IMG/VR virus record: IMGVR_UViG_3300030943_000020
Span: 1-60,360 of that record
Strand: one strand, 5' to 3'
Length of the DNA stretch: 60,360 nucleotides
DNA from: a virus
Position numbers and translations under genes: made by a program. Of the stretch, positions 1 to 60,360 are shown piece after piece. The notes beneath the pieces are model-generated. The model saw nothing but the letters and a program-made list of their open reading frames with translations, searched no databases and was not told where the DNA came from. Every line of letters begins with the position of its first letter. The stretch's first letter is position 1.

Positions 1-100
1 CGGAGGCGTTGACGGCGGCGTCCTCGGCGCACTTGCGGCAGTCGCCACAGGAGCCGTGCAGGAGGTCGATGATCTCGAAGTGGGATGCGGGTGCGGTCAT
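1..100 (-). CDS. Small Cys-rich protein, partial at the left edge
   Basis: The ATG is at 98-100 and the frame runs off the left edge after 33 residues. The visible part starts MTAPASHFEIIDLL and has a tight CxxCxxC cluster (GSCGDCRKC), which suggests a small zinc-binding protein. It is the last gene seen of the left-arm operon that starts at 942. A near-perfect copy of the dispersed palindrome lies 9 bases upstream of the start (109-120). No family is recognised. Confidence 0.6.
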   Translation of the reverse strand, partial: MTAPASHFEIIDLLHGSCGDCRKCAEDAAVNAS

Positions 101-108
101 GGTGTGCT

Positions 109-120
109 CTTTCTTGAAAC
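109..120. repeat. Near-perfect copy of the dispersed GTTTYNNGAAAC palindrome
   Basis: CTTTCTTGAAAC has one mismatch to the consensus. It sits between the 121-231 gene and the start of the partial gene at 100, where a bound protein could block transcription or reading into the last gene. Confidence 0.5.
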
Positions 121-231
121 TCAGTGGAGGGCGTTGGAGACGGCGGCGGTGATGACGGTGAAGGCGGTGGTCCCGCCGAAGAGCACGAGACACTCGATGG
201 CGAGGCGGAGCTTGCTGGGGTGGAGGATCAC
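121..231 (-). CDS. Tiny membrane protein (36 aa)
   Basis: GTG start at 229-231, overlapping the TGA of the preceding gene (GTGA). The peptide begins VILHPSKLRLAIE and continues into one hydrophobic stretch (CLVLFGGTTAFTVITAAV), so a single membrane span is predicted. It is the third of three consecutive one-span microproteins. Function is unknown; small holin-like or envelope-modifying roles are possible but not shown by the sequence. Confidence 0.6.
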   Translation of the reverse strand: MILHPSKLRLAIECLVLFGGTTAFTVITAAVSNALH

Positions 232-329
232 CGGATCTCTCCCCACACGAGGACGGAAACGATGAAGACCACGAGGAAGAGAATGACGGCCACGAGCACA
301 CCGGCCAGCATGATGTAGAGGTCGCGCAT
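228..329 (-). CDS. Tiny membrane protein (33 aa)
   Basis: ATG at 327-329 overlaps the previous stop (TGATG). After MRDLY the peptide is almost entirely hydrophobic, a run of about 24 residues up to VLVWGEIR, so it should be a single transmembrane helix with short tails. It is coupled to both neighbours by overlapping stop and start codons. No family is recognised. Confidence 0.65.
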   Translation of the reverse strand: MRDLYIMLAGVLVAVILFLVVFIVSVLVWGEIR

Positions 330-424
330 CAGAAGCTCCCAAGGGCGAGGTTGGCGAAGAACAGGGCGACCACTGCGAGGGTGGCGAGAGCGATCAGCAC
401 CCGGAAGGCGCGAGGGCTGGGCAT
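329..424 (-). CDS. Tiny membrane protein (31 aa)
   Basis: ATG at 422-424 overlaps the TGA of the DUF6011-like gene (TGATG). The sequence is MPSPRAFR followed by a hydrophobic helix (VLIALATLAVVALFFANLAL). A short basic N-terminus and one span suggest N-in topology. It is the first of three coupled one-span microproteins. Function is unknown. Confidence 0.65.
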   Translation of the reverse strand: MPSPRAFRVLIALATLAVVALFFANLALGSF

Positions 425-942
425 CAGAACTTCCCCGCGCAGTCGTCGCCGATGCCAGCGGCGCGGGTGCGCTCGTCGGTGAGGGTGCGGTGGCAGCGGC
501 AGCAGCGACCAATGGTCTGTCCGAAGCGAGCACCGGCTGCCCGGTAGTCCTCGGCGATCAGGGCCATGACCGTGGCGCGGCGGGCACCCTTGACGGGCCA
601 CCGGTTGTCGCTGGCGAGCTGGCTCAGGAAGACCCGTCCTGCCCAGCGTCCCTCGGTGGGGATGTCCAGCTCGAAGAAGGCCAGCTCCTGTGCGTCCCCG
701 GGGACGGAGACGGCGTAGAAGCCTGCGGGGAACGGGGAGACCTCGGCAACCACCACGGTGGATCCGGCGACGATGCGGGGGCGGGTGATCAGCACGTCGA
801 TCAGGTTGTGTGCCTGCTTGGCGGTGACGGTGTCCCAGTCGGGGGAGTCGATGCCGGTGATGTCGCGCTCGGCGTACAGGGAGCGGAGGAAGCCCAGCTG
901 GCGCTCGCTGGCCGGGGCCGCTGTGCGGGTGGTGGTGCTCAT
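424..942 (-). CDS. DUF6011-like zinc-ribbon protein
   Basis: 172 residues. The C-terminus carries CCRCHRTLTDERTRAAGIG followed by DDC, the Cys-x2-Cys...GIG-x2-Cys pattern typical of DUF6011-like actinophage proteins. The N-terminal part (SERQLGFLRSL ... TAKQAHNLIDVLI) resembles the short helical module often found ahead of that ribbon. The start has AGGAG upstream (minus strand CAGGAGAACATC then ATG). It is the first gene of the operon led by the promoter at 978-1006. A nucleic-acid-binding role is an inference from the zinc ribbon only. Confidence 0.75.
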   Translation of the reverse strand: MSTTTRTAAPASERQLGFLRSLYAERDITGIDSPDWDTVTAKQAHNLIDVLITRPRIVAGSTVVVAEVSPFPAGFYAVSVPGDAQELAFFELDIPTEGRWAGRVFLSQLASDNRWPVKGARRATVMALIAEDYRAAGARFGQTIGRCCRCHRTLTDERTRAAGIGDDCAGKF

Positions 943-977
943 GATGTTCTCCTGACTGGTGACCGCTTGATGTCTCT

Positions 978-1006
978 AGCTTAGGCCATGGCGGTGGCCG
1001 TGTCAA
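978..1006 (-). promoter_or_regulatory. Sigma70-type promoter with adjacent operator
   Basis: Minus strand -35 TTGACA (1001-1006), 17-base spacer, -10 TAAGCT (978-983). The perfect palindrome GTTTCGAGAAAC at 1010-1021 lies 3 bases upstream of the -35. The leader then has the shared box AAGCGGTCA. It drives the genes from 942 leftward. Confidence 0.85.
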
Positions 1007-1009
1007 CTC

Positions 1010-1021
1010 GTTTCGAGAAAC
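1010..1021. promoter_or_regulatory. Operator-like palindrome GTTTCGAGAAAC
   Basis: A perfect match to GTTTYNNGAAAC, placed just upstream of the -35 of the 978-1006 promoter. The same arrangement is seen at 2371, 7035 and 8212. Confidence 0.75.
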
Positions 1022-1345
1022 TCAGTGGGTGAACTTCTGGAGGTGCTCGATCAGCACGCGGGCCTGCTCGTCGGGGATGTTGCACGCGGCGCTGGGTGTA
1101 CCCCTGCCCGTGTCGATCCCGATGACCCAGCCGGTGTCGGAGAAGTCCCTGCCCATGGTGAGCTTGTGGCCCATGCCGGTGAGCCGGATGGAGTCCTCGA
1201 TCACGTCCACACCCTGCGGGTACTCGGGCTCGGTGCTGATGGGCCCGAAGCCGGAGCGCTCACCGTGGACCTTGCAGGCCGCGAGGCGTCCCATGCCGGA
1301 CTGGGCGCAGATGCACCCGGGGGCGCTGTAGTCGATGAGGTTCAT
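1022..1345 (-). CDS. Hypothetical protein (107 aa)
   Basis: ATG at 1343-1345 with AAGGAG upstream. The N-terminus has several Cys and His residues (APGCICAQSGMGRLAACKVH), compatible with a metal site; the rest (VIGIDTGRGTPSAACNIPDEQARVL) gives no family. It is a single-gene unit between its own promoter (1381-1409) and the promoter of the next operon. Function unknown. Confidence 0.7.
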   Translation of the reverse strand: MNLIDYSAPGCICAQSGMGRLAACKVHGERSGFGPISTEPEYPQGVDVIEDSIRLTGMGHKLTMGRDFSDTGWVIGIDTGRGTPSAACNIPDEQARVLIEHLQKFTH

Positions 1346-1380
1346 GATTCTCCTTGCTGGGTTGACCGCTTGATGTCTCT

Positions 1381-1409
1381 AGCTTAGTACACGTTTCATG
1401 AAATAACAA
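1381..1409 (-). promoter_or_regulatory. Sigma70-type promoter with operator in the spacer
   Basis: Minus strand -35 TTGTTA (1404-1409), 17-base spacer, -10 TAAGCT (1381-1386). GTTTCATGAAAT (1393-1404, one mismatch) fills most of the spacer, so a bound protein would exclude RNA polymerase directly. The -35 also overlaps the T-rich tail of the terminator at 1409-1437. Confidence 0.8.
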
Positions 1410-1437
1410 GAGCACCGGACCCCAAGGCCGGTGCTCT
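1409..1437 (-). terminator. Rho-independent terminator after the 1487-2287 gene
   Basis: A perfect 10-bp stem, AGAGCACCGG (1409-1418) and CCGGTGCTCT (1428-1437), with a 9-base loop. On the minus strand it is followed by TTGTTATTTC. It ends the 2287-1487 transcript just before the next promoter. Confidence 0.85.
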
Positions 1438-1486
1438 CGGTACGGGCGGGGAGGTTGCCCCCCGACTCACTCCCCACCCTCTCAGG

Positions 1487-2287
1487 TCAGAAGGGGCTGC
1501 CCCCCAGCGCCTCACTGACCTCGCTCTGTACCGTCTCGACCCAGCTCTCCAGCTCGGTCTGGTAGGCGTCCCACTCGTCGCGGGTCTGCTCCCAGTCGCG
1601 CCACTCCTGAGAGGGCTCGTCGCCTTCCTCGGTGTCGTCATCGGGCTCCTCGCCGGGCTCACCGTCGGAGGGCTCGTCGGGCTTGTCCGTGAGCGTCGTG
1701 CCCTCCAGCTCGCTGGCCCAGTCCCTCAGCTGAGAGGCGACGTCCTCCAGCTCGTCGCTCATGGACGTGGAGTGCTGGAAGCCGTCGATGATGTTGTTGG
1801 CGGCGTCTTCCTTCTCCTGTGCCAGCTCCTCGACCGCAGTGGCCGCATCGTTCAGGATCTGCTGGACGTCGTCGGTCTCGGAGTCGGCGGTGATCTCCTC
1901 CTGCTCGGCGTCGTAGACGATCTGTGCCACGCGGGCGGACAGGCTGTTGCTGAGGTCCCACGGCTGCCACGTCGGGCAGGACTGGTGACGGTACCGGGTG
2001 GTGCCGCCGTAGGGGCCGGACTTGGGCGTGACGTGCTGGTACGGGGTGCCGATCTCGATGGGCTCACGGCAGGACTCGCACTTACGGGGCGGCAGTGGCT
2101 TGGACTTGTCGGTGACCGTGACCTTCATGGTGACGGGCTTGCCGGTCTTCGTGGTCTTCTGCACCAGCACACCGTCGCGGCCCTTGACCATGACGGGCGT
2201 GACCTTCTGCTCGCCGGTCGCCTCGTCGATGACGGGGACCATCTTGAAGCGCTGCTGGGCCTTGGCGACCCGGGTGATTCTGGCCAT
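1487..2287 (-). CDS. Hypothetical protein with Cys/His site and acidic C-terminus (266 aa)
   Basis: ATG at 2285-2287 after AAAGAGAGCC. The N-terminal half is basic (MARITRVAKAQQRF; KTTKTGKPVTMKV) and has a possible metal site, CESC followed by H and C (RYRHQSC), around residues 70-105. The C-terminal half is very acidic and helical, with D/E-rich runs. A basic head with zinc site and an acidic tail suggests a nucleic-acid or protein-binding early protein. It forms a single-gene unit between the promoter at 2340 and the terminator at 1409-1437. Confidence 0.75.
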   Translation of the reverse strand: MARITRVAKAQQRFKMVPVIDEATGEQKVTPVMVKGRDGVLVQKTTKTGKPVTMKVTVTDKSKPLPPRKCESCREPIEIGTPYQHVTPKSGPYGGTTRYRHQSCPTWQPWDLSNSLSARVAQIVYDAEQEEITADSETDDVQQILNDAATAVEELAQEKEDAANNIIDGFQHSTSMSDELEDVASQLRDWASELEGTTLTDKPDEPSDGEPGEEPDDDTEEGDEPSQEWRDWEQTRDEWDAYQTELESWVETVQSEVSEALGGSPF

Positions 2288-2339
2288 GACTGGCTCTCTT
2301 TCGTTCTGGGAGGCGGTGGGTGCCCGCCTTGATGTCTCT

Positions 2340-2368
2340 AGCTTAGGCCATCAAGGCGGGCGTGTCAA
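2340..2368 (-). promoter_or_regulatory. Sigma70-type promoter with adjacent operator
   Basis: Minus strand -35 TTGACA (2363-2368), 17-base spacer, -10 TAAGCT (2340-2345). The operator GTTTCCTGAAAC (2371-2382) lies 2 bases upstream of the -35. Confidence 0.85.
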
Positions 2369-2370
2369 CT

Positions 2371-2382
2371 GTTTCCTGAAAC
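2371..2382. promoter_or_regulatory. Operator-like palindrome GTTTCCTGAAAC
   Basis: A perfect consensus copy next to the -35 of the 2340-2368 promoter and 11 bases past the stop of the secreted protein gene. An identical 12-mer occurs inside a gene at 14926. Confidence 0.75.
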
Positions 2383-2393
2383 TGCTTCCTCGG

Positions 2394-3836
2394 TCAGCTG
2401 CGAGCGAAGAACACCTGCGGCTGACCCTTCTTGTGGTGAGTCCACGAGCCGTGCCGGATCTCCCACGCCACGGTCAGCTTCTGGCCCTTCTTGAGGCCAG
2501 ACTTGTGGGCGGAAGTGGTGACGTTACCGACACCCTTCGCGGTGGTCGCCTTGTTGATGGCCGTCCGCCACTGAGCAGAGGTCCATGACGCGAGGCCGGT
2601 GACCTTCACGGTCTGGTAGTGGGAGTGACCGTAGTGGGCCTTGTCCTCGCCCCACTTGAGCTTGCCATCGTTGTCGTAGCCGGAAGCCTTCTTGGCGAGC
2701 CCGGTGGTCGGGTTGCTGTAGGTGTCCACCTGATAGGTGTGGATCACCTTGACCGGCTCGGGCGTCGGAGTGGGCGTCGGGGTCGGAGTGGGCGTCGGCG
2801 TCGGAGTGGGCGTCGGCGTCGGAGTGGGCGTCGGCGTCGGAGTGGGCGTCGGGGTCGGAGTGGGCGTCGGGGTCGGAGTGGGCTCCATCGCCGCGTCGAA
2901 GGTGTACTTCGCGCAGTTCACCGTGACCGACTTGATGATCCCGTCACCGAGGACGCCACTCCCGAGGGAGAACGCGAACCCATACACCTTCGCGGTGGGG
3001 AACTTCGTCAGCCACTCGTTGATGGTGCCGTGCCACGTAGACCCGTTACCGCCAGTGGTACTCGGTGCGTTGTCCTTGACCTCCTGTGCAGAACCGTTCG
3101 TCAGCCACAGGTCCTGCCCGTAGACCGACTCGTACACCAGTGTGCCCTTGTGGGTGCCATCGAAGTTCACAAAGAGGTTGATCCCGGGCGGCGGGGTTGA
3201 ACCCGTCCAGTCGAGATCCAGCACACCAGTGTTCTTCAGGTCGAAGTCTGCGGCGTGCCCGAGGCTCACCTTGGCCAGCGAGGAGTTGTCCGTGGTCCAC
3301 ACGTGCAACCCACCGGCGACGTACTCGTAGTGCCCATTGGCACGGGTGTCCACATTGCCCCACGTCGGGACAAGGTTGGTCGAGAGATCTCCCTCACCTG
3401 CGGTGCACTGGTTGACCGGTGCAGGTGGGAGACAGTCGGTGTCCACGACCACGCTGACGACCGTTGTCAGGTTGGGCCACGCTGCGGGCAGCAGATCCTG
3501 CTCGGTGGCGGCGTACACCGACACGTCCACCGTGACCGATCCGCCGTTGTAGTCCTCGGCGAACGTCTTGGTGGTCACCTTGGTGCCGGGACCCTTCTGG
3601 ACGGCGCTGACGACCCGCTCGGAGCCCACCATGCCCTTCAGGCCGTAGTACCAGCCCGGGTTGACGGCGTCGTTGTTGACGGTCGTCAACGTGATCGAGC
3701 CACACGCCTTCGAGTAGTCGAGGGTGACCATGGGAGTGGCCTCATCGGCAGATGCCGGGGGGGCCGTGGCGAGGCCGAGCCCGGCCAGCGCGAGGACGGT
3801 GGTGCCCAAGGTGAGGGCCTTGATGATGTGGTTCAT
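2394..3836 (-). CDS. Secreted protein with Pro-Thr linker (480 aa)
   Basis: ATG at 3834-3836 with AGGAGG upstream. A classical signal peptide is visible: basic start (MNHIIK), hydrophobic core (LGTTVLALAGLGL), then ATAPPASA as the likely cleavage region. An N-terminal beta-rich domain of about 300 residues is followed by a long (PT)n linker and a C-terminal domain of about 115 residues (VKVIHTYQVDTYSNPTTG...EIRHGSW). The layout resembles cell-wall or surface-attached proteins. A phage product exported early could alter the host surface, for example in superinfection exclusion; that is inference. Target unknown. Confidence 0.75.
   Translation of the reverse strand: MNHIIKALTLGTTVLALAGLGLATAPPASADEATPMVTLDYSKACGSITLTTVNNDAVNPGWYYGLKGMVGSERVVSAVQKGPGTKVTTKTFAEDYNGGSVTVDVSVYAATEQDLLPAAWPNLTTVVSVVVDTDCLPPAPVNQCTAGEGDLSTNLVPTWGNVDTRANGHYEYVAGGLHVWTTDNSSLAKVSLGHAADFDLKNTGVLDLDWTGSTPPPGINLFVNFDGTHKGTLVYESVYGQDLWLTNGSAQEVKDNAPSTTGGNGSTWHGTINEWLTKFPTAKVYGFAFSLGSGVLGDGIIKSVTVNCAKYTFDAAMEPTPTPTPTPTPTPTPTPTPTPTPTPTPTPTPTPTPTPTPTPEPVKVIHTYQVDTYSNPTTGLAKKASGYDNDGKLKWGEDKAHYGHSHYQTVKVTGLASWTSAQWRTAINKATTAKGVGNVTTSAHKSGLKKGQKLTVAWEIRHGSWTHHKKGQPQVFFARS
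2758..2880. repeat. Tandem repeat encoding the Pro-Thr linker
   Basis: Repeated units of GGCGTCGGAGTGG and close variants encode alternating Pro and Thr on the minus strand. Such a tract can change length by slippage. It is a coding repeat, not a CRISPR array. Confidence 0.85.
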
Positions 3837-3856
3837 TGCGATATTCCTCCTGTTGA

Positions 3857-3891
3857 TGTTGACCTTGTTTTGTGAAACGTTCTGGGTACTA
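3857..3891. repeat. 35-bp direct repeat, copy 1
   Basis: Starts TGTTGACCTTGTTTT and ends CTGGGTACTA. It matches 4374-4408 at 33 of 35 bases. Each copy contains one perfect palindrome (here GTTTTGTGAAAC, 3867-3878). The pair brackets the 3889-4359 gene. Confidence 0.85.
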
Positions 3892-4359
3892 GGCGGCGAA
3901 GAATCCCGTGTGCTGGGGGCAGTACGTGCCAGTGGCCGCCACCATGGCTGCCATGATGAGCATCCCGGTGCGGGATGACGGGCTGATGCTCTGGCCGATC
4001 ATGACGGCGATCAGCTTGTCCTTGGTCACGCCCTTGTCGATGGAGTTGCACGTGGTGTGGCCCAATGCACGCAGGGACGTCATCTCGGCTGCCGTCGGCA
4101 TCTCCTTGGAGAGGACCGGGATCAGAGCGTCGAACCTGTCGTCCGGGCTCTCAGACACCACCGTGGCCTGCTGGACAGGAGCTGCTGTGCTGGCAGGTGC
4201 GGTGACCGCTGCGGTGACAGGAGCCGGGGTGGGCTTGCCCATGAGGGACCCCGCACCGATGAGCAGGAAGGCGATCACCACTCCGAGGGCGATCTTGACA
4301 CCACCACTCATCGGCTTCTTGGGAGTGGGTTCGGGCGGGACGTAGTAGGGAACAGCCAT
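3889..4359 (-). CDS. Membrane-anchored secreted protein, DUF732-like
   Basis: 156 residues. ATG at 4357-4359; an in-frame upstream extension has no better start. A Pro-rich cytoplasmic N-terminus (MAVPYYVPPEPTPKKP) leads into one membrane span (VKIALGVVIAFLLIGAGSL), an Ala/Thr/Pro linker and a globular end with a Cys pair (HTTCNS ... GTYCPQH). The last part resembles the DUF732 domain found mostly in mycobacteria and their phages. The gene is flanked by the 35-bp direct repeats, as if it were an inserted or duplicated cassette. Function unknown. Confidence 0.7.
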   Translation of the reverse strand: MAVPYYVPPEPTPKKPMSGGVKIALGVVIAFLLIGAGSLMGKPTPAPVTAAVTAPASTAAPVQQATVVSESPDDRFDALIPVLSKEMPTAAEMTSLRALGHTTCNSIDKGVTKDKLIAVMIGQSISPSSRTGMLIMAAMVAATGTYCPQHTGFFAA

Positions 4360-4373
4360 TGTGGGTACCTCCT

Positions 4374-4408
4374 TGTTGACCTTGTTTTCTGAAACGTGCT
4401 GGGTACTA
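4374..4408. repeat. 35-bp direct repeat, copy 2
   Basis: The partner of 3857-3891. It contains the perfect palindrome GTTTTCTGAAAC (4384-4395) and runs into the stop codon of the mini-A-like gene (4406). Confidence 0.85.
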
Positions 4409-5317
4409 CTCGGCGGAGCGCTCCTCGACGAAGTCGGAGACCTCATCCCACAGGCTGGAGACCAGCCGGAGCTTGTCACGACCCTCCTCCTGCTCGTCCT
4501 GCCGCAGCTGGAAGGTGTCCTGCTCGATGTAGGTGTCGATCTCTGTGGTGATCAGTGCGTTCAGGGTCGGCGGGTCGAGGGCGTCCAGCTCCCAGCTGTC
4601 GTCTCCGAAGCGCTCGATGTAGCCCTCGGCGCGGGAGTCGGTGAGCTTGGCCGGGTTCGGCGGCGGGCCGTACTGCTCGATCTGGTCGTAGTTCAGGGCG
4701 ATCCGGTTGACCACGGTGTTGGCACCGAAGAGCTGGAGCCGGTCCCGGATGTCACGGGTCATGTCGATGCCGGAGGGGTCGTGGTCACCGAGGTGCACGA
4801 CGACCACGTCCTGCCCGTTGCGCTCGTAGCGGCGGTGGCGCATGGCGGCGGCGTGCATCTCCGACTGGGAGACGTAGCCACGGCAGGAGAAGTAGTTGCA
4901 TCCCCGGGAGAGGGCGGCACGCTGGACGACGCCTGCGAGGGCTTCCTTCTCCACCCACACCTCGACGCGGGTGTCCTGTGTCTCCCACAGGTCGATGTAG
5001 AACTTGTCCACGACGGACTCGATGATGGCTGCCGGGTCTTCGTAGGTGGGGTTGCCTGCGAGGTACCGGGTGCGGTCCACGATGTAGTTCCAGTCCAGCA
5101 GACCGGCGCGGCGGGCCTTGTCGATGACCGTGCCCAGCATCTTGTAGTTGCGCTGGTTGTTGGCGATGTGGTCGCGAGCGACGAACTGGTAGAAGAGCTG
5201 CCGCAGCGTCAGGTCGTAGCCCTGTGCACGGTAGTCGGCACAGATCTGGTTGGCGATCTCGATGAGGTTGAGCGAAGTGCCGGTGGGGTTCCAGCTCTCG
5301 TAAGCGGTTCTGGCCAT
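4406..5317 (-). CDS. Spo11/TopoVI-A-like TOPRIM protein (Topo mini-A type)
   Basis: 303 residues, ATG at 5315-5317. An N-terminal winged-helix segment carries LTLRQLFYQ (residues 36-44), the T-x-R-x-x-(F/Y)-Y signature around the catalytic tyrosine of type IIB topoisomerases and Spo11; Tyr43 is the candidate nucleophile. A TOPRIM domain follows, with the glutamate in EVWVEKEALAGV (about E123) and the DxD in HLGDHDPSGIDM (D178, D180). No B-type ATPase subunit is nearby, as in the stand-alone Topo mini-A proteins described from mobile elements. It could relax or nick DNA, or cleave it during replication or recombination. The family assignment is good; the activity is inferred. Confidence 0.75.
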   Translation of the reverse strand: MARTAYESWNPTGTSLNLIEIANQICADYRAQGYDLTLRQLFYQFVARDHIANNQRNYKMLGTVIDKARRAGLLDWNYIVDRTRYLAGNPTYEDPAAIIESVVDKFYIDLWETQDTRVEVWVEKEALAGVVQRAALSRGCNYFSCRGYVSQSEMHAAAMRHRRYERNGQDVVVVHLGDHDPSGIDMTRDIRDRLQLFGANTVVNRIALNYDQIEQYGPPPNPAKLTDSRAEGYIERFGDDSWELDALDPPTLNALITTEIDTYIEQDTFQLRQDEQEEGRDKLRLVSSLWDEVSDFVEERSAE

Positions 5318-5347
5318 GGTTGGCTCTCTTTGTTGAAACGAATGTGG

Positions 5348-5399
5348 CCCCGAACCGAGCACGGGCTGCTCGGCTGCGTGATTGAACCTCGGCTCGGGG
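5348..5399 (-). promoter_or_regulatory. 5' leader stem-loop of the mini-A-like mRNA
   Basis: Arms at 5348-5359 and 5388-5399. In minus-strand RNA they pair over 12 bp with one G-U wobble; in plus-strand RNA the same position is an A-C mismatch, so the structure belongs to the minus transcript. It starts within a few bases of the predicted start site (about 5402) and leaves about 30 bases to the mini-A-like start codon. It may be a 5' stabilising stem or an attenuator. Confidence 0.6.
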
Positions 5400-5408
5400 T
5401 GTGTCCTT

Positions 5409-5437
5409 ATCTTAGGACAGAATCAGTGCGGTGTCAA
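5409..5437 (-). promoter_or_regulatory. Sigma70-type promoter for the mini-A-like gene
   Basis: Minus strand -35 TTGACA (5432-5437), 17-base spacer, -10 TAAGAT (5409-5414). Only a half palindrome (CTGAAAC, 5444-5450) lies upstream. The promoter overlaps the end of the 5423-5782 gene. Confidence 0.8.
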
Positions 5438-5782
5438 CAGCTGCTGAAACTTGGGTCTCGGCTGGTTGGCCACCCGCTTCAGGATCTCGTCCCAGTTGGC
5501 CAGCTTCCACTTCTCCCACTCGGAGTCGAGGAAGGGATCGGACCAGTCCGGGTGCTCGACGGAGAGCTTGACCTTGACCCGGTGCTCGAAGACGGACTCC
5601 AGTGCGTGGTCGTGCCAGAAGAGCAGGGCGTGGGTCACGTCCACCTCCACGTACTCCCGGCACTCTGCGCACCAGACCATCGGAGGATCGACGGCGAGGT
5701 TGGTGGCGACCCACCCACGGTCGACAGGGCGGTGCTCACACTGGCCTGCTGGCAGAAACGTCACGCTCATTTTCAGAATCAT
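5423..5782 (-). CDS. Hypothetical protein (119 aa)
   Basis: Starts at ATG 5780-5782, overlapping the TGA of the preceding gene (ATGA). A second ATG at 5768-5770 (MSVTFLPAG) has a better distance from AGGAG and may be the real start. It has Cys-x2-Cys (WCAEC) and an acidic, Trp-rich C-terminus (SEWEKWKLANWDEIL). No family recognised. Third gene of the 6953-5423 operon. Confidence 0.65.
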   Translation of the reverse strand: MILKMSVTFLPAGQCEHRPVDRGWVATNLAVDPPMVWCAECREYVEVDVTHALLFWHDHALESVFEHRVKVKLSVEHPDWSDPFLDSEWEKWKLANWDEILKRVANQPRPKFQQLLTPH

Positions 5783-6048
5783 CTCCTGATCTTGGTGAAG
5801 CTGGTGAAGGTTCCGTCGGAGTGCTTGGCGGCGTGGTAGTCCGGGCCCTCGGTGGGGACGAGCTGGCCGTCGACCTTGACCAGCCCGGCACCCTTGCGGG
5901 TGTTCCAGACCTTCAGGTCGAAGGCGGCGATCTTGGGGTCGGCCATGGAGTCGTCGACCAGCTTGTCCACGAACGCCTTGCTCCGGAAGGTCATCTCCCG
6001 GGTGACGTGCTGGCCATGCACGTGGGTGGTGGTGATGCGGATGAGCAT
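5779..6048 (-). CDS. Hypothetical protein (89 aa)
   Basis: ATG at 6046-6048 shares bases with the TGA of the upstream gene (TGATG). It begins MLIRITTTHVHGQHVTREM. A longer in-frame extension exists but would lie fully inside the upstream gene. Translation is probably coupled. Function unknown. Confidence 0.65.
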   Translation of the reverse strand: MLIRITTTHVHGQHVTREMTFRSKAFVDKLVDDSMADPKIAAFDLKVWNTRKGAGLVKVDGQLVPTEGPDYHAAKHSDGTFTSFTKIRR

Positions 6049-6953
6049 CAGGCACGCACCTTGGCCCTGCCACCACGGCGCGGTGAGCGGGTCACCCGAC
6101 GGTCCCGGGGCTTGGCCGGTGAGGTGTCCATCCGGGCCAAGTCCATGACCTCCAGCGGGTAGTCCTCGTGGTTGCGGATCACGAAGTCGGTGACCAGCTG
6201 AAACTCGGAGGTGGTCAGCTCGTCGGCCCACTCCCGCACCGGCAGGTCCTTGACCGTGTCGTAGATCCGCTTGGCCCCACGCTCGGAGGCCGGGGTGTAG
6301 TCGTCGGCGATGCCACGGTCGTCGACCATCTTGGACCACTCGGCTGCGGTGGTGATCGCCGCTGCTCCCGGGGTGCGGTAGTAGCGTTCCTCCTCGTCCT
6401 GCGCCGGGCCGTACAGGTCGTCGGCGTAGAGGCCGTAGCCGTCCTCCTCGACGTCACCGAAGGCGGAGAAGCGGCCCCTCTTCGACTTCTTGGTCTTCTT
6501 GCCGTAGCCGTCGGGGTTGTCCTTGGACCACGGGCCGTAGAAGCTGCCCGCCGTGCCCAGTGACAGGGTGGCCGACCAGATGCTCAGCAGGGTCTTGTGG
6601 TACTCGCTGGCCCGCTTGTACCGGGGGCTGATGCCGTCGGCTGCCTTGCGGTACTCGGAGGTCTCCTTGAAGTGGCGGTAGTCGATGTCCATGGTCGCGT
6701 TGGCCATGGCCAGACCGAAGGCCTCCTTGGTGCAGTAGAAGCGGCACGTGTAGTCGTGGCTCGGGGTCTGCACGACCTCGGAGTGTTCGAGGCCGAAGGG
6801 GTCCATGAAGTCAGCGATGAAGCGCTCCAGATGTTCGGTGAGCCGACCCCGGACCTGAAGGTCACGGATGCCAAGGGTGTGCTTGTCGTCTGCGTGATCC
6901 TTGGGATCGACAAGGACGGGCATCACCAGCGCGCCTGAGAGAAAGATCCACAT
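6048..6953 (-). CDS. Hypothetical protein (301 aa)
   Basis: ATG at 6951-6953 with AGGAGG seven bases upstream. The N-terminus (MWIFLSGALVMPVLVDPKDH) is mildly hydrophobic; the middle is Lys/Gly/Tyr-rich with acidic patches (DVEEDGYGLYADDLYG); the C-terminus is strongly basic (RDRRVTRSPRRGGRAKVRA), suggesting nucleic-acid binding. First gene of a three-gene operon controlled by 6999-7028. No family recognised. Confidence 0.7.
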   Translation of the reverse strand: MWIFLSGALVMPVLVDPKDHADDKHTLGIRDLQVRGRLTEHLERFIADFMDPFGLEHSEVVQTPSHDYTCRFYCTKEAFGLAMANATMDIDYRHFKETSEYRKAADGISPRYKRASEYHKTLLSIWSATLSLGTAGSFYGPWSKDNPDGYGKKTKKSKRGRFSAFGDVEEDGYGLYADDLYGPAQDEEERYYRTPGAAAITTAAEWSKMVDDRGIADDYTPASERGAKRIYDTVKDLPVREWADELTTSEFQLVTDFVIRNHEDYPLEVMDLARMDTSPAKPRDRRVTRSPRRGGRAKVRA

Positions 6954-6998
6954 GATTGCCTCCTGCTTGGGTAGTTCGTTGACCGGGTGTATGTCCTT

Positions 6999-7028
6999 AG
7001 CTTAGCCCATGTCCTTACCTAGTGTCAA
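6999..7028 (-). promoter_or_regulatory. Sigma70-type promoter with upstream operator
   Basis: Minus strand -35 TTGACA (7023-7028), 18-base spacer, -10 TAAGCT (6999-7004). The operator GTTTCAGGAAAC (7035-7046) lies 6 bases upstream of the -35, inside the last codons of the 7025-7393 gene. Confidence 0.8.
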
Positions 7029-7393
7029 GCCGGTGTTTCAGGAAACTCGTTCCAGCGCTTCTGGGAGGGGTGCTCCTCCAGCCACTTGGCCTTGACCAGC
7101 TCCCACTGTCGCAGGGCTTCACGGGCCTGCTCAGGGGTCGGTGGTACATACCTGACCTTGGACCTCTGGATGGTCACCAGAAGGTCGTGCAGCCAAGCCT
7201 CGTCCGCCTCATCCCACTCGTGGGGCGGAGTCCGGTCCATGCTGTAGCGCAGGGCGAAGGTGGCCTCCTTGAGGAAGCGCCGCTCGATCCCGGCTGGGGT
7301 CTCTGCGAGCAGCTGCTCGGCCTCCTCAGCAGTCCCGGTCCAGAGGATGAGCCCCCAGACGTTGGACCAGTGCGGACTGTCGAAGATGCTCAC
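7025..7393 (-). CDS. Hypothetical protein (122 aa)
   Basis: GTG at 7391-7393 overlaps the previous stop (GTGA). Mostly helical and charged (GTAEEAEQLLAETPAG; EQAREALRQWELVKAKWLEE). Last gene of the 8173-7025 operon. Its 3' end carries both the operator at 7035-7046 and part of the next promoter. Function unknown. Confidence 0.65.
   Translation of the reverse strand: MSIFDSPHWSNVWGLILWTGTAEEAEQLLAETPAGIERRFLKEATFALRYSMDRTPPHEWDEADEAWLHDLLVTIQRSKVRYVPPTPEQAREALRQWELVKAKWLEEHPSQKRWNEFPETPA
7035..7046. promoter_or_regulatory. Operator-like palindrome GTTTCAGGAAAC
   Basis: A perfect copy upstream of the 6999-7028 promoter. The identical 12-mer occurs at 54007-54018, inside a head-tail gene. Confidence 0.75.
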
Positions 7394-7770
7394 GGCGTTG
7401 ACTCCAGCAGGATGTCGCGGATGCGGGTGAGCTGGCTGAGGGACGCGCGAGCGTAGGCCTTGATGCCGTAGTTGGGAGTGATCCCGAGGGTGTTCAGCTC
7501 CTTGCGGATCTCCTCAGCGGCGGCGTACTCTGCCCACCTCTGCTCGGTATAGGCCGTGCGGGAAGAGCCGAACTGGACCCGCTCGTCACCACCAGCGATG
7601 GTGAAGGCGTGCTCACTCCACTTGTCTGCCTTGCCGGTGGAGCTGGCGTAGAAGTACACCCGGGAGACCCGGGTGACGATCAGCCGCTCGGCGTTCATCT
7701 TGCGGCCCATCTCGTCGTAGGCATAGATGACCTGCCCGACCTCCACGTGCATCTTGGGACCGTCGATCAT
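7390..7770 (-). CDS. Hypothetical protein (126 aa)
   Basis: ATG at 7768-7770. The N-terminal half looks like a small beta-barrel (GQVIYAYDEMGRKMNAERLIVTRVSRVYFYASS); the C-terminal half is helical. Middle gene of a three-gene operon. Function unknown. Confidence 0.65.
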   Translation of the reverse strand: MIDGPKMHVEVGQVIYAYDEMGRKMNAERLIVTRVSRVYFYASSTGKADKWSEHAFTIAGGDERVQFGSSRTAYTEQRWAEYAAAEEIRKELNTLGITPNYGIKAYARASLSQLTRIRDILLESTP

Positions 7771-7771
7771 G

Positions 7772-8173
7772 TCAGCCCACCAGCCGGGGGTTGAGGACCT
7801 CGGGGCCGTCGTAGTCGAGTGCCAGCAGGAACTTGTTCAGCATCGAGGCGTAGACGTCGGTCAGCTGGAAGTGGATGGAGTCCCCCACCACGGTGCGGCG
7901 GGCGGCGTAGCGCACGTCGATGTCGTACAGGTCGCTGCTGTTGAGGGTGATCGTGACCCGCATGAGCCGGGCGGAAGAGCCCCGGGTGCCATCCTTGCGG
8001 AAGGCGAGGATCTTGGCGAGGAAGGTGAGGCCGGGGGCGTAGGTGTCGTCCCCTCCCGGGCGGGTGCCGATGCAGCCCATCTGGTGAGCCCCGAGGGACA
8101 TCAGGATGCACGCAGAGATCTGACGGTAGATCTCGCGGGAGACGACGTCTGCGGGGGTAGCGGTTGCGTTCAT
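7772..8173 (-). CDS. Hypothetical protein (133 aa)
   Basis: ATG at 8171-8173 overlaps the TGA of the 8170-8466 gene (ATGA) and is also served by its own promoter (8180-8208). It begins MNATATPADVVSREIYRQ and has a basic beta-rich middle (RLMRVTITLNSSDLYDIDVRY). Function unknown. Confidence 0.65.
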   Translation of the reverse strand: MNATATPADVVSREIYRQISACILMSLGAHQMGCIGTRPGGDDTYAPGLTFLAKILAFRKDGTRGSSARLMRVTITLNSSDLYDIDVRYAARRTVVGDSIHFQLTDVYASMLNKFLLALDYDGPEVLNPRLVG

Positions 8174-8466
8174 GTCTCTATCTTAGGACTAGTGGTGGTT
8201 GGTGTCAAGTCGTTTTCGGAAACGAGTATCAACTCTCTGGGCAGTCGGTAGATGGTGCGAGGCCAGTCCGGTCTGCCTGCCGTCAGCGCGATGATCAGGG
8301 AGCCGGTGGGGAACAGCCGACCGTACAGCCGCACCGGGTGGTAGTGGGCGGTGAAGGGCTGGGCGATGCGACACCGGGTCCAGCGACCTCCGATCTTGGC
8401 CTCGACCATGGTGCCCACCAGAGGCCACCAGTCGGCCTCCGCAGCGGATGCGGGAAGCTCAGCCAT
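8170..8466 (-). CDS. Hypothetical protein (98 aa)
   Basis: ATG at 8464-8466. Aromatic and basic (ADWWPLVGTMVEAKIGGRW; TIYRLPRELILV), probably a small beta-barrel fold. Its last codons contain the promoter 8180-8208 and the operator 8212-8223, so control elements and protein share sequence. Confidence 0.65.
   Translation of the reverse strand: MAELPASAAEADWWPLVGTMVEAKIGGRWTRCRIAQPFTAHYHPVRLYGRLFPTGSLIIALTAGRPDWPRTIYRLPRELILVSENDLTPTTTSPKIET
8180..8208 (-). promoter_or_regulatory. Sigma70-type promoter with adjacent operator
   Basis: Minus strand -35 TTGACA (8203-8208), 17-base spacer, -10 TAAGAT (8180-8185). GTTTTCGGAAAC (8212-8223) starts 3 bases upstream of the -35. Confidence 0.85.
8212..8223. 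promoter_or_regulatory. Operator-like palindrome GTTTTCGGAAAC
   Basis: A perfect copy next to the -35 of the 8180-8208 promoter. The same 12-mer on the opposite strand occurs at 10869 and 27352. Confidence 0.75.
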
Positions 8467-8851
8467 TGTCCTCAGCCGCACGGCGGGCCCTGATCTCATC
8501 GGCCTTCTGGAGGATGGTCTCCTCGTTCCGCTGCTTGGTCCGAGCAGTGGCCGCACGCCGGATGCGGGTGCGGTCGAGGATCTCCTGCCGGGCTCCGGGG
8601 AGCCACGGGCCGGTGAACGTGAAGGAGTACCTGTGGTGGTCCTCCCGCTCCTCGGTGAACCACTCGCGGTAGTCACTGGGCTCGGTCTCTCCCGCCCCGT
8701 TCGGCTGGCCACCCTCGCGGTCGCACTCGATGCGCCAACCGGTACTGGTGGAGATGGACGTGACGGAGGAGTAGAGGTCGTTCATCGTCAGGGCCAGCTC
8801 CACCAATGCGGGGAGCTGTGCCTTGGCCTCGGCGAAGTCGTTGTCAGTCAC
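8459..8851 (-). CDS. Hypothetical protein (130 aa)
   Basis: GTG start at 8849-8851, chosen because GAGGAG lies four bases upstream and it closely follows the previous stop. Acidic N-terminus (VTDNDFAEAKAQLPAL), basic helical C-terminus (TRIRRAATARTKQRNEETI). Function unknown. Confidence 0.65.
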   Translation of the reverse strand: MTDNDFAEAKAQLPALVELALTMNDLYSSVTSISTSTGWRIECDREGGQPNGAGETEPSDYREWFTEEREDHHRYSFTFTGPWLPGARQEILDRTRIRRAATARTKQRNEETILQKADEIRARRAAEDNG

Positions 8852-9122
8852 GAAGCTCCTCGATCCGGGAGTACTGCTCCAGCATGGCGCGGCGCTCCTT
8901 CTCCAGAGCGACCGGGTCGATCCCGAGGAACTCCATGACCAATGAGTCGGAGGTCGCCCGAGCGGGGGTGAACATCTCGTCGCGGAAGCCGTCGAACTTG
9001 GCCCACTCACCGATGGACATCCGCTTGGTGCCGTTGAGCCACGCGACGAACTCGTTGATGGCATCCCGGGCTTCGGCGTTATCGGAGAGCTTGTCGCTCA
9101 GGGGGTACTGGGAATCAGCCAT
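8844..9122 (-). CDS. Hypothetical protein (92 aa)
   Basis: ATG at 9120-9122, overlapping the previous stop by 8 bases. Predicted helical and acidic (MADSQYPLSDKLSDNAEARD ... KERRAMLEQYSRIEELRD). Second gene of the 9420-8170 operon. No family recognised. Confidence 0.65.
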   Translation of the reverse strand: MADSQYPLSDKLSDNAEARDAINEFVAWLNGTKRMSIGEWAKFDGFRDEMFTPARATSDSLVMEFLGIDPVALEKERRAMLEQYSRIEELRD

Positions 9123-9420
9123 GGTTCAGCGCCCACGTCGCCATCAGCTCCAGCTCGCGGGGCCACATCGGCATGGCCGTGCGCCCTGAGGCTGCGATGT
9201 CCTCGTACAGGGCGTCCCTGTCGACAGCATGGCCGCAGGCCAGTGAGGCGAGCAGGCTGCCGACCGTGCCGGAGGACTGCCACCACGCTGCGATGGTGCG
9301 GGCTACCGCATCGGACAGCTCACCGTTCTCCGTGGTGGCTGTGCCGTCGATGACGGTAAGGATCTCCGCCCGCACCTCTTCGGCGCTGAGCGGGGGCTCC
9401 GTGATCTGGATGGTGGCCAT
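9115..9420 (-). CDS. Hypothetical protein (101 aa)
   Basis: ATG at 9418-9420 with AAGGAA upstream. Starts MATIQITEPPLSAEEVRAEI; mostly helical and Ala-rich. First gene behind the promoter 9461-9489. No family recognised. Confidence 0.65.
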   Translation of the reverse strand: MATIQITEPPLSAEEVRAEILTVIDGTATTENGELSDAVARTIAAWWQSSGTVGSLLASLACGHAVDRDALYEDIAASGRTAMPMWPRELELMATWALNHG

Positions 9421-9460
9421 AGGTTCCTTCTGTCGTGCAAGCTGACCGCTTGATGTCTCT

Positions 9461-9489
9461 AGCTTAGGCCATGGCTGGTCCAGAGTCAA
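9461..9489 (-). promoter_or_regulatory. Sigma70-type promoter without an operator
   Basis: Minus strand -35 TTGACT (9484-9489), 17-base spacer, -10 TAAGCT (9461-9466), then the shared leader box AAGCGGTCA. Unlike the other left-arm promoters there is no GTTTYNNGAAAC nearby, so it may escape the shared control. Confidence 0.8.
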
Positions 9490-9509
9490 CTAGGCCAGCC
9501 ATTCTCGCT

Positions 9510-9758
9510 CTACTGCGTGGCCCGAGGGTGCCTCTCGAAGGTGATGTGGATGTCGTCACTCGCCAGCCGTGCCGCGTCGAACTCGGCGAACGCACCGGGA
9601 TCGTTGACTGACATCGTGATCTCCCCGGACGGCGTGGCAGTGGCCCACTCCTTGTTCGCTCCGTTGGCGTAGGACGGGCGCAACCTGACCGTGCCCTGAT
9701 CATCCCGGCCTGCGAACTTGGTGACCTCGGCAACAAAGAACCTCGCGGTGATGGCCAT
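9510..9758 (-). CDS. Hypothetical protein (82 aa)
   Basis: ATG at 9756-9758 (MAITARFFVAEVTKFAG). Compact beta-rich protein with SGEITMSVNDPGAFAEF. Upstream lies a 125-base stretch (9759-9883) with no gene and no clear promoter; a weak GATATT-like element near 9852 is all that is seen. Function unknown. Confidence 0.65.
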   Translation of the reverse strand: MAITARFFVAEVTKFAGRDDQGTVRLRPSYANGANKEWATATPSGEITMSVNDPGAFAEFDAARLASDDIHITFERHPRATQ

Positions 9759-9883
9759 GGTGTCTTCTCTCTGTGTGGGGACGCAGTCGCGTCCGGTGTG
9801 GACAGCGGCTGCGAGCACCCTCTCTGGGGTCACCCGACCAAAGCCAACAATATCAGCATGGGACTCTGACCACTTCGTCCTGA

Positions 9884-10489
9884 TCACACGCAGTCGGTGT
9901 CTGCGAGCAGGTCCGGAGGATGGTCGGGCTTCCTGATGGAGGTCCACGGAGGAACGACAACAGGGACAGACACGGTCGCGGGATGCCCCGGTGTGGCCAC
10001 AACCTGCTCGGCCTGCGCGACAGTGCCCTCCAAGATGACCCGGTCGTACTCCTCGGTGTTCTCCGGGTAGAAGAGCCTGCCCAGCAGCTGGGCGTCGTAG
10101 CGCTCCTGCTGCTCTGGTGTGAGGTCCTTGCGGGAGACGACCCGGGGCTGGAGCACCTCCTCATCGGAGACCGGCTTGAGGTCCAGCTCGGCGTTGTTCA
10201 GGGAGATGGCTCCGATGGGCATCCCCAGCAGCTGCTGGAGGATGAAGTCGACGTTGTCCACCACGGCGTAGCGGGGACGCCACGGGCCCCCCAGAAGCGT
10301 CTCCCGGGCCTGCCCCATGGTGATGATCTGGTTGGGCTGGAGAGTGATCCCCAGCTTGGTGGCCATCCTCTTGGCGAGAGCGCACTGCGCGAGGTTGGGC
10401 ACGACCATGACGGCGTCGGGGTCGGCCAGCAGCTTCACCATCTCGTGGGTCTTGCCACCCATCCGGGGCCTGATCACGACGCGGATCAC
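9884..10489 (-). CDS. P-loop NTPase-like protein (201 aa)
   Basis: GTG at 10487-10489 with AAGGAG five bases upstream, overlapping the previous stop (GTGA). A Walker A motif sits at the N-terminus (IRPRMGGKTHEM), with a plausible Walker B (RYAVVDNVDF). The fold is probably a minimal RecA-like ATPase core; the last 80 residues are Pro/Gln-rich. Short helicase-like or DNA-handling ATPases look like this, but no subfamily is recognised. Confidence 0.65.
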   Translation of the reverse strand: MIRVVIRPRMGGKTHEMVKLLADPDAVMVVPNLAQCALAKRMATKLGITLQPNQIITMGQARETLLGGPWRPRYAVVDNVDFILQQLLGMPIGAISLNNAELDLKPVSDEEVLQPRVVSRKDLTPEQQERYDAQLLGRLFYPENTEEYDRVILEGTVAQAEQVVATPGHPATVSVPVVVPPWTSIRKPDHPPDLLADTDCV

Positions 10490-10809
10490 GGCTTCTCCTT
10501 TTCAGAATCATCTTCGGTGGGGACGGTGATCATGTACTGGCCGTCGAGCCGGATCCACTGCTCAGCGGAGTCAAGCAGTGGGGCAGCGCAGATCGTGCCC
10601 CGGCGCAGGTCCCTGTCCGACAGCTGGGCTTCCCGGTACACCATGGTCACGTTCGCGGCGGTGAGGATGCCCACCTTGCCGTCGTCGAGGAGGACCTTCA
10701 TGGTCAGGCCTGCGCCCCGGATCGGAGGCTGGGCGGAGACGAAGCCCTGCGGCAGGTGGGAGTCACGACGGTGCAGCTGAGCGGCCTCGAAGCCCTCGTC
10801 CACGGCCAT
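10486..10809 (-). CDS. Hypothetical protein (107 aa)
   Basis: ATG at 10807-10809, which is also the last base region of the MazG-like gene. Begins MAVDEGFEAAQLHRRDSHLP and ends in a charged tail (EDDSEKEKP). Function unknown. Confidence 0.6.
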   Translation of the reverse strand: MAVDEGFEAAQLHRRDSHLPQGFVSAQPPIRGAGLTMKVLLDDGKVGILTAANVTMVYREAQLSDRDLRRGTICAAPLLDSAEQWIRLDGQYMITVPTEDDSEKEKP

Positions 10810-11309
10810 CAGGAGAAGTCCACATCGGGGAAGCTCAGTGACAGATCAATCTCGGTGGTGGTCAACTCGTTTCCGAAAACGGGCTGCTCGAACCCTGCGT
10901 CCTCCTTGACGTGGGAGACGGTGCCGTCCGGGTTCTTGGCCCACGTCCGGGCGAGGTTGATCAGCAGCTTCTCCTGCACGGCGTGCGCGAGGTCCTCCAT
11001 GGTGTAGCCCTCGTAGGTCAGCTGGGTGGCCACCACGATGAGCACGTCGGCAGCTTCCTTCAGCTTGGCGTCGGTGTCGTGCTCGGCCTCAAGGAACTCC
11101 GCGACCTCCTCGGCCAGCTTCAGCTCCGGCTGGGTCTTGGAGAGGGTGGAGAACAGCGAGGTCCACTCCACCAGCGTCTTCTGGACGGAGTCCCATACGG
11201 TGAGGCGGCTGATCTTGGCAGCCACCGCATCAGCGACCTCATTGGCGAAGTCGTCAGGGGGCGTGATCACGAGGTTGATGGTGGCCGCTGTGGGCTCGAA
11301 CTTAGACAT
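10809..11309 (-). CDS. MazG-like nucleotide pyrophosphohydrolase
   Basis: 166 residues. ATG at 11307-11309, chosen over an upstream GTG because it lies exactly at the predicted transcription start (leaderless). The four-helix MazG signature is visible: LKLAEEVAEFLEAE supplies the ExxE pair and LKEAADVLIVVATQ the distal ExxD, followed by the usual helix with LAHAVQEKLLINLARTW. Such enzymes hydrolyse (d)NTPs or (p)ppGpp; phage copies may reset the host stringent state or clean the nucleotide pool. The substrate cannot be read here. A perfect palindrome lies inside the gene (10869-10880). Confidence 0.8.
   Translation of the reverse strand: MSKFEPTAATINLVITPPDDFANEVADAVAAKISRLTVWDSVQKTLVEWTSLFSTLSKTQPELKLAEEVAEFLEAEHDTDAKLKEAADVLIVVATQLTYEGYTMEDLAHAVQEKLLINLARTWAKNPDGTVSHVKEDAGFEQPVFGNELTTTEIDLSLSFPDVDFS
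10869..10880. repeat. Intragenic GTTTYNNGAAAC palindrome
   Basis: Minus strand GTTTTCGGAAAC, a perfect copy inside the MazG-like gene, away from any promoter seen. Confidence 0.7.
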
Positions 11310-11314
11310 ACCTG

Positions 11315-11343
11315 TTGATACGCCCTTCCCGGAAGGATTCACA
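11315..11343 (-). promoter_or_regulatory. Second-class promoter (GGCG-TATCAA), leaderless MazG transcript
   Basis: Minus strand -10 TATCAA (11315-11320) preceded by GGCG. A 17-base spacer leads to TGTGAA (11338-11343) as a weak -35. The ATG begins 6 bases after the -10, where transcription should start. Confidence 0.6.
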
Positions 11344-11354
11344 AGTTAGGGTCA

Positions 11355-11513
11355 ATGTCGATCTTTACAGGCATGTGCAACAACCACGGAACCCCCGCCT
11401 GTGGATGGACCCTCGTCTGCTGCCAGAAGGCAGGACACCCCGGCACTCATCAGGCTTACTGGGCAGATCGACTCTGGGAGTGGGCCAACCCACCCCTGCT
11501 CGTTAGGCCCTGA
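11355..11513 (+). CDS. Small Cys/His-rich protein (52 aa), plus strand
   Basis: ATG 11355-11357 to TGA 11511-11513. One of only two plus-strand genes. The peptide starts MSIFTGMCNNHG and holds four Cys and several His in a zinc-finger-like spacing (CNNHG ... ACGW ... VCCQKAGHPGTH), followed by a Trp-rich end (YWADRLWEWANP). The order of residues does not look like shadow coding, since the opposite strand carries no gene here. It is divergent from MazG and convergent with the lysin, ending in the hairpin at 11507-11544. Confidence 0.55.
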   Translation: MSIFTGMCNNHGTPACGWTLVCCQKAGHPGTHQAYWADRLWEWANPPLLVRP

Positions 11514-11544
11514 CTCCGCTAGGGGGGGATAGGGAAGTCAGGGC
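11507..11544. terminator. Hairpin between convergent genes, probably bidirectional
   Basis: 9-bp perfect stem: GCCCTGACT (11507-11515) and AGTCAGGGC (11536-11544), with a 20-base loop containing seven G. It lies between the plus-strand small gene and the end of the lysin, so it could stop both transcripts. Confidence 0.65.
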
Positions 11545-11556
11545 TTGCTGTCGAGT

Positions 11557-12825
11557 CTACTTGACTGGCAGGGTCAGGTTGGCCAGCATCCCGTCGTGAT
11601 CACTGGCCTTGGTCTCGTGCTCACTGCCCCCTGTGCGGTCGCTCAGGCCCCTCACGAACACGAAGTCGAGGTGCTGTACCCCCGGCTTGTCGTAGGTGTC
11701 CACGTAGGGCGTGACGAGCTTGTAGCCCGCCTTCTCCATCTGGGCCCGTGCAGTCGCGGTGGACCAATCCCCACCCACTGCCACACGGGGGTACTTGGCC
11801 AGCTTGGCGATGACCTTGTCGATGTCGTTCTTCTTGCCAAGAGCCTTGTGCGCGTCGGTGCCACCGATGGCGTCGTTGGGCCGGATGTGGACGGAGGCGG
11901 CGACGAAGGTGTTGCCGTTCTTCTTGCTGGTCAGCTCGGTGCCGATCATGCCGTGGTACGGAGTTCCGAAGTCGACCTCGATCCGGTCACCGTGCTCGTA
12001 CTTGCCCGGGTACCAGAAGATGGCCACGGTGTTGAGGGGGAAGACCAGCATGTCGGTGGTTGCCCTGATCTCGTCCCGCTGGTCCTCATCGACCTCCTGA
12101 CCTGCCAGCACGGACACACCAAGGACATCGTCCACGAACATGGCGTCAGCAGCGTCAGAGCCACCGCCGAAGCGCTGGAGCTGGGCGTTGTAGGTCCCGA
12201 ACCTGAAGTCCACCGGCTGGGGGCCCGTGGGCGTGACCACCGGAGGCACCACGACCACCGGAGGGATGACCACCGGGACCTTGGCAGCGAGCAGGGCGGA
12301 CCACGTGAGGGGACCATCGATGCCGTCGTCGTCGAGCCCGACCGACTTCTGGAACTGCCTTAGGGTCATGCCCAGAGCCTTGAGCCGGGCAGTGAGGTCG
12401 GCGGCGCGGTGCTTGTCGAGGGAGGCCTTGTACTCGAAGTGCCAGCGCTCACTGGGCACCGAGCGGTAGAAGCCGTACTCGTTGATCCGGAGCTTCTCCC
12501 CCGCCTTGGGCTTGCTCGATCCGACGCCACCCTTGCAGGCCCACGCGTGCGCCGCACTGGGGGCGTACTTGCCCGCCGTGGTGGTGTGCATGTCGAAGGC
12601 CCGCTGATCGATGTGGGGAGCTGTCCAGCTCGGCTTGGCCGCGAGCGGACCACCGTGGTGCAGGTAGTTGTCCCTCAGCTGGGCCTGCTCGTTCCAGCTC
12701 CTCTGGAAGACGTCGACCCCGCCCTTGGGCATCCCGCCCTTGATCGCTCGCAGGTAAGCGGCTGCCACGTCGCCCCGCAGGGTGTGTCCGGAGGTGTCGA
12801 CGGAAGCATAACGAGAGACGGTCAT
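11557..12825 (-). CDS. Endolysin: VanY peptidase + PG-binding + EEP nuclease domain
   Basis: 422 residues, ATG at 12823-12825. Residues about 30-140 form an M15/VanY-type peptidase with zinc ligands H71 and D78 (HIDQRAFDM) and H129 (ERWHFEY). Residues about 141-182 (MTLRQFQKSVGLDDDGIDG) are a peptidoglycan-binding repeat. A Pro/Val linker (183-203) leads to an endonuclease/exonuclease/phosphatase (DNase I-like) domain with its motifs: N213 (TYNAQ), E244 (GQEVDE), H313 (SVHIRP), D353 (GGDWS), D387 (LDFVFVRG) and H410 (SDHDG). The fusion suggests one protein that cuts wall peptides and a phosphodiester or phosphate ester substrate, for example released host DNA. The individual domain calls are strong; the combined role is inferred. 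Confidence 0.85.
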   Translation of the reverse strand: MTVSRYASVDTSGHTLRGDVAAAYLRAIKGGMPKGGVDVFQRSWNEQAQLRDNYLHHGGPLAAKPSWTAPHIDQRAFDMHTTTAGKYAPSAAHAWACKGGVGSSKPKAGEKLRINEYGFYRSVPSERWHFEYKASLDKHRAADLTARLKALGMTLRQFQKSVGLDDDGIDGPLTWSALLAAKVPVVIPPVVVVPPVVTPTGPQPVDFRFGTYNAQLQRFGGGSDAADAMFVDDVLGVSVLAGQEVDEDQRDEIRATTDMLVFPLNTVAIFWYPGKYEHGDRIEVDFGTPYHGMIGTELTSKKNGNTFVAASVHIRPNDAIGGTDAHKALGKKNDIDKVIAKLAKYPRVAVGGDWSTATARAQMEKAGYKLVTPYVDTYDKPGVQHLDFVFVRGLSDRTGGSEHETKASDHDGMLANLTLPVK

Positions 12826-12848
12826 GTCCCAGAAGATCGACCTGTCGC

Positions 12849-12854
12849 TAATCT
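12849..12854 (+). promoter_or_regulatory. Possible -10 element for the plus-strand spike gene
   Basis: TAATCT lies 6 bases before the ATG at 12861, a geometry expected for a leaderless transcript. No convincing -35 is seen. Only 35 bases separate the divergent lysin and spike starts. Confidence 0.35.
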
Positions 12855-12860
12855 GAGCCC

Positions 12861-14024
12861 ATGACAGACACCTACGCTGCCGACCTGAGCACCAAGGTCA
12901 CCACACTTAGCACCGAGATCGATGGCCACATGGCTGCGGTCACCCAGCTCACGAGCCAGATCCAAACCTACGAGGCAGCGATCCCTCCGCTCATGGCCGA
13001 GATCGATACCCACAAGGCAGCGGTCCCTGCCCTCACTGACCAGATCACGATCCTCAACCTCCGGCTGGCCCGGACCAAGCTACGGGTGAACGTGGACAAG
13101 CCCGGGTCCGACAACACCGGGTGCATCAAGGGCATCCCGATGACCAACTGGAACGATCCGGGCACCACCGGCAAGGTGGCTGTGCCTCCGGGCGAGTACT
13201 GGGACATGCACTTCTACGGCGACTGCTACCCGGGGGATCCGACGGGTGAGTACGTTTTCAGAAACCCTCACTTCCATGGAGGCAAGGGCCACCCCAGCAA
13301 CAACCTCGGCTGCCTCTACACGTGGAACCTCACCACCGGCTGGGTGACCGTTGAGGACGGCACGGTCAAGGCCGACGACCCGAGCTACTACCGGGACGGC
13401 ATCGTGGGCCACCGGCTCACCGTCCGGCGTTGCAACATCTACGGCACCAACGACGGCATCGGGATCAACAAGGTCAACACGACCCAGCCCAACATCCTTG
13501 AACAGAACTGGATCCACGATCAGATCGGCTTCAGGCAGGACCCTGCACACTCGGACTGGACGCACAACGACCCGATGCAGCTTCAGTGTGGGAACAATCA
13601 GGTCCGGGGCAACACCCTTCAGGCCTACGTCACTGCCGATCCTCGCAGCACAGGACCGGTGCTCTACCCGGTGGCGGGTCGTCCGGGTGTGGGCTACGGC
13701 GGCAGCGCCATCATGATCAGCGAGGGCGGTGGCACGTTCGACCCGAACTCCCTGATCGACGGCAACTGGCTGGAGGGTGGCTACGCGCAGGTCAACGTCA
13801 ACAACAACCGGGGCGCTGGCCACACCCTGAAGTTCAAGATGGGCATCAACCGCTACGGCAGGGACGTCCGGGAGAACTACGCTCCCCGCACCGACAAGCG
13901 CTGGATCGCCCTTGCACCGAACGGTGGCAACATCGTGATCGAGGGCCTGCTCACCAAGCAGACATGGAACGACGGTGGCGGTCTCCTCACTGAGGGTCGC
14001 GCCACCGGCATCCGCTGGCTCTGA
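12861..14024 (+). CDS. Beta-helix spike-like protein on the plus strand
   Basis: 387 residues. The first 75 residues form a heptad-rich coiled coil (STEIDGHMAAVTQLTSQIQ). The rest reads as a right-handed parallel beta-helix with repeated short turns (GHRLTVRRCNIYGTNDGIG; NILEQNWIHDQIG), like pectate-lyase-type tailspikes and depolymerases. A coiled-coil stalk followed by a beta-helix fits a trimeric adhesin or glycan-degrading spike. It is divergent from the lysin and its stop abuts the stop of the 14025-14387 gene (TGATCA). Its orientation, opposite to all structural genes, suggests separate acquisition. A perfect palindrome lies inside it (13254-13265). Confidence 0.75.
   Translation: MTDTYAADLSTKVTTLSTEIDGHMAAVTQLTSQIQTYEAAIPPLMAEIDTHKAAVPALTDQITILNLRLARTKLRVNVDKPGSDNTGCIKGIPMTNWNDPGTTGKVAVPPGEYWDMHFYGDCYPGDPTGEYVFRNPHFHGGKGHPSNNLGCLYTWNLTTGWVTVEDGTVKADDPSYYRDGIVGHRLTVRRCNIYGTNDGIGINKVNTTQPNILEQNWIHDQIGFRQDPAHSDWTHNDPMQLQCGNNQVRGNTLQAYVTADPRSTGPVLYPVAGRPGVGYGGSAIMISEGGGTFDPNSLIDGNWLEGGYAQVNVNNNRGAGHTLKFKMGINRYGRDVRENYAPRTDKRWIALAPNGGNIVIEGLLTKQTWNDGGGLLTEGRATGIRWL
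13254..13265. repeat. Intragenic GTTTYNNGAAAC palindrome
   Basis: GTTTTCAGAAAC, a perfect copy inside the plus-strand spike gene. Confidence 0.7.
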
Positions 14025-14387
14025 TCAGTCTTCGTGTACGGGGAGCACCCTGACCATGCCGTTGGGCAGGGGCTTCTCAGCCATGACCACCTTGACCGGC
14101 TCCTCCTCCATGAAGACCGCTGCGACCTCCCTCAGGAGGGCACCAATGCCCTTCAGGCTCTCAGGGAGAGTGCCCCCTGCTGCCAGTCCACCCGTGGTGA
14201 CATCGACCACTGTGGCCCCGTCTGGGTCCGTGCCGAAGCGCATCAGGATGGTGGGTGGCAGGCCGTCCCCAAGGGTGATCTCGGTCTTGGCGATCTTGCC
14301 GGAACCGGTGGGGTAGACCGCTCCCCGGACGCGCCACGCGACGGGTCCCTCCATGGGGATGTTGGCCTCGGCGTGCTTCTTGCCCAT
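14025..14387 (-). CDS. Hypothetical protein (120 aa)
   Basis: ATG at 14385-14387. Beta-rich start (MGKKHAEANIPMEGPVAWRV) and an acidic helical middle (GIGALLREVAAVFMEEE). Its TGA directly abuts the stop of the convergent spike gene. Function unknown. Confidence 0.65.
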   Translation of the reverse strand: MGKKHAEANIPMEGPVAWRVRGAVYPTGSGKIAKTEITLGDGLPPTILMRFGTDPDGATVVDVTTGGLAAGGTLPESLKGIGALLREVAAVFMEEEPVKVVMAEKPLPNGMVRVLPVHED

Positions 14388-14389
14388 GA

Positions 14390-14881
14390 CTAGTCCTTAC
14401 CTGTGGTCAGCTCGCGCCCAGTGAGGGCGGAGAGGATGGGTGCCGGGCTGCCCTCGGCGTAGGCGGAGGCGATGGACGGGATGACCATCTCTCCCAGCGT
14501 GCGGCCTCCGGTGCCGGGGATCACCATGTGCATGGCGAACTCCTGCTCCAGCGTCACGATGTCCGCTGCGACGGCTTCGAGCTTGGCCTTGATCACCAGT
14601 GCCAGCGAGCGCCACGAGGCCTTGCACGCCTGCTCCCACGCCTCCGTGGCACTGGTTGCGGTGCGTGCCCTGCCTGTGGGGGTGAGCCGGAAGCCCTCCC
14701 TGTCGGGGAGGTGGAGGATGAAACGCATCTGCCTGTCGGACAGCGTGAACATGATCACGGCCTGCCCACCCTGCCAGCCGTATCCGTACTCGGTGGCCCC
14801 GTACTTGGAGACGGTCTTCTCGATCTCGGCGCGGCTCCGGTCGGCGGAGACCTCGGTGTTCTGCGCGTACTGGCCTGCCAT
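14390..14881 (-). CDS. Hypothetical protein (163 aa)
   Basis: ATG at 14879-14881, overlapping the TGA of the upstream gene (TGATG). It has KYGATEYGYGWQGGQAVIMF, then DRQMRFILHLP, then a helical part (WEQACKASWRSLALVIKAKLEAV) that recurs in many phage hypothetical proteins. Operon partner of 14881-15417. Function unknown. Confidence 0.7.
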   Translation of the reverse strand: MAGQYAQNTEVSADRSRAEIEKTVSKYGATEYGYGWQGGQAVIMFTLSDRQMRFILHLPDREGFRLTPTGRARTATSATEAWEQACKASWRSLALVIKAKLEAVAADIVTLEQEFAMHMVIPGTGGRTLGEMVIPSIASAYAEGSPAPILSALTGRELTTGKD

Positions 14882-15417
14882 CAGAACAGACCCTCGAAGC
14901 TGTCGAGTCCGGACAAGTCAATCTTGTTTCCTGAAACGATCTCCGGAGCAGGCTGTGGCTCCTCGCGGGGCTCCAGCCGCTGCACCCACGGCAGCCGGAT
15001 CGAGCTGTACCCACGAGCCTTGGTGGCCTCGAAGTAGCCCTGCTCCAGAATCCCGGCGTGCACCATGGCAGCCATCAGGTTGAGGTACTGGCCCCAGTCC
15101 ATGGGGTGGTCGATGATCAGGTGGTGGTGCCCGGGGGTGGTGGAGTCCAGCAGGATGCACGGGATGTCGAGGTCGAGCACCGGGGCGTGCTGGCAGGCAC
15201 TACCCACGAACTCCTGCTCCTCGTCGTAGAGGAACTCCGGCTGCTGGGCCTCGACCACGGAGGTGATGACGTTGGCCTCGGAGACGTCGGCCACCACCGG
15301 CTCGTCGTAGCAGTTGTAGGCGTGTCCCTCGTCGGAGAGCTTCTTCTTGGCGACGAAGTCGACCTTGCGCAGTACACGGCGCACCGCACCGGGGACGTCG
15401 GAGAGGGTGCGGATCAC
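14881..15417 (-). CDS. Hypothetical protein (178 aa), paralogue-like to 30799-31155
   Basis: GTG at 15415-15417 overlaps the previous stop (GTGA). It contains HAPVLDLDIP, closely matching HAPIIDLDFP in the 30799-31155 protein, and then PGHHHLIIDHP. A conserved DLD followed by a histidine cluster is faintly like archaeo-eukaryotic primase motifs, but too little matches to claim this. A perfect palindrome lies near its 3' end (14926-14937). Confidence 0.65.
   Translation of the reverse strand: MIRTLSDVPGAVRRVLRKVDFVAKKKLSDEGHAYNCYDEPVVADVSEANVITSVVEAQQPEFLYDEEQEFVGSACQHAPVLDLDIPCILLDSTTPGHHHLIIDHPMDWGQYLNLMAAMVHAGILEQGYFEATKARGYSSIRLPWVQRLEPREEPQPAPEIVSGNKIDLSGLDSFEGLF
14926..14937. repeat. 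Intragenic GTTTYNNGAAAC palindrome
   Basis: GTTTCCTGAAAC, a perfect copy inside the 14881-15417 gene, identical to the operator at 2371. Confidence 0.7.
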
Positions 15418-15998
15418 TGGAGCACGTCCACGACGACACCCTTGACGCAGTAGACCCACGTGGGGGCGTTGTAGGGGCTCAGGGCGAGGAGGCCCTTCGT
15501 GACACAGGCAGCCTCAGCGTCCGCCTTGGTGGGGGTCCCCGCCGAGCTGTTGGTGTTGGTCACCGACATCACCTCACCCTTGACACAGACCCACTGGTTG
15601 TTCTCGCCGACGAAGGTGCGGTTCCCCGACGTGGCGCACTCGGAGACGAACTCGTTGCGATGGGAGGTTGCCTCATCGACGGTGGCCAGCAGGGACTGGA
15701 TGAAGACGGCAGCCCCGTAGGCGGCGAAGAGCAGGACGAGCCAGATGCCGATCCTGTTGACCATCTTCAGCCAGAACTTGCGCCGGGCTTCCCGGTCCTG
15801 CACCAGTGCATGGCTCTGCTCGGCGGCGGCGGTGTGCTCGGCGGCGGCGGTGTGCTCGGTCGCCATGGAGTCGTGCTCGGCAGCGGCAGCGTGCTGCTCC
15901 ACGACAGAGGCGTCGACCACGGTGGCGACCGCCTCCTTCACGGTCGTCTCCACGGCCTTCGTTGGGGTCTCAGTCCCCGGGTGGTCTTCGTTGCTCAT
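15414..15998 (-). CDS. Membrane protein with Ala/Glu-rich coiled coil (194 aa)
   Basis: ATG at 15996-15998, chosen because it lies exactly 6 bases past the -10 TACCAA, as in two other leaderless genes; an in-frame ATG at 16004 is the alternative. The N-terminal 80 residues are helical with AAAEHT-type repeats. One membrane span follows (IGIWLVLLFAAYGAAVFI), then an external part with four Cys (SECATSG ... WVCVKG ... AACVTKG ... VYCVKG), probably two disulfides. It is next to the holin-like genes and may take part in lysis control. Confidence 0.65.
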   Translation of the reverse strand: MSNEDHPGTETPTKAVETTVKEAVATVVDASVVEQHAAAAEHDSMATEHTAAAEHTAAAEQSHALVQDREARRKFWLKMVNRIGIWLVLLFAAYGAAVFIQSLLATVDEATSHRNEFVSECATSGNRTFVGENNQWVCVKGEVMSVTNTNSSAGTPTKADAEAACVTKGLLALSPYNAPTWVYCVKGVVVDVLQ

Positions 15999-16003
15999 AC
16001 TCA

Positions 16004-16032
16004 TTGGTACGCCTCTCATGATCGATAACGCA
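16004..16032 (-). promoter_or_regulatory. Second-class promoter (GGCG-TACCAA)
   Basis: Minus strand -35 TGCGTT (16027-16032), 17-base spacer ending GGCG, -10 TACCAA (16004-16009). The -35 directly follows the terminator stem at 16035-16071. The start codon at 15998 gives a leaderless mRNA. Confidence 0.6.
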
Positions 16033-16034
16033 GA

Positions 16035-16071
16035 ACCGCCCCCAACGGCCTCATACGAGGGTGGGGGCGGT
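16035..16071 (-). terminator. Terminator hairpin after the holin-like gene
   Basis: 10-bp perfect stem: ACCGCCCCCA (16035-16044) and TGGGGGCGGT (16062-16071), with a 17-base loop. It follows the minus-strand stop at 16093. There is no long T run, only TTCTGCGTT. Confidence 0.7.
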
Positions 16072-16092
16072 CCTTCCTGTAGGTAGCGACTC

Positions 16093-16632
16093 TCAGGTCT
16101 GGGGTTCCTCTTCGTCCGTCGATGCCACCCTCTCGGGGGCGTAGTCCTCGACGACCTCGACCATGGGAGCCGCGCTGTTGTTGGTGATGACGAAGGTGCC
16201 AGCAGGGGCGACCACGACTGCCGGAGGTGAGGTCACGTTCACGCCGGGGATGACGATCAGCGAGGCCTGCATGGCAGTGGCCGCAGCAGAGGCGAACGCA
16301 CCTGCGAGGAGAGTCCACCACGGCACGTTCTCAACGAGCAGGATGGTGCCGATGCCCGCGATCATGAACTGGGTGAACTGCCTAATGAACCTGCTGCCAA
16401 GGATCTCCCAGAAGGTCGCGTTGGGTCCCGGTTCAGGGAGTCCCTTGAAGGAGGTCAGCACGGTGATGATCAGGACCAGAGCGACCTGTGACACCACCGC
16501 CAGCGGGAGGATGGGAATGCCTGCGGAGTAGGCCATCAGGAAGGGGAACACTGAGGCCACGAAGGTGCGGAACAGTGCGAAGCCGATTCCTTTCCAGAAA
16601 TCAGGCGTGAGTAGTACGGACAGGGATGTCAT
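16093..16632 (-). CDS. Likely holin (multi-span membrane protein)
   Basis: 179 residues, ATG at 16630-16632. Three to four hydrophobic segments are visible (FALFRTFVASVFPFLMAYSAG; LPLAVVSQVALVLIITVL; FMIAGIGTILLV; WWTLLAGAFASAAATAMQASL), followed by a soluble acidic tail (EVVEDYAPERVASTDEEEP). The size and pattern fit r1t-type actinophage holins. It lies between the lysin region and the DUF2746-like gene. The leader holds the 16-bp box shared with the major tail gene. Confidence 0.7.
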   Translation of the reverse strand: MTSLSVLLTPDFWKGIGFALFRTFVASVFPFLMAYSAGIPILPLAVVSQVALVLIITVLTSFKGLPEPGPNATFWEILGSRFIRQFTQFMIAGIGTILLVENVPWWTLLAGAFASAAATAMQASLIVIPGVNVTSPPAVVVAPAGTFVITNNSAAPMVEVVEDYAPERVASTDEEEPQT

Positions 16633-16668
16633 TGGGTCCTCTTCTTGAGCGGAGTCAATCCTTCACAC

Positions 16669-16684
16669 ACCCATGAAGATCGGC
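16669..16684 (-). promoter_or_regulatory. Shared late-gene leader box
   Basis: ACCCATGAAGATCGGC on the plus strand, identical to 49107-49122 ahead of the major tail gene. Related boxes lie at 54781 and 58617, and more distantly at 12829. Role unknown. Confidence 0.4.
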
Positions 16685-16686
16685 TG

Positions 16687-17232
16687 CTACCGGGCGTCCT
16701 CGAAGAGGGAGGGCTGGAGATGCCCCACACGAGAGTTGGCGATCATCTCTGCGGTGTTCTCATTGGCTCTCTCCAACAGGTCGGCCAAGATCACGGGGAC
16801 GTTCTCCAAGTGGTCGTTCAGGGCTCCCTGCGTCTCCTTCATCCCCAAGGCCAGAGAGGAGACATCTGCTTGTGTCTCCTTCACCCCCGTGGTCAGCTCC
16901 GCAACCTCCCGGCGCAGTCCTTGGAGTTCCTCGGCGAGCTTCAGCTCGGAGCCGTGGTTGGGTGTGACCTGTGACTCGATGGCTTCCAGCTTCTGGCTGT
17001 TCTTGACGATCTCATCGCCATGGTCCTTCAAGGTGGCCATGACTCCGGGCCGTTCCGGGATGCCCGACTTGGGGCGGGCAGGCTCGCCGTTCCAGTCCTC
17101 GAAGAAGTTCTTCAGGCCCAGCGCTAAAGGGGAGACGAACCTCCAGCCAGCCACGATGGCTCCAATCCCGACCAGAACAATGAAGATCTGGCCAACGGTA
17201 ATGTCCGCCAACCACTGTGGGATGTTGGACAA
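16687..17232 (-). CDS. Membrane protein with coiled coil, DUF2746-like
   Basis: 181 residues. TTG start at 17230-17232, preferred because GGGAGGGG lies six bases upstream; an ATG 39 bases earlier lacks such a site. One N-terminal span (ITVGQIFIVLVGIGAIVAGW) is followed by a long coiled coil (LKLAEELQGLRREVAELTTG). This matches DUF2746-type proteins found next to lysis genes in actinophages. A second holin or lysis regulator is likely. Confidence 0.65.
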   Translation of the reverse strand: MSNIPQWLADITVGQIFIVLVGIGAIVAGWRFVSPLALGLKNFFEDWNGEPARPKSGIPERPGVMATLKDHGDEIVKNSQKLEAIESQVTPNHGSELKLAEELQGLRREVAELTTGVKETQADVSSLALGMKETQGALNDHLENVPVILADLLERANENTAEMIANSRVGHLQPSLFEDAR

Positions 17233-17295
17233 GTTGGACCCCTCCCGGATGTGCCTTTCCCTGCCTATCAAGATCGGACGAGATTCCGAAAACCC

Positions 17296-17925
17296 TTACT
17301 GAGGCTGTGGAAGCGACCTCACCCAATCGCGGTAGGACTGGGCCTCACGCAGGTGGGCCTCGACGTCGTTGAAGGCGCGGTGCACCTTGGAGTCCCCGTA
17401 GCTGGCCAGCTGGGGGTTCACCACGTACTGCCCTGCGGCACTGGCGATGCACCTGCGGAAGATGCCCCAATCGTAGGGGTAGTAGGCCAGCCAGCTGGCG
17501 AGCTTGGGCATCTTGGCCTTGACCAGCGGGTGGTCGAACGCAGCCACCCCGGACCCTGCGATGGCCCACATGCCCTTGGCCACGCCGGTCTCGGTCAGCC
17601 ACTCGTCCAGCTCGGTGTCGATGTCCGCCAGCGTCTGGGTGGCAGCGATGCAGTCCTTGATCAGCCCGTTCTCACGGTGCATCTCCCGGGTGATCTCGTT
17701 GGCCCGGAGGGACTCCGCTGCCGCATGGGTGAGCTTGGTCACCGCCTGATACCCACCGCCACCGAACTCGGTCATGATGTTCAGCCCGATGTCGGTGAGG
17801 ATGACCCCTACCTCCAAGACGTGCACGTCGGTGAAGTCGATGACCTCGTCGTGCTCGGTGGGCAGGGTGGTGGACTCGACGTCCAGCCAGAAGCAGTGGG
17901 TGGCGGTCGGGAACTTGCTGGACAT
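17296..17925 (-). CDS. Oligoribonuclease-like DEDDh exonuclease
   Basis: 209 residues, ATG at 17923-17925. Exo I is FWLDVESTTL (DxE) with the Orn-like continuation VGVILTDIGLNI. The Orn-type MHRENGL is present. Exo II lies in GSGVAAFDHPLV, and exo III is HRAFNDVEAHL with the H and D of DEDDh enzymes. Orn trims RNA dinucleotides and pGpG; a phage copy may recycle nanoRNA or remove linearised signalling nucleotides. A palindrome-like site (17282-17293) follows the gene. Confidence 0.75.
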   Translation of the reverse strand: MSSKFPTATHCFWLDVESTTLPTEHDEVIDFTDVHVLEVGVILTDIGLNIMTEFGGGGYQAVTKLTHAAAESLRANEITREMHRENGLIKDCIAATQTLADIDTELDEWLTETGVAKGMWAIAGSGVAAFDHPLVKAKMPKLASWLAYYPYDWGIFRRCIASAAGQYVVNPQLASYGDSKVHRAFNDVEAHLREAQSYRDWVRSLPQPQ

Positions 17926-17937
17926 CAGGTGCCTCTC

Positions 17938-17949
17938 GTTTCATGAAGC
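17938..17949. promoter_or_regulatory. Near-perfect palindrome abutting a terminator
   Basis: GTTTCATGAAGC has one mismatch to the consensus. It sits between the terminator stem (17950-17981) and the exonuclease start at 17925. Confidence 0.5.
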
Positions 17950-17981
17950 GAGCCGGACCCCGTGGCGCTGGGGTCCGGCTC
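17950..17981 (-). terminator. Strong hairpin after the DUF932-like gene
   Basis: 12-bp perfect GC-rich stem: GAGCCGGACCCC (17950-17961) and GGGGTCCGGCTC (17970-17981), 8-base loop. No T run follows on the minus strand, so termination may be partial or assisted by the adjacent palindrome. Confidence 0.7.
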
Positions 17982-17989
17982 GGGCTTGA

Positions 17990-19156
17990 CTAGCTGGCGA
18001 CCAGCACCAGTGGCTCGTACGGGTTCAGCTGCTCAGCATCGGCAGCGTGACCCTCACGCCACACACGGGCCTTCAGGGTGTCGAAGGTCGTGGTCGGCAG
18101 GGCTCCACCGATCCGCATCAGGCGGTCCCGGCGACGGTCCTCCATGTCGGACTCGTTGGCGACCTCGGTGATGGCCTGCATGATGTGGTACATCGTGATC
18201 TCGCCCATGCCCACCAGCCGCGTCATGATCGACTCGCGCTGGCTGACCGGCACCTCGTACTGGGCGAAGATCTCGCGGAGGACGTCCGGGGTGTTGCCGG
18301 TGACGTTGAGCTGGGTCAGTGCCTGCACCTGATCGAACATGTGCTCCATGCCACCGAGGATCTCGTTGACGGAGTTCTTCGCCCACTCGTAGACGTCCTC
18401 CTCCTGACCGTCACGGCGACGGCTCCATGCACCCAGCGAGTCGAGCGTGGTCGTGCAGCCGTTGGTGCACCACCAGCGGAACATGTAGGACTCCTCCGAG
18501 GTCTGCGTCTTGCCGATCAGGGAGTTGGACAGGTGGATCCCGGCCAGCCACGTATCCCACGAGCCTTCGGGGACGTCGTCCATGTTGGTGTCATCCATGA
18601 CCCGCTCGGCCTCAGGGACGATGAGCCGGATGTCGGTGCGCAGCAGCGAGTTCGCGTACTTGTAGTCGGCGTAGATCGGGGTGTTGGCCCCATGGACCTC
18701 CTGAATGCCCTCGACCACGCTGTTGAGCAGCTGGACGTTGGAGAAGGGGACCAGTGTTGGGCGGGTGAACGCGCTGATCCGGTCGGCGACGGAGAGGACC
18801 TTGAAGGCTTCCTGACCCATGCCGTTGGAGTAGTGGTGGTTGAGCAGGCCCTCGGCGAAGTTGGCCGGGATCTTGCGCATGTAGGCACCCGGCAGGCCGA
18901 AGTTGGCCCCGGCCTGAAGGACGGCTTCCTTGGTCATCTGGCGGTCGGTGCCGTTGATGGTCATGGTGACGTCGACCGGCGCGGTACCGGCGACGGACTC
19001 GATGCCGTGGGCCCAGTCCGGGGTGAAGCGGAAGCGGACCTTCGACTCGTTGTCGATCCGCTCGTCTGTGAGGGGCTCCGTCTTCTGGAGCTGCTGGGTG
19101 ATCTCTTCGATGGACAGGAGCTTGTGCTCCATGTCCGCGAGGGTAACGGTGGCCAT
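17990..19156 (-). CDS. DUF932-like phage/plasmid protein
   Basis: 388 residues, ATG at 19154-19156 with GGAAGGAG upstream. The fold signature follows DUF932 proteins: the region around GLPGAYMRKIPANFAEGLLN, then LLNSVVEGIQEV, RTDIRLIVP and GSWDTWLAGIHLSNS. The family is common on plasmids and phages near replication or recombination genes; its function is not known. It forms its own unit (promoter 19213-19241, terminator 17950-17981). Confidence 0.7.
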   Translation of the reverse strand: MATVTLADMEHKLLSIEEITQQLQKTEPLTDERIDNESKVRFRFTPDWAHGIESVAGTAPVDVTMTINGTDRQMTKEAVLQAGANFGLPGAYMRKIPANFAEGLLNHHYSNGMGQEAFKVLSVADRISAFTRPTLVPFSNVQLLNSVVEGIQEVHGANTPIYADYKYANSLLRTDIRLIVPEAERVMDDTNMDDVPEGSWDTWLAGIHLSNSLIGKTQTSEESYMFRWWCTNGCTTTLDSLGAWSRRRDGQEEDVYEWAKNSVNEILGGMEHMFDQVQALTQLNVTGNTPDVLREIFAQYEVPVSQRESIMTRLVGMGEITMYHIMQAITEVANESDMEDRRRDRLMRIGGALPTTTFDTLKARVWREGHAADAEQLNPYEPLVLVAS

Positions 19157-19212
19157 TACTGGCTCCTTCCGATCTGTCTTGAGCTGTCTAGGTGACCGCT
19201 GTTTCTAAAAAG

Positions 19213-19241
19213 AAGATAGCACGTCCTGTTTCAAGAAACAA
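19213..19241 (-). promoter_or_regulatory. Sigma70-type promoter overlapped by an operator
   Basis: Minus strand -35 TTGTTT (19236-19241), 17-base spacer, -10 TATCTT (19213-19218). The perfect palindrome GTTTCAAGAAAC (19228-19239) covers the -35 and spacer. A weaker copy (GTTTCTAAAAAG, 19201) lies near the start site, followed by the AGCGGTCA leader box. Confidence 0.75.
19228..19239. promoter_or_regulatory. Operator-like palindrome GTTTCAAGAAAC
   Basis: A perfect copy overlapping the -35 of the DUF932-like gene promoter. Confidence 0.75.
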
Positions 19242-19247
19242 GTGCGG

Positions 19248-20513
19248 CTAGATGTCGATCCTGTTGCCTGCCGTCGAGGCCCCGACCAGCTCGTCCAGCT
19301 CAGCGCCGTCGATGCCATCTTCGTCATCGTCCTCACTCTCTGGTACGCCCAACTTGGCCACAGACGCAAGTGAGGCCACGTTCTCCAGTGCGACCACCTT
19401 GGCGAGGTCGATCATCGCGGTCCTCCACTCGGGGTGGGCGTCGGCGCTGGAGAAGACCCGAGCCTCCCCGTGGAGGTAGGGGCGCTTGGTCCCGGTGGTC
19501 TCCCGGCCCATCCACTCGGCAGGGATCTCCTCGATCAGATTGTGGAAGTAGTACCTGCCGTTGGCGTAGATGATCTTCTTGTTGGCCAGCAGGATCTGCA
19601 TGGCGGTCCAGAAGTCGTCGAAGCCCCTGCCGAAGCGGACCCGCACGATGCACTCCCGGAACGGCGGAGCGACCTTGTTCTTGACCACCTTGACCTTGAC
19701 GTCGGTGGCCATCGGGATCTCGATCTCCTGCTTGGTGAGGGCGTCGATCATCTTGCCCTTGACGTTGCGGATCTGGCGGAACTGGAGCCGGACGCTGGCG
19801 AAGAACTTCAGCGCCTTGCCTCCCGGGGTGGACGTGGGGGCGGGCATCCCGGGCCGACGGTTGCCCCCCATCTCCATGGTCTCGATCTCGTGGTTGATGA
19901 AGATGACCGTGCCGTTGTTGTTCTTCAGCACGGCGTTCAGGTTGGTGCCGAACACCTTCATCAGCTTGGCCTGCACTGCCGGGAGGGACTTGCCCACCGA
20001 GTCAGCCTCCGCCTGTGCGGAGGGGGTCATGGCCGCGACGGAGTCGACGATGGCCAGCCGGACCTCACCGGTCTTGAACGCCTCCATCAGGAAGTCCGCG
20101 CCCTCCTCCAGCATGTCGGGCTGGCCGAAGAGGAAGGACTTGTGGCTGGTGTCGAGCCCCAGCGCATGGGCGTACCCGGCGTCGAAGGCCTGCTCGAAGT
20201 CGAGGTAGATGATCGAGTCGTCCGGGCCGATCCCACGGGAGGGGTCCCCCCCGCTCATGATGACTCGCTGCATCTCCACGGCGGTCTGGATGCCCAGTGT
20301 GGTCTTGCCTGAGCTGGGAGGCCCGTAGAACTCCACCGTGCGGCCCATGGGGACGCCGCCACCGATGGCGTGGTTGATGGCGATGTTCCCGGTGGAGATG
20401 AACAGGGTATCGGTGGCGATGGCATCGAGCGTGCCCACGGCGAGGTTGAACTTCTTCTCCGACTGGGCCAACAGCAGGGCCAGACCTGAGACCTTCGGTT
20501 TTGCGACGGCCAT
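19248..20513 (-). CDS. recA: RecA-like recombinase
   Basis: 421 residues, ATG at 20511-20513. Walker A is GPPSSGKTT (residues 64-72). The RecA core motifs follow: SIIYLDFEQAFDAGYAHALG, LAIVDSVAAMTPSAQAE, and GTVIFINHEIETMEMGG (the L1/L2 region), then GGKALKFFASVRLQ. The C-terminus is longer than in E. coli and very acidic (ESEDDDEDGIDGAELDELVG). It catalyses strand exchange on ssDNA coated by the gp32-like protein encoded two genes upstream. Confidence 0.9.
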   Translation of the reverse strand: MAVAKPKVSGLALLLAQSEKKFNLAVGTLDAIATDTLFISTGNIAINHAIGGGVPMGRTVEFYGPPSSGKTTLGIQTAVEMQRVIMSGGDPSRGIGPDDSIIYLDFEQAFDAGYAHALGLDTSHKSFLFGQPDMLEEGADFLMEAFKTGEVRLAIVDSVAAMTPSAQAEADSVGKSLPAVQAKLMKVFGTNLNAVLKNNNGTVIFINHEIETMEMGGNRRPGMPAPTSTPGGKALKFFASVRLQFRQIRNVKGKMIDALTKQEIEIPMATDVKVKVVKNKVAPPFRECIVRVRFGRGFDDFWTAMQILLANKKIIYANGRYYFHNLIEEIPAEWMGRETTGTKRPYLHGEARVFSSADAHPEWRTAMIDLAKVVALENVASLASVAKLGVPESEDDDEDGIDGAELDELVGASTAGNRIDI

Positions 20514-20522
20514 TTCTCTTTC

Positions 20523-21134
20523 CTACAACGTTGCGAGGGAGACGCCGGGCTTGGCCAGCAGCTCCTCGAATGTGAATGCTCGGCTGAACTCGGCCATCAG
20601 GAAGGCGCTGACGTAATCGGTCATTGACTTCTCCAAGATCGCGGTGTTCTTCTTCAGCACCTTCTTGCCTTCCGGCAGGGTGGCGACGTATTCAGAAACG
20701 AGATCGGGGGGTGTGTACCCCAGCCTTTCGGCGTGGGTTCTTGCGGTCTCGATACGCTCCTTGTCGGAAGCCGACTTCGACAATCCCTTGGTGGTCGCCG
20801 TCTGGGTCCCGGGGTAGTCCCGCATCCACACGGACGGGGACATGAAGAGGGTCTTGTCGAGGCAGCCCTTGGCGGTCAGGTAGGCGCACAGCGCGCCCTG
20901 CAACCGGACCACGGGCTTGATCATCGACTGGTTGGAGATGCCGTAGGGCACGTCCTCCACGATCACCATGTCGGCGTCCTTGGCATAGATCGCAATCTCT
21001 TGCAGGAAGCGCAGGGGGGTCTTGTCCCGGGAGTCGAACTCAGTGACGATGCCGTCACCGGCCCCACCACCAGCCCTCCGCAGGATCACTGCGGAGAGCT
21101 TGGCGGCAAGGTCGACCGAGAGGATCAGGCTCAC
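20523..21134 (-). CDS. RuvC-like Holliday junction nuclease
   Basis: 203 residues. GTG at 21132-21134 overlaps the previous stop (GTGA). RNase H-fold motifs: SVDLAAKLSAVILRR (D8), MVIVEDVPYG (E60) and a C-terminal MTDYVSAFLMAEF providing the last acidic residue. It lies between RecA and the gp32-like gene. It is likely to resolve branched DNA before packaging. The family call is fair; no cleavage specificity can be read. Confidence 0.7.
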   Translation of the reverse strand: MSLILSVDLAAKLSAVILRRAGGGAGDGIVTEFDSRDKTPLRFLQEIAIYAKDADMVIVEDVPYGISNQSMIKPVVRLQGALCAYLTAKGCLDKTLFMSPSVWMRDYPGTQTATTKGLSKSASDKERIETARTHAERLGYTPPDLVSEYVATLPEGKKVLKKNTAILEKSMTDYVSAFLMAEFSRAFTFEELLAKPGVSLATL

Positions 21135-22243
21135 ACCAGTCCGTTGAGCAGGTCGTCGAAGTTGTCGACGGCTTCCTCGACCGGAGCGGCAGCCTTGGCG
21201 GCTGGCTTGGCAGCTGCCTTGGCCGGAGCCTTCTTGACGGGCTCCTCCACCACGGTCTCCTCCAGCCCCGCAAGGAGGTCATCGGAGGACTCTTCGACCG
21301 GCTCTTCGGTGGCCTCTTCAGCAGCGTCGTCGCCGACGCCGGAGAACAGGTCGTCGGTCATGACGTCAGGCAGCTCATCGAGCAGCTCCCCGGTGTCGAG
21401 GTTGACCTCATCATCGGAGATGGACTCCCCGCCGATGCCATCCAGCAGGCCGCTGAGGTCGGCGTCCAGACCCTCCGTGGATGCCTCCACGACGGTGGCA
21501 CCCTTGACCTGTGCCCACGCCTCCATGACGGCGGCGATGTCCTGAGCGATCCACTGCGGCTGCTTGGGCGAGCCACAGGCGATGGACAGGTCCGGGATCT
21601 GGTTCTCCTTGAAGGAGAGGGCGGTCGTCTTCTGACGCTCCTTGGTGGGATCGAGGAGCCACTCCGCATTGGAGGCGACAGCGATGTCGAACTGCTGGAA
21701 GTTCTCGCTGGTGCACGGGCCGAGCAGCAGGTCGTGCTTGCGCAGGTCGGTCCACTCCTTCTTGGCGTCGATCAGCTTGTTGAACACCTTGTCCGCGAAG
21801 CCCCACACGAGGACCTCGACCGAGTACGGCGTCTGGAGGTTGGTGGTTCCCGCCTTGGTGCGGTACCGGATGATGTGCATGGCGTAGCGGCGCTGCGGCT
21901 CCTGCGCGTAGTCCGGGAAGTCCTTGGCCAGCTTGCACATCGGGCAGTTCTTCGGGTCTGCGCCGACGGTCTTCAGGATCTCCGCATCACCGAGGCAGAT
22001 GGCCTTGGTGATGAAGTCGGTCTTGTAGTCCTCGTAGGTGGACTTGTCCTTGCGCTCCTTGGTCTCCATCTGCGGGACACCGTTGATGATCTGCGGCTTG
22101 CGGAGGGTGTGGACGAACTCCATGACGGGGTTCTCCAGCCCGACGAGGATGCGAGCGCGCTCGCCGTTCTTGAGCTTGAGCTTCGGGTAGTCGTAGTTCG
22201 TGACTGCGACCCTGTTCTCTTCCTCGAAAGTGACTCTGGGCAT
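21131..22243 (-). CDS. gp32-like single-stranded DNA-binding protein
   Basis: 370 residues, ATG at 22241-22243. An N-terminal OB-fold-like region (YPKLKLKNGERARILVGLE) with a zinc site around CPMCKLAKDFP (C100, C103) resembles T4 gp32-type proteins. A long acidic, Ala/Pro/Lys-spaced tail ends VDNFDDLLNGLV, the type of acidic tip that binds replication partners. It is transcribed from the second-class promoter 22302-22330 and sits with RuvC-like and RecA genes. Confidence 0.75.
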   Translation of the reverse strand: MPRVTFEEENRVAVTNYDYPKLKLKNGERARILVGLENPVMEFVHTLRKPQIINGVPQMETKERKDKSTYEDYKTDFITKAICLGDAEILKTVGADPKNCPMCKLAKDFPDYAQEPQRRYAMHIIRYRTKAGTTNLQTPYSVEVLVWGFADKVFNKLIDAKKEWTDLRKHDLLLGPCTSENFQQFDIAVASNAEWLLDPTKERQKTTALSFKENQIPDLSIACGSPKQPQWIAQDIAAVMEAWAQVKGATVVEASTEGLDADLSGLLDGIGGESISDDEVNLDTGELLDELPDVMTDDLFSGVGDDAAEEATEEPVEESSDDLLAGLEETVVEEPVKKAPAKAAAKPAAKAAAPVEEAVDNFDDLLNGLV

Positions 22244-22301
22244 CTGACGTTCCTTCTGTTTCCCGGGAGCCGGATTGTTCCGGACTCAATGGCTACAACT
22301 G

Positions 22302-22330
22302 ATGATACGGATCAGCACTGACAAAACTCA
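22302..22330 (-). promoter_or_regulatory. Second-class promoter (TATCAT) for the gp32-like gene
   Basis: Minus strand -35 TGAGTT (22325-22330), 17-base spacer, -10 TATCAT (22302-22307). It lacks the GGCG seen at other sites (TCCG instead). The leader is about 52 bases and carries its own ribosome site (AAGGAA). Confidence 0.5.
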
Positions 22331-22834
22331 CCTTTCGAGAGATGACTCGAACTGGAGTGCATGAAGGGCTGCGCGGAGGTCCTTGCGGATGGCATCCAGC
22401 TGCCAGTGGATCTGGGAAATGACCTCATAACTGTCATTAGTTACGGACACCAATCTGTCCCTAAGATAGGCCACTCTTCTTTCATTAAATGAGTCCAGCT
22501 TGGCGTCGGCTGCACGCTCTGCTGCGGAGGAGAACTCGACCCGGCTGCCCGCCCTGATCTGGGTGGCCTGCATGAGCGCCTGATCAGCGGCGAAGGCTGC
22601 CTCCTCCTTGGCCCTGCGTGCCCGGCCCCGGGCGAGGGTGACCTTGCTCAGCAGCTCGTCGATCCGATCAGAGCGTGCCCTGACCCGCCGCAGCAGGTCG
22701 GTCATCTCCGCGATGCTCTCCTGCTCAGCGCCACGCAGCCTGCCCTTGGGATCCCCCGCAGCGCCATGGCGAAGCTCCAGCGCCTCAGTGACCCACGCCA
22801 AGATCTGGGCCTCGAAGTCGGACTCGTTGCTCAC
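22328..22834 (-). CDS. Coiled-coil hypothetical protein (168 aa)
   Basis: GTG at 22832-22834 overlaps the DNA polymerase stop (GTGA). Nearly all helical and charged (EMTDLLRRVRARSDRIDELL; LARGRARRAKEEAAFAADQAL; DSFNERRVAYLRDRLV). Translationally coupled to the polymerase, so it may be an accessory protein. No family recognised. Confidence 0.65.
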   Translation of the reverse strand: MSNESDFEAQILAWVTEALELRHGAAGDPKGRLRGAEQESIAEMTDLLRRVRARSDRIDELLSKVTLARGRARRAKEEAAFAADQALMQATQIRAGSRVEFSSAAERAADAKLDSFNERRVAYLRDRLVSVTNDSYEVISQIHWQLDAIRKDLRAALHALQFESSLER

Positions 22835-25440
22835 AGCAGCATCCCTGCCATCACGTTGTCGGCGTCGGTGGTGTCCTCGGCGACCACCAGACCAGCCCCT
22901 CCGAGGATGAGACTGATCGCGGGCTGGTCCTCCGGGGTGATCCGGAAGGTGCCATCGAGAGTGACTACTCCCTCGGGGGTCTCGACCTTGACCGTGTCCA
23001 CGCCCTGCCGGAAGTCGAGGTAGGTGGTGAACTTCAGCCACTGCACCTCGTCAGGCATCTCGGAGATGGTCACTGTGGCGGTCTTGGGGGGCAGCAGGGC
23101 CGCGTTGTGCTCGGCACTGTGGAACCACCCCGGATCCTCCTCCTCAGGCTCCACAGCGGCAGCCTCGGGCTGCTCAGGTACCACTGTGTGGTCGGGCAGG
23201 ACGAAGTCAGGGTTGCGGGTGGCGTAGTAGGACGCGGAGAAGCCGAAGAAGCCTTCCTCCCACGCGTAGTACTGGTCCAGCACCGCGTGCAGGGAGTCAC
23301 CCTCCCAGTAGTGGGCCTCCTTCAACCACGGCAGCTCCACCTCGATGTCGTAGCCCTTGATCGTCTTGTCCTCGTTGAGCCGGACCTCGGCCTGTGCACC
23401 CCACTGGTAGCCCTCATGCCAGTCGGCGCGGATCTCCAGCGGGAAGCCGGGGACCGGGAAGTTGACGCAGGGCTCGACGAGGTCAATGACCTGCTTGGTG
23501 GTGATGGACTCGTGGACGAGGAACTCCAGCGCGTCGTGGACGGTCAGGGTCATCCGGATCAGGTCTTCGAGCCCGGCCTCCTTGATGGCCTTCTGGACCC
23601 GGACCATGGCGATCTTGAGGATGTCGGCGGCGGTGCCCTGAATCGGTGCGTTGACAGCCATCCGGTCGCCCTTGGCCTTGATCCACTCCTTGGGCTGGTA
23701 GTGCTCCCAGATCGTGTAGACCCTGCCGAAGTGTGTCTTGACCCACTTCTGCTCCCGGCCTGTGGCCTGCTGGGTGGCGATCCAGTTGGCCAGCGCAGGG
23801 TACCCGGCGAAGTAGTCCGCCAGCATCTTCTCCGCGTCCTCCTTGGTGACCGGGTCGGAGGGGCTGGTCAGCATCTCGGCGATGTTGCCTGCCCCGGACC
23901 CGAAGAGGGTGGCGAAGTTCAGGGTCTTGGCCGACTGCCGCTGCTTCTTGGTGACGTCGTCGAGGGCGACCTTGAAGGTGGCGGCTGCGGTGGACTTGTG
24001 GAGGTCGAGACCGTTGTTGAAGGCGTCGATGATCTTGCGCTCACCGGACAGGGCCCCGGCGATCCGCATCTCCACGTTGGCGTAGTCGAAGCCGACGATC
24101 CGGAAGTGCTCGGGGGCGATGAACAGGTCCCGGAAGTTGAGGTCGAAGGTGAGCCCCGACAGCAGCTGGAAGTGGTAAGGCTTGGGCCACTGCTGGTAGC
24201 TAACCTGATCCACCGACAGCCGCCCGGTGAGGGCTCCGAACTGGTTGTGGTTGGGGAACACGTAGCCGGTCCCGGCGTAGCCCATCTCGTTGATGAACTT
24301 GGTCAGGTAGGAGCCGTTGAGCTTCACCACCTGCCGGTACTCAAGGATCATCTTGATGATCGGGTCGGACTTGGCGATCACCTTCAGGGCGTCGTCGCTG
24401 GTGCTGGGTGCCCCGGTCTTCTCCGAGCGCATCTTGATCGGCAGGCCGAGCCCGTCGGGCTTCTCATCGAACAGGACCTTGGCCAGCTGTGGCACCGAGT
24501 TCAGGTTGATGTTGATGGTCCGGTTCAGGCGCTTGCCCAGCTGGTCCTGAATCTCCTCCCCCATGAGGACGGCGAAGCGCAGGGCCTCTGCCGACTTCTT
24601 GCGGACGTTGGGCCAGTGGAAGAACATGTTGCCGGAGGCGACCCCGGTCTCCGGGTCGATGACCCCGGCCTCCATCTCCACCAGTCCCGGGAGCAGGGCC
24701 ATCTCGGTCTTGAAGATGAACGTGTCCTTGAGGGCCTCGTAGTGTTTCTCGAAAATGAGGAGCGACCCGACGGAGTCCTCGCAGGCGTACTCGATGACCT
24801 TGGGGCTGTAGGCGTTGCGGGTGTTGAACCGGATGTACGGCTTGCCTCCCTTGCGCATGAGCGGGCCCAGATCGGGATCGTTCGTGGTGAACAGGTCGTC
24901 GAAGTGCGTCATGTCCATGTTGAACGCAGCCTTGGCCACGGACTTCAGGTCCTTGCCGACCCTGATGGGGTCGTAGCAGGCGGCGAGCCAGACCAGCAGC
25001 ATGGTGTCCGCGAGGATCGGGAACATGCCCTTGGTGCGCCGGATCTCCGGGCCCAGCTCCTCGTCGTTCCAGAGCGTTTCACGAAACCACCGGGACAGGC
25101 CCTTGAGTTCGTAGGCAGCGTTGTGGGCGACGCCCTGACCACTGCTCAGCATCCGCCACAAGGCGCGTGCCACCGGGATGATGTCGTCGATGTTGCCACC
25201 GTCGTCGTGGGCGATGGGGATGTATCGGGCCCACTCGGTGGAGACCGTGAAGGAGATGCCGACCACGATGTAGTCGGGGTGGAACTGCTGGAGGGAGACA
25301 CCCTTCTTGTCGTCCCCGGTGTAGCCCGCTTCGATGTCGAAGTCGAAGGGCTTGCCGCTGGCGGTGATCCGGTCGATGAAGGAGACCGCTCCCTTGGACC
25401 CGTAAGCCTCCCGGAGGGCTCCGTAGTTGCGGCTGGTCAC
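22831..25440 (-). CDS. Family A DNA polymerase with proofreading domain and C-terminal extension
   Basis: 869 residues. GTG at 25438-25440 overlaps the previous stop (GTGA); an in-frame extension further upstream lies inside the membrane gene. The 3'-5' exonuclease shows FDFDIEAGY (D35, E37), AHNAAYEL (N107) and EYACEDSV (Y218, D222). Polymerase motif A is GFDYANVEMRI (D452, replacing the usual DYSQIELR), motif B is KTLNFATLFG (K505) and motif C is TVHDALEF (H635, D636). The polymerase core ends near residue 690; about 180 further residues match nothing I recognise. It is the replicative polymerase of this phage. A perfect palindrome lies inside (25076-25087). Confidence 0.9.
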   Translation of the reverse strand: MTSRNYGALREAYGSKGAVSFIDRITASGKPFDFDIEAGYTGDDKKGVSLQQFHPDYIVVGISFTVSTEWARYIPIAHDDGGNIDDIIPVARALWRMLSSGQGVAHNAAYELKGLSRWFRETLWNDEELGPEIRRTKGMFPILADTMLLVWLAACYDPIRVGKDLKSVAKAAFNMDMTHFDDLFTTNDPDLGPLMRKGGKPYIRFNTRNAYSPKVIEYACEDSVGSLLIFEKHYEALKDTFIFKTEMALLPGLVEMEAGVIDPETGVASGNMFFHWPNVRKKSAEALRFAVLMGEEIQDQLGKRLNRTININLNSVPQLAKVLFDEKPDGLGLPIKMRSEKTGAPSTSDDALKVIAKSDPIIKMILEYRQVVKLNGSYLTKFINEMGYAGTGYVFPNHNQFGALTGRLSVDQVSYQQWPKPYHFQLLSGLTFDLNFRDLFIAPEHFRIVGFDYANVEMRIAGALSGERKIIDAFNNGLDLHKSTAAATFKVALDDVTKKQRQSAKTLNFATLFGSGAGNIAEMLTSPSDPVTKEDAEKMLADYFAGYPALANWIATQQATGREQKWVKTHFGRVYTIWEHYQPKEWIKAKGDRMAVNAPIQGTAADILKIAMVRVQKAIKEAGLEDLIRMTLTVHDALEFLVHESITTKQVIDLVEPCVNFPVPGFPLEIRADWHEGYQWGAQAEVRLNEDKTIKGYDIEVELPWLKEAHYWEGDSLHAVLDQYYAWEEGFFGFSASYYATRNPDFVLPDHTVVPEQPEAAAVEPEEEDPGWFHSAEHNAALLPPKTATVTISEMPDEVQWLKFTTYLDFRQGVDTVKVETPEGVVTLDGTFRITPEDQPAISLILGGAGLVVAEDTTDADNVMAGMLL
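25076..25087. repeat. Intragenic GTTTYNNGAAAC palindrome
   Basis: GTTTCACGAAAC, a perfect copy inside the 5' part of the DNA polymerase gene. Confidence 0.7.
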
Positions 25441-25646
25441 CGCTGAGGACTGGAGGAGAACGGTCGTGAAGTGAAGGTGGCAGCTTCGAGGACGGCCTGA
25501 TTGTCCTGCTTGGCCAAGGCCACCTTCTTGATGCTGGTTGCCACCGCCGACCCGACAGCTCCGACGAAGAAGGTGGTCGGGATGGCGAGGATCGTCAGTG
25601 CCAAGCAGGCCTGCCAGATCCATGTCCAGTACGTTGCCCAGTCCAT
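25437..25646 (-). CDS. Small membrane protein (69 aa)
   Basis: ATG at 25644-25646 with AAGGAG upstream. One span (ACLALTILAIPTTFFVGAVGSAVA) then a polar tail. It is the first gene of the transcript that continues into DNA polymerase, and begins behind the second-class promoter 25682-25710. Function unknown; membrane tethering of replication is possible but speculative. Confidence 0.65.
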   Translation of the reverse strand: MDWATYWTWIWQACLALTILAIPTTFFVGAVGSAVATSIKKVALAKQDNQAVLEAATFTSRPFSSSPQR

Positions 25647-25681
25647 ATCAGTTCTCCTTGATCTGCGGGGTGCTTCTCCTG

Positions 25682-25710
25682 TTGATACGCCTCACGACAG
25701 CCCTGCCGCA
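25682..25710 (-). promoter_or_regulatory. Second-class promoter (GGCG-TATCAA) for the polymerase operon
   Basis: Minus strand -35 TGCGGC (25705-25710), 17-base spacer ending GGCG, -10 TATCAA (25682-25687). It shares the 14-mer GGCGTATCAACAGG with 11311-11324 and 31278-31291. The -35 lies inside the end of the endonuclease VII gene. Confidence 0.65.
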
Positions 25711-26171
25711 GTGACGTAAGCGATTGCTCGTTCCATGATCGACGGATCATCCTGAAAGTTCCCCAGCGCGACGTTGCATCTTGAGCACAAGAGGCCCCTG
25801 ACACACCTCCCACAACTGCGCTTGCCGGGGCAGCACGCATGGTCGTGGTCGACGGCCAATGCCTTAGCTTGGGTGCGCTGACAGATCGAGCAGCGGCCCT
25901 CCTGCGCGTCGAACATCTCGACGTAGCGCTCCAGCGAGATTCCGTAGTTCCGCAGGAGGTAGGCGTGCCTCAGGTTGTCGGCGTTGACCACGTTGTAGGA
26001 CCGCATGTACGCCCGCTTGTCCTCCTGCTGAGCCATCCGAGGACCCATGACATCGACTCGACAGCAGGCCTTGCAGTCCGACCGATAGCCGTCCTTGGAG
26101 TCCACGTTCCGGTAGAACTCCAGTGAGCCCAGAGGCTTGGGGACGCCACACTTAGAACAGATTTTTACCAA
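25692..26171 (-). CDS. Endonuclease VII-like protein
   Basis: 159 residues, TTG start at 26169-26171 overlapping the end of the clamp-loader-like gene by 7 bases. An N-terminal zinc knuckle (CSKCGVPKPL ... CKACC) is followed by the endonuclease VII core: GRCSICQ, the catalytic VDHDHACC and RGLLCSRCNVALG. Such proteins resolve branched DNA or act as free-standing homing endonucleases. Position between replication genes and a weak start fit a homing gene, but a phage function cannot be excluded. Confidence 0.8.
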   Translation of the reverse strand: MVKICSKCGVPKPLGSLEFYRNVDSKDGYRSDCKACCRVDVMGPRMAQQEDKRAYMRSYNVVNADNLRHAYLLRNYGISLERYVEMFDAQEGRCSICQRTQAKALAVDHDHACCPGKRSCGRCVRGLLCSRCNVALGNFQDDPSIMERAIAYVTAAGLS

Positions 26172-27160
26172 AATGCCACCACGACTTCCAGTAGGCCGGT
26201 TGTCTGCCCGGAGCGGTACGCCTCGTCGGCGACGGCGAGGGTCTTGCGGATCGACAGCCTGCGCTTGGCGTCGTAGTGCTTGGAGACCTTGATCAGCTCG
26301 GTCAACAGGAACGCCTGCGGACCCAGCGCCTTGGCCATGTCCCCGGGGGAGCGGTGGTCGGACTGCATGTCGTGGATCATCCCGGCCTTGTCGAGCTTGG
26401 CGTCCAGCAGTCCTATGATCCTCCCGATCTCGTCACGCGGGATCGTCTCGGCGGCGAGCAGGGCGGTCTTGCGGTCCAGTGCCAGCAGGGCGTCAGTGAA
26501 GCTGTCCCGGGGCTGCTCGGCCATCATTGCGTTGATCACCGAGATGGTGATCTCACCGGGGAACACCGCCAGCTTGAGGCAGGTGTCCCTGACCAGCCGC
26601 AGGTCCCAGTTCGATCTGGTGAGCAGGTGGCGGGCGATCCCGTCCCGCATGGGGGCCTTCGACCTGACCCACTCCACGGAGCGCAGCGCGGTCGCGGAGG
26701 TGAACGGCTTGCACTCCACCACGTGGCCCTTGGTGCCGATACAGGCTATGTGCGGGAGGGGCTCCGGTCGGGTACCGTGTCTGCGCTCCTCCGGGGTCGG
26801 CTCGGTCTTCGGAACGGTGGCCTCGGAGGAGACCATGACCACGTAGGTCCGGGGGTTGCGTGAGCGGTCCTTGACCCACTGGACGAACCTGTCCCACTCG
26901 TGGATCTTCTCGACGTGGCGGACCACCACCAGCCGGGGTGAGGTGTCCATCGGGTGCTGGTCCAGAGCCGCCCAGATGGACCGCTCAGAATCTTCTCCGG
27001 CCACGAGGCTCACCCGGTTCCACGGCTCGGGAGCGAGGAACTCGGAGACGTGGTTGACGACCTCCTCGACCAGCACGATCTCCGGCCCGCACACCCACGT
27101 GATCTGCCGGGGCTCTGGGTTCTTCTTGACCCCGGTGATCCAAACGCTGAAGGTGGCCAT
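26165..27160 (-). CDS. Clamp-loader delta-like protein
   Basis: 331 residues, ATG at 27158-27160, sharing a base with the previous stop (TGATG). It starts with a Rossmann-like region (ITWVCGPEIVLVEEVVNHV), continues with LVVVRHVEKIHEWDRFVQWV, and has the all-helical C-terminal lid and collar (FTDALLALDRKTALLAAETI). The order is that of DNA polymerase III delta (HolA), which has no active Walker A. It would pair with the AAA protein at 27444-28220. The fold call is moderate. Confidence 0.65.
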   Translation of the reverse strand: MATFSVWITGVKKNPEPRQITWVCGPEIVLVEEVVNHVSEFLAPEPWNRVSLVAGEDSERSIWAALDQHPMDTSPRLVVVRHVEKIHEWDRFVQWVKDRSRNPRTYVVMVSSEATVPKTEPTPEERRHGTRPEPLPHIACIGTKGHVVECKPFTSATALRSVEWVRSKAPMRDGIARHLLTRSNWDLRLVRDTCLKLAVFPGEITISVINAMMAEQPRDSFTDALLALDRKTALLAAETIPRDEIGRIIGLLDAKLDKAGMIHDMQSDHRSPGDMAKALGPQAFLLTELIKVSKHYDAKRRLSIRKTLAVADEAYRSGQTTGLLEVVVAFW

Positions 27161-27447
27161 CAGGCGTGAGGCAGGACCCGGACGCACTGGGCGCAGGCCA
27201 CACCGCTCACCGGCAGCATCGGGTTGTCGGCGAACTGGACCTTGGAGACCCAGTCGTTGCGCTTGACGAGGTGGTCGAAGTTGATCGTGCACACCCCGCC
27301 GTACACAGCCTGAAAGCGCCGTCCGATCAGCTCGAACTCCTGCACGTCAGCGTTTCCGAAAACAGCCACGGGTTCCTCCTTGATGCCCTGACAGTGGGCG
27401 CACGAATACTTGGGCATGTCGGTCTTCTCACACAGCTCTTCGCTCAC
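27160..27447 (-). CDS. Zinc-binding hypothetical protein (95 aa)
   Basis: GTG at 27445-27447 overlaps the AAA gene stop (GTGA). Two Cys-x2-Cys pairs (YSCAHCQG near the start and VACAQCVRVL at the end) suggest one zinc site that brings the ends together. It lies between two clamp-loader-like genes and may be part of the same complex. A perfect palindrome lies inside (27352-27363). Confidence 0.65.
   Translation of the reverse strand: MSEELCEKTDMPKYSCAHCQGIKEEPVAVFGNADVQEFELIGRRFQAVYGGVCTINFDHLVKRNDWVSKVQFADNPMLPVSGVACAQCVRVLPHA
27352..27363. repeat. Intragenic GTTTYNNGAAAC palindrome
   Basis: Minus strand GTTTTCGGAAAC, a perfect copy inside the zinc-binding gene. Confidence 0.7.
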
Positions 27448-28220
27448 AGCGCGCTCCTCAGGACACCCATCAGACTGGAGCGTACGACCAGCCTCGGACG
27501 GATCGCGGGACCCAGTGCGATCAGGATCCGCAAGGGCAGCTTCCTGCCGATGCCCTCGATCTCCTCGGAGTTGAAGATCCGGTACCGTCCGGAGATGGCC
27601 TCGGTGCACAGCGTCACCATGAGCGCCGAGTGTGGGTCCCCCCACTTCGCTGCGAGGTCGTCCAGAGTGTCAGAGTCCCGCTCGATGATCGCACGCAGGG
27701 CAGTCAGCACAAGCTGCTTGTCGTCGACCATGTCCCCCCGGTTGAGGGCGTTGCGCATCTGGCCCCCGGCAGCCAGTGCCAGCTTCTTGGCCTCGACCGC
27801 ACTGAAGTTCCGGTTCAGCAGGATCTCCTCCACAGCCGCGTCGGTGAGCAGGGGGAACCGGTAGACCGTGCACCTGCTGGTGATCGTCTCAGGTGGCAGC
27901 TCGGTGTCGATCAGGATGAACTTGGTGGCTGTGGTCGAGCACTCCTCCAGCGTCTTCAACAGCACGTTCTGGGAAGCGTCGGTGGACCGGGTGAGCCGGA
28001 TGATGACCAGCCGGGGGGTGGCGAAGGTGGACAGCATGGTGAGGTCCCGGGCGGCGTCCATGGTGAGGGCCCGGACCCTGATCACACCGAAGGAGTTGTA
28101 GAAGCGTCGACCGAGGGCTTCGGCCACCGTCCACTTGCCCACTGACGCCGGGCCGACGAACAGGGAGATCGCAGGCAGATCCTCGAACATGCCCAGCACC
28201 GTGACGGGCATCTTGATCAT
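27444..28220 (-). CDS. AAA clamp-loader subunit-like protein (delta'/gamma type)
   Basis: 258 residues, ATG at 28218-28220 overlapping the sigma-like gene stop (ATGA). Walker A region is GPASVGKWT, where Trp replaces the usual Thr/Ser after Lys, so ATP hydrolysis is doubtful. NVLLKTLEEC matches the helix after Walker B in clamp loaders, and ETITSRCTVYRF carries the SRC motif. It is shorter than cellular subunits. With the delta-like protein it may load the host or a phage sliding clamp, which is not seen in this window. Confidence 0.7.
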   Translation of the reverse strand: MIKMPVTVLGMFEDLPAISLFVGPASVGKWTVAEALGRRFYNSFGVIRVRALTMDAARDLTMLSTFATPRLVIIRLTRSTDASQNVLLKTLEECSTTATKFILIDTELPPETITSRCTVYRFPLLTDAAVEEILLNRNFSAVEAKKLALAAGGQMRNALNRGDMVDDKQLVLTALRAIIERDSDTLDDLAAKWGDPHSALMVTLCTEAISGRYRIFNSEEIEGIGRKLPLRILIALGPAIRPRLVVRSSLMGVLRSAL

Positions 28221-28942
28221 TCGGCGCAGGCCTCGTGGATCTCAGTGCGGAGCTGGGAGAGGCGGTTCCGGACGGTGGTCTCGGAGACCCCGAACTGCTC
28301 GGCGAGAGAGTCGACCATCGGCTTGCCGTAGAGATTGGCGTGCACCAGCGTGGCCTCGAAGAGATCCGTCAGGGGGCAGCGTTCCTTGGTCTTGGCCATC
28401 TGCCGGAGATGGGACCTGACGGTGTTGATCAGGTCGGTGGTTTCGAGGTCGTCGTAGGTGTCCACCAAGGAGGGCCCGTTGAGTTCCATCCACGTCACTT
28501 CGGAACACGAACCAATGTTTGCACACACGAGGGCGTCGGCGGAGATAGCGCTGCGCTGCTTGTTGATCTGCTGGCGGTCCCTGTAGTGGCGGACGTAGAT
28601 CTTCACGAAGCCGGACAGGAAGGTCCGGAAGACGGCCTTGCGGGTGACGCCGTTGTAGTGGGAGGTGAAGGTGGGGTCGAAGTCGGACAGCACGTCGTTC
28701 TCAAAGAACTTGGAGAGGATGGACATGGTCACGTCCTCCACGTTCTGATCGTCGATGCCGGACTTGAAGACGAGGGTGGAGACGTAGGCGTAGTAGTGGT
28801 CGAACAGCTCGGTGTAGGTGGTGGGGACGAAGTCGGGATACTTCGATGGCTCACGAGTGCCGGTGAGGAGTCCACCCCCGAAGATCACCCTGTTGTCGAT
28901 GAACGTGTAAGCGACCCGGGGAGTGAGGGACGTTCTGAGCAC
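28217..28942 (-). CDS. Sigma factor-like protein (region 2 and 4)
   Basis: 241 residues from a GTG at 28940-28942, preferred because CAGGAGG lies five bases upstream; an ATG 15 bases earlier has no ribosome site. The middle (YVSTLVFKSGIDDQNVEDVT and the helices after it) resembles sigma region 2. The end is a region 4-type helix-turn-helix (VDSLAEQFGVSETTVRNRLSQL). It may direct RNA polymerase to the phage promoters; being first in the 28942-26165 operon, it would be made with the clamp-loader genes. Confidence 0.65.
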   Translation of the reverse strand: MLRTSLTPRVAYTFIDNRVIFGGGLLTGTREPSKYPDFVPTTYTELFDHYYAYVSTLVFKSGIDDQNVEDVTMSILSKFFENDVLSDFDPTFTSHYNGVTRKAVFRTFLSGFVKIYVRHYRDRQQINKQRSAISADALVCANIGSCSEVTWMELNGPSLVDTYDDLETTDLINTVRSHLRQMAKTKERCPLTDLFEATLVHANLYGKPMVDSLAEQFGVSETTVRNRLSQLRTEIHEACAE

Positions 28943-28967
28943 AAGATCCTCCTGCATTGACCGAATG

Positions 28968-29042
28968 GTTGACCGCTAGTTCCCCTGAAACGTCGAACGA
29001 CGGGCCCCGGTGAAGGAACCCGTCGTTCGCTAAGCGGTCAAC
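28968..29042. ncRNA. Nested inverted repeats, structured intergenic element
   Basis: Outer arms GTTGACCGCT (28968-28977) and AGCGGTCAAC (29033-29042) pair perfectly over 10 bp. Inner arms CGAACGACGGG (28994-29004) and CCCGTCGTTCG (29019-29029) pair perfectly over 11 bp around a 14-base loop. A 16-base bulge on one side contains a half palindrome (CTGAAAC). It lies in the 234-base gap upstream of the sigma-like gene. The rest of the gap (29043-29176) has a smaller GGAGGG/CCCTCC hairpin and no gene. It may be a leader RNA, a terminator or a protein-binding cruciform. Confidence 0.55.
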
Positions 29043-29176
29043 TTAGGCAGGAGGTGGAGGGCGTGAGCCCTCCAGCTGCGGTGCAAGTGTATCTGATCAA
29101 CCGACGTAGTCGCAACGGGAGAGAAGCTAGGAATGACCCTAGTCCGGACGGGTGTCATATGCAACTATCAGCACGA

Positions 29177-29407
29177 TTACTGCCTTGAAGATTCCAGTTC
29201 ATCCTGTAGCTCGGAGAGAGCTACCACATAGCTGGGTTTGGTGCCAATGCGACACACCGTCTTCCAGCCCCCTGCCTTGCCTTCGTGAGCCAGCCGGGCT
29301 CGGCGATAGGCGTGCTGCCGGGAGATGCCCAAGATCTCTGCGGCCTCGGTGAGGTTGACCCACCCGGACAGCTGAGGGAGGTTGCCCAGCTTCTCTCCCG
29401 TGCTCAT
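29177..29407 (-). CDS. Helix-turn-helix DNA-binding protein (76 aa)
   Basis: ATG at 29405-29407 overlapping the previous stop (ATGA). NLTEAAEILGISRQHAYRRA is an excisionase/MerR-like helix-turn-helix, followed by a beta wing (TKPSYVVALSELQ). Such proteins bind DNA as excisionases, terminase small subunits or regulators. No integrase is nearby. It could be a regulator of the 28968-29042 region just downstream. Confidence 0.65.
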   Translation of the reverse strand: MSTGEKLGNLPQLSGWVNLTEAAEILGISRQHAYRRARLAHEGKAGGWKTVCRIGTKPSYVVALSELQDELESSRQ

Positions 29408-29967
29408 GCCGTTGCCTTCATCGTTGCCTTCATGACCTTCTTGGTGACGTCCAACCAGTTCGTGGCGTCGTCATCGGTGTGGACCTTGCGCAGGAGATCA
29501 AGGCACTGGGCGAGCTTGTGGGAGACCAGCTCATCGAACTGCCGTTCCTCCCAGTTGGGAACCATTCTGGAGCACGCGACCTTGAGGGCTTCGGCCAAGT
29601 CCGCCGTGTTGACCACCGGCTTCTCCGACATCAGCGCATCCCACTGGTCCTGATAGTTCGGGGCGACGTAGCCGGTCTCCTCCAGCAGGGCTTCCGCCGC
29701 TGCCTCCTCGGGGATGTCCCGCTTGGTGGAGATGAGCTTGACCGGGTCGAAGTAGCCACACCCGGCGAAGCAGAAGGCGCTGTTGGATTCGGTGTAGATC
29801 CGCATCGACTTCGACATGCCGCCGTCTTGGTGGAAGATCTCACCGAAGGGGCAGTAGACCTTCATCGAGGCGGCGGCGTAGTCGCTGACGTTCATCCCGA
29901 TCATGTTGCACGCTGCGGTGATCGAGACCCGTTCGTTGGCAGTCTTGAGCAGCTCAGCTCGTTCCAC
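29404..29967 (-). CDS. Primase-type zinc finger protein
   Basis: 187 residues, GTG start at 29965-29967. A zinc site of the DnaG/CHC2 type can be read: VYCPFGEIFHQDGG, then NSAFCFAGCGYFDPVKLI, with Cys, His, Cys, Cys in the expected order. No TOPRIM catalytic domain follows, so it may act as the recognition half of a split primase with a partner encoded elsewhere. Helical C-terminus. Confidence 0.7.
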   Translation of the reverse strand: MERAELLKTANERVSITAACNMIGMNVSDYAAASMKVYCPFGEIFHQDGGMSKSMRIYTESNSAFCFAGCGYFDPVKLISTKRDIPEEAAAEALLEETGYVAPNYQDQWDALMSEKPVVNTADLAEALKVACSRMVPNWEERQFDELVSHKLAQCLDLLRKVHTDDDATNWLDVTKKVMKATMKATA

Positions 29968-30238
29968 GACTGCGCTTCCTCAGCTTGAAGAACATCCCGT
30001 ACGAGTAGTGGGTGTTCTCGGCATCGGTCTTGGCGATCCCGGGCCTGCGGACGAAGGTGCCTCCCCGGCGCAGGGACCACCAGAAGTTGCCCTGCTCGAT
30101 CACGGAACAGAGTCTCAGGCTCCAGAGAAGCCACATCATCTTGGTCCGGCTTACGGGGACGTCGATGTAGAGATGCCCATGACCCTCAGTGGTACTAGGC
30201 ACGAGCGACATCTGCTCGGTCATTTCGATGTAAATCAT
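29954..30238 (-). CDS. Hypothetical protein (94 aa)
   Basis: ATG at 30236-30238 with AGAGGTG upstream. Begins MIYIEMTEQMSLVPSTTEGH; aromatic middle (MMWLLWSLRLCSVIEQGNFW). It overlaps the HNH gene by 44 bases, which could mean the HNH gene was inserted or extended here. Function unknown. Confidence 0.55.
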   Translation of the reverse strand: MIYIEMTEQMSLVPSTTEGHGHLYIDVPVSRTKMMWLLWSLRLCSVIEQGNFWWSLRRGGTFVRRPGIAKTDAENTHYSYGMFFKLRKRSRGTS

Positions 30239-30854
30239 GAATCACCTCTTCCTCATAGAGATCCAAGATCTCCCTAGCCCACATGACTTTGTCGATGATC
30301 CGCTGGCCGGGGGGCTGCTGTGACGACCAGAGTTCCAAGTTTTCGATTCGATTGTCTGACTTCTGTCCGTTGAGATGGTGGACATTCTCTGGATCCCTGA
30401 GGGGCCTCCCGAGGTGCAGTTCCATGACTTCCCGGTGCTCCCAGACGTACTGGTACTTCCGGCGTGCGACCCACACCATCCGGTACACGTAGCCCTCATC
30501 GGACAACCTCCAGACCGTGCCGTCAGGAGACACTTTGAAGGTCCGATCCTCAGTCCGACTCTCTGCCTCACCCGGCTCCCCGGAGGCCCGTATCCGTGAA
30601 CGGTGTCTTGTGCAGAAATCACCACGGTATTTCGGGCGGTCGCATCCCACGACACGACAGGCTGTTCGGTGTACCTCACACCGCAGAACCCGGCCCTGTC
30701 GGTACTCAACGGGAGAGTCACACTCAGGGAAGTTGCAAAATCTCTGGGGGCGTTTCTTCCTGTTGAACTCACGCATGTAGTGGCCATGGCACCAGCCATT
30801 AGCTCGGACTGGATTCGGACACCCGGGCTCCAAACAACCTTCTCCACAGCTCAT
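30195..30854 (-). CDS. HNH endonuclease, probably homing type
   Basis: 219 residues, ATG at 30852-30854. The N-terminal third has repeated Cys/His clusters (CLEPGCPNPVRANGWCHGHY; CEVHRTACRVVGCDRPKYRG). The HNH core is YVWEHREVMELHLGRPL ... VHHLNGQKSDNRIENLELW. The gene overlaps both neighbours (56 and 44 bases). Typical of free-standing phage homing endonucleases. Confidence 0.8.
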   Translation of the reverse strand: MSCGEGCLEPGCPNPVRANGWCHGHYMREFNRKKRPQRFCNFPECDSPVEYRQGRVLRCEVHRTACRVVGCDRPKYRGDFCTRHRSRIRASGEPGEAESRTEDRTFKVSPDGTVWRLSDEGYVYRMVWVARRKYQYVWEHREVMELHLGRPLRDPENVHHLNGQKSDNRIENLELWSSQQPPGQRIIDKVMWAREILDLYEEEVIHDLHRNDRADVARA

Positions 30855-31155
30855 GCACCAAAAGTACCCCTACCTTGGTCCGTAGCCTAATACAGGAGTT
30901 GGGGTCTAACTGTTGGGGAACGGTGATGGCAAGGTAACGACGACCGTCGGAGCCGGAGATCACAGTGAAAGGGAAGTCGAGGTCGATGATCGGGGCGTGC
31001 AGGTCGGAGCCCAGCAGGTAGGACGACACCAGCTCACCGTCGGGGTCGATCTGCCGGTCTGCGGCCATGTCGTACCGGAGCAGGGAGAGGATCATCGGCT
31101 CGTCGACCACATTCAGCAGGTCGGCGTGCCAGTTGACCCTCTCCACGTCACGCAT
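30799..31155 (-). CDS. Hypothetical protein (118 aa), paralogue-like to 14881-15417
   Basis: ATG at 31153-31155 overlaps the stop of the small membrane gene. The HAPIIDLDFP motif matches HAPVLDLDIP of the 14881-15417 protein, and the following residues keep similar spacing, so the two genes probably share ancestry. Function unknown. The 3' end is overlapped by the HNH gene. Confidence 0.6.
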   Translation of the reverse strand: MRDVERVNWHADLLNVVDEPMILSLLRYDMAADRQIDPDGELVSSYLLGSDLHAPIIDLDFPFTVISGSDGRRYLAITVPQQLDPNSCIRLRTKVGVLLVHELWRRLFGARVSESSPS

Positions 31156-31276
31156 CCAGTCTCCAGATCTTCTTGGCCAACCACGTGACCGGCATGACGA
31201 TGAGGAGGTAGCTCATCCAGTAGAGGATGCTGAAGAAGGCCTCAAGGCCCCCCTCACCGTTGTCGTATTCGTCCAT
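31148..31276 (-). CDS. Small membrane protein (42 aa)
   Basis: ATG at 31274-31276, exactly 6 bases after the -10 TATCAA, so a leaderless mRNA is predicted. Acidic N-terminus (MDEYDNGEGGLEAF), one span (FSILYWMSYLLIVMPVTWL), basic end (AKKIWRLDA). It overlaps the next start by 8 bases. Function unknown. Confidence 0.6.
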   Translation of the reverse strand: MDEYDNGEGGLEAFFSILYWMSYLLIVMPVTWLAKKIWRLDA

Positions 31277-31281
31277 ACCTG

Positions 31282-31310
31282 TTGATACGCCTCAGGAACC
31301 TCAGACCGCG
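31282..31310 (-). promoter_or_regulatory. Second-class promoter (GGCG-TATCAA)
   Basis: Minus strand -35 CGCGGT (31305-31310), 17-base spacer ending GGCG, -10 TATCAA (31282-31287). The start codon geometry is identical to the MazG promoter. The -35 lies in the last codons of thyA. Confidence 0.65.
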
Positions 31311-32095
31311 ATTGGGGCCTTGATCCCCGGCTCGGGGTCATAGTCGAGGATCTCGATGTCGGCGAGGGTGAACTTGCCGATCTCCCGGACGTTGGGGTTG
31401 AGGTGGAGGATCGGCAGCTTCCTCGGGGTCCGGGACAGCTGGAGCTTCACCTGCTCGAAGTGGTTGGAGTAGATGTGGGTGTCCCCCAGCACGTGGATGA
31501 ACTCCCCGACCTCCAGCCCAACGCACTGGGCCACCATGTGGGTGAGCAGGGCGTAGCTGGCGATGTTGAACGGAACCCCGAGGAAGGTGTCGGCGGAGCG
31601 CTGGTACATCTGGCAGGAGAGCTTGTTGTTGGCCACGAAGAACTGGAACAGCAGGTGGCACGGCGGCAGGGCCATGTCCGGGACCTCAGCGGGGTTCCAC
31701 GCCGTGACGATGTGGCGGCGACCATTGGGGTTGGTCCTCAGCCCGTCGATCACCTGAGCGATCTGGTCGATGGTGCCACCCTTGCCGTTGGGCCACGAGC
31801 GCCACTGGGAGCCGTACACAGGACCGAGGTCACCATCGACGTCAGCCCACTGGTCCCAGATGTGGACGCCGTCGGCCTGAAGGCTGCGGACGTTGGTCTC
31901 ACCCCGCAGGAACCACAGCAGCTCGGCGATGATGCCCTTGGTGAAGAGCTTCTTGGTGGTCAGCAGGGGGAAGCCGTCGGCGAGGTCGAAGCGCATCTGG
32001 TAGCCGAACACCCCACGGGTACCGGTGCCGGTCCTGTCGCCACGATCCACTCCGGTGGTCATGATGTGGTCGAGCAGGTCGAGGTACTGCTGCAT
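31301..32095 (-). CDS. thyA: Thymidylate synthase
   Basis: 264 residues, the same length as the E. coli enzyme; ATG at 32093-32095. Clear ThyA motifs: [32 protein letters not shown], the catalytic cysteine in [30 protein letters not shown] and HIYSNHFEQ, ending in APIAV. It methylates dUMP to dTMP with methylenetetrahydrofolate and supplies thymidine for phage replication, next to the DnaB-like helicase gene. A near-perfect palindrome (32107-32118) lies just upstream. Confidence 0.95.
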
Positions 32096-32132
32096 TGGAT
32101 CTCCTTGTTTCGTGAAAGACGTGTGGACCTGC

Positions 32133-33599
32133 TCAGGCGATCAGGCTTTCCATGGTGCCGTCGGTGGAGTAGGAGAGACCTCCCCCGTTGATTGCCCCCA
32201 TCATCCGCTTGCTGCGGAAGTGACAGGTGGCGTAGTCGACCTCGACGATCATGCCGTTGGCCGTCTCGCCGTCCCGGTTCTTCAGGATCTGGAAGACGAC
32301 GTCGGCGTGCCGGTCGCTGTTGTCCGAGGGGGCCAGCAGGCTGATGATCACGTCGGAGGAGTTGGTCGCCTCCGCCGTTTCAGACAGCGCGGCGGACGTG
32401 TACTGCCCGAGGTTCTCTGCGGCCTCCCTAGCAGCTCTGGAGACCTGCCACGGGGATACGAAGGCCACTCCCCGCCCGTTGTCGAAGGCGACCGAGAGGA
32501 GCTTGGCGTTCTTCAGCACCTCGGCGTACTCCTCCCGGGCTGTGAGCCTGCGGCGCTCGGCGATCAGCAGCGCGAGGTAGTCAGCGATCACCAGCTTGAT
32601 GTTGAACTTCCGCTGGATCCGCAGCAGCCTCTGCTCGATGCTGGCGATGCCTGCCGCACGGGGGACCTGAGCGATGTAGATCTTGCCGTAGGCCGGGTTC
32701 TTGGCGAGGTCGTCGATCACCCGGGGCAGGATGACCTCCTGCTCCTCAGGTAAGGTGCCCGCCTTCAAGTCCCGGGTGTTAAGGCCCTCGGGTGTCTCGA
32801 AGATCGGCAGCTTGGAGTGGCGGGCGATGAGCTTGCGACGGATCTGGGGACGCAAGGTCTCGGTGGTCAGGAAGACCACGTTCTGTCCCTGCTCCACGGC
32901 AGCACTCCATGCCAGCTGGACGCACAGGGAGGACTTGCCGTCGCTGGAGTAGCCCGCGAGCAGTGTCAGCTCTCCCGGCTGGAGCCCACCGATCTTGCGG
33001 TCCAACTCTTCGATGCCGAACCCGATGCCAGTGGAGACTCCCTTGAGCCGGGCGTTCTTCCGGTCGGTGTAGTCGTTCTTCATCTCCATGGCCTCGTCGG
33101 CGAGGTCACCCTCGGGGGCGTCCTGCCGGACAAGCTCACGATCTATTTCCTGAAACGCCTCAAGGAGACGTGCACGAGCATCGTGGTGGCCCTGATAGGT
33201 CTGGTTGTCGATGGTCTTGCCCCTGCGCAGGATCTCCATGGCCTCGGCCAGAGCCTCGCCGGTCGTCTTGTCGGCAGCCTGCTCACGCAGCTGCTGGACC
33301 GACCACGCGAACTCAGAATCTTCAGTGGTGGTCTCCGCGAGCAGCTGGTAGGTCTCGATGAACAGCTGGGCCTTGCCGGGCTCCACACGCCCACGCAGGT
33401 TGTCGTCGAGGTACTTCAGGGGCATGACCGCGCCCCCGGTGTAGTCGGAGAACCGCTGGAGCATGGTGAAGAGGTCGGCGTGGACCTTCTCCGGGAAGTG
33501 CAGGGGAGTCAGGTGCTGGACAGCCTTCTCCAGCAGGTCGCGCCTCCCAGCCAAGATGGCCGAGAGGACGATCTGGGAGTGTTCACTCGCAGATGCCAA
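32133..33599 (-). CDS. DnaB-like replicative helicase
   Basis: 488 residues. TTG start at 33597-33599, chosen because GGAGAG lies five bases upstream and the frame overlaps the previous gene by 17 bases. A helical N-terminal domain (residues 1-160) precedes a RecA-type ATPase with Walker [10 protein letters not shown] (216-224), then [27 protein letters not shown] (Walker B) and [13 protein letters not shown]. The C-terminal arginine-finger region is present ([20 protein letters not shown]). It unwinds DNA ahead of the phage polymerase. Confidence 0.85.
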
Positions 33600-33831
33600 C
33601 GGACTCTCCGAGCGTGAAGGCGCGCATGGGTTCGTCGGTGGTGCCCAGCATGATCTCTCCGGAGGAGAACTCAATCCGGTACAGCGGGCCGACCTTCTTT
33701 GCGAGCACGACCAGTCCCTTGTCCTGCACAATGTCGTCGACAGACAGGAAGCGGGCCTTGGTCTGCACCCAGCGCCTGCCGGTGTGGTTGATCTCCACGG
33801 AGGGCCGGGAGAAGGGCTTGGGGATGCTCAC
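33583..33831 (-). CDS. Hypothetical protein (82 aa)
   Basis: GTG at 33829-33831. Compact beta-rich protein (VEINHTGRRWVQTKARFLSV; YRIEFSSGEIMLGTT). It precedes and overlaps the helicase gene, so it may be coupled to it. No family recognised. Confidence 0.6.
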   Translation of the reverse strand: MSIPKPFSRPSVEINHTGRRWVQTKARFLSVDDIVQDKGLVVLAKKVGPLYRIEFSSGEIMLGTTDEPMRAFTLGESVGICE

Positions 33832-33832
33832 G

Positions 33833-34027
33833 TCAGTTCTCCTCGGGCGCTGGCCCGGTCAGTGTGGAGTAGTCGAGCAGGCAAGCGCCGTACCCGAGGT
33901 CGAAGGCATCGTCGGGAGTCATGCCGGTCAGCTGCTTCCGGTTGGGGTCAGCCTTCATGGCTGTGTGCAGGGTGTGCATCTGGATGACGGCCTCATCAGG
34001 GGACAGGCCGAACAGGGGACTGGTCAT
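33833..34027 (-). CDS. Hypothetical protein (64 aa)
   Basis: ATG at 34025-34027 with AAGGAG upstream. MTSPLFGLSPDEAVIQMHTL then LTGMTPDDAFDLGYGACLLD; helical and acidic. It is the first gene after the second-class promoter 34051-34079. Function unknown. Confidence 0.65.
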   Translation of the reverse strand: MTSPLFGLSPDEAVIQMHTLHTAMKADPNRKQLTGMTPDDAFDLGYGACLLDYSTLTGPAPEEN

Positions 34028-34050
34028 GGGACTCCTTCTTGCTTCACTTA

Positions 34051-34079
34051 TTGCTACGCCCGAGAAGGGCCGAAACGCA
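34051..34079 (-). promoter_or_regulatory. Second-class promoter (GGCG-TAGCAA)
   Basis: Minus strand -35 TGCGTT (34074-34079), 17-base spacer ending GGCG, -10 TAGCAA (34051-34056). The -35 is identical to that at 16027-16032. It drives the 34027-31301 genes, including the helicase and thyA. Confidence 0.65.
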
Positions 34080-34085
34080 CCTCGG

Positions 34086-34811
34086 TCAGGACTTCGCTGC
34101 CTGAACCATGGCGGTGTGGATGAGCAGGATCTGCTCTTGGTGGACGACCTTGACCCTCGACACGCTGGAGCCCAGCTCTGCGGCGATCTGGGGGAAGCTG
34201 TGGCCCATGTAGTACCGCAGGACGATGACCGACTTCTCGAAGGACGCCATGCCGTTGACAACCTCTACAGCGGCCTCCTGAAGCATGTGGGCGGCGACCG
34301 ACCCTTCCGTACCACCCTGAGCTGCCGGGGCCGTGCTGCCTCGGTCAGCGTCTCCTGTGAGGTCATCCAGCGACACGGGGGGACACTCCACAGCGTGGAC
34401 GATGGCACGGACCCGGGCGACGTCGATCCCGAGAACCTCAGCGGTCTCCTCCGCGCTTCTGCCGGGGGCCTGCTCCTGAATGTCCTTGTAGATGGTGCGC
34501 TGCCTGCGTGGGACGTGGTCCAGCTGGCGCATCCAGTCCTGAATGGCTCCCCCAATCCGGCGCTTGGCGTACTGGCCGAAGGTGAGGGAGACGGGGGGAA
34601 GCTCGATGTCCGGATTGTTCTCGGGGACGACGTCGGGCTTGTACCTCTGAGCTGCGGTCACCAGTCCCTGATAGGCGATGGCGACGATGTCGTCACGATC
34701 CACTTCCGATGCGACTCGTTTCCAGAAAGACATGGCGATGCTCTGGGCAAGGCCCACGTGTGTCTCCACCAAGTCCTGCTGGGCCGGGGTGAGGGGGGTG
34801 TCTATGGACAT
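34086..34811 (-). CDS. Sigma70-family sigma factor
   Basis: 241 residues, ATG at 34809-34811. Region 2 is clear (VGLAQSIAMSFWKRV; DIVAIAYQGLVTAAQRYKP; FGQYAKRRIGGAIQDWMRQL), region 3 has VPRRQRTIYKDIQ and AEETAEVLGIDVARVRAIV, and region 4 is MGHSFPQIAAELGSSVSRVK. This is the layout of FliA/SigB-type factors (region 2-3-4, no region 1.1). It is the best candidate to recognise the second promoter class, or late promoters outside this window. Confidence 0.85.
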   Translation of the reverse strand: MSIDTPLTPAQQDLVETHVGLAQSIAMSFWKRVASEVDRDDIVAIAYQGLVTAAQRYKPDVVPENNPDIELPPVSLTFGQYAKRRIGGAIQDWMRQLDHVPRRQRTIYKDIQEQAPGRSAEETAEVLGIDVARVRAIVHAVECPPVSLDDLTGDADRGSTAPAAQGGTEGSVAAHMLQEAAVEVVNGMASFEKSVIVLRYYMGHSFPQIAAELGSSVSRVKVVHQEQILLIHTAMVQAAKS

Positions 34812-34816
34812 GGGGT

Positions 34817-37570
34817 TCAGCCACCGATCAACTGTAGAAGGGCGAGGGGGGAGAGTGCGTTGAACAGCTCAGAACTCTCATCCCAGATGTGTGCTGCCAG
34901 AGCAGCCTCGCGCTCCAGCAATGGCATGTACTTCTCCTCCTGAGTATTCACCGTCAGGAGGTTGTGCACATAGACATGCTGGAACGCAGAACCATCACGC
35001 CGGATGCGGCCAGCAAGCTGCTCCATCCGGCTTGGGTTGAGAATCGTGTCGATGTTGACGAGGTGGCGGGAGACCTGAAGGTTCAGGGACTGCTCGATGG
35101 CCTTGGTGCCGATCAGCACCTTGCACCTCGGGTCGGTCCAGAAACGCTCCTGTGATGCCGCGCGCTTGGTCTTGTCCGCCTCCTGCCCCCAGACGGTCAC
35201 GAAGCCCATACCCTCCTCACGCAGCCGCAGCTGGAGGGCCCTGACGGTGTTCTTCAGGTTGGCGAAGATGACGACCTTCTCCCCGTCCTCACTGAGCCCT
35301 CCCTCGGTGAGCTGATTGACCACCCAGTCGAGCTTGACGCTGGTCCCGGGGCCGTCCTCTTCCCCGAGTGCTGCGAGCCCTGCACAGATGGCCGCACCGT
35401 AGTGGAGCTTGGCCAGCGCGTTGGGGCGCTTCACCTGCGTGCCCTCCTCGCGGATGATCTTCAGCACGCCCTTGCGCAGCTCGGTGTACTTGGCCCGCTG
35501 TGCCGGGTAGAGGTCGAGCATGACGTCGTTGGGAATGATCGTGGGCAGGTCGACGTCGTCGAGGTCGGCGGCGGTGCGGCGGAGCACGAGCGGGGCGATC
35601 CGGGCCTTGACCGTGCCGAGATCCCGATAGCCGACCACGACCTCCTTGCGTACGTCCTTGCCTGACTTCCGGTCGTACTCGGTGATGGTGGCCTTGCGCA
35701 CGTGGCGGTGGATGAAGGAGTCCATGCTGCCGAGCACCCGGCTACCCCCGAGGCCGTCCAGCACGGCGTGCAGCTCGGGCAGGCGCTTCTGGAGGGGGGT
35801 GCCGGTCATGATGACGTAGCGGTCGGTGCCGGGACGCAGGCCCTCGATGCCCCGGGCCCCCATCCGGTCCAGCACGTAGGAGGTCTCGGTGGTGGGGTTG
35901 CGGAGGGCGTCGATGTCGTCGGTGAGGAAGAGGGACAGGTCGAAGTTCTCCAGCAGCTGGTAGTCGTTGCGGAGCATCTCCGGCCCGATCAGGAGCACCT
36001 GCCACGGCTGGAGGTAGAACTGGGTGCGCTGCTTGCGAGTGCCCTCGGAGACGAGGACGTTCAGGCTGGGCATCATCCGGAGCAGCTCGGTGCGCCACTG
36101 GTGGAGGGCCGGGGAGCGGGGGACGATGATGACCCTGCCCTTGCCGCCGTGGGCGTCGGAGCGGTCACGGAAGAGGGACAGCTCACCTGTCTCCACCAGC
36201 ATGGCGATCAGTCCGCCAGCCTCGGTGGTCTTACCACTGTTGTGGGTCACGATGAAATCGTCGGTGATGTAGAGGTGACTCTCGGAAGCGACCCTGATGC
36301 AACGGACCTCCTGCTCTCCCTGAGGCGTGATGGAGACGATGCCCCGGGTGGGCTCGTACTTGGTTGCCGGGGTGTGGCGTGCTGCCTTCCGGGCCAACCG
36401 GAAGGGGTTGATCGTGGACGGCAGAGCAATGTGGAAGCGATGGAACAGCTGACCCGTCCGGACCTCACCCTTGTAGGTGAACGTCGGGATCTTCTCAGTC
36501 CGGCTGAAGGTTCCACCCAGCGAGTTGACCAAGAAGGCCATGTCGTCGGCCAGCCCGGGAGAGACGGTTCCCCACTCGACGGTCGACTCCCCATAAGCCG
36601 CGCCATCGGTGTCCAGCAGTCCCTGCATGAGGGCGATGCGGTTGGCTGCTGAGGTGAGTAGATACTCCCAAGGCACCCGCTTGGATTCGGCGGAGGACAA
36701 GGTCAGCCGATTGCTGAGAAGAGGCTTCAGACCACGAAGCCGGAAGTCCGCGCTGTACTCAACTCCCTTGGCGCTGACCAGTATCGGCGTGACTCCATCA
36801 GGAAGCGTGAGGTTCTCGACGATCTCCTTGTCGGTGCTAAGCATGATCGAGCCACCGTCGTAGCCATCCCCGAGCAGGACGCCAACTGTGTATGGATCCA
36901 GCTCCAGTGGTTCCCCTCCCGTCAACTCGACCGGCACAGTCAGAGGGATGTACCAGCGGTGGTTGCCGTTGGAGTAGTCGAGCCCAGCGTCGAGAAGTTC
37001 CTGCGTGGTCTTGACCAGCGGAGAACGCCCGTGATGCTTGCGATCAGGAGTGGTGACCTGCCACAGGTGGGTGTCGGCAGCCTCCGTCACGGACCCGTCG
37101 GTGAAGGTGATCTCATACACGGGTCGGACGCCCTGAGGAATGATCTCCTCGACAGTGGTCCAGCCTCCGGTGGTGGGGTCGACAACCTTGTCACCTGCGC
37201 TCAGGTCACGCAGGCGTTCGTAACCGGTAGGAGTGAGCACGCTGGCATTCAGCGGCTGAGGGCCCATGGTGTCCGCCAGCAGTGCATGTTTCTTGAAATA
37301 GAGCCACGCCACACCGATGTGCTGGTGCCTGCGGAAGTGGATCCCACAGTCCCGGCAGCCGGGCTTGGGCCGGTCGTAGACGGTGTGGGTCTTGACCTCG
37401 CCGTCGGTGTCGCGGATCTCCTCGACCCACCCACGTGCGTGGATGCGGCACAGGTCGTAGTTCCACACCTTCAGGGGTGGGAGCTTCCAGTTCGCGGACT
37501 GGTGGATCCTCCACGCGAGCTGCTCACGGCGAGCATCGGTGAAGTTGCGGACGTCAAAGTTCAGTGGCAA
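34817..37570 (-). CDS. SNF2-like DNA helicase interrupted by a class 3 intein
   Basis: 917 residues before splicing (576 after). TTG start at 37568-37570 with TTAGGAGG upstream. A zinc-like N-terminus (CRDCGIHFRRH) precedes Walker A, which is split: ADTMG (99-103), the intein, then SGKTTEAGG (445-453). Motif II is FLTDDIDAL; motif VI is MEQLAGRIRRDGSAF. The helicase probably remodels replication or recombination intermediates. A near-perfect palindrome (37288-37299) lies inside the 5' part. It follows promoter 37590-37618. Confidence 0.9.
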   Translation of the reverse strand: MPLNFDVRNFTDARREQLAWRIHQSANWKLPPLKVWNYDLCRIHARGWVEEIRDTDGEVKTHTVYDRPKPGCRDCGIHFRRHQHIGVAWLYFKKHALLADTMGPQPLNASVLTPTGYERLRDLSAGDKVVDPTTGGWTTVEEIIPQGVRPVYEITFTDGSVTEAADTHLWQVTTPDRKHHGRSPLVKTTQELLDAGLDYSNGNHRWYIPLTVPVELTGGEPLELDPYTVGVLLGDGYDGGSIMLSTDKEIVENLTLPDGVTPILVSAKGVEYSADFRLRGLKPLLSNRLTLSSAESKRVPWEYLLTSAANRIALMQGLLDTDGAAYGESTVEWGTVSPGLADDMAFLVNSLGGTFSRTEKIPTFTYKGEVRTGQLFHRFHIALPSTINPFRLARKAARHTPATKYEPTRGIVSITPQGEQEVRCIRVASESHLYITDDFIVTHNSGKTTEAGGLIAMLVETGELSLFRDRSDAHGGKGRVIIVPRSPALHQWRTELLRMMPSLNVLVSEGTRKQRTQFYLQPWQVLLIGPEMLRNDYQLLENFDLSLFLTDDIDALRNPTTETSYVLDRMGARGIEGLRPGTDRYVIMTGTPLQKRLPELHAVLDGLGGSRVLGSMDSFIHRHVRKATITEYDRKSGKDVRKEVVVGYRDLGTVKARIAPLVLRRTAADLDDVDLPTIIPNDVMLDLYPAQRAKYTELRKGVLKIIREEGTQVKRPNALAKLHYGAAICAGLAALGEEDGPGTSVKLDWVVNQLTEGGLSEDGEKVVIFANLKNTVRALQLRLREEGMGFVTVWGQEADKTKRAASQERFWTDPRCKVLIGTKAIEQSLNLQVSRHLVNIDTILNPSRMEQLAGRIRRDGSAFQHVYVHNLLTVNTQEEKYMPLLEREAALAAHIWDESSELFNALSPLALLQLIGG
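36239..37261 (-). mobile_element. Class 3 intein with LAGLIDADG endonuclease
   Basis: 341 residues (104-444 of the precursor) inserted exactly in Walker A. It starts with Pro, not Cys or Ser (PQPLNASVLTPTGYERL), and ends IVTHN before Ser. The class 3 triad can be read: Trp67 in ADTHLW (block B), Cys321 in VRCIRVASESHLY (block F) and Thr339 in VTHN (block G). Two LAGLIDADG motifs (VGVLLGDGYDGG and LMQGLLDTDGAA) show a homing endonuclease that looks intact. Confidence 0.9.
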
Positions 37571-37589
37571 GGGGTGATCCTCCTAACCC

Positions 37590-37618
37590 CTTATACGCCG
37601 CTGAACTCCAACTCTTCA
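37590..37618 (-). promoter_or_regulatory. Second-class promoter (GGCG-TATAAG) for the helicase gene
   Basis: Minus strand -10 TATAAG (37590-37595) preceded by GGCG, 17-base spacer, TGAAGA (37613-37618) as a weak -35. The stop codon TAA of the small 37591-37752 gene is part of the -10. Confidence 0.5.
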
Positions 37619-37752
37619 GCTCTGGCCTCCGCTGATACCTGCTGTGCACTCCCGGCTGTGGCCATCTCAATGGCGTACGAGGGGTCCGAGAGGAAAGCTG
37701 AAACAGCAGCAGCCCACACGGGGCGAAGGCGTTCGAGCAAGGACTCTGGCAC
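37591..37752 (-). CDS. Small hypothetical protein (53 aa)
   Basis: GTG at 37750-37752, TAA at 37591-37593. The peptide is regular and helical (VPESLLERLRPVWAAAVSAF then LSDPSYAIEMATAG and an acidic end). An extended -10 (TGATACAAT) lies 7 bases upstream, so it may be leaderless. Function unknown. Confidence 0.55.
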   Translation of the reverse strand: MPESLLERLRPVWAAAVSAFLSDPSYAIEMATAGSAQQVSAEARAEELEFSGV

Positions 37753-37759
37753 GGAAGGG

Positions 37760-37774
37760 ATTGTATCAAGAAAC
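37760..37774 (-). promoter_or_regulatory. Extended -10 promoter overlapped by a palindrome
   Basis: Minus strand TGATACAAT (-10 hexamer 37760-37765) overlaps GTATCAAGAAAC (37763-37774), a one-mismatch copy of the palindrome. No clear -35. The next 50 bases (to 37828) hold only a weak CCTAC/GTAGG hairpin. Confidence 0.5.
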
Positions 37775-37828
37775 CTACTACCTAGCGTCGTAGGTCACCC
37801 TCGGCGTGTCGAAGCTCAGGACACCCAG

Positions 37829-39595
37829 TCAGCCGGGGCCCTCGTTGATCACAGGGCCAGCCTCAGTGGTGACGGCTCCGAGGAACATCCATTCCAGCTG
37901 GTACCACGACACAGGCGGGGGCACGATCCGGGTGGCAAGGTGCATGACCGCCCGCGCTCCTCCGGTCTTGGTGTCGCTGTAGACGAAGAACGCCACGTGG
38001 TCGAAGGGGATTTCATCAGCCCACGTCAATGCCTGCTCGGGGTTGTGGGTGTCCGAGAGGTCCCCTGTGGCCGGAGAGTTGAGGGGGTCGGTGAAGGTCA
38101 CGGTGGACAGCACCCCACCAAAGCCCGCACCCGGCAGGGTGCCTCCGAGGGTCCAGAGGGGTGAGTACTCCAGATGGAGGGTGACAGGCTCATGACCGGG
38201 CAGACCCTCATCACTGTAGGACCAGTCATGAAAGTTCCATGTGGCTGACGGCGCTGGAGTGTTGTTGAAGTCGAGGTAGTGGGGATCCAGCAGGTAGGAC
38301 TGGAAGATGGAGTCGACCCCTTCGCTGAAGGTCACCTGTGTGGAGCTGTAGTGGATGCCTTCGATCAGACCTACGGAGGCGAACTCTTCCGGGGTCAACT
38401 GGGTGGGAAGCTCAATGGTGGACTCGTCGAAATCCACAGTGGCCACCGTCAGCCGGGCGTAGGAAGACGTGAGCACAGGTCCGTCAAGACCTTCAGGTGG
38501 GTTCCTGAGCTGGCCAAACCCCCACGCTGCCTTGTACTCCGACTGGGTGGTGCCGTCGTTGAAGTAGAAGTAGTTCCGGTGATCCCATCTGGGGACTTCC
38601 ACTGATGCCACGACCGACGGTCCTACACCATGAGGGGAATCAGGAAGGGCCTTGTAGGTCAGACCGGTATCGTCACTGAGGTTGACGGGGGTGTTGAGGG
38701 GATCCCCTGCGGCGTAGGTGAGGATCTGCCCTCCACCCTGAAGAGTGTCCACGATGGCAATGGTCGCCGGTTCGGCGACCTCCTTCGCGTCAGGCCAGCC
38801 ATGCCAGTCGGGTTCGGTGACCTCCGTCTGCGGCGGCATGGCAATGACCACACCATCGTTCTCCTGCCTGCCGGTGGTCACGACAATCGTCCCACCGAAG
38901 GCGGCGGGAGCGGTGGGGACGACGTTGCCGGTGTCGATGCAGTATCCGCAGGAGCTGGCTGCACGCCAGTCCACATAGTCGATGTCGATGGAGCCGTCGG
39001 TGACCTCGACCCGGGCGATGAACGGGGAAGCCATCATGGCCAGATGGGTCAGCTGAGCCACCGGAACGGCCACACAGACGTCGATCCATGCGTCGGGGGA
39101 GTTGATCACCCGGGTACCTGCGGGGGTCAGCGTGATGTCAGCACCAGTCCCGGTCCACGTCCACAGGGTGTCCACCCCGACGCCGAACGACAGCGTCCCG
39201 ACACCCCGGACCCGGAACAGCCAGTGGCTGCGGTCCATGACAGGAGAGGTGCTGAAGAGCTTGTAGTACTTCGCCTGTGCGGCGCACCACAGGTCCTCAC
39301 CACTCACCAAGGACAGGTAGTTGTTGCCGTCGGCGCTATTGATGTCCCCCACGTACGTCGAGGCGTCGAACAGGGTGCGGGACTCCCCCGGGTAGAAGCC
39401 TTCACCGGCAGGCGGGAGGAAGGTGTCCCCCACGTCCCCATAGTTCGCGCAGGCCGTCGCGTACCCACCTGACCAGTTCTGGTTCCAGTCGGCGTCGAAG
39501 TTGCCGGGGTCCCACGAGAAGTCGGGCTGGGAGAACTGCTCCTCCCCTTGATGCATGTACCGCACGGAGAGCCAGTATTTCTTGGACAGGGGCAT
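37829..39595 (-). CDS. Minor tail protein (588 aa)
   Basis: ATG at 39593-39595 shares a base with the previous stop (TAATG). Beta-rich throughout, with many aromatic residues (MPLSKKYWLSVRYMHQGEEQ; WDPGNFDADWNQNWSGGY). Last gene of the tail block, after two other tail proteins, so it is a baseplate or tail-tip component by position. No catalytic motif seen. Confidence 0.7.
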   Translation of the reverse strand: MPLSKKYWLSVRYMHQGEEQFSQPDFSWDPGNFDADWNQNWSGGYATACANYGDVGDTFLPPAGEGFYPGESRTLFDASTYVGDINSADGNNYLSLVSGEDLWCAAQAKYYKLFSTSPVMDRSHWLFRVRGVGTLSFGVGVDTLWTWTGTGADITLTPAGTRVINSPDAWIDVCVAVPVAQLTHLAMMASPFIARVEVTDGSIDIDYVDWRAASSCGYCIDTGNVVPTAPAAFGGTIVVTTGRQENDGVVIAMPPQTEVTEPDWHGWPDAKEVAEPATIAIVDTLQGGGQILTYAAGDPLNTPVNLSDDTGLTYKALPDSPHGVGPSVVASVEVPRWDHRNYFYFNDGTTQSEYKAAWGFGQLRNPPEGLDGPVLTSSYARLTVATVDFDESTIELPTQLTPEEFASVGLIEGIHYSSTQVTFSEGVDSIFQSYLLDPHYLDFNNTPAPSATWNFHDWSYSDEGLPGHEPVTLHLEYSPLWTLGGTLPGAGFGGVLSTVTFTDPLNSPATGDLSDTHNPEQALTWADEIPFDHVAFFVYSDTKTGGARAVMHLATRIVPPPVSWYQLEWMFLGAVTTEAGPVINEGPG

Positions 39596-42357
39596 TACGC
39601 GTCCGCCTCGTCTTCAGGGTCCACCACAGCGACCGCTTCATCGAACACCGTGGGATCGAGGATCTTCACGGTCCAGCCTTCCCTCTTCCAGTCCACACCC
39701 CGCTGCAAGAACCGGGTGAACTGGCGCACCCCGAGGGTGCCTGCGCCGTCGATCTCCATGTACTTGTGCATCCCGAGGGTCACCGCCTCCGACATGGGCC
39801 ACGGCTTGTACTTCACGCCGACCTCGGTGACCGGGTCGTCCATGAGGAAGATCTCCTCGTTGGGTAGCAGGTTGCCAATGGAGCCGGAGGAGCTGGAGGA
39901 GCCAGCCGTGCTGGAGATCTTCTGGGTCTTGCGGCGCACCAGTGAGACGAGCGTCTCAAGGGTCAGCTCCACCTCGTAGTTGCCGTCTGAACCCTGCTGG
40001 ACCGTGATCGCATTGATCTGCAAGCTGACCGGGGTGTCCGTGCCGGACACCTTGACGTAGATCCAGTCGCCTACCTCGTAGTCGACGAACACCCGGTTGT
40101 AGGGCACATCGTCGTCGGTGAGGTAGTAGGGGGCCACTGAGAGGGTCCACGCGACCAGCTGGTCGGAGTACCACGTGAGCTGCTCCTGAGCCTGTGTGTC
40201 CCTGCTGGAAGCCGTCCCAGCCCTACCTGCTGCGACGTAGCGCTCCCGCATCCCGTGCTTGATGATCGAGTCCCCGTCGAACTTGGTGGACATGACCCCG
40301 TAGTCGTCCCGGGCCACCACGAAGTTGCCGATGTCGGAGCGGTCGTAGGAGATCTCTTGGAGCTGGGTCAAGGTCGGGTAGAAGATGACCTCGGTCAAGT
40401 CCTTTCCAAAAAAGAGTCCAGTCTCGTTGGTGGCTGCCCGGCTGTACCGCACGTCGATCTTGCGGTCGGGGCGGACGATGAAGTCGCACTTGGTGGCCGC
40501 GCAGTGGGACATCAACAGCTCCAGCATGTTGACGCCGTTCTCCTGCTGAAGCTCGAAGCCCTCATCCAGCCAGTAGTTGCCTGCCGCGTCGTAGTAGCGG
40601 GTGAACAGGGGCAGCAGCTGGCGCTGGAGGGAGGTCTCAGGGGTTCGCTGGACACAGGACGCCCAGATGGTCAGCCACTGCCACAGACGGGCCTGTACGA
40701 AGCTCCAGTAGGGCGAGGTGGACTCCGGGTAGGACGGAGGCAGGACCATGCTCCACGTGAGTGCGTGGGCGAGCCCGGGGCCGGAGATCGTGACGATGCG
40801 GGACAGGTCTGTGGAGATCGGCTTGTCGACGCTGACGGTGTTGAGCCACGCCATGCGGAGGTAGCCACCCTCCCATGCCTCCCAGATGAACTCCCGGGTG
40901 GCCACGAACTCGGGGGTCAGGTCCGTCTCGACGTCCTCCTTCCAGTAGGGGGCGTCGAAGTTGAGGATCAGCTTGCCTGCGCCCACGTCGCTCAGCTCAC
41001 CTGTGGCACTGAGCGAGATGTAGGGGACGGATGCCGACAGGATCTCACCGTCGTGGGTTACGGCCACCAGACGCAGTGCGGTGCCCACAGGGGGCTGTTC
41101 CACGACAGCCTGAGCCAGCGTGACCGACAGGCCGTTGCTCTGGTAGGTGATGGCTCCATCGACCGGATCGGTGACGGAGCCGATCATGACGAGCACGCTG
41201 GGCCCGAGCAGCTTCCGCTCCCAGCCTGCCAGCCAGTGGTTGGTGTTGACCGTGAACGTCGTCACGTAGTGGGCCACGTCGTAGCGGTTGATGAGGGGGT
41301 CGATGACCCGGGGGTCGGCGACCGCCGCGACGAGCGTGGGGCCATCGACCGAGGAAATGAGGTAGGCCTCCTTGGGTGCCTGCGTCACGATGAGCCGGAC
41401 GTCGGAGGTGTAGACATTGGTGATCAGCGTGTAGGTGTCCGCGTTGGGGACCAGCGTCCGGGAGTCGAGGTGGTACAGCACAGGGGTGTTGCGGGTCGCA
41501 TCCTCGACCACGTCGTCCATGTAGACGTAGACGAAGTCGGCGAAGTCGTCAGACGCTATTTTCAGAATCAAGGTCCATGGGGTGTCGTTCTGGTGGCTGC
41601 TCAGCACGTAGCGTCGCAGGTAGATCGGATCGCCCAAGGTCTTGAAGGTCACGCCCACCGAGAACTGGGTGGCGTACCTCTCGTAGCGCCGACCGTCGGT
41701 GGACCACCAGAGCTGGTCGGACAGTTCCTGCCCGGAGGTGACCGGGGTGCTGTCGATCAGGGAGATCTGGATGGTCCGGTTGGCGTCGGTGCGGTTGTAG
41801 ACCCGGAAGCTGAGTGGCTTGCCGCTCTGCGGGGCGGTCATACCGAAGGAGACCGAAGCGGGGGTGGGATGTGCAGTGCCTCCGAGGTTCTGGATCTGGA
41901 GGTCGCGCTCCAGCTCCCCATACAGGTGGAGGGCCTTGACGTGGGCAGCCGTGGAGAACTTGAACCGGATGCCGGTGACGTTGGTCTGGGCGGTGGCCAG
42001 CACGTGGGGGGTCCGGTATGTGGTGGCGTCCTGAAGCGTGGCGGCGTCCTCGATGGTCTTCCACTCGGAGGCGTGCACGGGGGTCGCGACCGTGGTCACC
42101 TGAATCTTGGGAGCAGGACCCGAGGAGACCTCCAGCAGGTAGCCGGTGAAGGTGTTGAAGGGGGCGATCACGTAGATGTACCCGTTGGCCACGACCGGGG
42201 CGTAGTAGGAGCCCGAGACCTCCTTGTTGAGGTTGCCCTTCTCGGTGGTCGTGAAGTTGTCCCACGTGGTCTTGTACCCCACACCGATCTTGACGATCCG
42301 GCTGTCGAGATGCCACGCCAGCCGGTTCAGAGCTGGGATGGCGAATGCTGTGGCCAT
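39595..42357 (-). CDS. Tail tip / baseplate protein (920 aa)
   Basis: ATG at 42355-42357, overlapping the Dit-like gene stop (TGATG). It follows Dit, where the Tal/gp27-like hub protein is expected. Early beta domains (LHLYGELERDLQIQNLGGTA) are followed by a region with the typical hub feel (EGFELQQENGVNMLELLM; KCDFIVRPDRKIDVRYSR; YEVGDWIYVKVSGTDTPVSL). It probably joins Dit to the tail tip. No peptidase motif recognised. Confidence 0.75.
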   Translation of the reverse strand: MATAFAIPALNRLAWHLDSRIVKIGVGYKTTWDNFTTTEKGNLNKEVSGSYYAPVVANGYIYVIAPFNTFTGYLLEVSSGPAPKIQVTTVATPVHASEWKTIEDAATLQDATTYRTPHVLATAQTNVTGIRFKFSTAAHVKALHLYGELERDLQIQNLGGTAHPTPASVSFGMTAPQSGKPLSFRVYNRTDANRTIQISLIDSTPVTSGQELSDQLWWSTDGRRYERYATQFSVGVTFKTLGDPIYLRRYVLSSHQNDTPWTLILKIASDDFADFVYVYMDDVVEDATRNTPVLYHLDSRTLVPNADTYTLITNVYTSDVRLIVTQAPKEAYLISSVDGPTLVAAVADPRVIDPLINRYDVAHYVTTFTVNTNHWLAGWERKLLGPSVLVMIGSVTDPVDGAITYQSNGLSVTLAQAVVEQPPVGTALRLVAVTHDGEILSASVPYISLSATGELSDVGAGKLILNFDAPYWKEDVETDLTPEFVATREFIWEAWEGGYLRMAWLNTVSVDKPISTDLSRIVTISGPGLAHALTWSMVLPPSYPESTSPYWSFVQARLWQWLTIWASCVQRTPETSLQRQLLPLFTRYYDAAGNYWLDEGFELQQENGVNMLELLMSHCAATKCDFIVRPDRKIDVRYSRAATNETGLFFGKDLTEVIFYPTLTQLQEISYDRSDIGNFVVARDDYGVMSTKFDGDSIIKHGMRERYVAAGRAGTASSRDTQAQEQLTWYSDQLVAWTLSVAPYYLTDDDVPYNRVFVDYEVGDWIYVKVSGTDTPVSLQINAITVQQGSDGNYEVELTLETLVSLVRRKTQKISSTAGSSSSSGSIGNLLPNEEIFLMDDPVTEVGVKYKPWPMSEAVTLGMHKYMEIDGAGTLGVRQFTRFLQRGVDWKREGWTVKILDPTVFDEAVAVVDPEDEADA

Positions 42358-43181
42358 CAGATGTAGGCAGGCTGGTAGAGGATGGTCAACCCGCCACCGG
42401 AGGCAGCCGTGAACTCGAACTGGTTGACCCCGAGGGCGAGATCCATCCACCACAAGGGCCCAGTGCTCTGCACGGAGGAGTTGTAGAGCTTGCCTGCCAT
42501 GACGGCCCGGTTGGCTCCGATGTTCAGCTCAGCGTCATCCTCCGCCAGCGTGGCGTTGAAGGTGAGCTGGGTGCCGGTGGTCAGGTTCTTCAGGACAGGG
42601 GTGGTGCTGGGGCCGTGGAAGGTCACCCGGAACTTCTCGGGGCTGAACTCATCACCGGGCACGTCGAGGGAGAAGAAGGTGTGCACCGGATCTGTGGAGG
42701 ATGCCACCTCTGCGCCGACGCCGACCCCGTAGTAGAACGGGTCGGCCAAGAAGACGTCGATGACCATCGCGGAGTGCATGGAACCCTGAAACGAGGGGTC
42801 GATGGCTCCCAGCACCTGTCCCTTGGCCTTGACCACGTGCTGGCCTTCGAGGTCGGTCCAGCGCCGGGTCAGCTCGAACTGCCTCCCGGGCGTGTAGAAG
42901 AGCTTCAGGAGCATCCTCAGGTTCGAGAGGAACTGGGGGGAGGACGGAGCGTTCACCTGTGACGGGTCGGAACCCTGCACCCACATGGCCAGCGGGACGG
43001 TGCGGGAGTCCGCGACCTTGGGCCGGAACGCACGCCCGGGTCGGAACGCCTGCGCCTGATCGTCCCCTCGCAGGGGCGGGGTGGAGAAGCGGCCCGCCAA
43101 GGAGGAGATGTTGTAGGCGTAGGTGTTCAGGGGAACACCATCGACCTCCCAGTAGTCGTCTGTCGTCAGCTCGATGGTCAC
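42357..43181 (-). CDS. Distal tail (Dit-like) protein
   Basis: 274 residues. GTG at 43179-43181 overlaps the tape measure stop (GTGA). MTIELTTDDYWEVDGVPLNT, then RPKVADSRTVPLAMWVQG and LRMLLKLFYTPGRQFELTRR match Siphoviridae Dit proteins. Position directly after the tape measure gene supports this. It forms the ring that caps the tail tube. Confidence 0.8.
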   Translation of the reverse strand: MTIELTTDDYWEVDGVPLNTYAYNISSLAGRFSTPPLRGDDQAQAFRPGRAFRPKVADSRTVPLAMWVQGSDPSQVNAPSSPQFLSNLRMLLKLFYTPGRQFELTRRWTDLEGQHVVKAKGQVLGAIDPSFQGSMHSAMVIDVFLADPFYYGVGVGAEVASSTDPVHTFFSLDVPGDEFSPEKFRVTFHGPSTTPVLKNLTTGTQLTFNATLAEDDAELNIGANRAVMAGKLYNSSVQSTGPLWWMDLALGVNQFEFTAASGGGLTILYQPAYI

Positions 43182-46100
43182 TGTTCCCTCCCTCCGAAGA
43201 CGTAGTTCAGCTTGCGCACCGTGGAGTGCAGGGACTCCGGCACCGTCTCAGCCTTGGGGTTGATCACGTTCAGGTTCTCGATGACGATCTGCTTGCTCGG
43301 AGCCTGCCCGCTTCCCCCCTGCCCTGATACGCCGCTGGAGCCCGGTCCACCAAAACCGGGAAGGGTGGGGCCGGAGTTGTTGCTCGGAACCAGTCCACCG
43401 CCGTCGAAGAAGCTGAGGGTGCCTGTGGACTCCTTGGGCTTGCCCTGCACCGACATGGCCTTCTGGAGCATCGCGGAGTAGGACATGATCCCGGAGTTGA
43501 GCTTGGCCAAGTTCTCCAGCCCGACCCGGTCGACGATGGCCTTGCGCACCACGAACTCACCGGGGGTGAGCATGGCCGGGACGGTGTCACTGTTGCCTCG
43601 TCCGGGGACTCCGCCGCCTCCGGCGCGCTCGATCACTCCACCGTTGTGCTTACCCTGCTCCCCCAGCCCGAAGCGATTCCGCAGCCAGTTGTTGAAAGCC
43701 GTGATCGGGTTGAACTCCGAGATGCCCTTGATGGCCTGACTCCACCACCGACCGACGTTGTCGGCGGCAGTCCTGAAGGGGGTCACGACGTTGGCACTCC
43801 ACCAGTTGGCGACGTTGTTCGCTGCGGTCCTGAAGGGGGTCACGACGCTGGCGTTCCACCAGTTCGAGACGTTGTTCGCTGCGGTCCTGAACGGGCCAAC
43901 GACGCTGGCGTTCCACCAGTTGGCGACGTTGTTGGCAGCCGTCCGGAAGGGAACCACGATGTTGGTGTTCCACCCGGCTGTGATGCCGTTGACGAAAGCA
44001 GTCCATCCGGCAGTGATGCCGTCGATGCCCAGCATGAACGGGACGCCGATGTTGTCGTTCCACCACTGGCCGAGGGAGGTGATCCACGTATTGAACGGGA
44101 CAACCACGTTGTCGTTCCAGCCCTGCCCGACAGAAGTGGCCCACGCAGTGAGGGGCTGGACGACGTAGAGGTCCCAGTTCTCCTTGATCCCTGCGGTGTT
44201 CATGTCCCAGATCTCGCCGATGGTTCCGGAGAGGTTGCTCATCGGGACGACGACCTGATCGTTCCACCACGTGGCGATGTTGGTGGCTGCGGTGGTGAAG
44301 GGGATCACGACGCTGTCGTTCCACCACGTGCTGATGTTGGTGGCCGAGGTGGTGAAGGGGACCACGACCCCGTCGTTCCACCATCCTGTGATCCGCTCAA
44401 TGCCTCGGGACCATTCGGGGACCACGGTGTCGGTCCACCACGAGCTGATGCCCTTGGCGGTGTCCTCGAACCACTTGGCGATGTCCTTGTTCATCTGGGC
44501 GCGGTCCTCTTCGGACCCACCCGCGTAGGCGGCTGTCGCACCGACACCAGCACCGATGGCCGCACCCGGAACCGCACCGATGCCTGCGAAGAAGGAGCCG
44601 ATCAGCGCTCCGATGCCTGCGCCTGTGGATGCCCCGGAGAGCATGTTGCCACCGGTCCTCTGGGACGCGCCTGCTGCCCCCTCAGGGGCGGCATTGGAGA
44701 TCGCGTCGCCGACGAGGCTGCCGACGATGCTGGCGATCATCCCGGCGATACCACCAGCACCCTTGAGGACCGTGCCTGCCTTGCCGAGCGCTCCACCCTT
44801 GGCGACGTTCGGGCCTATGGGGGCGTACCCGCCACCCGGCAGCTTCTGGCCGCCCTTGATGGGCATCGGGCCCACGGGGGCGTACCCGCCACCCGGCAGC
44901 TTCCCTCCGGGCACAGTAGTCGGCAGGGCAGCCTTGGGTCCAAGAGCCATGCCCCAGTTGCCTGAGAAGGCTGCCCGGAGCCGGGTGACCATGGCAGCCA
45001 GCGAGCCTGCCTTCTGGAGCTTCAGCAGCCAGCCGATGAAGTTCTCGATGCCGGTGAACTTGGCCACGAAGGACAGGGCGGCGATGGCGGCGAACCCAAC
45101 GGCCAGACCCTTGAGGATGTCTCCGACGACAGGCATCTTCAGGAGCATGTTGAGGACGTCGAGCAGGCTGTTCAGGACATCGAAGAAGACGGCAGTGGCG
45201 TCACTGCTGACAAGCTCGACGATCAGGTCGATGAGCTTGGTGAGGGTGTCGATGAACTTCGGCCCGATCTCGGCCTTGGAGAAGCTGTCCAGCAGTTTGG
45301 CCAGCTTGGGACCGAGGTCGTCGGTGATCTTGCGGAAGATCTCCGTCATCACCTTGATGTTGGTGACGTCCCCGGACTCCTTGGTGAACCACGAGAAGAA
45401 GGTGCCGAACAGCCGGGAGATCTCAGACAGAAGAGGCTTGATGTTCTCCAGCCATTTCTGGAAAGGAGAGTCCTTCTTGGACGCTTCCTCACTGGTCTTC
45501 AGCCAACCCTCGGTGGCCTTCTGGATCCCGTCGGAGATCCACGTGGCGAAGGCTTCGGCACCCTTGGCGTAGTTGAAGATGGTCTTGCCGATGTTCTTGA
45601 TGATCTCCCACCACTGGCGGAGGGTCCCGAGGACACCCTTGGTCCCATTCTCCTTGTCCCCCATCAGCCACTTGCCGAGGGACCCACTCTTGCGGGCCTC
45701 GTTGACCATGGCCGCGATGTTCTCGGTGCCCTTCTTGAACCCCTTGGTGAGTTCGGTCAGGAACGGCATGGCGATGACGGCGAGGTCCTTGAAGATCCCC
45801 CACAGGGTGTTCAGCCCGGCCCCGATGTTCTTGATGACCGGGATGTTCGCCTTGCCCAGCAGGACGAGATCGGACTTCCACTCGGGGGAGGTGATCATGC
45901 TGAGGAACTGGTGAGCGACGTCGCCGAGGGCTCCTGCGGTGTCGGACAGCAGGCTCTGGACGGTGGGGAGCATCGACTTGAGCTTGCTGGTGTCTCCGAC
46001 GATCTTGGAGAAGAAGGACTCCTGCACGGTCTTCTTGACCTTCTGCCACGCACCGTCCATGGCGACCAGCGCCTCAACGAACTTCCGTGCAGAGGGAGAG

Positions 46101-47419
46101 AGCTTGTTCAGGGCGTCGAGGTAGGCGTTCTCTGCCGTGGCCGCAGCTCCGGTGGCACCCGAGCCTCCACGACGGGCGTTGATCAGGTCGATCTGGGCAT
46201 CACGCTGCCGGTTGATGGCGTCGGTGAGGGCACGCTGGGCCATGATGACCTCACGGTCGGCCTTCATGCCCTCCTTCTTCATCTTGGCGAGGTCTTCGGC
46301 GTTCTTCTTGTTCTCCTCGCCGACCTTCTGCTCTTCCTCCAGAGCCTCCTTGTAGGCAGCCTCAGCGGCCATCCGGTCACCCTGTGAGGCTCCGGGGTCG
46401 GCCATCGTGCGCTGGTACTCCTCGTAGGCCAGCCGGGAGTTGGCAGCGGCCCTCAGGGCGGACAGGGCGGAGTCGTCGACCGCACGCTGCAAGTCCTTGA
46501 GCCGCTTGATGTAGCCCTTCCGTGCGTCGTTCAGGTCGTCCTGTGCGAACTTCACGTCCTGAATGGAGCGGCGGTAGGCCTCCTGAGCCCGGTTGATCTT
46601 CTCCTGAAGAGTCAGTTCCGCCTGCTTGGGGGCCCCACCGGAGGAGGCAGCCTTGGTCTTGGCCTTCTTGGCGGCACCGAAGGCCTTGAACGCCCCGCCG
46701 ATACCGGAGAACCCCACCTTCAGGGCTGCCACCACGGACAGCAGGGAGAAGAGAGCAGGGATGACCCCGAGGGCAGCTCCACCGATCTGGCCGAGCACAG
46801 AGACCAGCCCAATACCTGCGCCGCCCAGCGCACCGATGCCTGCGATCAGGGGGTTGATCAGCGCGAGGACACCAGCGATCAGGGGGATCAGGGCGATGAA
46901 GGGAGGAGTCAGCTTGGGACGCCACTTGCCCAGCCTGTCGAACTGGTTGTTGATCTTCTCGATGGGACCCACAGCCCGCTGCACACCACGCTGGAAGTTG
47001 GACATCTGGGCGTTGGCAGGGATCAGCGCCCTCGTCGATGCGTTGGTGTTGCGAGCCAAGTTGCCGTGGTGGGAGGCAGCCTGCTTGATGGTGTTGTTCG
47101 CTGAGCTGAGGACGGTGTTGGTCTTGGAGGTGGCAGCTCCCAGTGCTCCGGAGGCTGCTGCCCCTTCCTTGACGGCAGAGTTGTGGTCCCTGTGTGCCTC
47201 AGAGCTGGAGTGCATCGCATTGGTGTCGCTGCCCACAGCCTTGGCGTGGCGCTCCACCGCAGAGGTGGCCCCCTTCGACCCCGAGAGGGAGGAGGCGTTG
47301 AGTGCAGCCTCTTCGGCCCGGAGTTCGGCAAGGTCACGCTTGGCCTGACGGGCTGCGCGGGAGAGGGCTGAGAAATCGGCAATGGCCTTGTAGACGACCC
47401 GGGTCTCGTTCTCGGCCAT
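43178..47419 (-). CDS. Tape measure protein
   Basis: 1413 residues, ATG at 47417-47419. Helical N-terminus (VYKAIADFSALSRAARQAKR), a hydrophobic stretch (FIALIPLIAGVLALINPLIA and on), long coiled coils, and a C-terminal Trp-rich tandem repeat. At roughly 1.5 angstrom per residue it would set a tail of about 200 nm. It sits between the frameshifted chaperone genes and Dit, as in all siphoviruses. Confidence 0.95.
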   Translation of the reverse strand: MAENETRVVYKAIADFSALSRAARQAKRDLAELRAEEAALNASSLSGSKGATSAVERHAKAVGSDTNAMHSSSEAHRDHNSAVKEGAAASGALGAATSKTNTVLSSANNTIKQAASHHGNLARNTNASTRALIPANAQMSNFQRGVQRAVGPIEKINNQFDRLGKWRPKLTPPFIALIPLIAGVLALINPLIAGIGALGGAGIGLVSVLGQIGGAALGVIPALFSLLSVVAALKVGFSGIGGAFKAFGAAKKAKTKAASSGGAPKQAELTLQEKINRAQEAYRRSIQDVKFAQDDLNDARKGYIKRLKDLQRAVDDSALSALRAAANSRLAYEEYQRTMADPGASQGDRMAAEAAYKEALEEEQKVGEENKKNAEDLAKMKKEGMKADREVIMAQRALTDAINRQRDAQIDLINARRGGSGATGAAATAENAYLDALNKLSPSARKFVEALVAMDGAWQKVKKTVQESFFSKIVGDTSKLKSMLPTVQSLLSDTAGALGDVAHQFLSMITSPEWKSDLVLLGKANIPVIKNIGAGLNTLWGIFKDLAVIAMPFLTELTKGFKKGTENIAAMVNEARKSGSLGKWLMGDKENGTKGVLGTLRQWWEIIKNIGKTIFNYAKGAEAFATWISDGIQKATEGWLKTSEEASKKDSPFQKWLENIKPLLSEISRLFGTFFSWFTKESGDVTNIKVMTEIFRKITDDLGPKLAKLLDSFSKAEIGPKFIDTLTKLIDLIVELVSSDATAVFFDVLNSLLDVLNMLLKMPVVGDILKGLAVGFAAIAALSFVAKFTGIENFIGWLLKLQKAGSLAAMVTRLRAAFSGNWGMALGPKAALPTTVPGGKLPGGGYAPVGPMPIKGGQKLPGGGYAPIGPNVAKGGALGKAGTVLKGAGGIAGMIASIVGSLVGDAISNAAPEGAAGASQRTGGNMLSGASTGAGIGALIGSFFAGIGAVPGAAIGAGVGATAAYAGGSEEDRAQMNKDIAKWFEDTAKGISSWWTDTVVPEWSRGIERITGWWNDGVVVPFTTSATNISTWWNDSVVIPFTTAATNIATWWNDQVVVPMSNLSGTIGEIWDMNTAGIKENWDLYVVQPLTAWATSVGQGWNDNVVVPFNTWITSLGQWWNDNIGVPFMLGIDGITAGWTAFVNGITAGWNTNIVVPFRTAANNVANWWNASVVGPFRTAANNVSNWWNASVVTPFRTAANNVANWWSANVVTPFRTAADNVGRWWSQAIKGISEFNPITAFNNWLRNRFGLGEQGKHNGGVIERAGGGGVPGRGNSDTVPAMLTPGEFVVRKAIVDRVGLENLAKLNSGIMSYSAMLQKAMSVQGKPKESTGTLSFFDGGGLVPSNNSGPTLPGFGGPGSSGVSGQGGSGQAPSKQIVIENLNVINPKAETVPESLHSTVRKLNYVFGGREQ
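43742..44460. repeat. 57-bp tandem repeats in the tape measure gene
   Basis: Encodes 19-residue repeats of the type NVANWWNASVVGPFRTAAN, several of them nearly identical and others diverged (NISTWWNDSVVIPFTTAAT). The paired Trp recurs every 19 residues. Unequal crossing-over here would change tail length in 19-residue steps. Confidence 0.85.
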
Positions 47420-47435
47420 TGCCCACCTCCTCCTG

Positions 47436-48430
47436 CTAGATCATCTTTCCGCGCTGGTCGAGCCCGCCTACCATCCCCCGGAGCCTCTCGAAGGACCCGT
47501 TGGAGTTCTTCGCTAGAGCCCTCGCGATGGCGTCGTTCGGGTCAATGTCTGCTGCCTTGCCGGAAGCCGGTGTGGCTGCCTGCTCTGGGATGACGAGTCC
47601 CAGCATCGCGCCCTCGATGTCGTCGAAGGCCAACATGCTGACCTCTTCGAGAGCTTCCTTCTTGTCCTTCGCCTCGGACATGTATCCGTTGACGATGTAC
47701 CTGCCGAGACTCCGGGCCAGCCAAGAGAACCGCCCGTCCTCCCGGCGCTGCTGGAGGAACCTCCGCTGCTGGATGGCTGCGGTGATCTGCCGGAGGCGGC
47801 ACAGGGGAAGGTTCCAGATGACCTTGTCGGCCCAGCCGTACTCCGCCGACACGAGGTCGAAGGCTGCGGAGAACCCACCGAGAAGGCCATCAGGATCTAG
47901 GCCTTCGAGCTTGCCTTGGAGGATGCGCTCTGCTTCGCGACTGCGCTCGTCCGCTGTACCTGAAGAAGCAGAGCCAGACGTTTTCCCAGAGCCACGATGT
48001 GGGGGGCCTCGACCTTGATGATCTGCTCCAAGATGGTGACGAGGTCGTCGATCTCCGGGTCGGCCAGCTCCAGACGAAGCTCGTCGGCCAGCTGGGCGTT
48101 CTCCGCCTGCTGTGCCTTGGTGAGCTTCGCTCCCTCATGGAGGTTCGCCGGGGAGACCATCCGGTTGATGAACTCCACGGTCTCCTCTTCGGCATCCGGG
48201 ATGGCGAAGACGATGGCCCCGACCAGCTGGCCCGCGAACTCCTCCGTGGAGGTCTCCGCGTTGAACTTCAAGGTGGGAATGACCTCTGCCGCGCCCCGGG
48301 TGAGGATCTTCAGCAGAGCCATCAGGCCACGCGTCTTGAGGCGCTCGACCTTGATGGGGGTACCCGACTCCAAAGACAGCGGAGTGGACTCCGCTTCCAG
48401 CGTGTCGATGTCAGTGTTACCGGTCGTCAT
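47436..48430 (-). CDS. Tail assembly chaperone G-T fusion (-1 frameshift)
   Basis: The G frame (from 48430) slips at G GGA AAA (minus strand, 47987 to 47981) into the -1 frame and continues open to 47436. The fusion has 331 residues; the joint reads VALGK then TSGSASSGTADERSREAERI. The T part ends GGLDQRGKMI. Together with the G product it keeps the tape measure soluble during tail assembly. Confidence 0.85.
47897..48430 (-). CDS. Tail assembly chaperone G
   Basis: 177 residues, ATG at 48428-48430. MTTGNTDIDTLEAESTPLSL; a conserved helical core (EEFAGQLVGAIVFAIPDAEE) and an Ala/Ser/Lys-rich end (KQSASSKASSKA) downstream of the slip site. Lies between the major tail protein and the tape measure. 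Confidence 0.85.
   Translation of the reverse strand: MTTGNTDIDTLEAESTPLSLESGTPIKVERLKTRGLMALLKILTRGAAEVIPTLKFNAETSTEEFAGQLVGAIVFAIPDAEEETVEFINRMVSPANLHEGAKLTKAQQAENAQLADELRLELADPEIDDLVTILEQIIKVEAPHIVALGKRLALLLQVQRTSAVAKQSASSKASSKA
47981..47987 (-). promoter_or_regulatory. Programmed -1 frameshift slippery site
   Basis: The heptamer GGGAAAA in the correct G GGA AAA phase of the G frame. After a -1 slip the T frame has no stop until 47436. Its place near the end of G is the usual one. Confidence 0.85.
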
Positions 48431-48473
48431 GCGACTCTCTTTCCTAGTTGTTTCTGAAAATCAGGGCCTAGCG

Positions 48474-49055
48474 TCAGAGCGGACGGCTCAGCAGGTGTCC
48501 GATGCGCTTGGTCGGCTGGCCGGTGCGGCTGTCGATGACTGCCCCACCCTTCTCGTCCACCGAGGAGAACAGTGCGGAACCGTTGTAGTTCAGCAGCAGG
48601 CCTTCCTTGTAGGACGGGCCGTCGAAGCTGAAGGGCTGGAACTGGACCTTGTAGAGCACGAAGTCCAACAGGCGCACGATGCCTTCGGCGTCCTTGGAGG
48701 GCACCCGGACGACCATCGGTCGCGGCTGGGTGTTCATGGTGTTCTCTTCCCACAGGGGGAGAGTGAAGGTCTGGTCCGCGCCCGTGCCGGAGCTGGCCAC
48801 GACGGAGCCGGAGATCAGGCTCAGGGTCTGGAACGGGATGTATCCGCCCTGAATGGTGACATTGACTTTATTTGCCCAGTACCACGTGGACAGGATGGTG
48901 TCGTCGCCAGTGTTGTCGTAGCTGTCCTGATCCAGCTCAAGGGAGCCGGAGCGGATGCCGTAGATGTCGCCGAAGGTCTCTTCGAGACCAGTTGCGCCGT
49001 CCAAGATGGCGGCGTGGCTGATCGAAAATCCCTCGAAAGTCGTAGAGCCTGCCAT
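48474..49055 (-). CDS. Major tail protein
   Basis: 193 residues, ATG at 49053-49055 with GAAGGAG upstream. Tail-tube type beta sandwich (VNVTIQGGYIPFQTLSLISG; LLDFVLYKVQFQPFSF). Size and position just before the chaperones fit the tube protein. The leader carries the 16-bp box shared with the holin gene. Confidence 0.85.
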   Translation of the reverse strand: MAGSTTFEGFSISHAAILDGATGLEETFGDIYGIRSGSLELDQDSYDNTGDDTILSTWYWANKVNVTIQGGYIPFQTLSLISGSVVASSGTGADQTFTLPLWEENTMNTQPRPMVVRVPSKDAEGIVRLLDFVLYKVQFQPFSFDGPSYKEGLLLNYNGSALFSSVDEKGGAVIDSRTGQPTKRIGHLLSRPL

Positions 49056-49106
49056 GGTCGGTCTCCTTCAGAACGAGTGGCAAGGGAATGGTTCGGATTC
49101 TTGCCT

Positions 49107-49122
49107 ACCCATGAAGATCGGC
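49107..49122 (-). promoter_or_regulatory. Shared late-gene leader box
   Basis: The same 16 bases as 16669-16684, in the 81-base gap ahead of the major tail gene. The gap shows no sigma70 promoter. Confidence 0.4.
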
Positions 49123-49136
49123 CCCGGGCTTCCGGC

Positions 49137-49439
49137 CTAGTAGATGGCCTCCGACTCGACCAGCTCACCGAGAAGGTTGAACCTGTGGAGGACCCTCAGC
49201 ACTGGCTTGCCCTGCTGCCGCATGGTCTTCTTGCAGTCGTCACAGGACAGCTCCACGAGGTTCCCCTCCACGATCTTGGGGTGTTCCCCGGCGACCATGG
49301 TCTTGGCCAGCAGGCGGCGGGCTCCTGTCGGGCACCGCAGCTCCACGATCCGGGAGACCGCTCTGGTGATCCTCGTGTCGAGCTGAGGGTTCTCCTTCTT
49401 TCGGGGAAGCTGGTCGGGAGGGACTCTCCTATCAGGCAT
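49137..49439 (-). CDS. Hypothetical zinc-binding protein (100 aa)
   Basis: ATG at 49437-49439, preferred over a GTG six bases earlier because GAGGAG then stands five bases upstream. RCPTG and SCDDCKK supply Cys for a small zinc site in a basic protein. It lies between the glycosyltransferase and the major tail gene. Function unknown. Confidence 0.65.
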   Translation of the reverse strand: MPDRRVPPDQLPRKKENPQLDTRITRAVSRIVELRCPTGARRLLAKTMVAGEHPKIVEGNLVELSCDDCKKTMRQQGKPVLRVLHRFNLLGELVESEAIY

Positions 49440-50586
49440 GGTCACTCCTCGCGATCTGGGCCAAGGTCCACAGGCGCTCGCCCTGCTCCTTGGGCAGGTT
49501 GGTCTTGAGCTTCAGGAACAGCTTCTCGACCACGGCATCCCAGCTGTGCGCCTGCGGGATGATCTTGGCGGCGAGCTGGCCCTTCTCCTGTGCCTCGTTG
49601 CGGTGCTGGAAGACGTGGAGCATCAGCCGGGCGAGATCCTCGACGGACGCCCGAGCGTTGAACGTTTCTGGAAAATCAGGGCTGACCGGCTCCAGCGTGT
49701 AGGCCAACGGGTAGGAGTAGGCCGGGTCGAGCCACTGGGTGTGGCCGGACCAGTTGGTCGCGATGACCGGGCCCCCTGTGCTCATGAACTCCAGCGCCGG
49801 GACGTTCTTGCCTTCGCCACGGGACGGTGCGAGCAGGCAGTGCTGGACCTTGTAGAACTCGCGCACCAGCTCGGTGGGCCAGATGTCGTAGAAGATCCGC
49901 AGGGAGGAGAACTCGTCCCCTGTCTCCGGGTCGATGTCCCGGTACAGGTCCTCGATCTTGTGGTGCAGGCCGGGAGCGGTGGTCTTCAGGCTGAGACGGG
50001 CCCAGCGCCAGAACTCTGGGTCCATCGAGCGCGCGAGCCGGAACGCCTCAATGGTCCGCCACGGATCCTTCCGCTCGGAGAGGACTCCGATCTGGGCGAA
50101 GTAGAACTCCTTGGTGTCCCAGTCCCGGTCGAACATGTAGGGCCACATGGTGGGGTCGAAGCCGCCCTGCTGGACAAAGGCGGGGCCGTCGAAGTAGGGC
50201 TCGATGCAGGCCGGGTCGAGGTCGGAGTAGCCGACGAAGACGTCGAAGTTCTTCATCCGAGCCCGCAGGGTCTTACGGGTCCTCTTGGCGAGGTTGAGCA
50301 GGTTCGAGTACTCCCACATCGTCCACGCGACCTTGACCCCCACCTGAGGGGCAATCTCGTCAGGGCACTGGAGCTGGCCCGGGTCGATGTGGTTGATGTA
50401 GAGGTCGAACGGAGCCGCCAGCTCCTTGGTCAGGAGGTTGGCCACGTCCTGTGGCAGAGGGGCGTCCACCGAGGTGGCTTGCAGGTAGACGTCGGCTCCG
50501 TAGCGCATCAGCGCCTGAGCCAGACCGATCCCGTCCCCGCCGTAGCCGGAGTACGTGCTGATTGGTGATCGCAAAAGCACCTTCAT
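49432..50586 (-). CDS. Glycosyltransferase (GT-B, family 4 type)
   Basis: 384 residues, ATG at 50584-50586. It starts MKVLLRSPISTYSGYGGDGI (acceptor-domain glycine loop), has YFAQIGVLSERKDPWRTIEAF at the hinge, and ends with the donor-site motif PSRGEGKNVPALEFMSTGGP followed by VIATNWSGH. Such enzymes use nucleotide sugars. The place among head-tail and tail genes suggests it sugar-coats a virion protein, as known in some actinophages. The acceptor is not known. Confidence 0.8.
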   Translation of the reverse strand: MKVLLRSPISTYSGYGGDGIGLAQALMRYGADVYLQATSVDAPLPQDVANLLTKELAAPFDLYINHIDPGQLQCPDEIAPQVGVKVAWTMWEYSNLLNLAKRTRKTLRARMKNFDVFVGYSDLDPACIEPYFDGPAFVQQGGFDPTMWPYMFDRDWDTKEFYFAQIGVLSERKDPWRTIEAFRLARSMDPEFWRWARLSLKTTAPGLHHKIEDLYRDIDPETGDEFSSLRIFYDIWPTELVREFYKVQHCLLAPSRGEGKNVPALEFMSTGGPVIATNWSGHTQWLDPAYSYPLAYTLEPVSPDFPETFNARASVEDLARLMLHVFQHRNEAQEKGQLAAKIIPQAHSWDAVVEKLFLKLKTNLPKEQGERLWTLAQIARSDHA

Positions 50587-50623
50587 GTTGGACCTCCTTG
50601 GGTCTCTCTTGTTTTCAGAATCG

Positions 50624-51133
50624 TTAGGGAATGTTCACGCCATACGTAAGACGGCCCATGTAGGCCCCGTCAGTGTCCCGGATGGGTGAGAGTGTGGGTC
50701 CGGACACGCGGAGGCTCCCAGCGACCACCACGCCCGTCTTGGAGGCCACCTGATCGGCAGTGCCCCAGACGAAGGGCATTCCACGCGAGGTGCCCGCGTC
50801 AGTGAGGTGCAGGTGCTTGTCGAGGACCTTCTGGATGCTTCCGATCTTGGTCTTGGCGTCGTTGACCTTGACCGACTTGTCGTCGTTGCGAGTCGGGTCG
50901 GCCCAGATGTCGATGACCAGCAGGGGGAAGGTCATCGTGTTGTGACCATTGGGGGAGGTCCACGTGCCGTCCTCGTTGATCACGATCAGGCACCGGCCCG
51001 TGTTCTCGACCTTCACGTTGATCGGGTTCTCGTCGAAGATCCACGTGTCCCAGCTCATCGAGCGCCCCAGCAGATCCCGCAGCGCCGGATCCTGAGCGAG
51101 GAAGTTGCGGGTGGCCAGTGAGAGATCAGTCAT
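50624..51133 (-). CDS. Tail terminator-like protein
   Basis: 169 residues, ATG at 51131-51133. MTDLSLATRNFLAQDPALRD, then LIVINEDGTW, LLVIDIWADPTRNDD and a helical segment. It fits the tail-completion (terminator) family in size and position after the gp10-like gene. A one-mismatch palindrome (50611-50622) follows the stop. Confidence 0.65.
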   Translation of the reverse strand: MTDLSLATRNFLAQDPALRDLLGRSMSWDTWIFDENPINVKVENTGRCLIVINEDGTWTSPNGHNTMTFPLLVIDIWADPTRNDDKSVKVNDAKTKIGSIQKVLDKHLHLTDAGTSRGMPFVWGTADQVASKTGVVVAGSLRVSGPTLSPIRDTDGAYMGRLTYGVNIP

Positions 51134-51513
51134 TTCCGGAGTCCATTCAGCATGGCCTCGACCCACATGGGGTGCAGGGCAGCCAATGGTCTCATAAAGT
51201 CGTGGTCGCCGCGTGCGGAGGACTTGCCTGCCCAGTGAACTCCACGGCGCTTCTCGTAGATGGCGTAGTCGACAGGACCGGCATCGCCGTAGGAGATCTC
51301 ACCCTCCCACGTGGCCATGCCCATGGCGTGCCCGGTGCTGACCTTACCGGATGCCTTCAGGGCTCCGGACTCCACGTGGACAGCTGCCTGTGTCGCTGCG
51401 AACCCGAAGTCGAGCACAGCCTTCAGACCCATCTTGGTCTTGGCTGTGGGCATCATCTCCAGCCGGGTCAGTTCCCTGTCGATGTCGGACCAGTCGCTCG
51501 TGATCCTGATCAC
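51130..51513 (-). CDS. Head-tail joining protein, HK97 gp10-like
   Basis: 127 residues; GTG at 51511-51513 overlaps the previous stop. DRELTRLEMMPTAKTKMGLK, FAATQAAVHVESGALKASGK and YAIYEKRRGVHWAGKSS follow the HK97-gp10 pattern. Virion neck component. Confidence 0.7.
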   Translation of the reverse strand: MIRITSDWSDIDRELTRLEMMPTAKTKMGLKAVLDFGFAATQAAVHVESGALKASGKVSTGHAMGMATWEGEISYGDAGPVDYAIYEKRRGVHWAGKSSARGDHDFMRPLAALHPMWVEAMLNGLRK

Positions 51514-51962
51514 GGTACGAAGTCCTCAATGGGCTCTTCGGCGGGCCAGTTCTCGCCGTTCAGCTCCTGACCGGTCTCGATGATCTGGACCTCGATGTGG
51601 TGCCGGTCGGAGAAGGCCACGACCTCGTCAGGGATGGAGCGGATCTCGAACGTGCCCGACACCGGGATCGCTCCGTGCTCGTTGGGGATGGCCACGATCC
51701 GGTCCCCCGCCCTGATGGGCGCGTAGGGACCGGTGAGCATCACACCCACCCTGTCGGGTGCCTTGCCTGCGACCATGGCGGGGAGCGCGTCCTTGCCCTC
51801 GCGGATGAAGTTCATGTCGAGACGGCAGCGCAGGAACTGGAGCATGTCGTTGAGTGCAGGATCCGGGTCGGTCGCCTGCGCGTAGGCCATGGTGGCGACG
51901 CCGTCCTCAACGGTCAGCGTGAGTCGCTCGACCCGCACTGCGGAGTTGAACAGGTGCTCCAT
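51510..51962 (-). CDS. Head closure / connector protein
   Basis: 150 residues, ATG at 51960-51962. Beta-barrel pattern (VGVMLTGPYAPIRAGDRIVA; GTFEIRSIPDEVVAF), typical of head-tail stopper proteins at this position. The subfamily is uncertain. Confidence 0.6.
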   Translation of the reverse strand: MEHLFNSAVRVERLTLTVEDGVATMAYAQATDPDPALNDMLQFLRCRLDMNFIREGKDALPAMVAGKAPDRVGVMLTGPYAPIRAGDRIVAIPNEHGAIPVSGTFEIRSIPDEVVAFSDRHHIEVQIIETGQELNGENWPAEEPIEDFVP

Positions 51963-51992
51963 GGCTACTCCTTCCTTGTTTTGTGAAATGTC

Positions 51993-53453
51993 CTACCAAG
52001 CTGTGAGTGCTGCACGCTTCCAGCCAGTCGAGGTCTTGCTGTAGATGAAGCCATCATCGCTGGCAATGTCGCCCACCACGCCCAACGCATCAGCACTACT
52101 GGTGGGGATGGAGACGGACGACAGAGAAGTGATCTCCGGAGTTGCCCACTTCAGCCCGGCAGGCGTGGTGGGGTCGACAGTCAGAACCTCCCCTTCCGCG
52201 CCCACAGGAAGTACAGCGGGACCTCCAGATGCCGCCGTGAACAGCACGGTGGTCATCGTCTGGTAGCCACCGTCGCTGGCGGTGATGTAGATCCGGAAGT
52301 CGGTGTAGGCAAGGGTCCCATTGACTGTGAACGTCTGGGTCTGCCCGATGGTCCACAAGACCCCTGTGTGGGTCGAGAGGTCCACCCACGTTGAGCCGTC
52401 GTTGGAGCCCTGAATCTTGAAGTTCCGGGGGCTGCGGCCTGCTGAGAAGGTGTAGATGGTGATCGAGCATGACACCAACACCTCGGCTCCAGCAGAGTGG
52501 CCGGAGATCCAGTGGGGCAGGTCGAGAGCACTGTGCCAGTAGGTGGCTGGGTCGCCGTCGAAGGCGTTGCTGGCCTGATTGGTTGCCGACCCGTCAATGA
52601 CAGAGGATGCGGCGGACGAGATGATGTCAACCGGATGGGTGTCTCCGCCAGCGAGAGCGAAGGAAACCAGATCCCCAAGATGTGCCGGAGCTATCCCGGA
52701 ACCACCTGTCGTGGGCAAGGCGGCAACCGTGGCCGCAAGATCCTCCACCACGGCGATGGTGGCGAACCCGGTGACGTCAGGAAGTTCGGTCTTCAGGGCA
52801 TATGTGGTCAGGTCCACTGGAGCCGGGAGGTCGATGGTCTTGACGTAAGGAGTGAGGTCGACTGGAGTCGGGATGTCGGTCGTGTGTGCGTAGCCAGTGA
52901 GGTCCACCGGAGCCGGGAGGTCATCGGTGGTGATGAAGGCAGAGACGTCCGGGATGTCAGTCGTGCGGGCGTAGCCAGTGAGGTCCGCTGGAGTCGGGAG
53001 GTTCCCCCACCGGAACCCACCCGGGTAGCCGGAGTTCCTGAACAGGATCTGCCCATCGTCCGCTGGGGCGACGAAGGGGTCGCAGGACAGCCTGACCCAG
53101 TGATCCGTATCTTCGTAGGGGGCAAGCATGACCGGAAGTTCTGTCGCGAGTTTGCAGTAGAACAAGGTCTCCATGAAAGCAACCACCGAGCCCACCGCGT
53201 AGGCCTCACCAATCCAACCTCCCTTGAACGCCATAGCTCCGGGCAACGGGACGATGAGACCCGGGACGTCGTCGGCGGTGATGAAGGCGGAGACGTCAGG
53301 CAGCTCGGACTTCAGGGCCAGCTGGGAGATGTCCACCGGATCCACAGGAGCGGGGATGTCCGTGAGCTTGGCCAGCCCCGTGGCTGTGACCACAGAGGGA
53401 GGCAAGACCGGGTCGGTGACATCCACGGTGACGTAGCGGCGATTGGTAGCCAT
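51993..53453 (-). CDS. Fibre-like protein with discoidin (F5/8C) domain
   Basis: 486 residues, ATG at 53451-53453. The N-terminal half repeats TDIPAPVDLTGYA-like units, a fibrous pattern. Residues about 290-410 read as an F5/8 type C (galactose-binding-like) domain: NQASNAFDGDPATYWHSALD, then NFKIQGSNDGSTWVDLST and TDFRIYITASDGG. A C-terminal segment (TSTGWKRAALTAW) ends the protein. It lies between head-tail genes, not in the tail block, so it may be a head or neck fibre that binds glycans. Confidence 0.7.
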   Translation of the reverse strand: MATNRRYVTVDVTDPVLPPSVVTATGLAKLTDIPAPVDPVDISQLALKSELPDVSAFITADDVPGLIVPLPGAMAFKGGWIGEAYAVGSVVAFMETLFYCKLATELPVMLAPYEDTDHWVRLSCDPFVAPADDGQILFRNSGYPGGFRWGNLPTPADLTGYARTTDIPDVSAFITTDDLPAPVDLTGYAHTTDIPTPVDLTPYVKTIDLPAPVDLTTYALKTELPDVTGFATIAVVEDLAATVAALPTTGGSGIAPAHLGDLVSFALAGGDTHPVDIISSAASSVIDGSATNQASNAFDGDPATYWHSALDLPHWISGHSAGAEVLVSCSITIYTFSAGRSPRNFKIQGSNDGSTWVDLSTHTGVLWTIGQTQTFTVNGTLAYTDFRIYITASDGGYQTMTTVLFTAASGGPAVLPVGAEGEVLTVDPTTPAGLKWATPEITSLSSVSIPTSSADALGVVGDIASDDGFIYSKTSTGWKRAALTAW

Positions 53454-53456
53454 GAG

Positions 53457-54080
53457 TCAGACCCCCTGCGTGTAGAGGCCGGAGCCGGGCGGATCTTCGA
53501 TCCATGACGCAGGAACCACGTCGGCGTCGAAGAGAGAGGGCTCCCGGGTCTGGAGTCCGGGGGCTGGGTCAAGGTTGAAGCCAAAGTTGGCGGAAAGGCG
53601 ACGATCCACCGGGGACAGGTACTCCACGTTTCCAGAAACATGTCCGGTGACGAAGGTGCCGTCGTGCTCGAACATCTCGATGCCACCACGCTGGAAATCT
53701 CCACTCGCGCGGTCGCAGACCGACAGCTGGCCGACCGCCATGTCGAACCACATGATCCCGGTCTCCAGCCCCTTCTGGGCGGCTGCGGCCACCTTCGAGT
53801 AGGAGTAGGAGCCGATGGACTCGGAGTTGAACGGGGAGGCCTTGGCTGACTGATACGGAGCCGTCAGGTGGATGGCGTCGGCCATGGAGATGATGGCGAA
53901 GTCGACCATCTGCTGCTGGTCAGCGGTCAGCAGCTCCGGGTCGAAGATGCAGGTCCCGATCTTGAAGAGCAGGACGGCCTGAGGAATGGCGGAGGAGGCG
54001 ATGAACGTTTCAGGAAACGAGGCTACGGGCCTGCCTGTGAACGCCGCGATCAGCTCCCGGGTGTAGGTCTTGTATGCCAT
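53457..54080 (-). CDS. Head-tail adaptor protein
   Basis: 207 residues, ATG at 54078-54080. MAYKTYTRELIAAFTGRPVA, then LLTADQQQMVDFAIISMADA and YSYSKVAAAAQKGLETGIMW are like gp6/gp15-type adaptors. It contains two perfect palindromes (53638-53649 and 54007-54018), the densest pair in the structural block. Confidence 0.7.
   Translation of the reverse strand: MAYKTYTRELIAAFTGRPVASFPETFIASSAIPQAVLLFKIGTCIFDPELLTADQQQMVDFAIISMADAIHLTAPYQSAKASPFNSESIGSYSYSKVAAAAQKGLETGIMWFDMAVGQLSVCDRASGDFQRGGIEMFEHDGTFVTGHVSGNVEYLSPVDRRLSANFGFNLDPAPGLQTREPSLFDADVVPASWIEDPPGSGLYTQGV
53638..53649. repeat. Intragenic GTTTYNNGAAAC palindrome
   Basis: GTTTCCAGAAAC, a perfect copy inside the head-tail adaptor gene. 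Confidence 0.7.
54007..54018. repeat. Intragenic GTTTYNNGAAAC palindrome
   Basis: GTTTCAGGAAAC, a perfect copy inside the head-tail adaptor gene, 358 bases from the other one. Confidence 0.7.
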
Positions 54081-54098
54081 CCCTCAGGTCCTTTCCTG

Positions 54099-54758
54099 TC
54101 AGATGCTCGCGAGCGGAACAGCCCGAGCACGCCGGGCATCCTGAGCGACCATGTCGTCATCGAACTTCTCGCCCGGGAAGGGGACGAAGGGACCGGGGCT
54201 GAAGTAGTGGTGACCCCAGCGAAGGATCTGGGCGTTGGGGTTGTTGGCCAGATCGAGCCATGACGCCCCGTTGCGGTCCTGCGTGCGCTTGTAGGTCTCG
54301 CCGCCGACCTCGAACTCCAGCTCCTGACCCCTGTACCAGTTCTGGCCGAAGGCGATCATGCCGTCGTACACGAAGTGGATCAGAACCTTCTCACCGTTCC
54401 CGGCCTTGGCGTACCGCGTGGGGGCGTTCTCGGCGATGATGGCGTTGCGCTTGGCCATCCTGTCCTCCAGCTCCTTGATCCGGATCTCGGCCTCGGTCAG
54501 CTCGACCGGCTCCTCCGGTTCTTCCTCGGGCTCGTCGAAGGACGGCATCGGTTCAGCAAGCATGGCCTCCAGCTCGCGGATACGGGCAGCTTCGGGGTCC
54601 TCCGGGGCAGGGGGAGCCTTCTTGGCCGGTGCCTTGGCTGCACGTGCCGGGGCCTTCACAGGAGCCTTCGGAGGCTCTTCTGTGGGGACTACTACGTCAT
54701 CCGGTGTCAGTTCGAGGAGGTCCTCGAAGTTGTCCACTGGTTCCGTGGTGTCAGTCAT
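54099..54758 (-). CDS. Structural-region protein with acidic N-terminus (219 aa)
   Basis: ATG at 54756-54758 with CGGGAGGG upstream. Starts MTDTTEPVDNFEDLLELTPD, then Ala/Pro/Lys repeats (KAPARAAKAPAKKAPP), a coiled coil (EAEIRIKELEDRMAKRNAI) and a small beta domain (VLIHFVYDGMIAFGQNWYRG). The VDNFEDLL start resembles the VDNFDDLL tail of the gp32-like protein. Probably a head protein by position. Function unknown. Confidence 0.6.
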   Translation of the reverse strand: MTDTTEPVDNFEDLLELTPDDVVVPTEEPPKAPVKAPARAAKAPAKKAPPAPEDPEAARIRELEAMLAEPMPSFDEPEEEPEEPVELTEAEIRIKELEDRMAKRNAIIAENAPTRYAKAGNGEKVLIHFVYDGMIAFGQNWYRGQELEFEVGGETYKRTQDRNGASWLDLANNPNAQILRWGHHYFSPGPFVPFPGEKFDDDMVAQDARRARAVPLASI

Positions 54759-54780
54759 GGTTGTTGCCCTCCCGGGGTCT

Positions 54781-54803
54781 CTATGGAAGATCGGCCTTCG
54801 ACC
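54781..54803 (-). promoter_or_regulatory. Late-gene leader box, variant
   Basis: CTATGGAAGATCGGCCTT then CGACC on the plus strand, close to 58617-58639. It lies in the 93-base gap ahead of 54758, 22 bases from the start codon. The rest of the gap shows no clear promoter. Confidence 0.4.
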
Positions 54804-54851
54804 GCTCGGGAGCAGCTTACCGGAGTCCCAAGGTAGGGATTCATCTTTCGG

Positions 54852-56060
54852 TCAAGACTTGATGACCGCAGTCTGAACTGTGTCCGTCTGCGCCGAGATG
54901 AAGCCAGCGGTTCCCGACGTGATCGTGACCGCGTTGAGCTTTGCCTTGGAGGCGGTCGAGCGGACCACTACTCCCCACGACGCCCGGTTGCCTCCGGTTG
55001 CGGGCAAGACCACCGAGCCCACCACATGACAGGTGTCTGCGGCGATGTCGACCTCAGGGTAGGTGGCTGTGGCAGAGGTGGCGTTGTTGCTCACCTCGGA
55101 CCCAATGAGTGCCGAGTTCGACGCTCCGTCTGCGAACGCCACCCCCGTGCGTCCGTTGTAGTCGACGGTGACACCCTTGAGCTTGACCTTCGCCGTTGCC
55201 GTGACGCCGTTCTGGGAGTTGGAGTAGAAGTGTCCCCCGGCGAAGTTCAGCCCCAGTGCTGCGGCCTGCACGCCGTGCAGGTTGTAGCTCAACGTCATGC
55301 CGGTGAGGTCCACCATCATCGATCCAAGAGCGCCTGCTCCGAGGATGCCCGGTCCTGCGTTGCCTGCGCAGGTCGAGTTCGACACCTTGCCTCGGGTGGT
55401 GTGCGTTTCGGCCCGGATGAGACCGATGCCTGCGCCAGCGTTGTAGTTGCAGTCGACACCGTTCACCGAGAACTCGACCACGTCCGTGCCCACGTTCGGG
55501 TTCGGCTCGAAGTAGATGCCTCCCTTGGGGGCTGTGCCGTTGACGGTGCCATTGGAGTTGTAGCATCCGCCCTCGAACTTGACGCCGGAGGCTCCCGTGA
55601 CGGAGGCTCCGTTGCGCCGGTTGATGCGGCAGTCGCAGCGGGTCAGCACGACGTCATCGACTCCACCTCCGACGTAGATGCCATCACCCCAGCACTCGTG
55701 GACCTTCACGTCCTCAACCCTTGCGCCATCCCCACCAGTCAGGATGGAGATGCCGTGACCCCACTCTCCTGTCGAGCCAAGGTGTGTCCGGACGTCGCCG
55801 ATGATCTGCCCTCCCTTGACCTTGCAGTCGGCCTCCGAGATGGTGATCACCGAATAGCCCCCGAGATCGGTCGGAATGACGAGCAGGCGGGCACTGGGGT
55901 GCAGCTCCAGCGACATGCCGGGCTGATCCAGCTTGATTCCCAGCGCGGCATCAACCAGCCAGTCTCCCGCAGGGACGAAGCCGTCTCCTGCGAGCAGGGC
56001 GGCATTGGCGGACGCGCTGATGTCGGCACCGGGGACGGCTCCGTAGTCTGTGATGTTCAT
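54852..56060 (-). CDS. Beta-helix (pectate lyase-like) virion protein
   Basis: 402 residues, ATG at 56058-56060. The start MNITDYGAVPGADISASANA is the N-terminal signature of pectate lyase-type beta-helix spikes. Repeated turns follow (DVKVHECWGDGIYVGGGVDD; KVSNSTCAGNAGPGILGAG). It belongs to the fibre cluster downstream of the capsid gene. It may bind or cut a surface polysaccharide. Confidence 0.75.
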   Translation of the reverse strand: MNITDYGAVPGADISASANAALLAGDGFVPAGDWLVDAALGIKLDQPGMSLELHPSARLLVIPTDLGGYSVITISEADCKVKGGQIIGDVRTHLGSTGEWGHGISILTGGDGARVEDVKVHECWGDGIYVGGGVDDVVLTRCDCRINRRNGASVTGASGVKFEGGCYNSNGTVNGTAPKGGIYFEPNPNVGTDVVEFSVNGVDCNYNAGAGIGLIRAETHTTRGKVSNSTCAGNAGPGILGAGALGSMMVDLTGMTLSYNLHGVQAAALGLNFAGGHFYSNSQNGVTATAKVKLKGVTVDYNGRTGVAFADGASNSALIGSEVSNNATSATATYPEVDIAADTCHVVGSVVLPATGGNRASWGVVVRSTASKAKLNAVTITSGTAGFISAQTDTVQTAVIKS

Positions 56061-56085
56061 GCTGCTCCTTGGGGTGGAAAGTGGA

Positions 56086-60360: not shown

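Follow-up and report, generated by a model that had tools for sequence, protein, structure and literature searches.

The viral DNA analyzed here, referred to in its full length of 60,360 nucleotides as the window (IMG/VR record IMGVR_UViG_3300030943_000020), encodes an endolysin in which an M15/VanY-type peptidase head, one peptidoglycan-binding repeat and a Pro/Val linker are followed by an EEP domain. Endolysins normally consist of peptidoglycan hydrolases and wall-binding domains, and the present fusion is a new form of modular endolysin, not a new kind of system. Comparisons within the family indicate that the EEP domain is a module swapped between lysin heads. We tentatively favor, at somewhat less than an even chance, a modular endolysin with an EEP domain that cleaves phosphodiester bonds of the host envelope, a target that we infer.

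Domain organization of the endolysin

The gene and its parts are as follows.
11557..12825, minus strand: endolysin gene, 422 aa (open reading frame and translation, ATG start)
12406..12825, minus strand: M15/VanY-type peptidase head, aa 1-140 (H71-x6-D78, E126, H129)
12277..12405, minus strand: peptidoglycan-binding repeat, aa 141-183 (PF01471)
12214..12276, minus strand: Pro/Val-rich linker, aa 184-204 (sequence)
11560..12213, minus strand: EEP domain, aa 205-422 (AlphaFold model, Foldseek, homologues above the PF03372 cut-off, residue table)

The GC content at the three codon positions of the 11557-12825 reading frame is 0.64/0.45/0.87, and the existence of full-length homologues, 70% and 53% identical, excludes an ORF that arose by chance. 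The architecture is shared by the homologues L025, L027, L039 and L112, and a signal peptide is absent from the window lysin. In the head, the zinc-site pattern is complete, with H71-x6-D78 supplying H-x6-D and E126-R-W-H129 supplying E-x2-H. Pfam does not recognize the VanY domain in the window protein, either in the complete sequence or in its separate parts, up to E=10, and the homologous heads of L042, L108 and L112 pass PF02557 with 26.9, 27.1 and 29.0 bits (cut-off 25). The peptidoglycan-binding repeat at residues 155-178 reaches 17.5 bits with PF01471, under the cut-off of 23, while its counterpart in L025 exceeds it at 25.6 bits. The first-pass annotation, made from the sequence alone, had placed a VanY-like peptidase, a peptidoglycan-binding repeat and an EEP domain in one protein, and this is borne out by motifs, homologues and a structure model.

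A family of EEP lysins with exchanged heads

The whole window protein, used alone as the query against viral and genome contigs, found nothing, and the family was recovered by scanning with the EEP part alone and then with small alignments. Among viral contigs, the EEP part retrieved L025 (70% identity over the full length) and the small alignments L027 (53%); the genome scan yielded a relative in Micropruina glycogenica, and a search of 199 genomes of the GTDB family of Micropruina gave about 10 strong loci. A further scan added the viral proteins L107, L108, L110 and L112, and an amidase-type alignment searched against viral contigs found none. At least 15 proteins belong to the family, and their catalytic heads are of two kinds, giving the architectures M15/VanY with peptidoglycan-binding repeat and EEP (L039, L040, L041, L042) and Amidase_2, with or without the repeat, and EEP (L036, L043, L044, L046). 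Each of the four domains, VanY, amidase, peptidoglycan-binding and EEP, passes its Pfam cut-off in some member.

As a test of modularity, identities of heads and EEP domains were computed separately, and three mismatches are visible. L110 joins an amidase head (PF01510, 33.7 bits) to an EEP domain 95% identical to that of L108, whose head is of the VanY type with a peptidoglycan-binding repeat. The head of L112 is 68-69% identical to those of L107 and L108, but its EEP domain is 56-57% identical to the group formed by the window protein, L025 and L027 and only 28-29% to L107 and L108. Finally, L040 has an M15 head, but its EEP domain is 50-53% identical to the amidase group.

Several copies reside on bacterial chromosomes. 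In Micropruina glycogenica, a lone lysin-like gene (L028:7953-9341, protein L035) adjoins a transposase-like ORF, and L038, L099, L100 and L104 are EEP lysin genes with no obvious holin or tail genes near them, which may have remained from prophages or been domesticated as wall enzymes. At L105:9011-10440 two overlapping ORFs encode the amidase part and the EEP part separately, each in its own frame, which reflects either a damaged gene or a faulty assembly.

Fold and active site of the EEP domain

The window protein gave no Pfam match for an EEP domain either, whole or split, at E=10, and the PF03372 cut-off of 24.5 bits was not reached; Pfam, NCBIfam and phmmer against the PDB returned no usable EEP call. 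The cut-off is reached by the homologues L027 (28.8 bits), L036 (35.4), L040 (28.2), L043 (28.8) and L046 (28.4), and the missing match is a detection limit for one divergent sequence, not a failure of the fold.

Given the window EEP aligned with homologues (eight sequences in all), AlphaFold produced a model of the domain with a pLDDT of 90.7 and a pTM of 0.90; a run without alignment (pLDDT 31) was set aside. A Foldseek search of the PDB gave TDP2 as top match (E 5e-13, TM 0.74-0.77), followed by bacterial EEPs, nocturnin and a 5-phosphatase. There were 183 PDB matches at E<=0.001, the best 50 of which are all EEP proteins, and DNase I is absent among these best 50 of the 183. A profile search of PDB sequences retrieved the Bacteroides EEP 3g6s (E 8.6e-5). 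As evidenced by the model, the EEP fold is present in the window lysin and closest to TDP2; of the earlier designation as a DNase I/EEP-type domain, the EEP fold stands, but DNase I is not the nearest relative. The window EEP has the fold and the catalytic residues of the superfamily PF03372 (TDP2, nocturnin, DNase I, exonuclease III, sphingomyelinase), but differs from solved EEPs in its low identity of 14-17%, in its fusion to peptidoglycan hydrolases and in a serine that replaces the Asn of the GDxN motif.

The structural matches to nocturnin and a 5-phosphatase could be taken to suggest that the EEP domain attacks a membrane lipid or a small nucleotide as a phosphatase or phosphodiesterase, in the manner of nocturnin, sphingomyelinase or inositol-phosphatase, and helps to disrupt the membrane or to block a defence signal. 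We consider this improbable, as there are no sequence features pointing to a lipid or nucleotide, and the fusion to wall hydrolases suggests a target outside.

Every one of the 15 members whose EEP domain is intact has N213, E244, R250, H313, D353, D387, D409 and H410, without variation. The first-pass annotation had listed N213, E244, H313, D353, D387 and H410 as a full set of key residues; all six are found at these positions, but the Asn of GDxN is Ser355. A serine is likewise found in L025, L039 and L046, position 355 being N, S, V or A across the family, and half of the family lacks the Asn. In the Micropruina copy L035 (L028), the EEP catalytic residues are gone except R250 and D353, and the M15 and peptidoglycan-binding parts look intact.

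An EEP fold that has little or no catalytic activity left and serves mainly to bind the wall or another polymer, directing the lysin to its host, would fit the C-terminal position typical for binding domains, the swapping between heads, Ser355 in the window protein and the near loss of catalytic residues in L035 beside a seemingly intact head and repeat. L035 may, however, be merely a decaying gene adjoining a transposase ORF, and the invariance of seven catalytic residues in 15 of 15 others, in EEP domains only 25-35% identical, is hard to explain without catalysis; we regard a binding role as unlikely, with roughly one chance in eight; it may apply to members such as L035. Selection on the domain is purifying, the EEP dN/dS of 0.10-0.15 in close pairs resembling the value for the heads. 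A chance or decayed fusion without function, for which the missing Pfam EEP match of the window protein and nothing else would speak, is refuted by this selection and by the full-length homologues in independent contigs and genomes, and its probability is negligible.

The lysin locus and its phage

Among named phages the window phage is closest to Microbacterium phage Magritte, whose DNA polymerase shares about 50% identity with the window enzyme; given this relationship to a phage with a 133-kb genome, the window is taken as a fragment of a larger phage. The viral collection holds contigs with DNA polymerases 100% and 87% identical to that of the window, and a search for the window lysin in the records of the polymerase relatives gave peptidoglycan-binding repeats only. 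In the sister phage L005 (87% polymerase) both flanks of the lysin are kept, window positions 14025-14387 at 90% and 11355-11513 at 84%, and between them lies an unrelated 453-aa lysin with PF25309 ELLD (E 2e-19) and peptidoglycan-binding matches. The different lysin at the same place identifies the window locus as a lysin locus. Its further features are given below.
12861..14024, plus strand: divergent 387-aa neighbour, beta-helix-like by inspection, absent here in L005
14025..14387, minus strand: conserved flank (90% homologue in L005, with the unrelated lysin after it)
15414..16019, minus strand: 201-aa membrane protein, possible lysis-cassette member (strong hydrophobic stretch; 78% homologue in L005)
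16093..16632, minus strand: 179-aa membrane protein, possible lysis-cassette member (strong hydrophobic stretch; 91% homologue in L005)
16687..17271, minus strand: 194-aa membrane protein, holin candidate (strong hydrophobic stretch; PHROG 15431 holin, E 2.3e-5)

The three membrane-protein ORFs lie upstream of the lysin on the same strand, and one of the three has the holin PHROG match. Full-length homologues of the window lysin are also found in the lysis cassettes of unrelated phage contigs; the L027 homologue directly precedes an r1t holin (PF16945, E 6e-16). The 387-aa neighbour belongs to no Pfam family and has a 50% homologue (L103:13348-14448, itself without a match in named phages). 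This homologue lies 2.8 kb downstream of a lysin with the VanY-PGB-EEP architecture, an indirect link between the window phage and the same hosts.

Elsewhere in the window, a 917-aa SNF2 helicase (34817-37570, minus strand) shows, preceding its helicase core, a weak LAGLIDADG match (E 0.003) at residues 312-369, possibly an intein or inserted homing domain, and a glycosyltransferase (PHROG 2170, E 3e-28) is encoded among the tail genes at 49432-50586 on the minus strand.

Distribution and relation to known lysins

When 50,697 named phage records were searched with the family queries, the heads matched ordinary endolysins and no match to the EEP part held up. An alignment to the Geonosis lysin that extended past the amidase head was followed up and the protein proved to be without EEP; three further named endolysins checked carried none. 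Named Streptomyces phage endolysins that match the amidase heads, inspected for a hidden EEP, lack it. Searches of open-licence papers for an endolysin that carries an EEP or a DNase domain yielded nothing relevant. The earlier statement that the fusion is not known as a standard lysin agrees with both searches.

The M15/VanY endolysins of Microbacterium phages (Magritte gp116, Zooman, Big4) resemble the window lysin in combining an M15/VanY-type head with peptidoglycan-binding repeats, but the Magritte lysin lacks an EEP domain and has four such repeats and an amidase domain instead. Similarly, the Amidase_2 endolysins of Streptomyces, Gordonia and Mycobacterium phages (Dryad, Amethyst, Geonosis) match the heads of L110, L036 and L046, but none of these three carries the EEP domain. 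An EEP domain is present in the tail fibre (gp17) of Citrobacter phage CR8 (PF03372, 39.3 bits), a phage protein in contact with the envelope; this protein, however, is no lysin but a tail fibre in the virion of a Gram-negative phage, and it matches the window EEP clade only weakly.

With partial genome sampling, bacterial copies come only from the GTDB family of Micropruina. GTDB assigns the genus to Propionibacteriaceae; in the NCBI taxonomy it is in Nocardioidaceae. Evenly drawn samples of 395 genomes of the class and 397 of the phylum gave a strong score for Micropruina itself only, the class sample adding two generic matches near E 1e-11. In the order sample every strong match came from already-found genomes of the same family, besides generic EEP matches at E about 1e-7 to 1e-11. 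The limit to one family is provisional, since pattern-based scans miss divergent relatives.

Function of the EEP domain

In the sequence of events that we propose, the holin would open the membrane first, the M15 head would cut peptide bonds of peptidoglycan with the peptidoglycan-binding repeat keeping the lysin on the wall, and the C-terminal EEP domain, as a presumed metal-dependent phosphodiesterase, would add a second cut in an envelope polymer. Its likely substrate would be a phosphodiester in a polymer typical of the host family, teichoic-acid-like or a phosphoinositol-anchored lipoglycan, and the outcome would be a loosened wall and the release of virions. A little more tentatively still, the domain may be a host-lineage-specific module, handed on among lysins whose peptidoglycan-cutting heads differ, that cleaves a phosphodiester-linked polymer in the envelope of actinobacteria of the Micropruina family.

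An envelope polymer is favored because the EEP domain travels with two unrelated wall-hydrolase heads, because it is so far confined to one bacterial family, as a general DNase need not be, and because an EEP domain also occurs on the CR8 tail fibre; furthermore, a free cytoplasmic DNase before lysis would presumably endanger the phage DNA. Counting against it are the replacement of the usual Asn by Ser355 and the fact that TDP2, the nearest solved fold, is a DNA-end phosphodiesterase, although at 14-17% identity this likeness assigns no substrate; also, the family restriction could reflect phage exchange networks.

The likeness to TDP2, the EEP fold as such and a nuclease-type catalytic set kept in most members are the grounds for a DNase released at lysis, which would digest host or extracellular DNA so that virions disperse, lowering lysate viscosity or thinning the eDNA matrix of flocs or biofilms. 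Set against this are the occurrence in phages of a single bacterial family, the lack of the GDxN Asn in half of the members, and the missing signal peptide, which would leave the enzyme in the cytoplasm with the phage DNA unless it is inactive there. With values spread over 5.5 to 9.6, the pI of the EEP domains does not tell a DNase from a wall enzyme. We hold a DNase to be a serious rival, if the less likely one, at about three chances in ten.

If the envelope reading is true, an EEP module travelling with lysins means that some phages hit a second, non-peptidoglycan target at lysis, and EEP lysins would direct attention to an envelope polymer of actinobacteria that have been little studied. 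The EEP domain would then also be a new enzyme part for lysins. With near-identical EEP domains on two different heads in L108 and L110, and with the chimaera L112, the question is directly testable with natural proteins.
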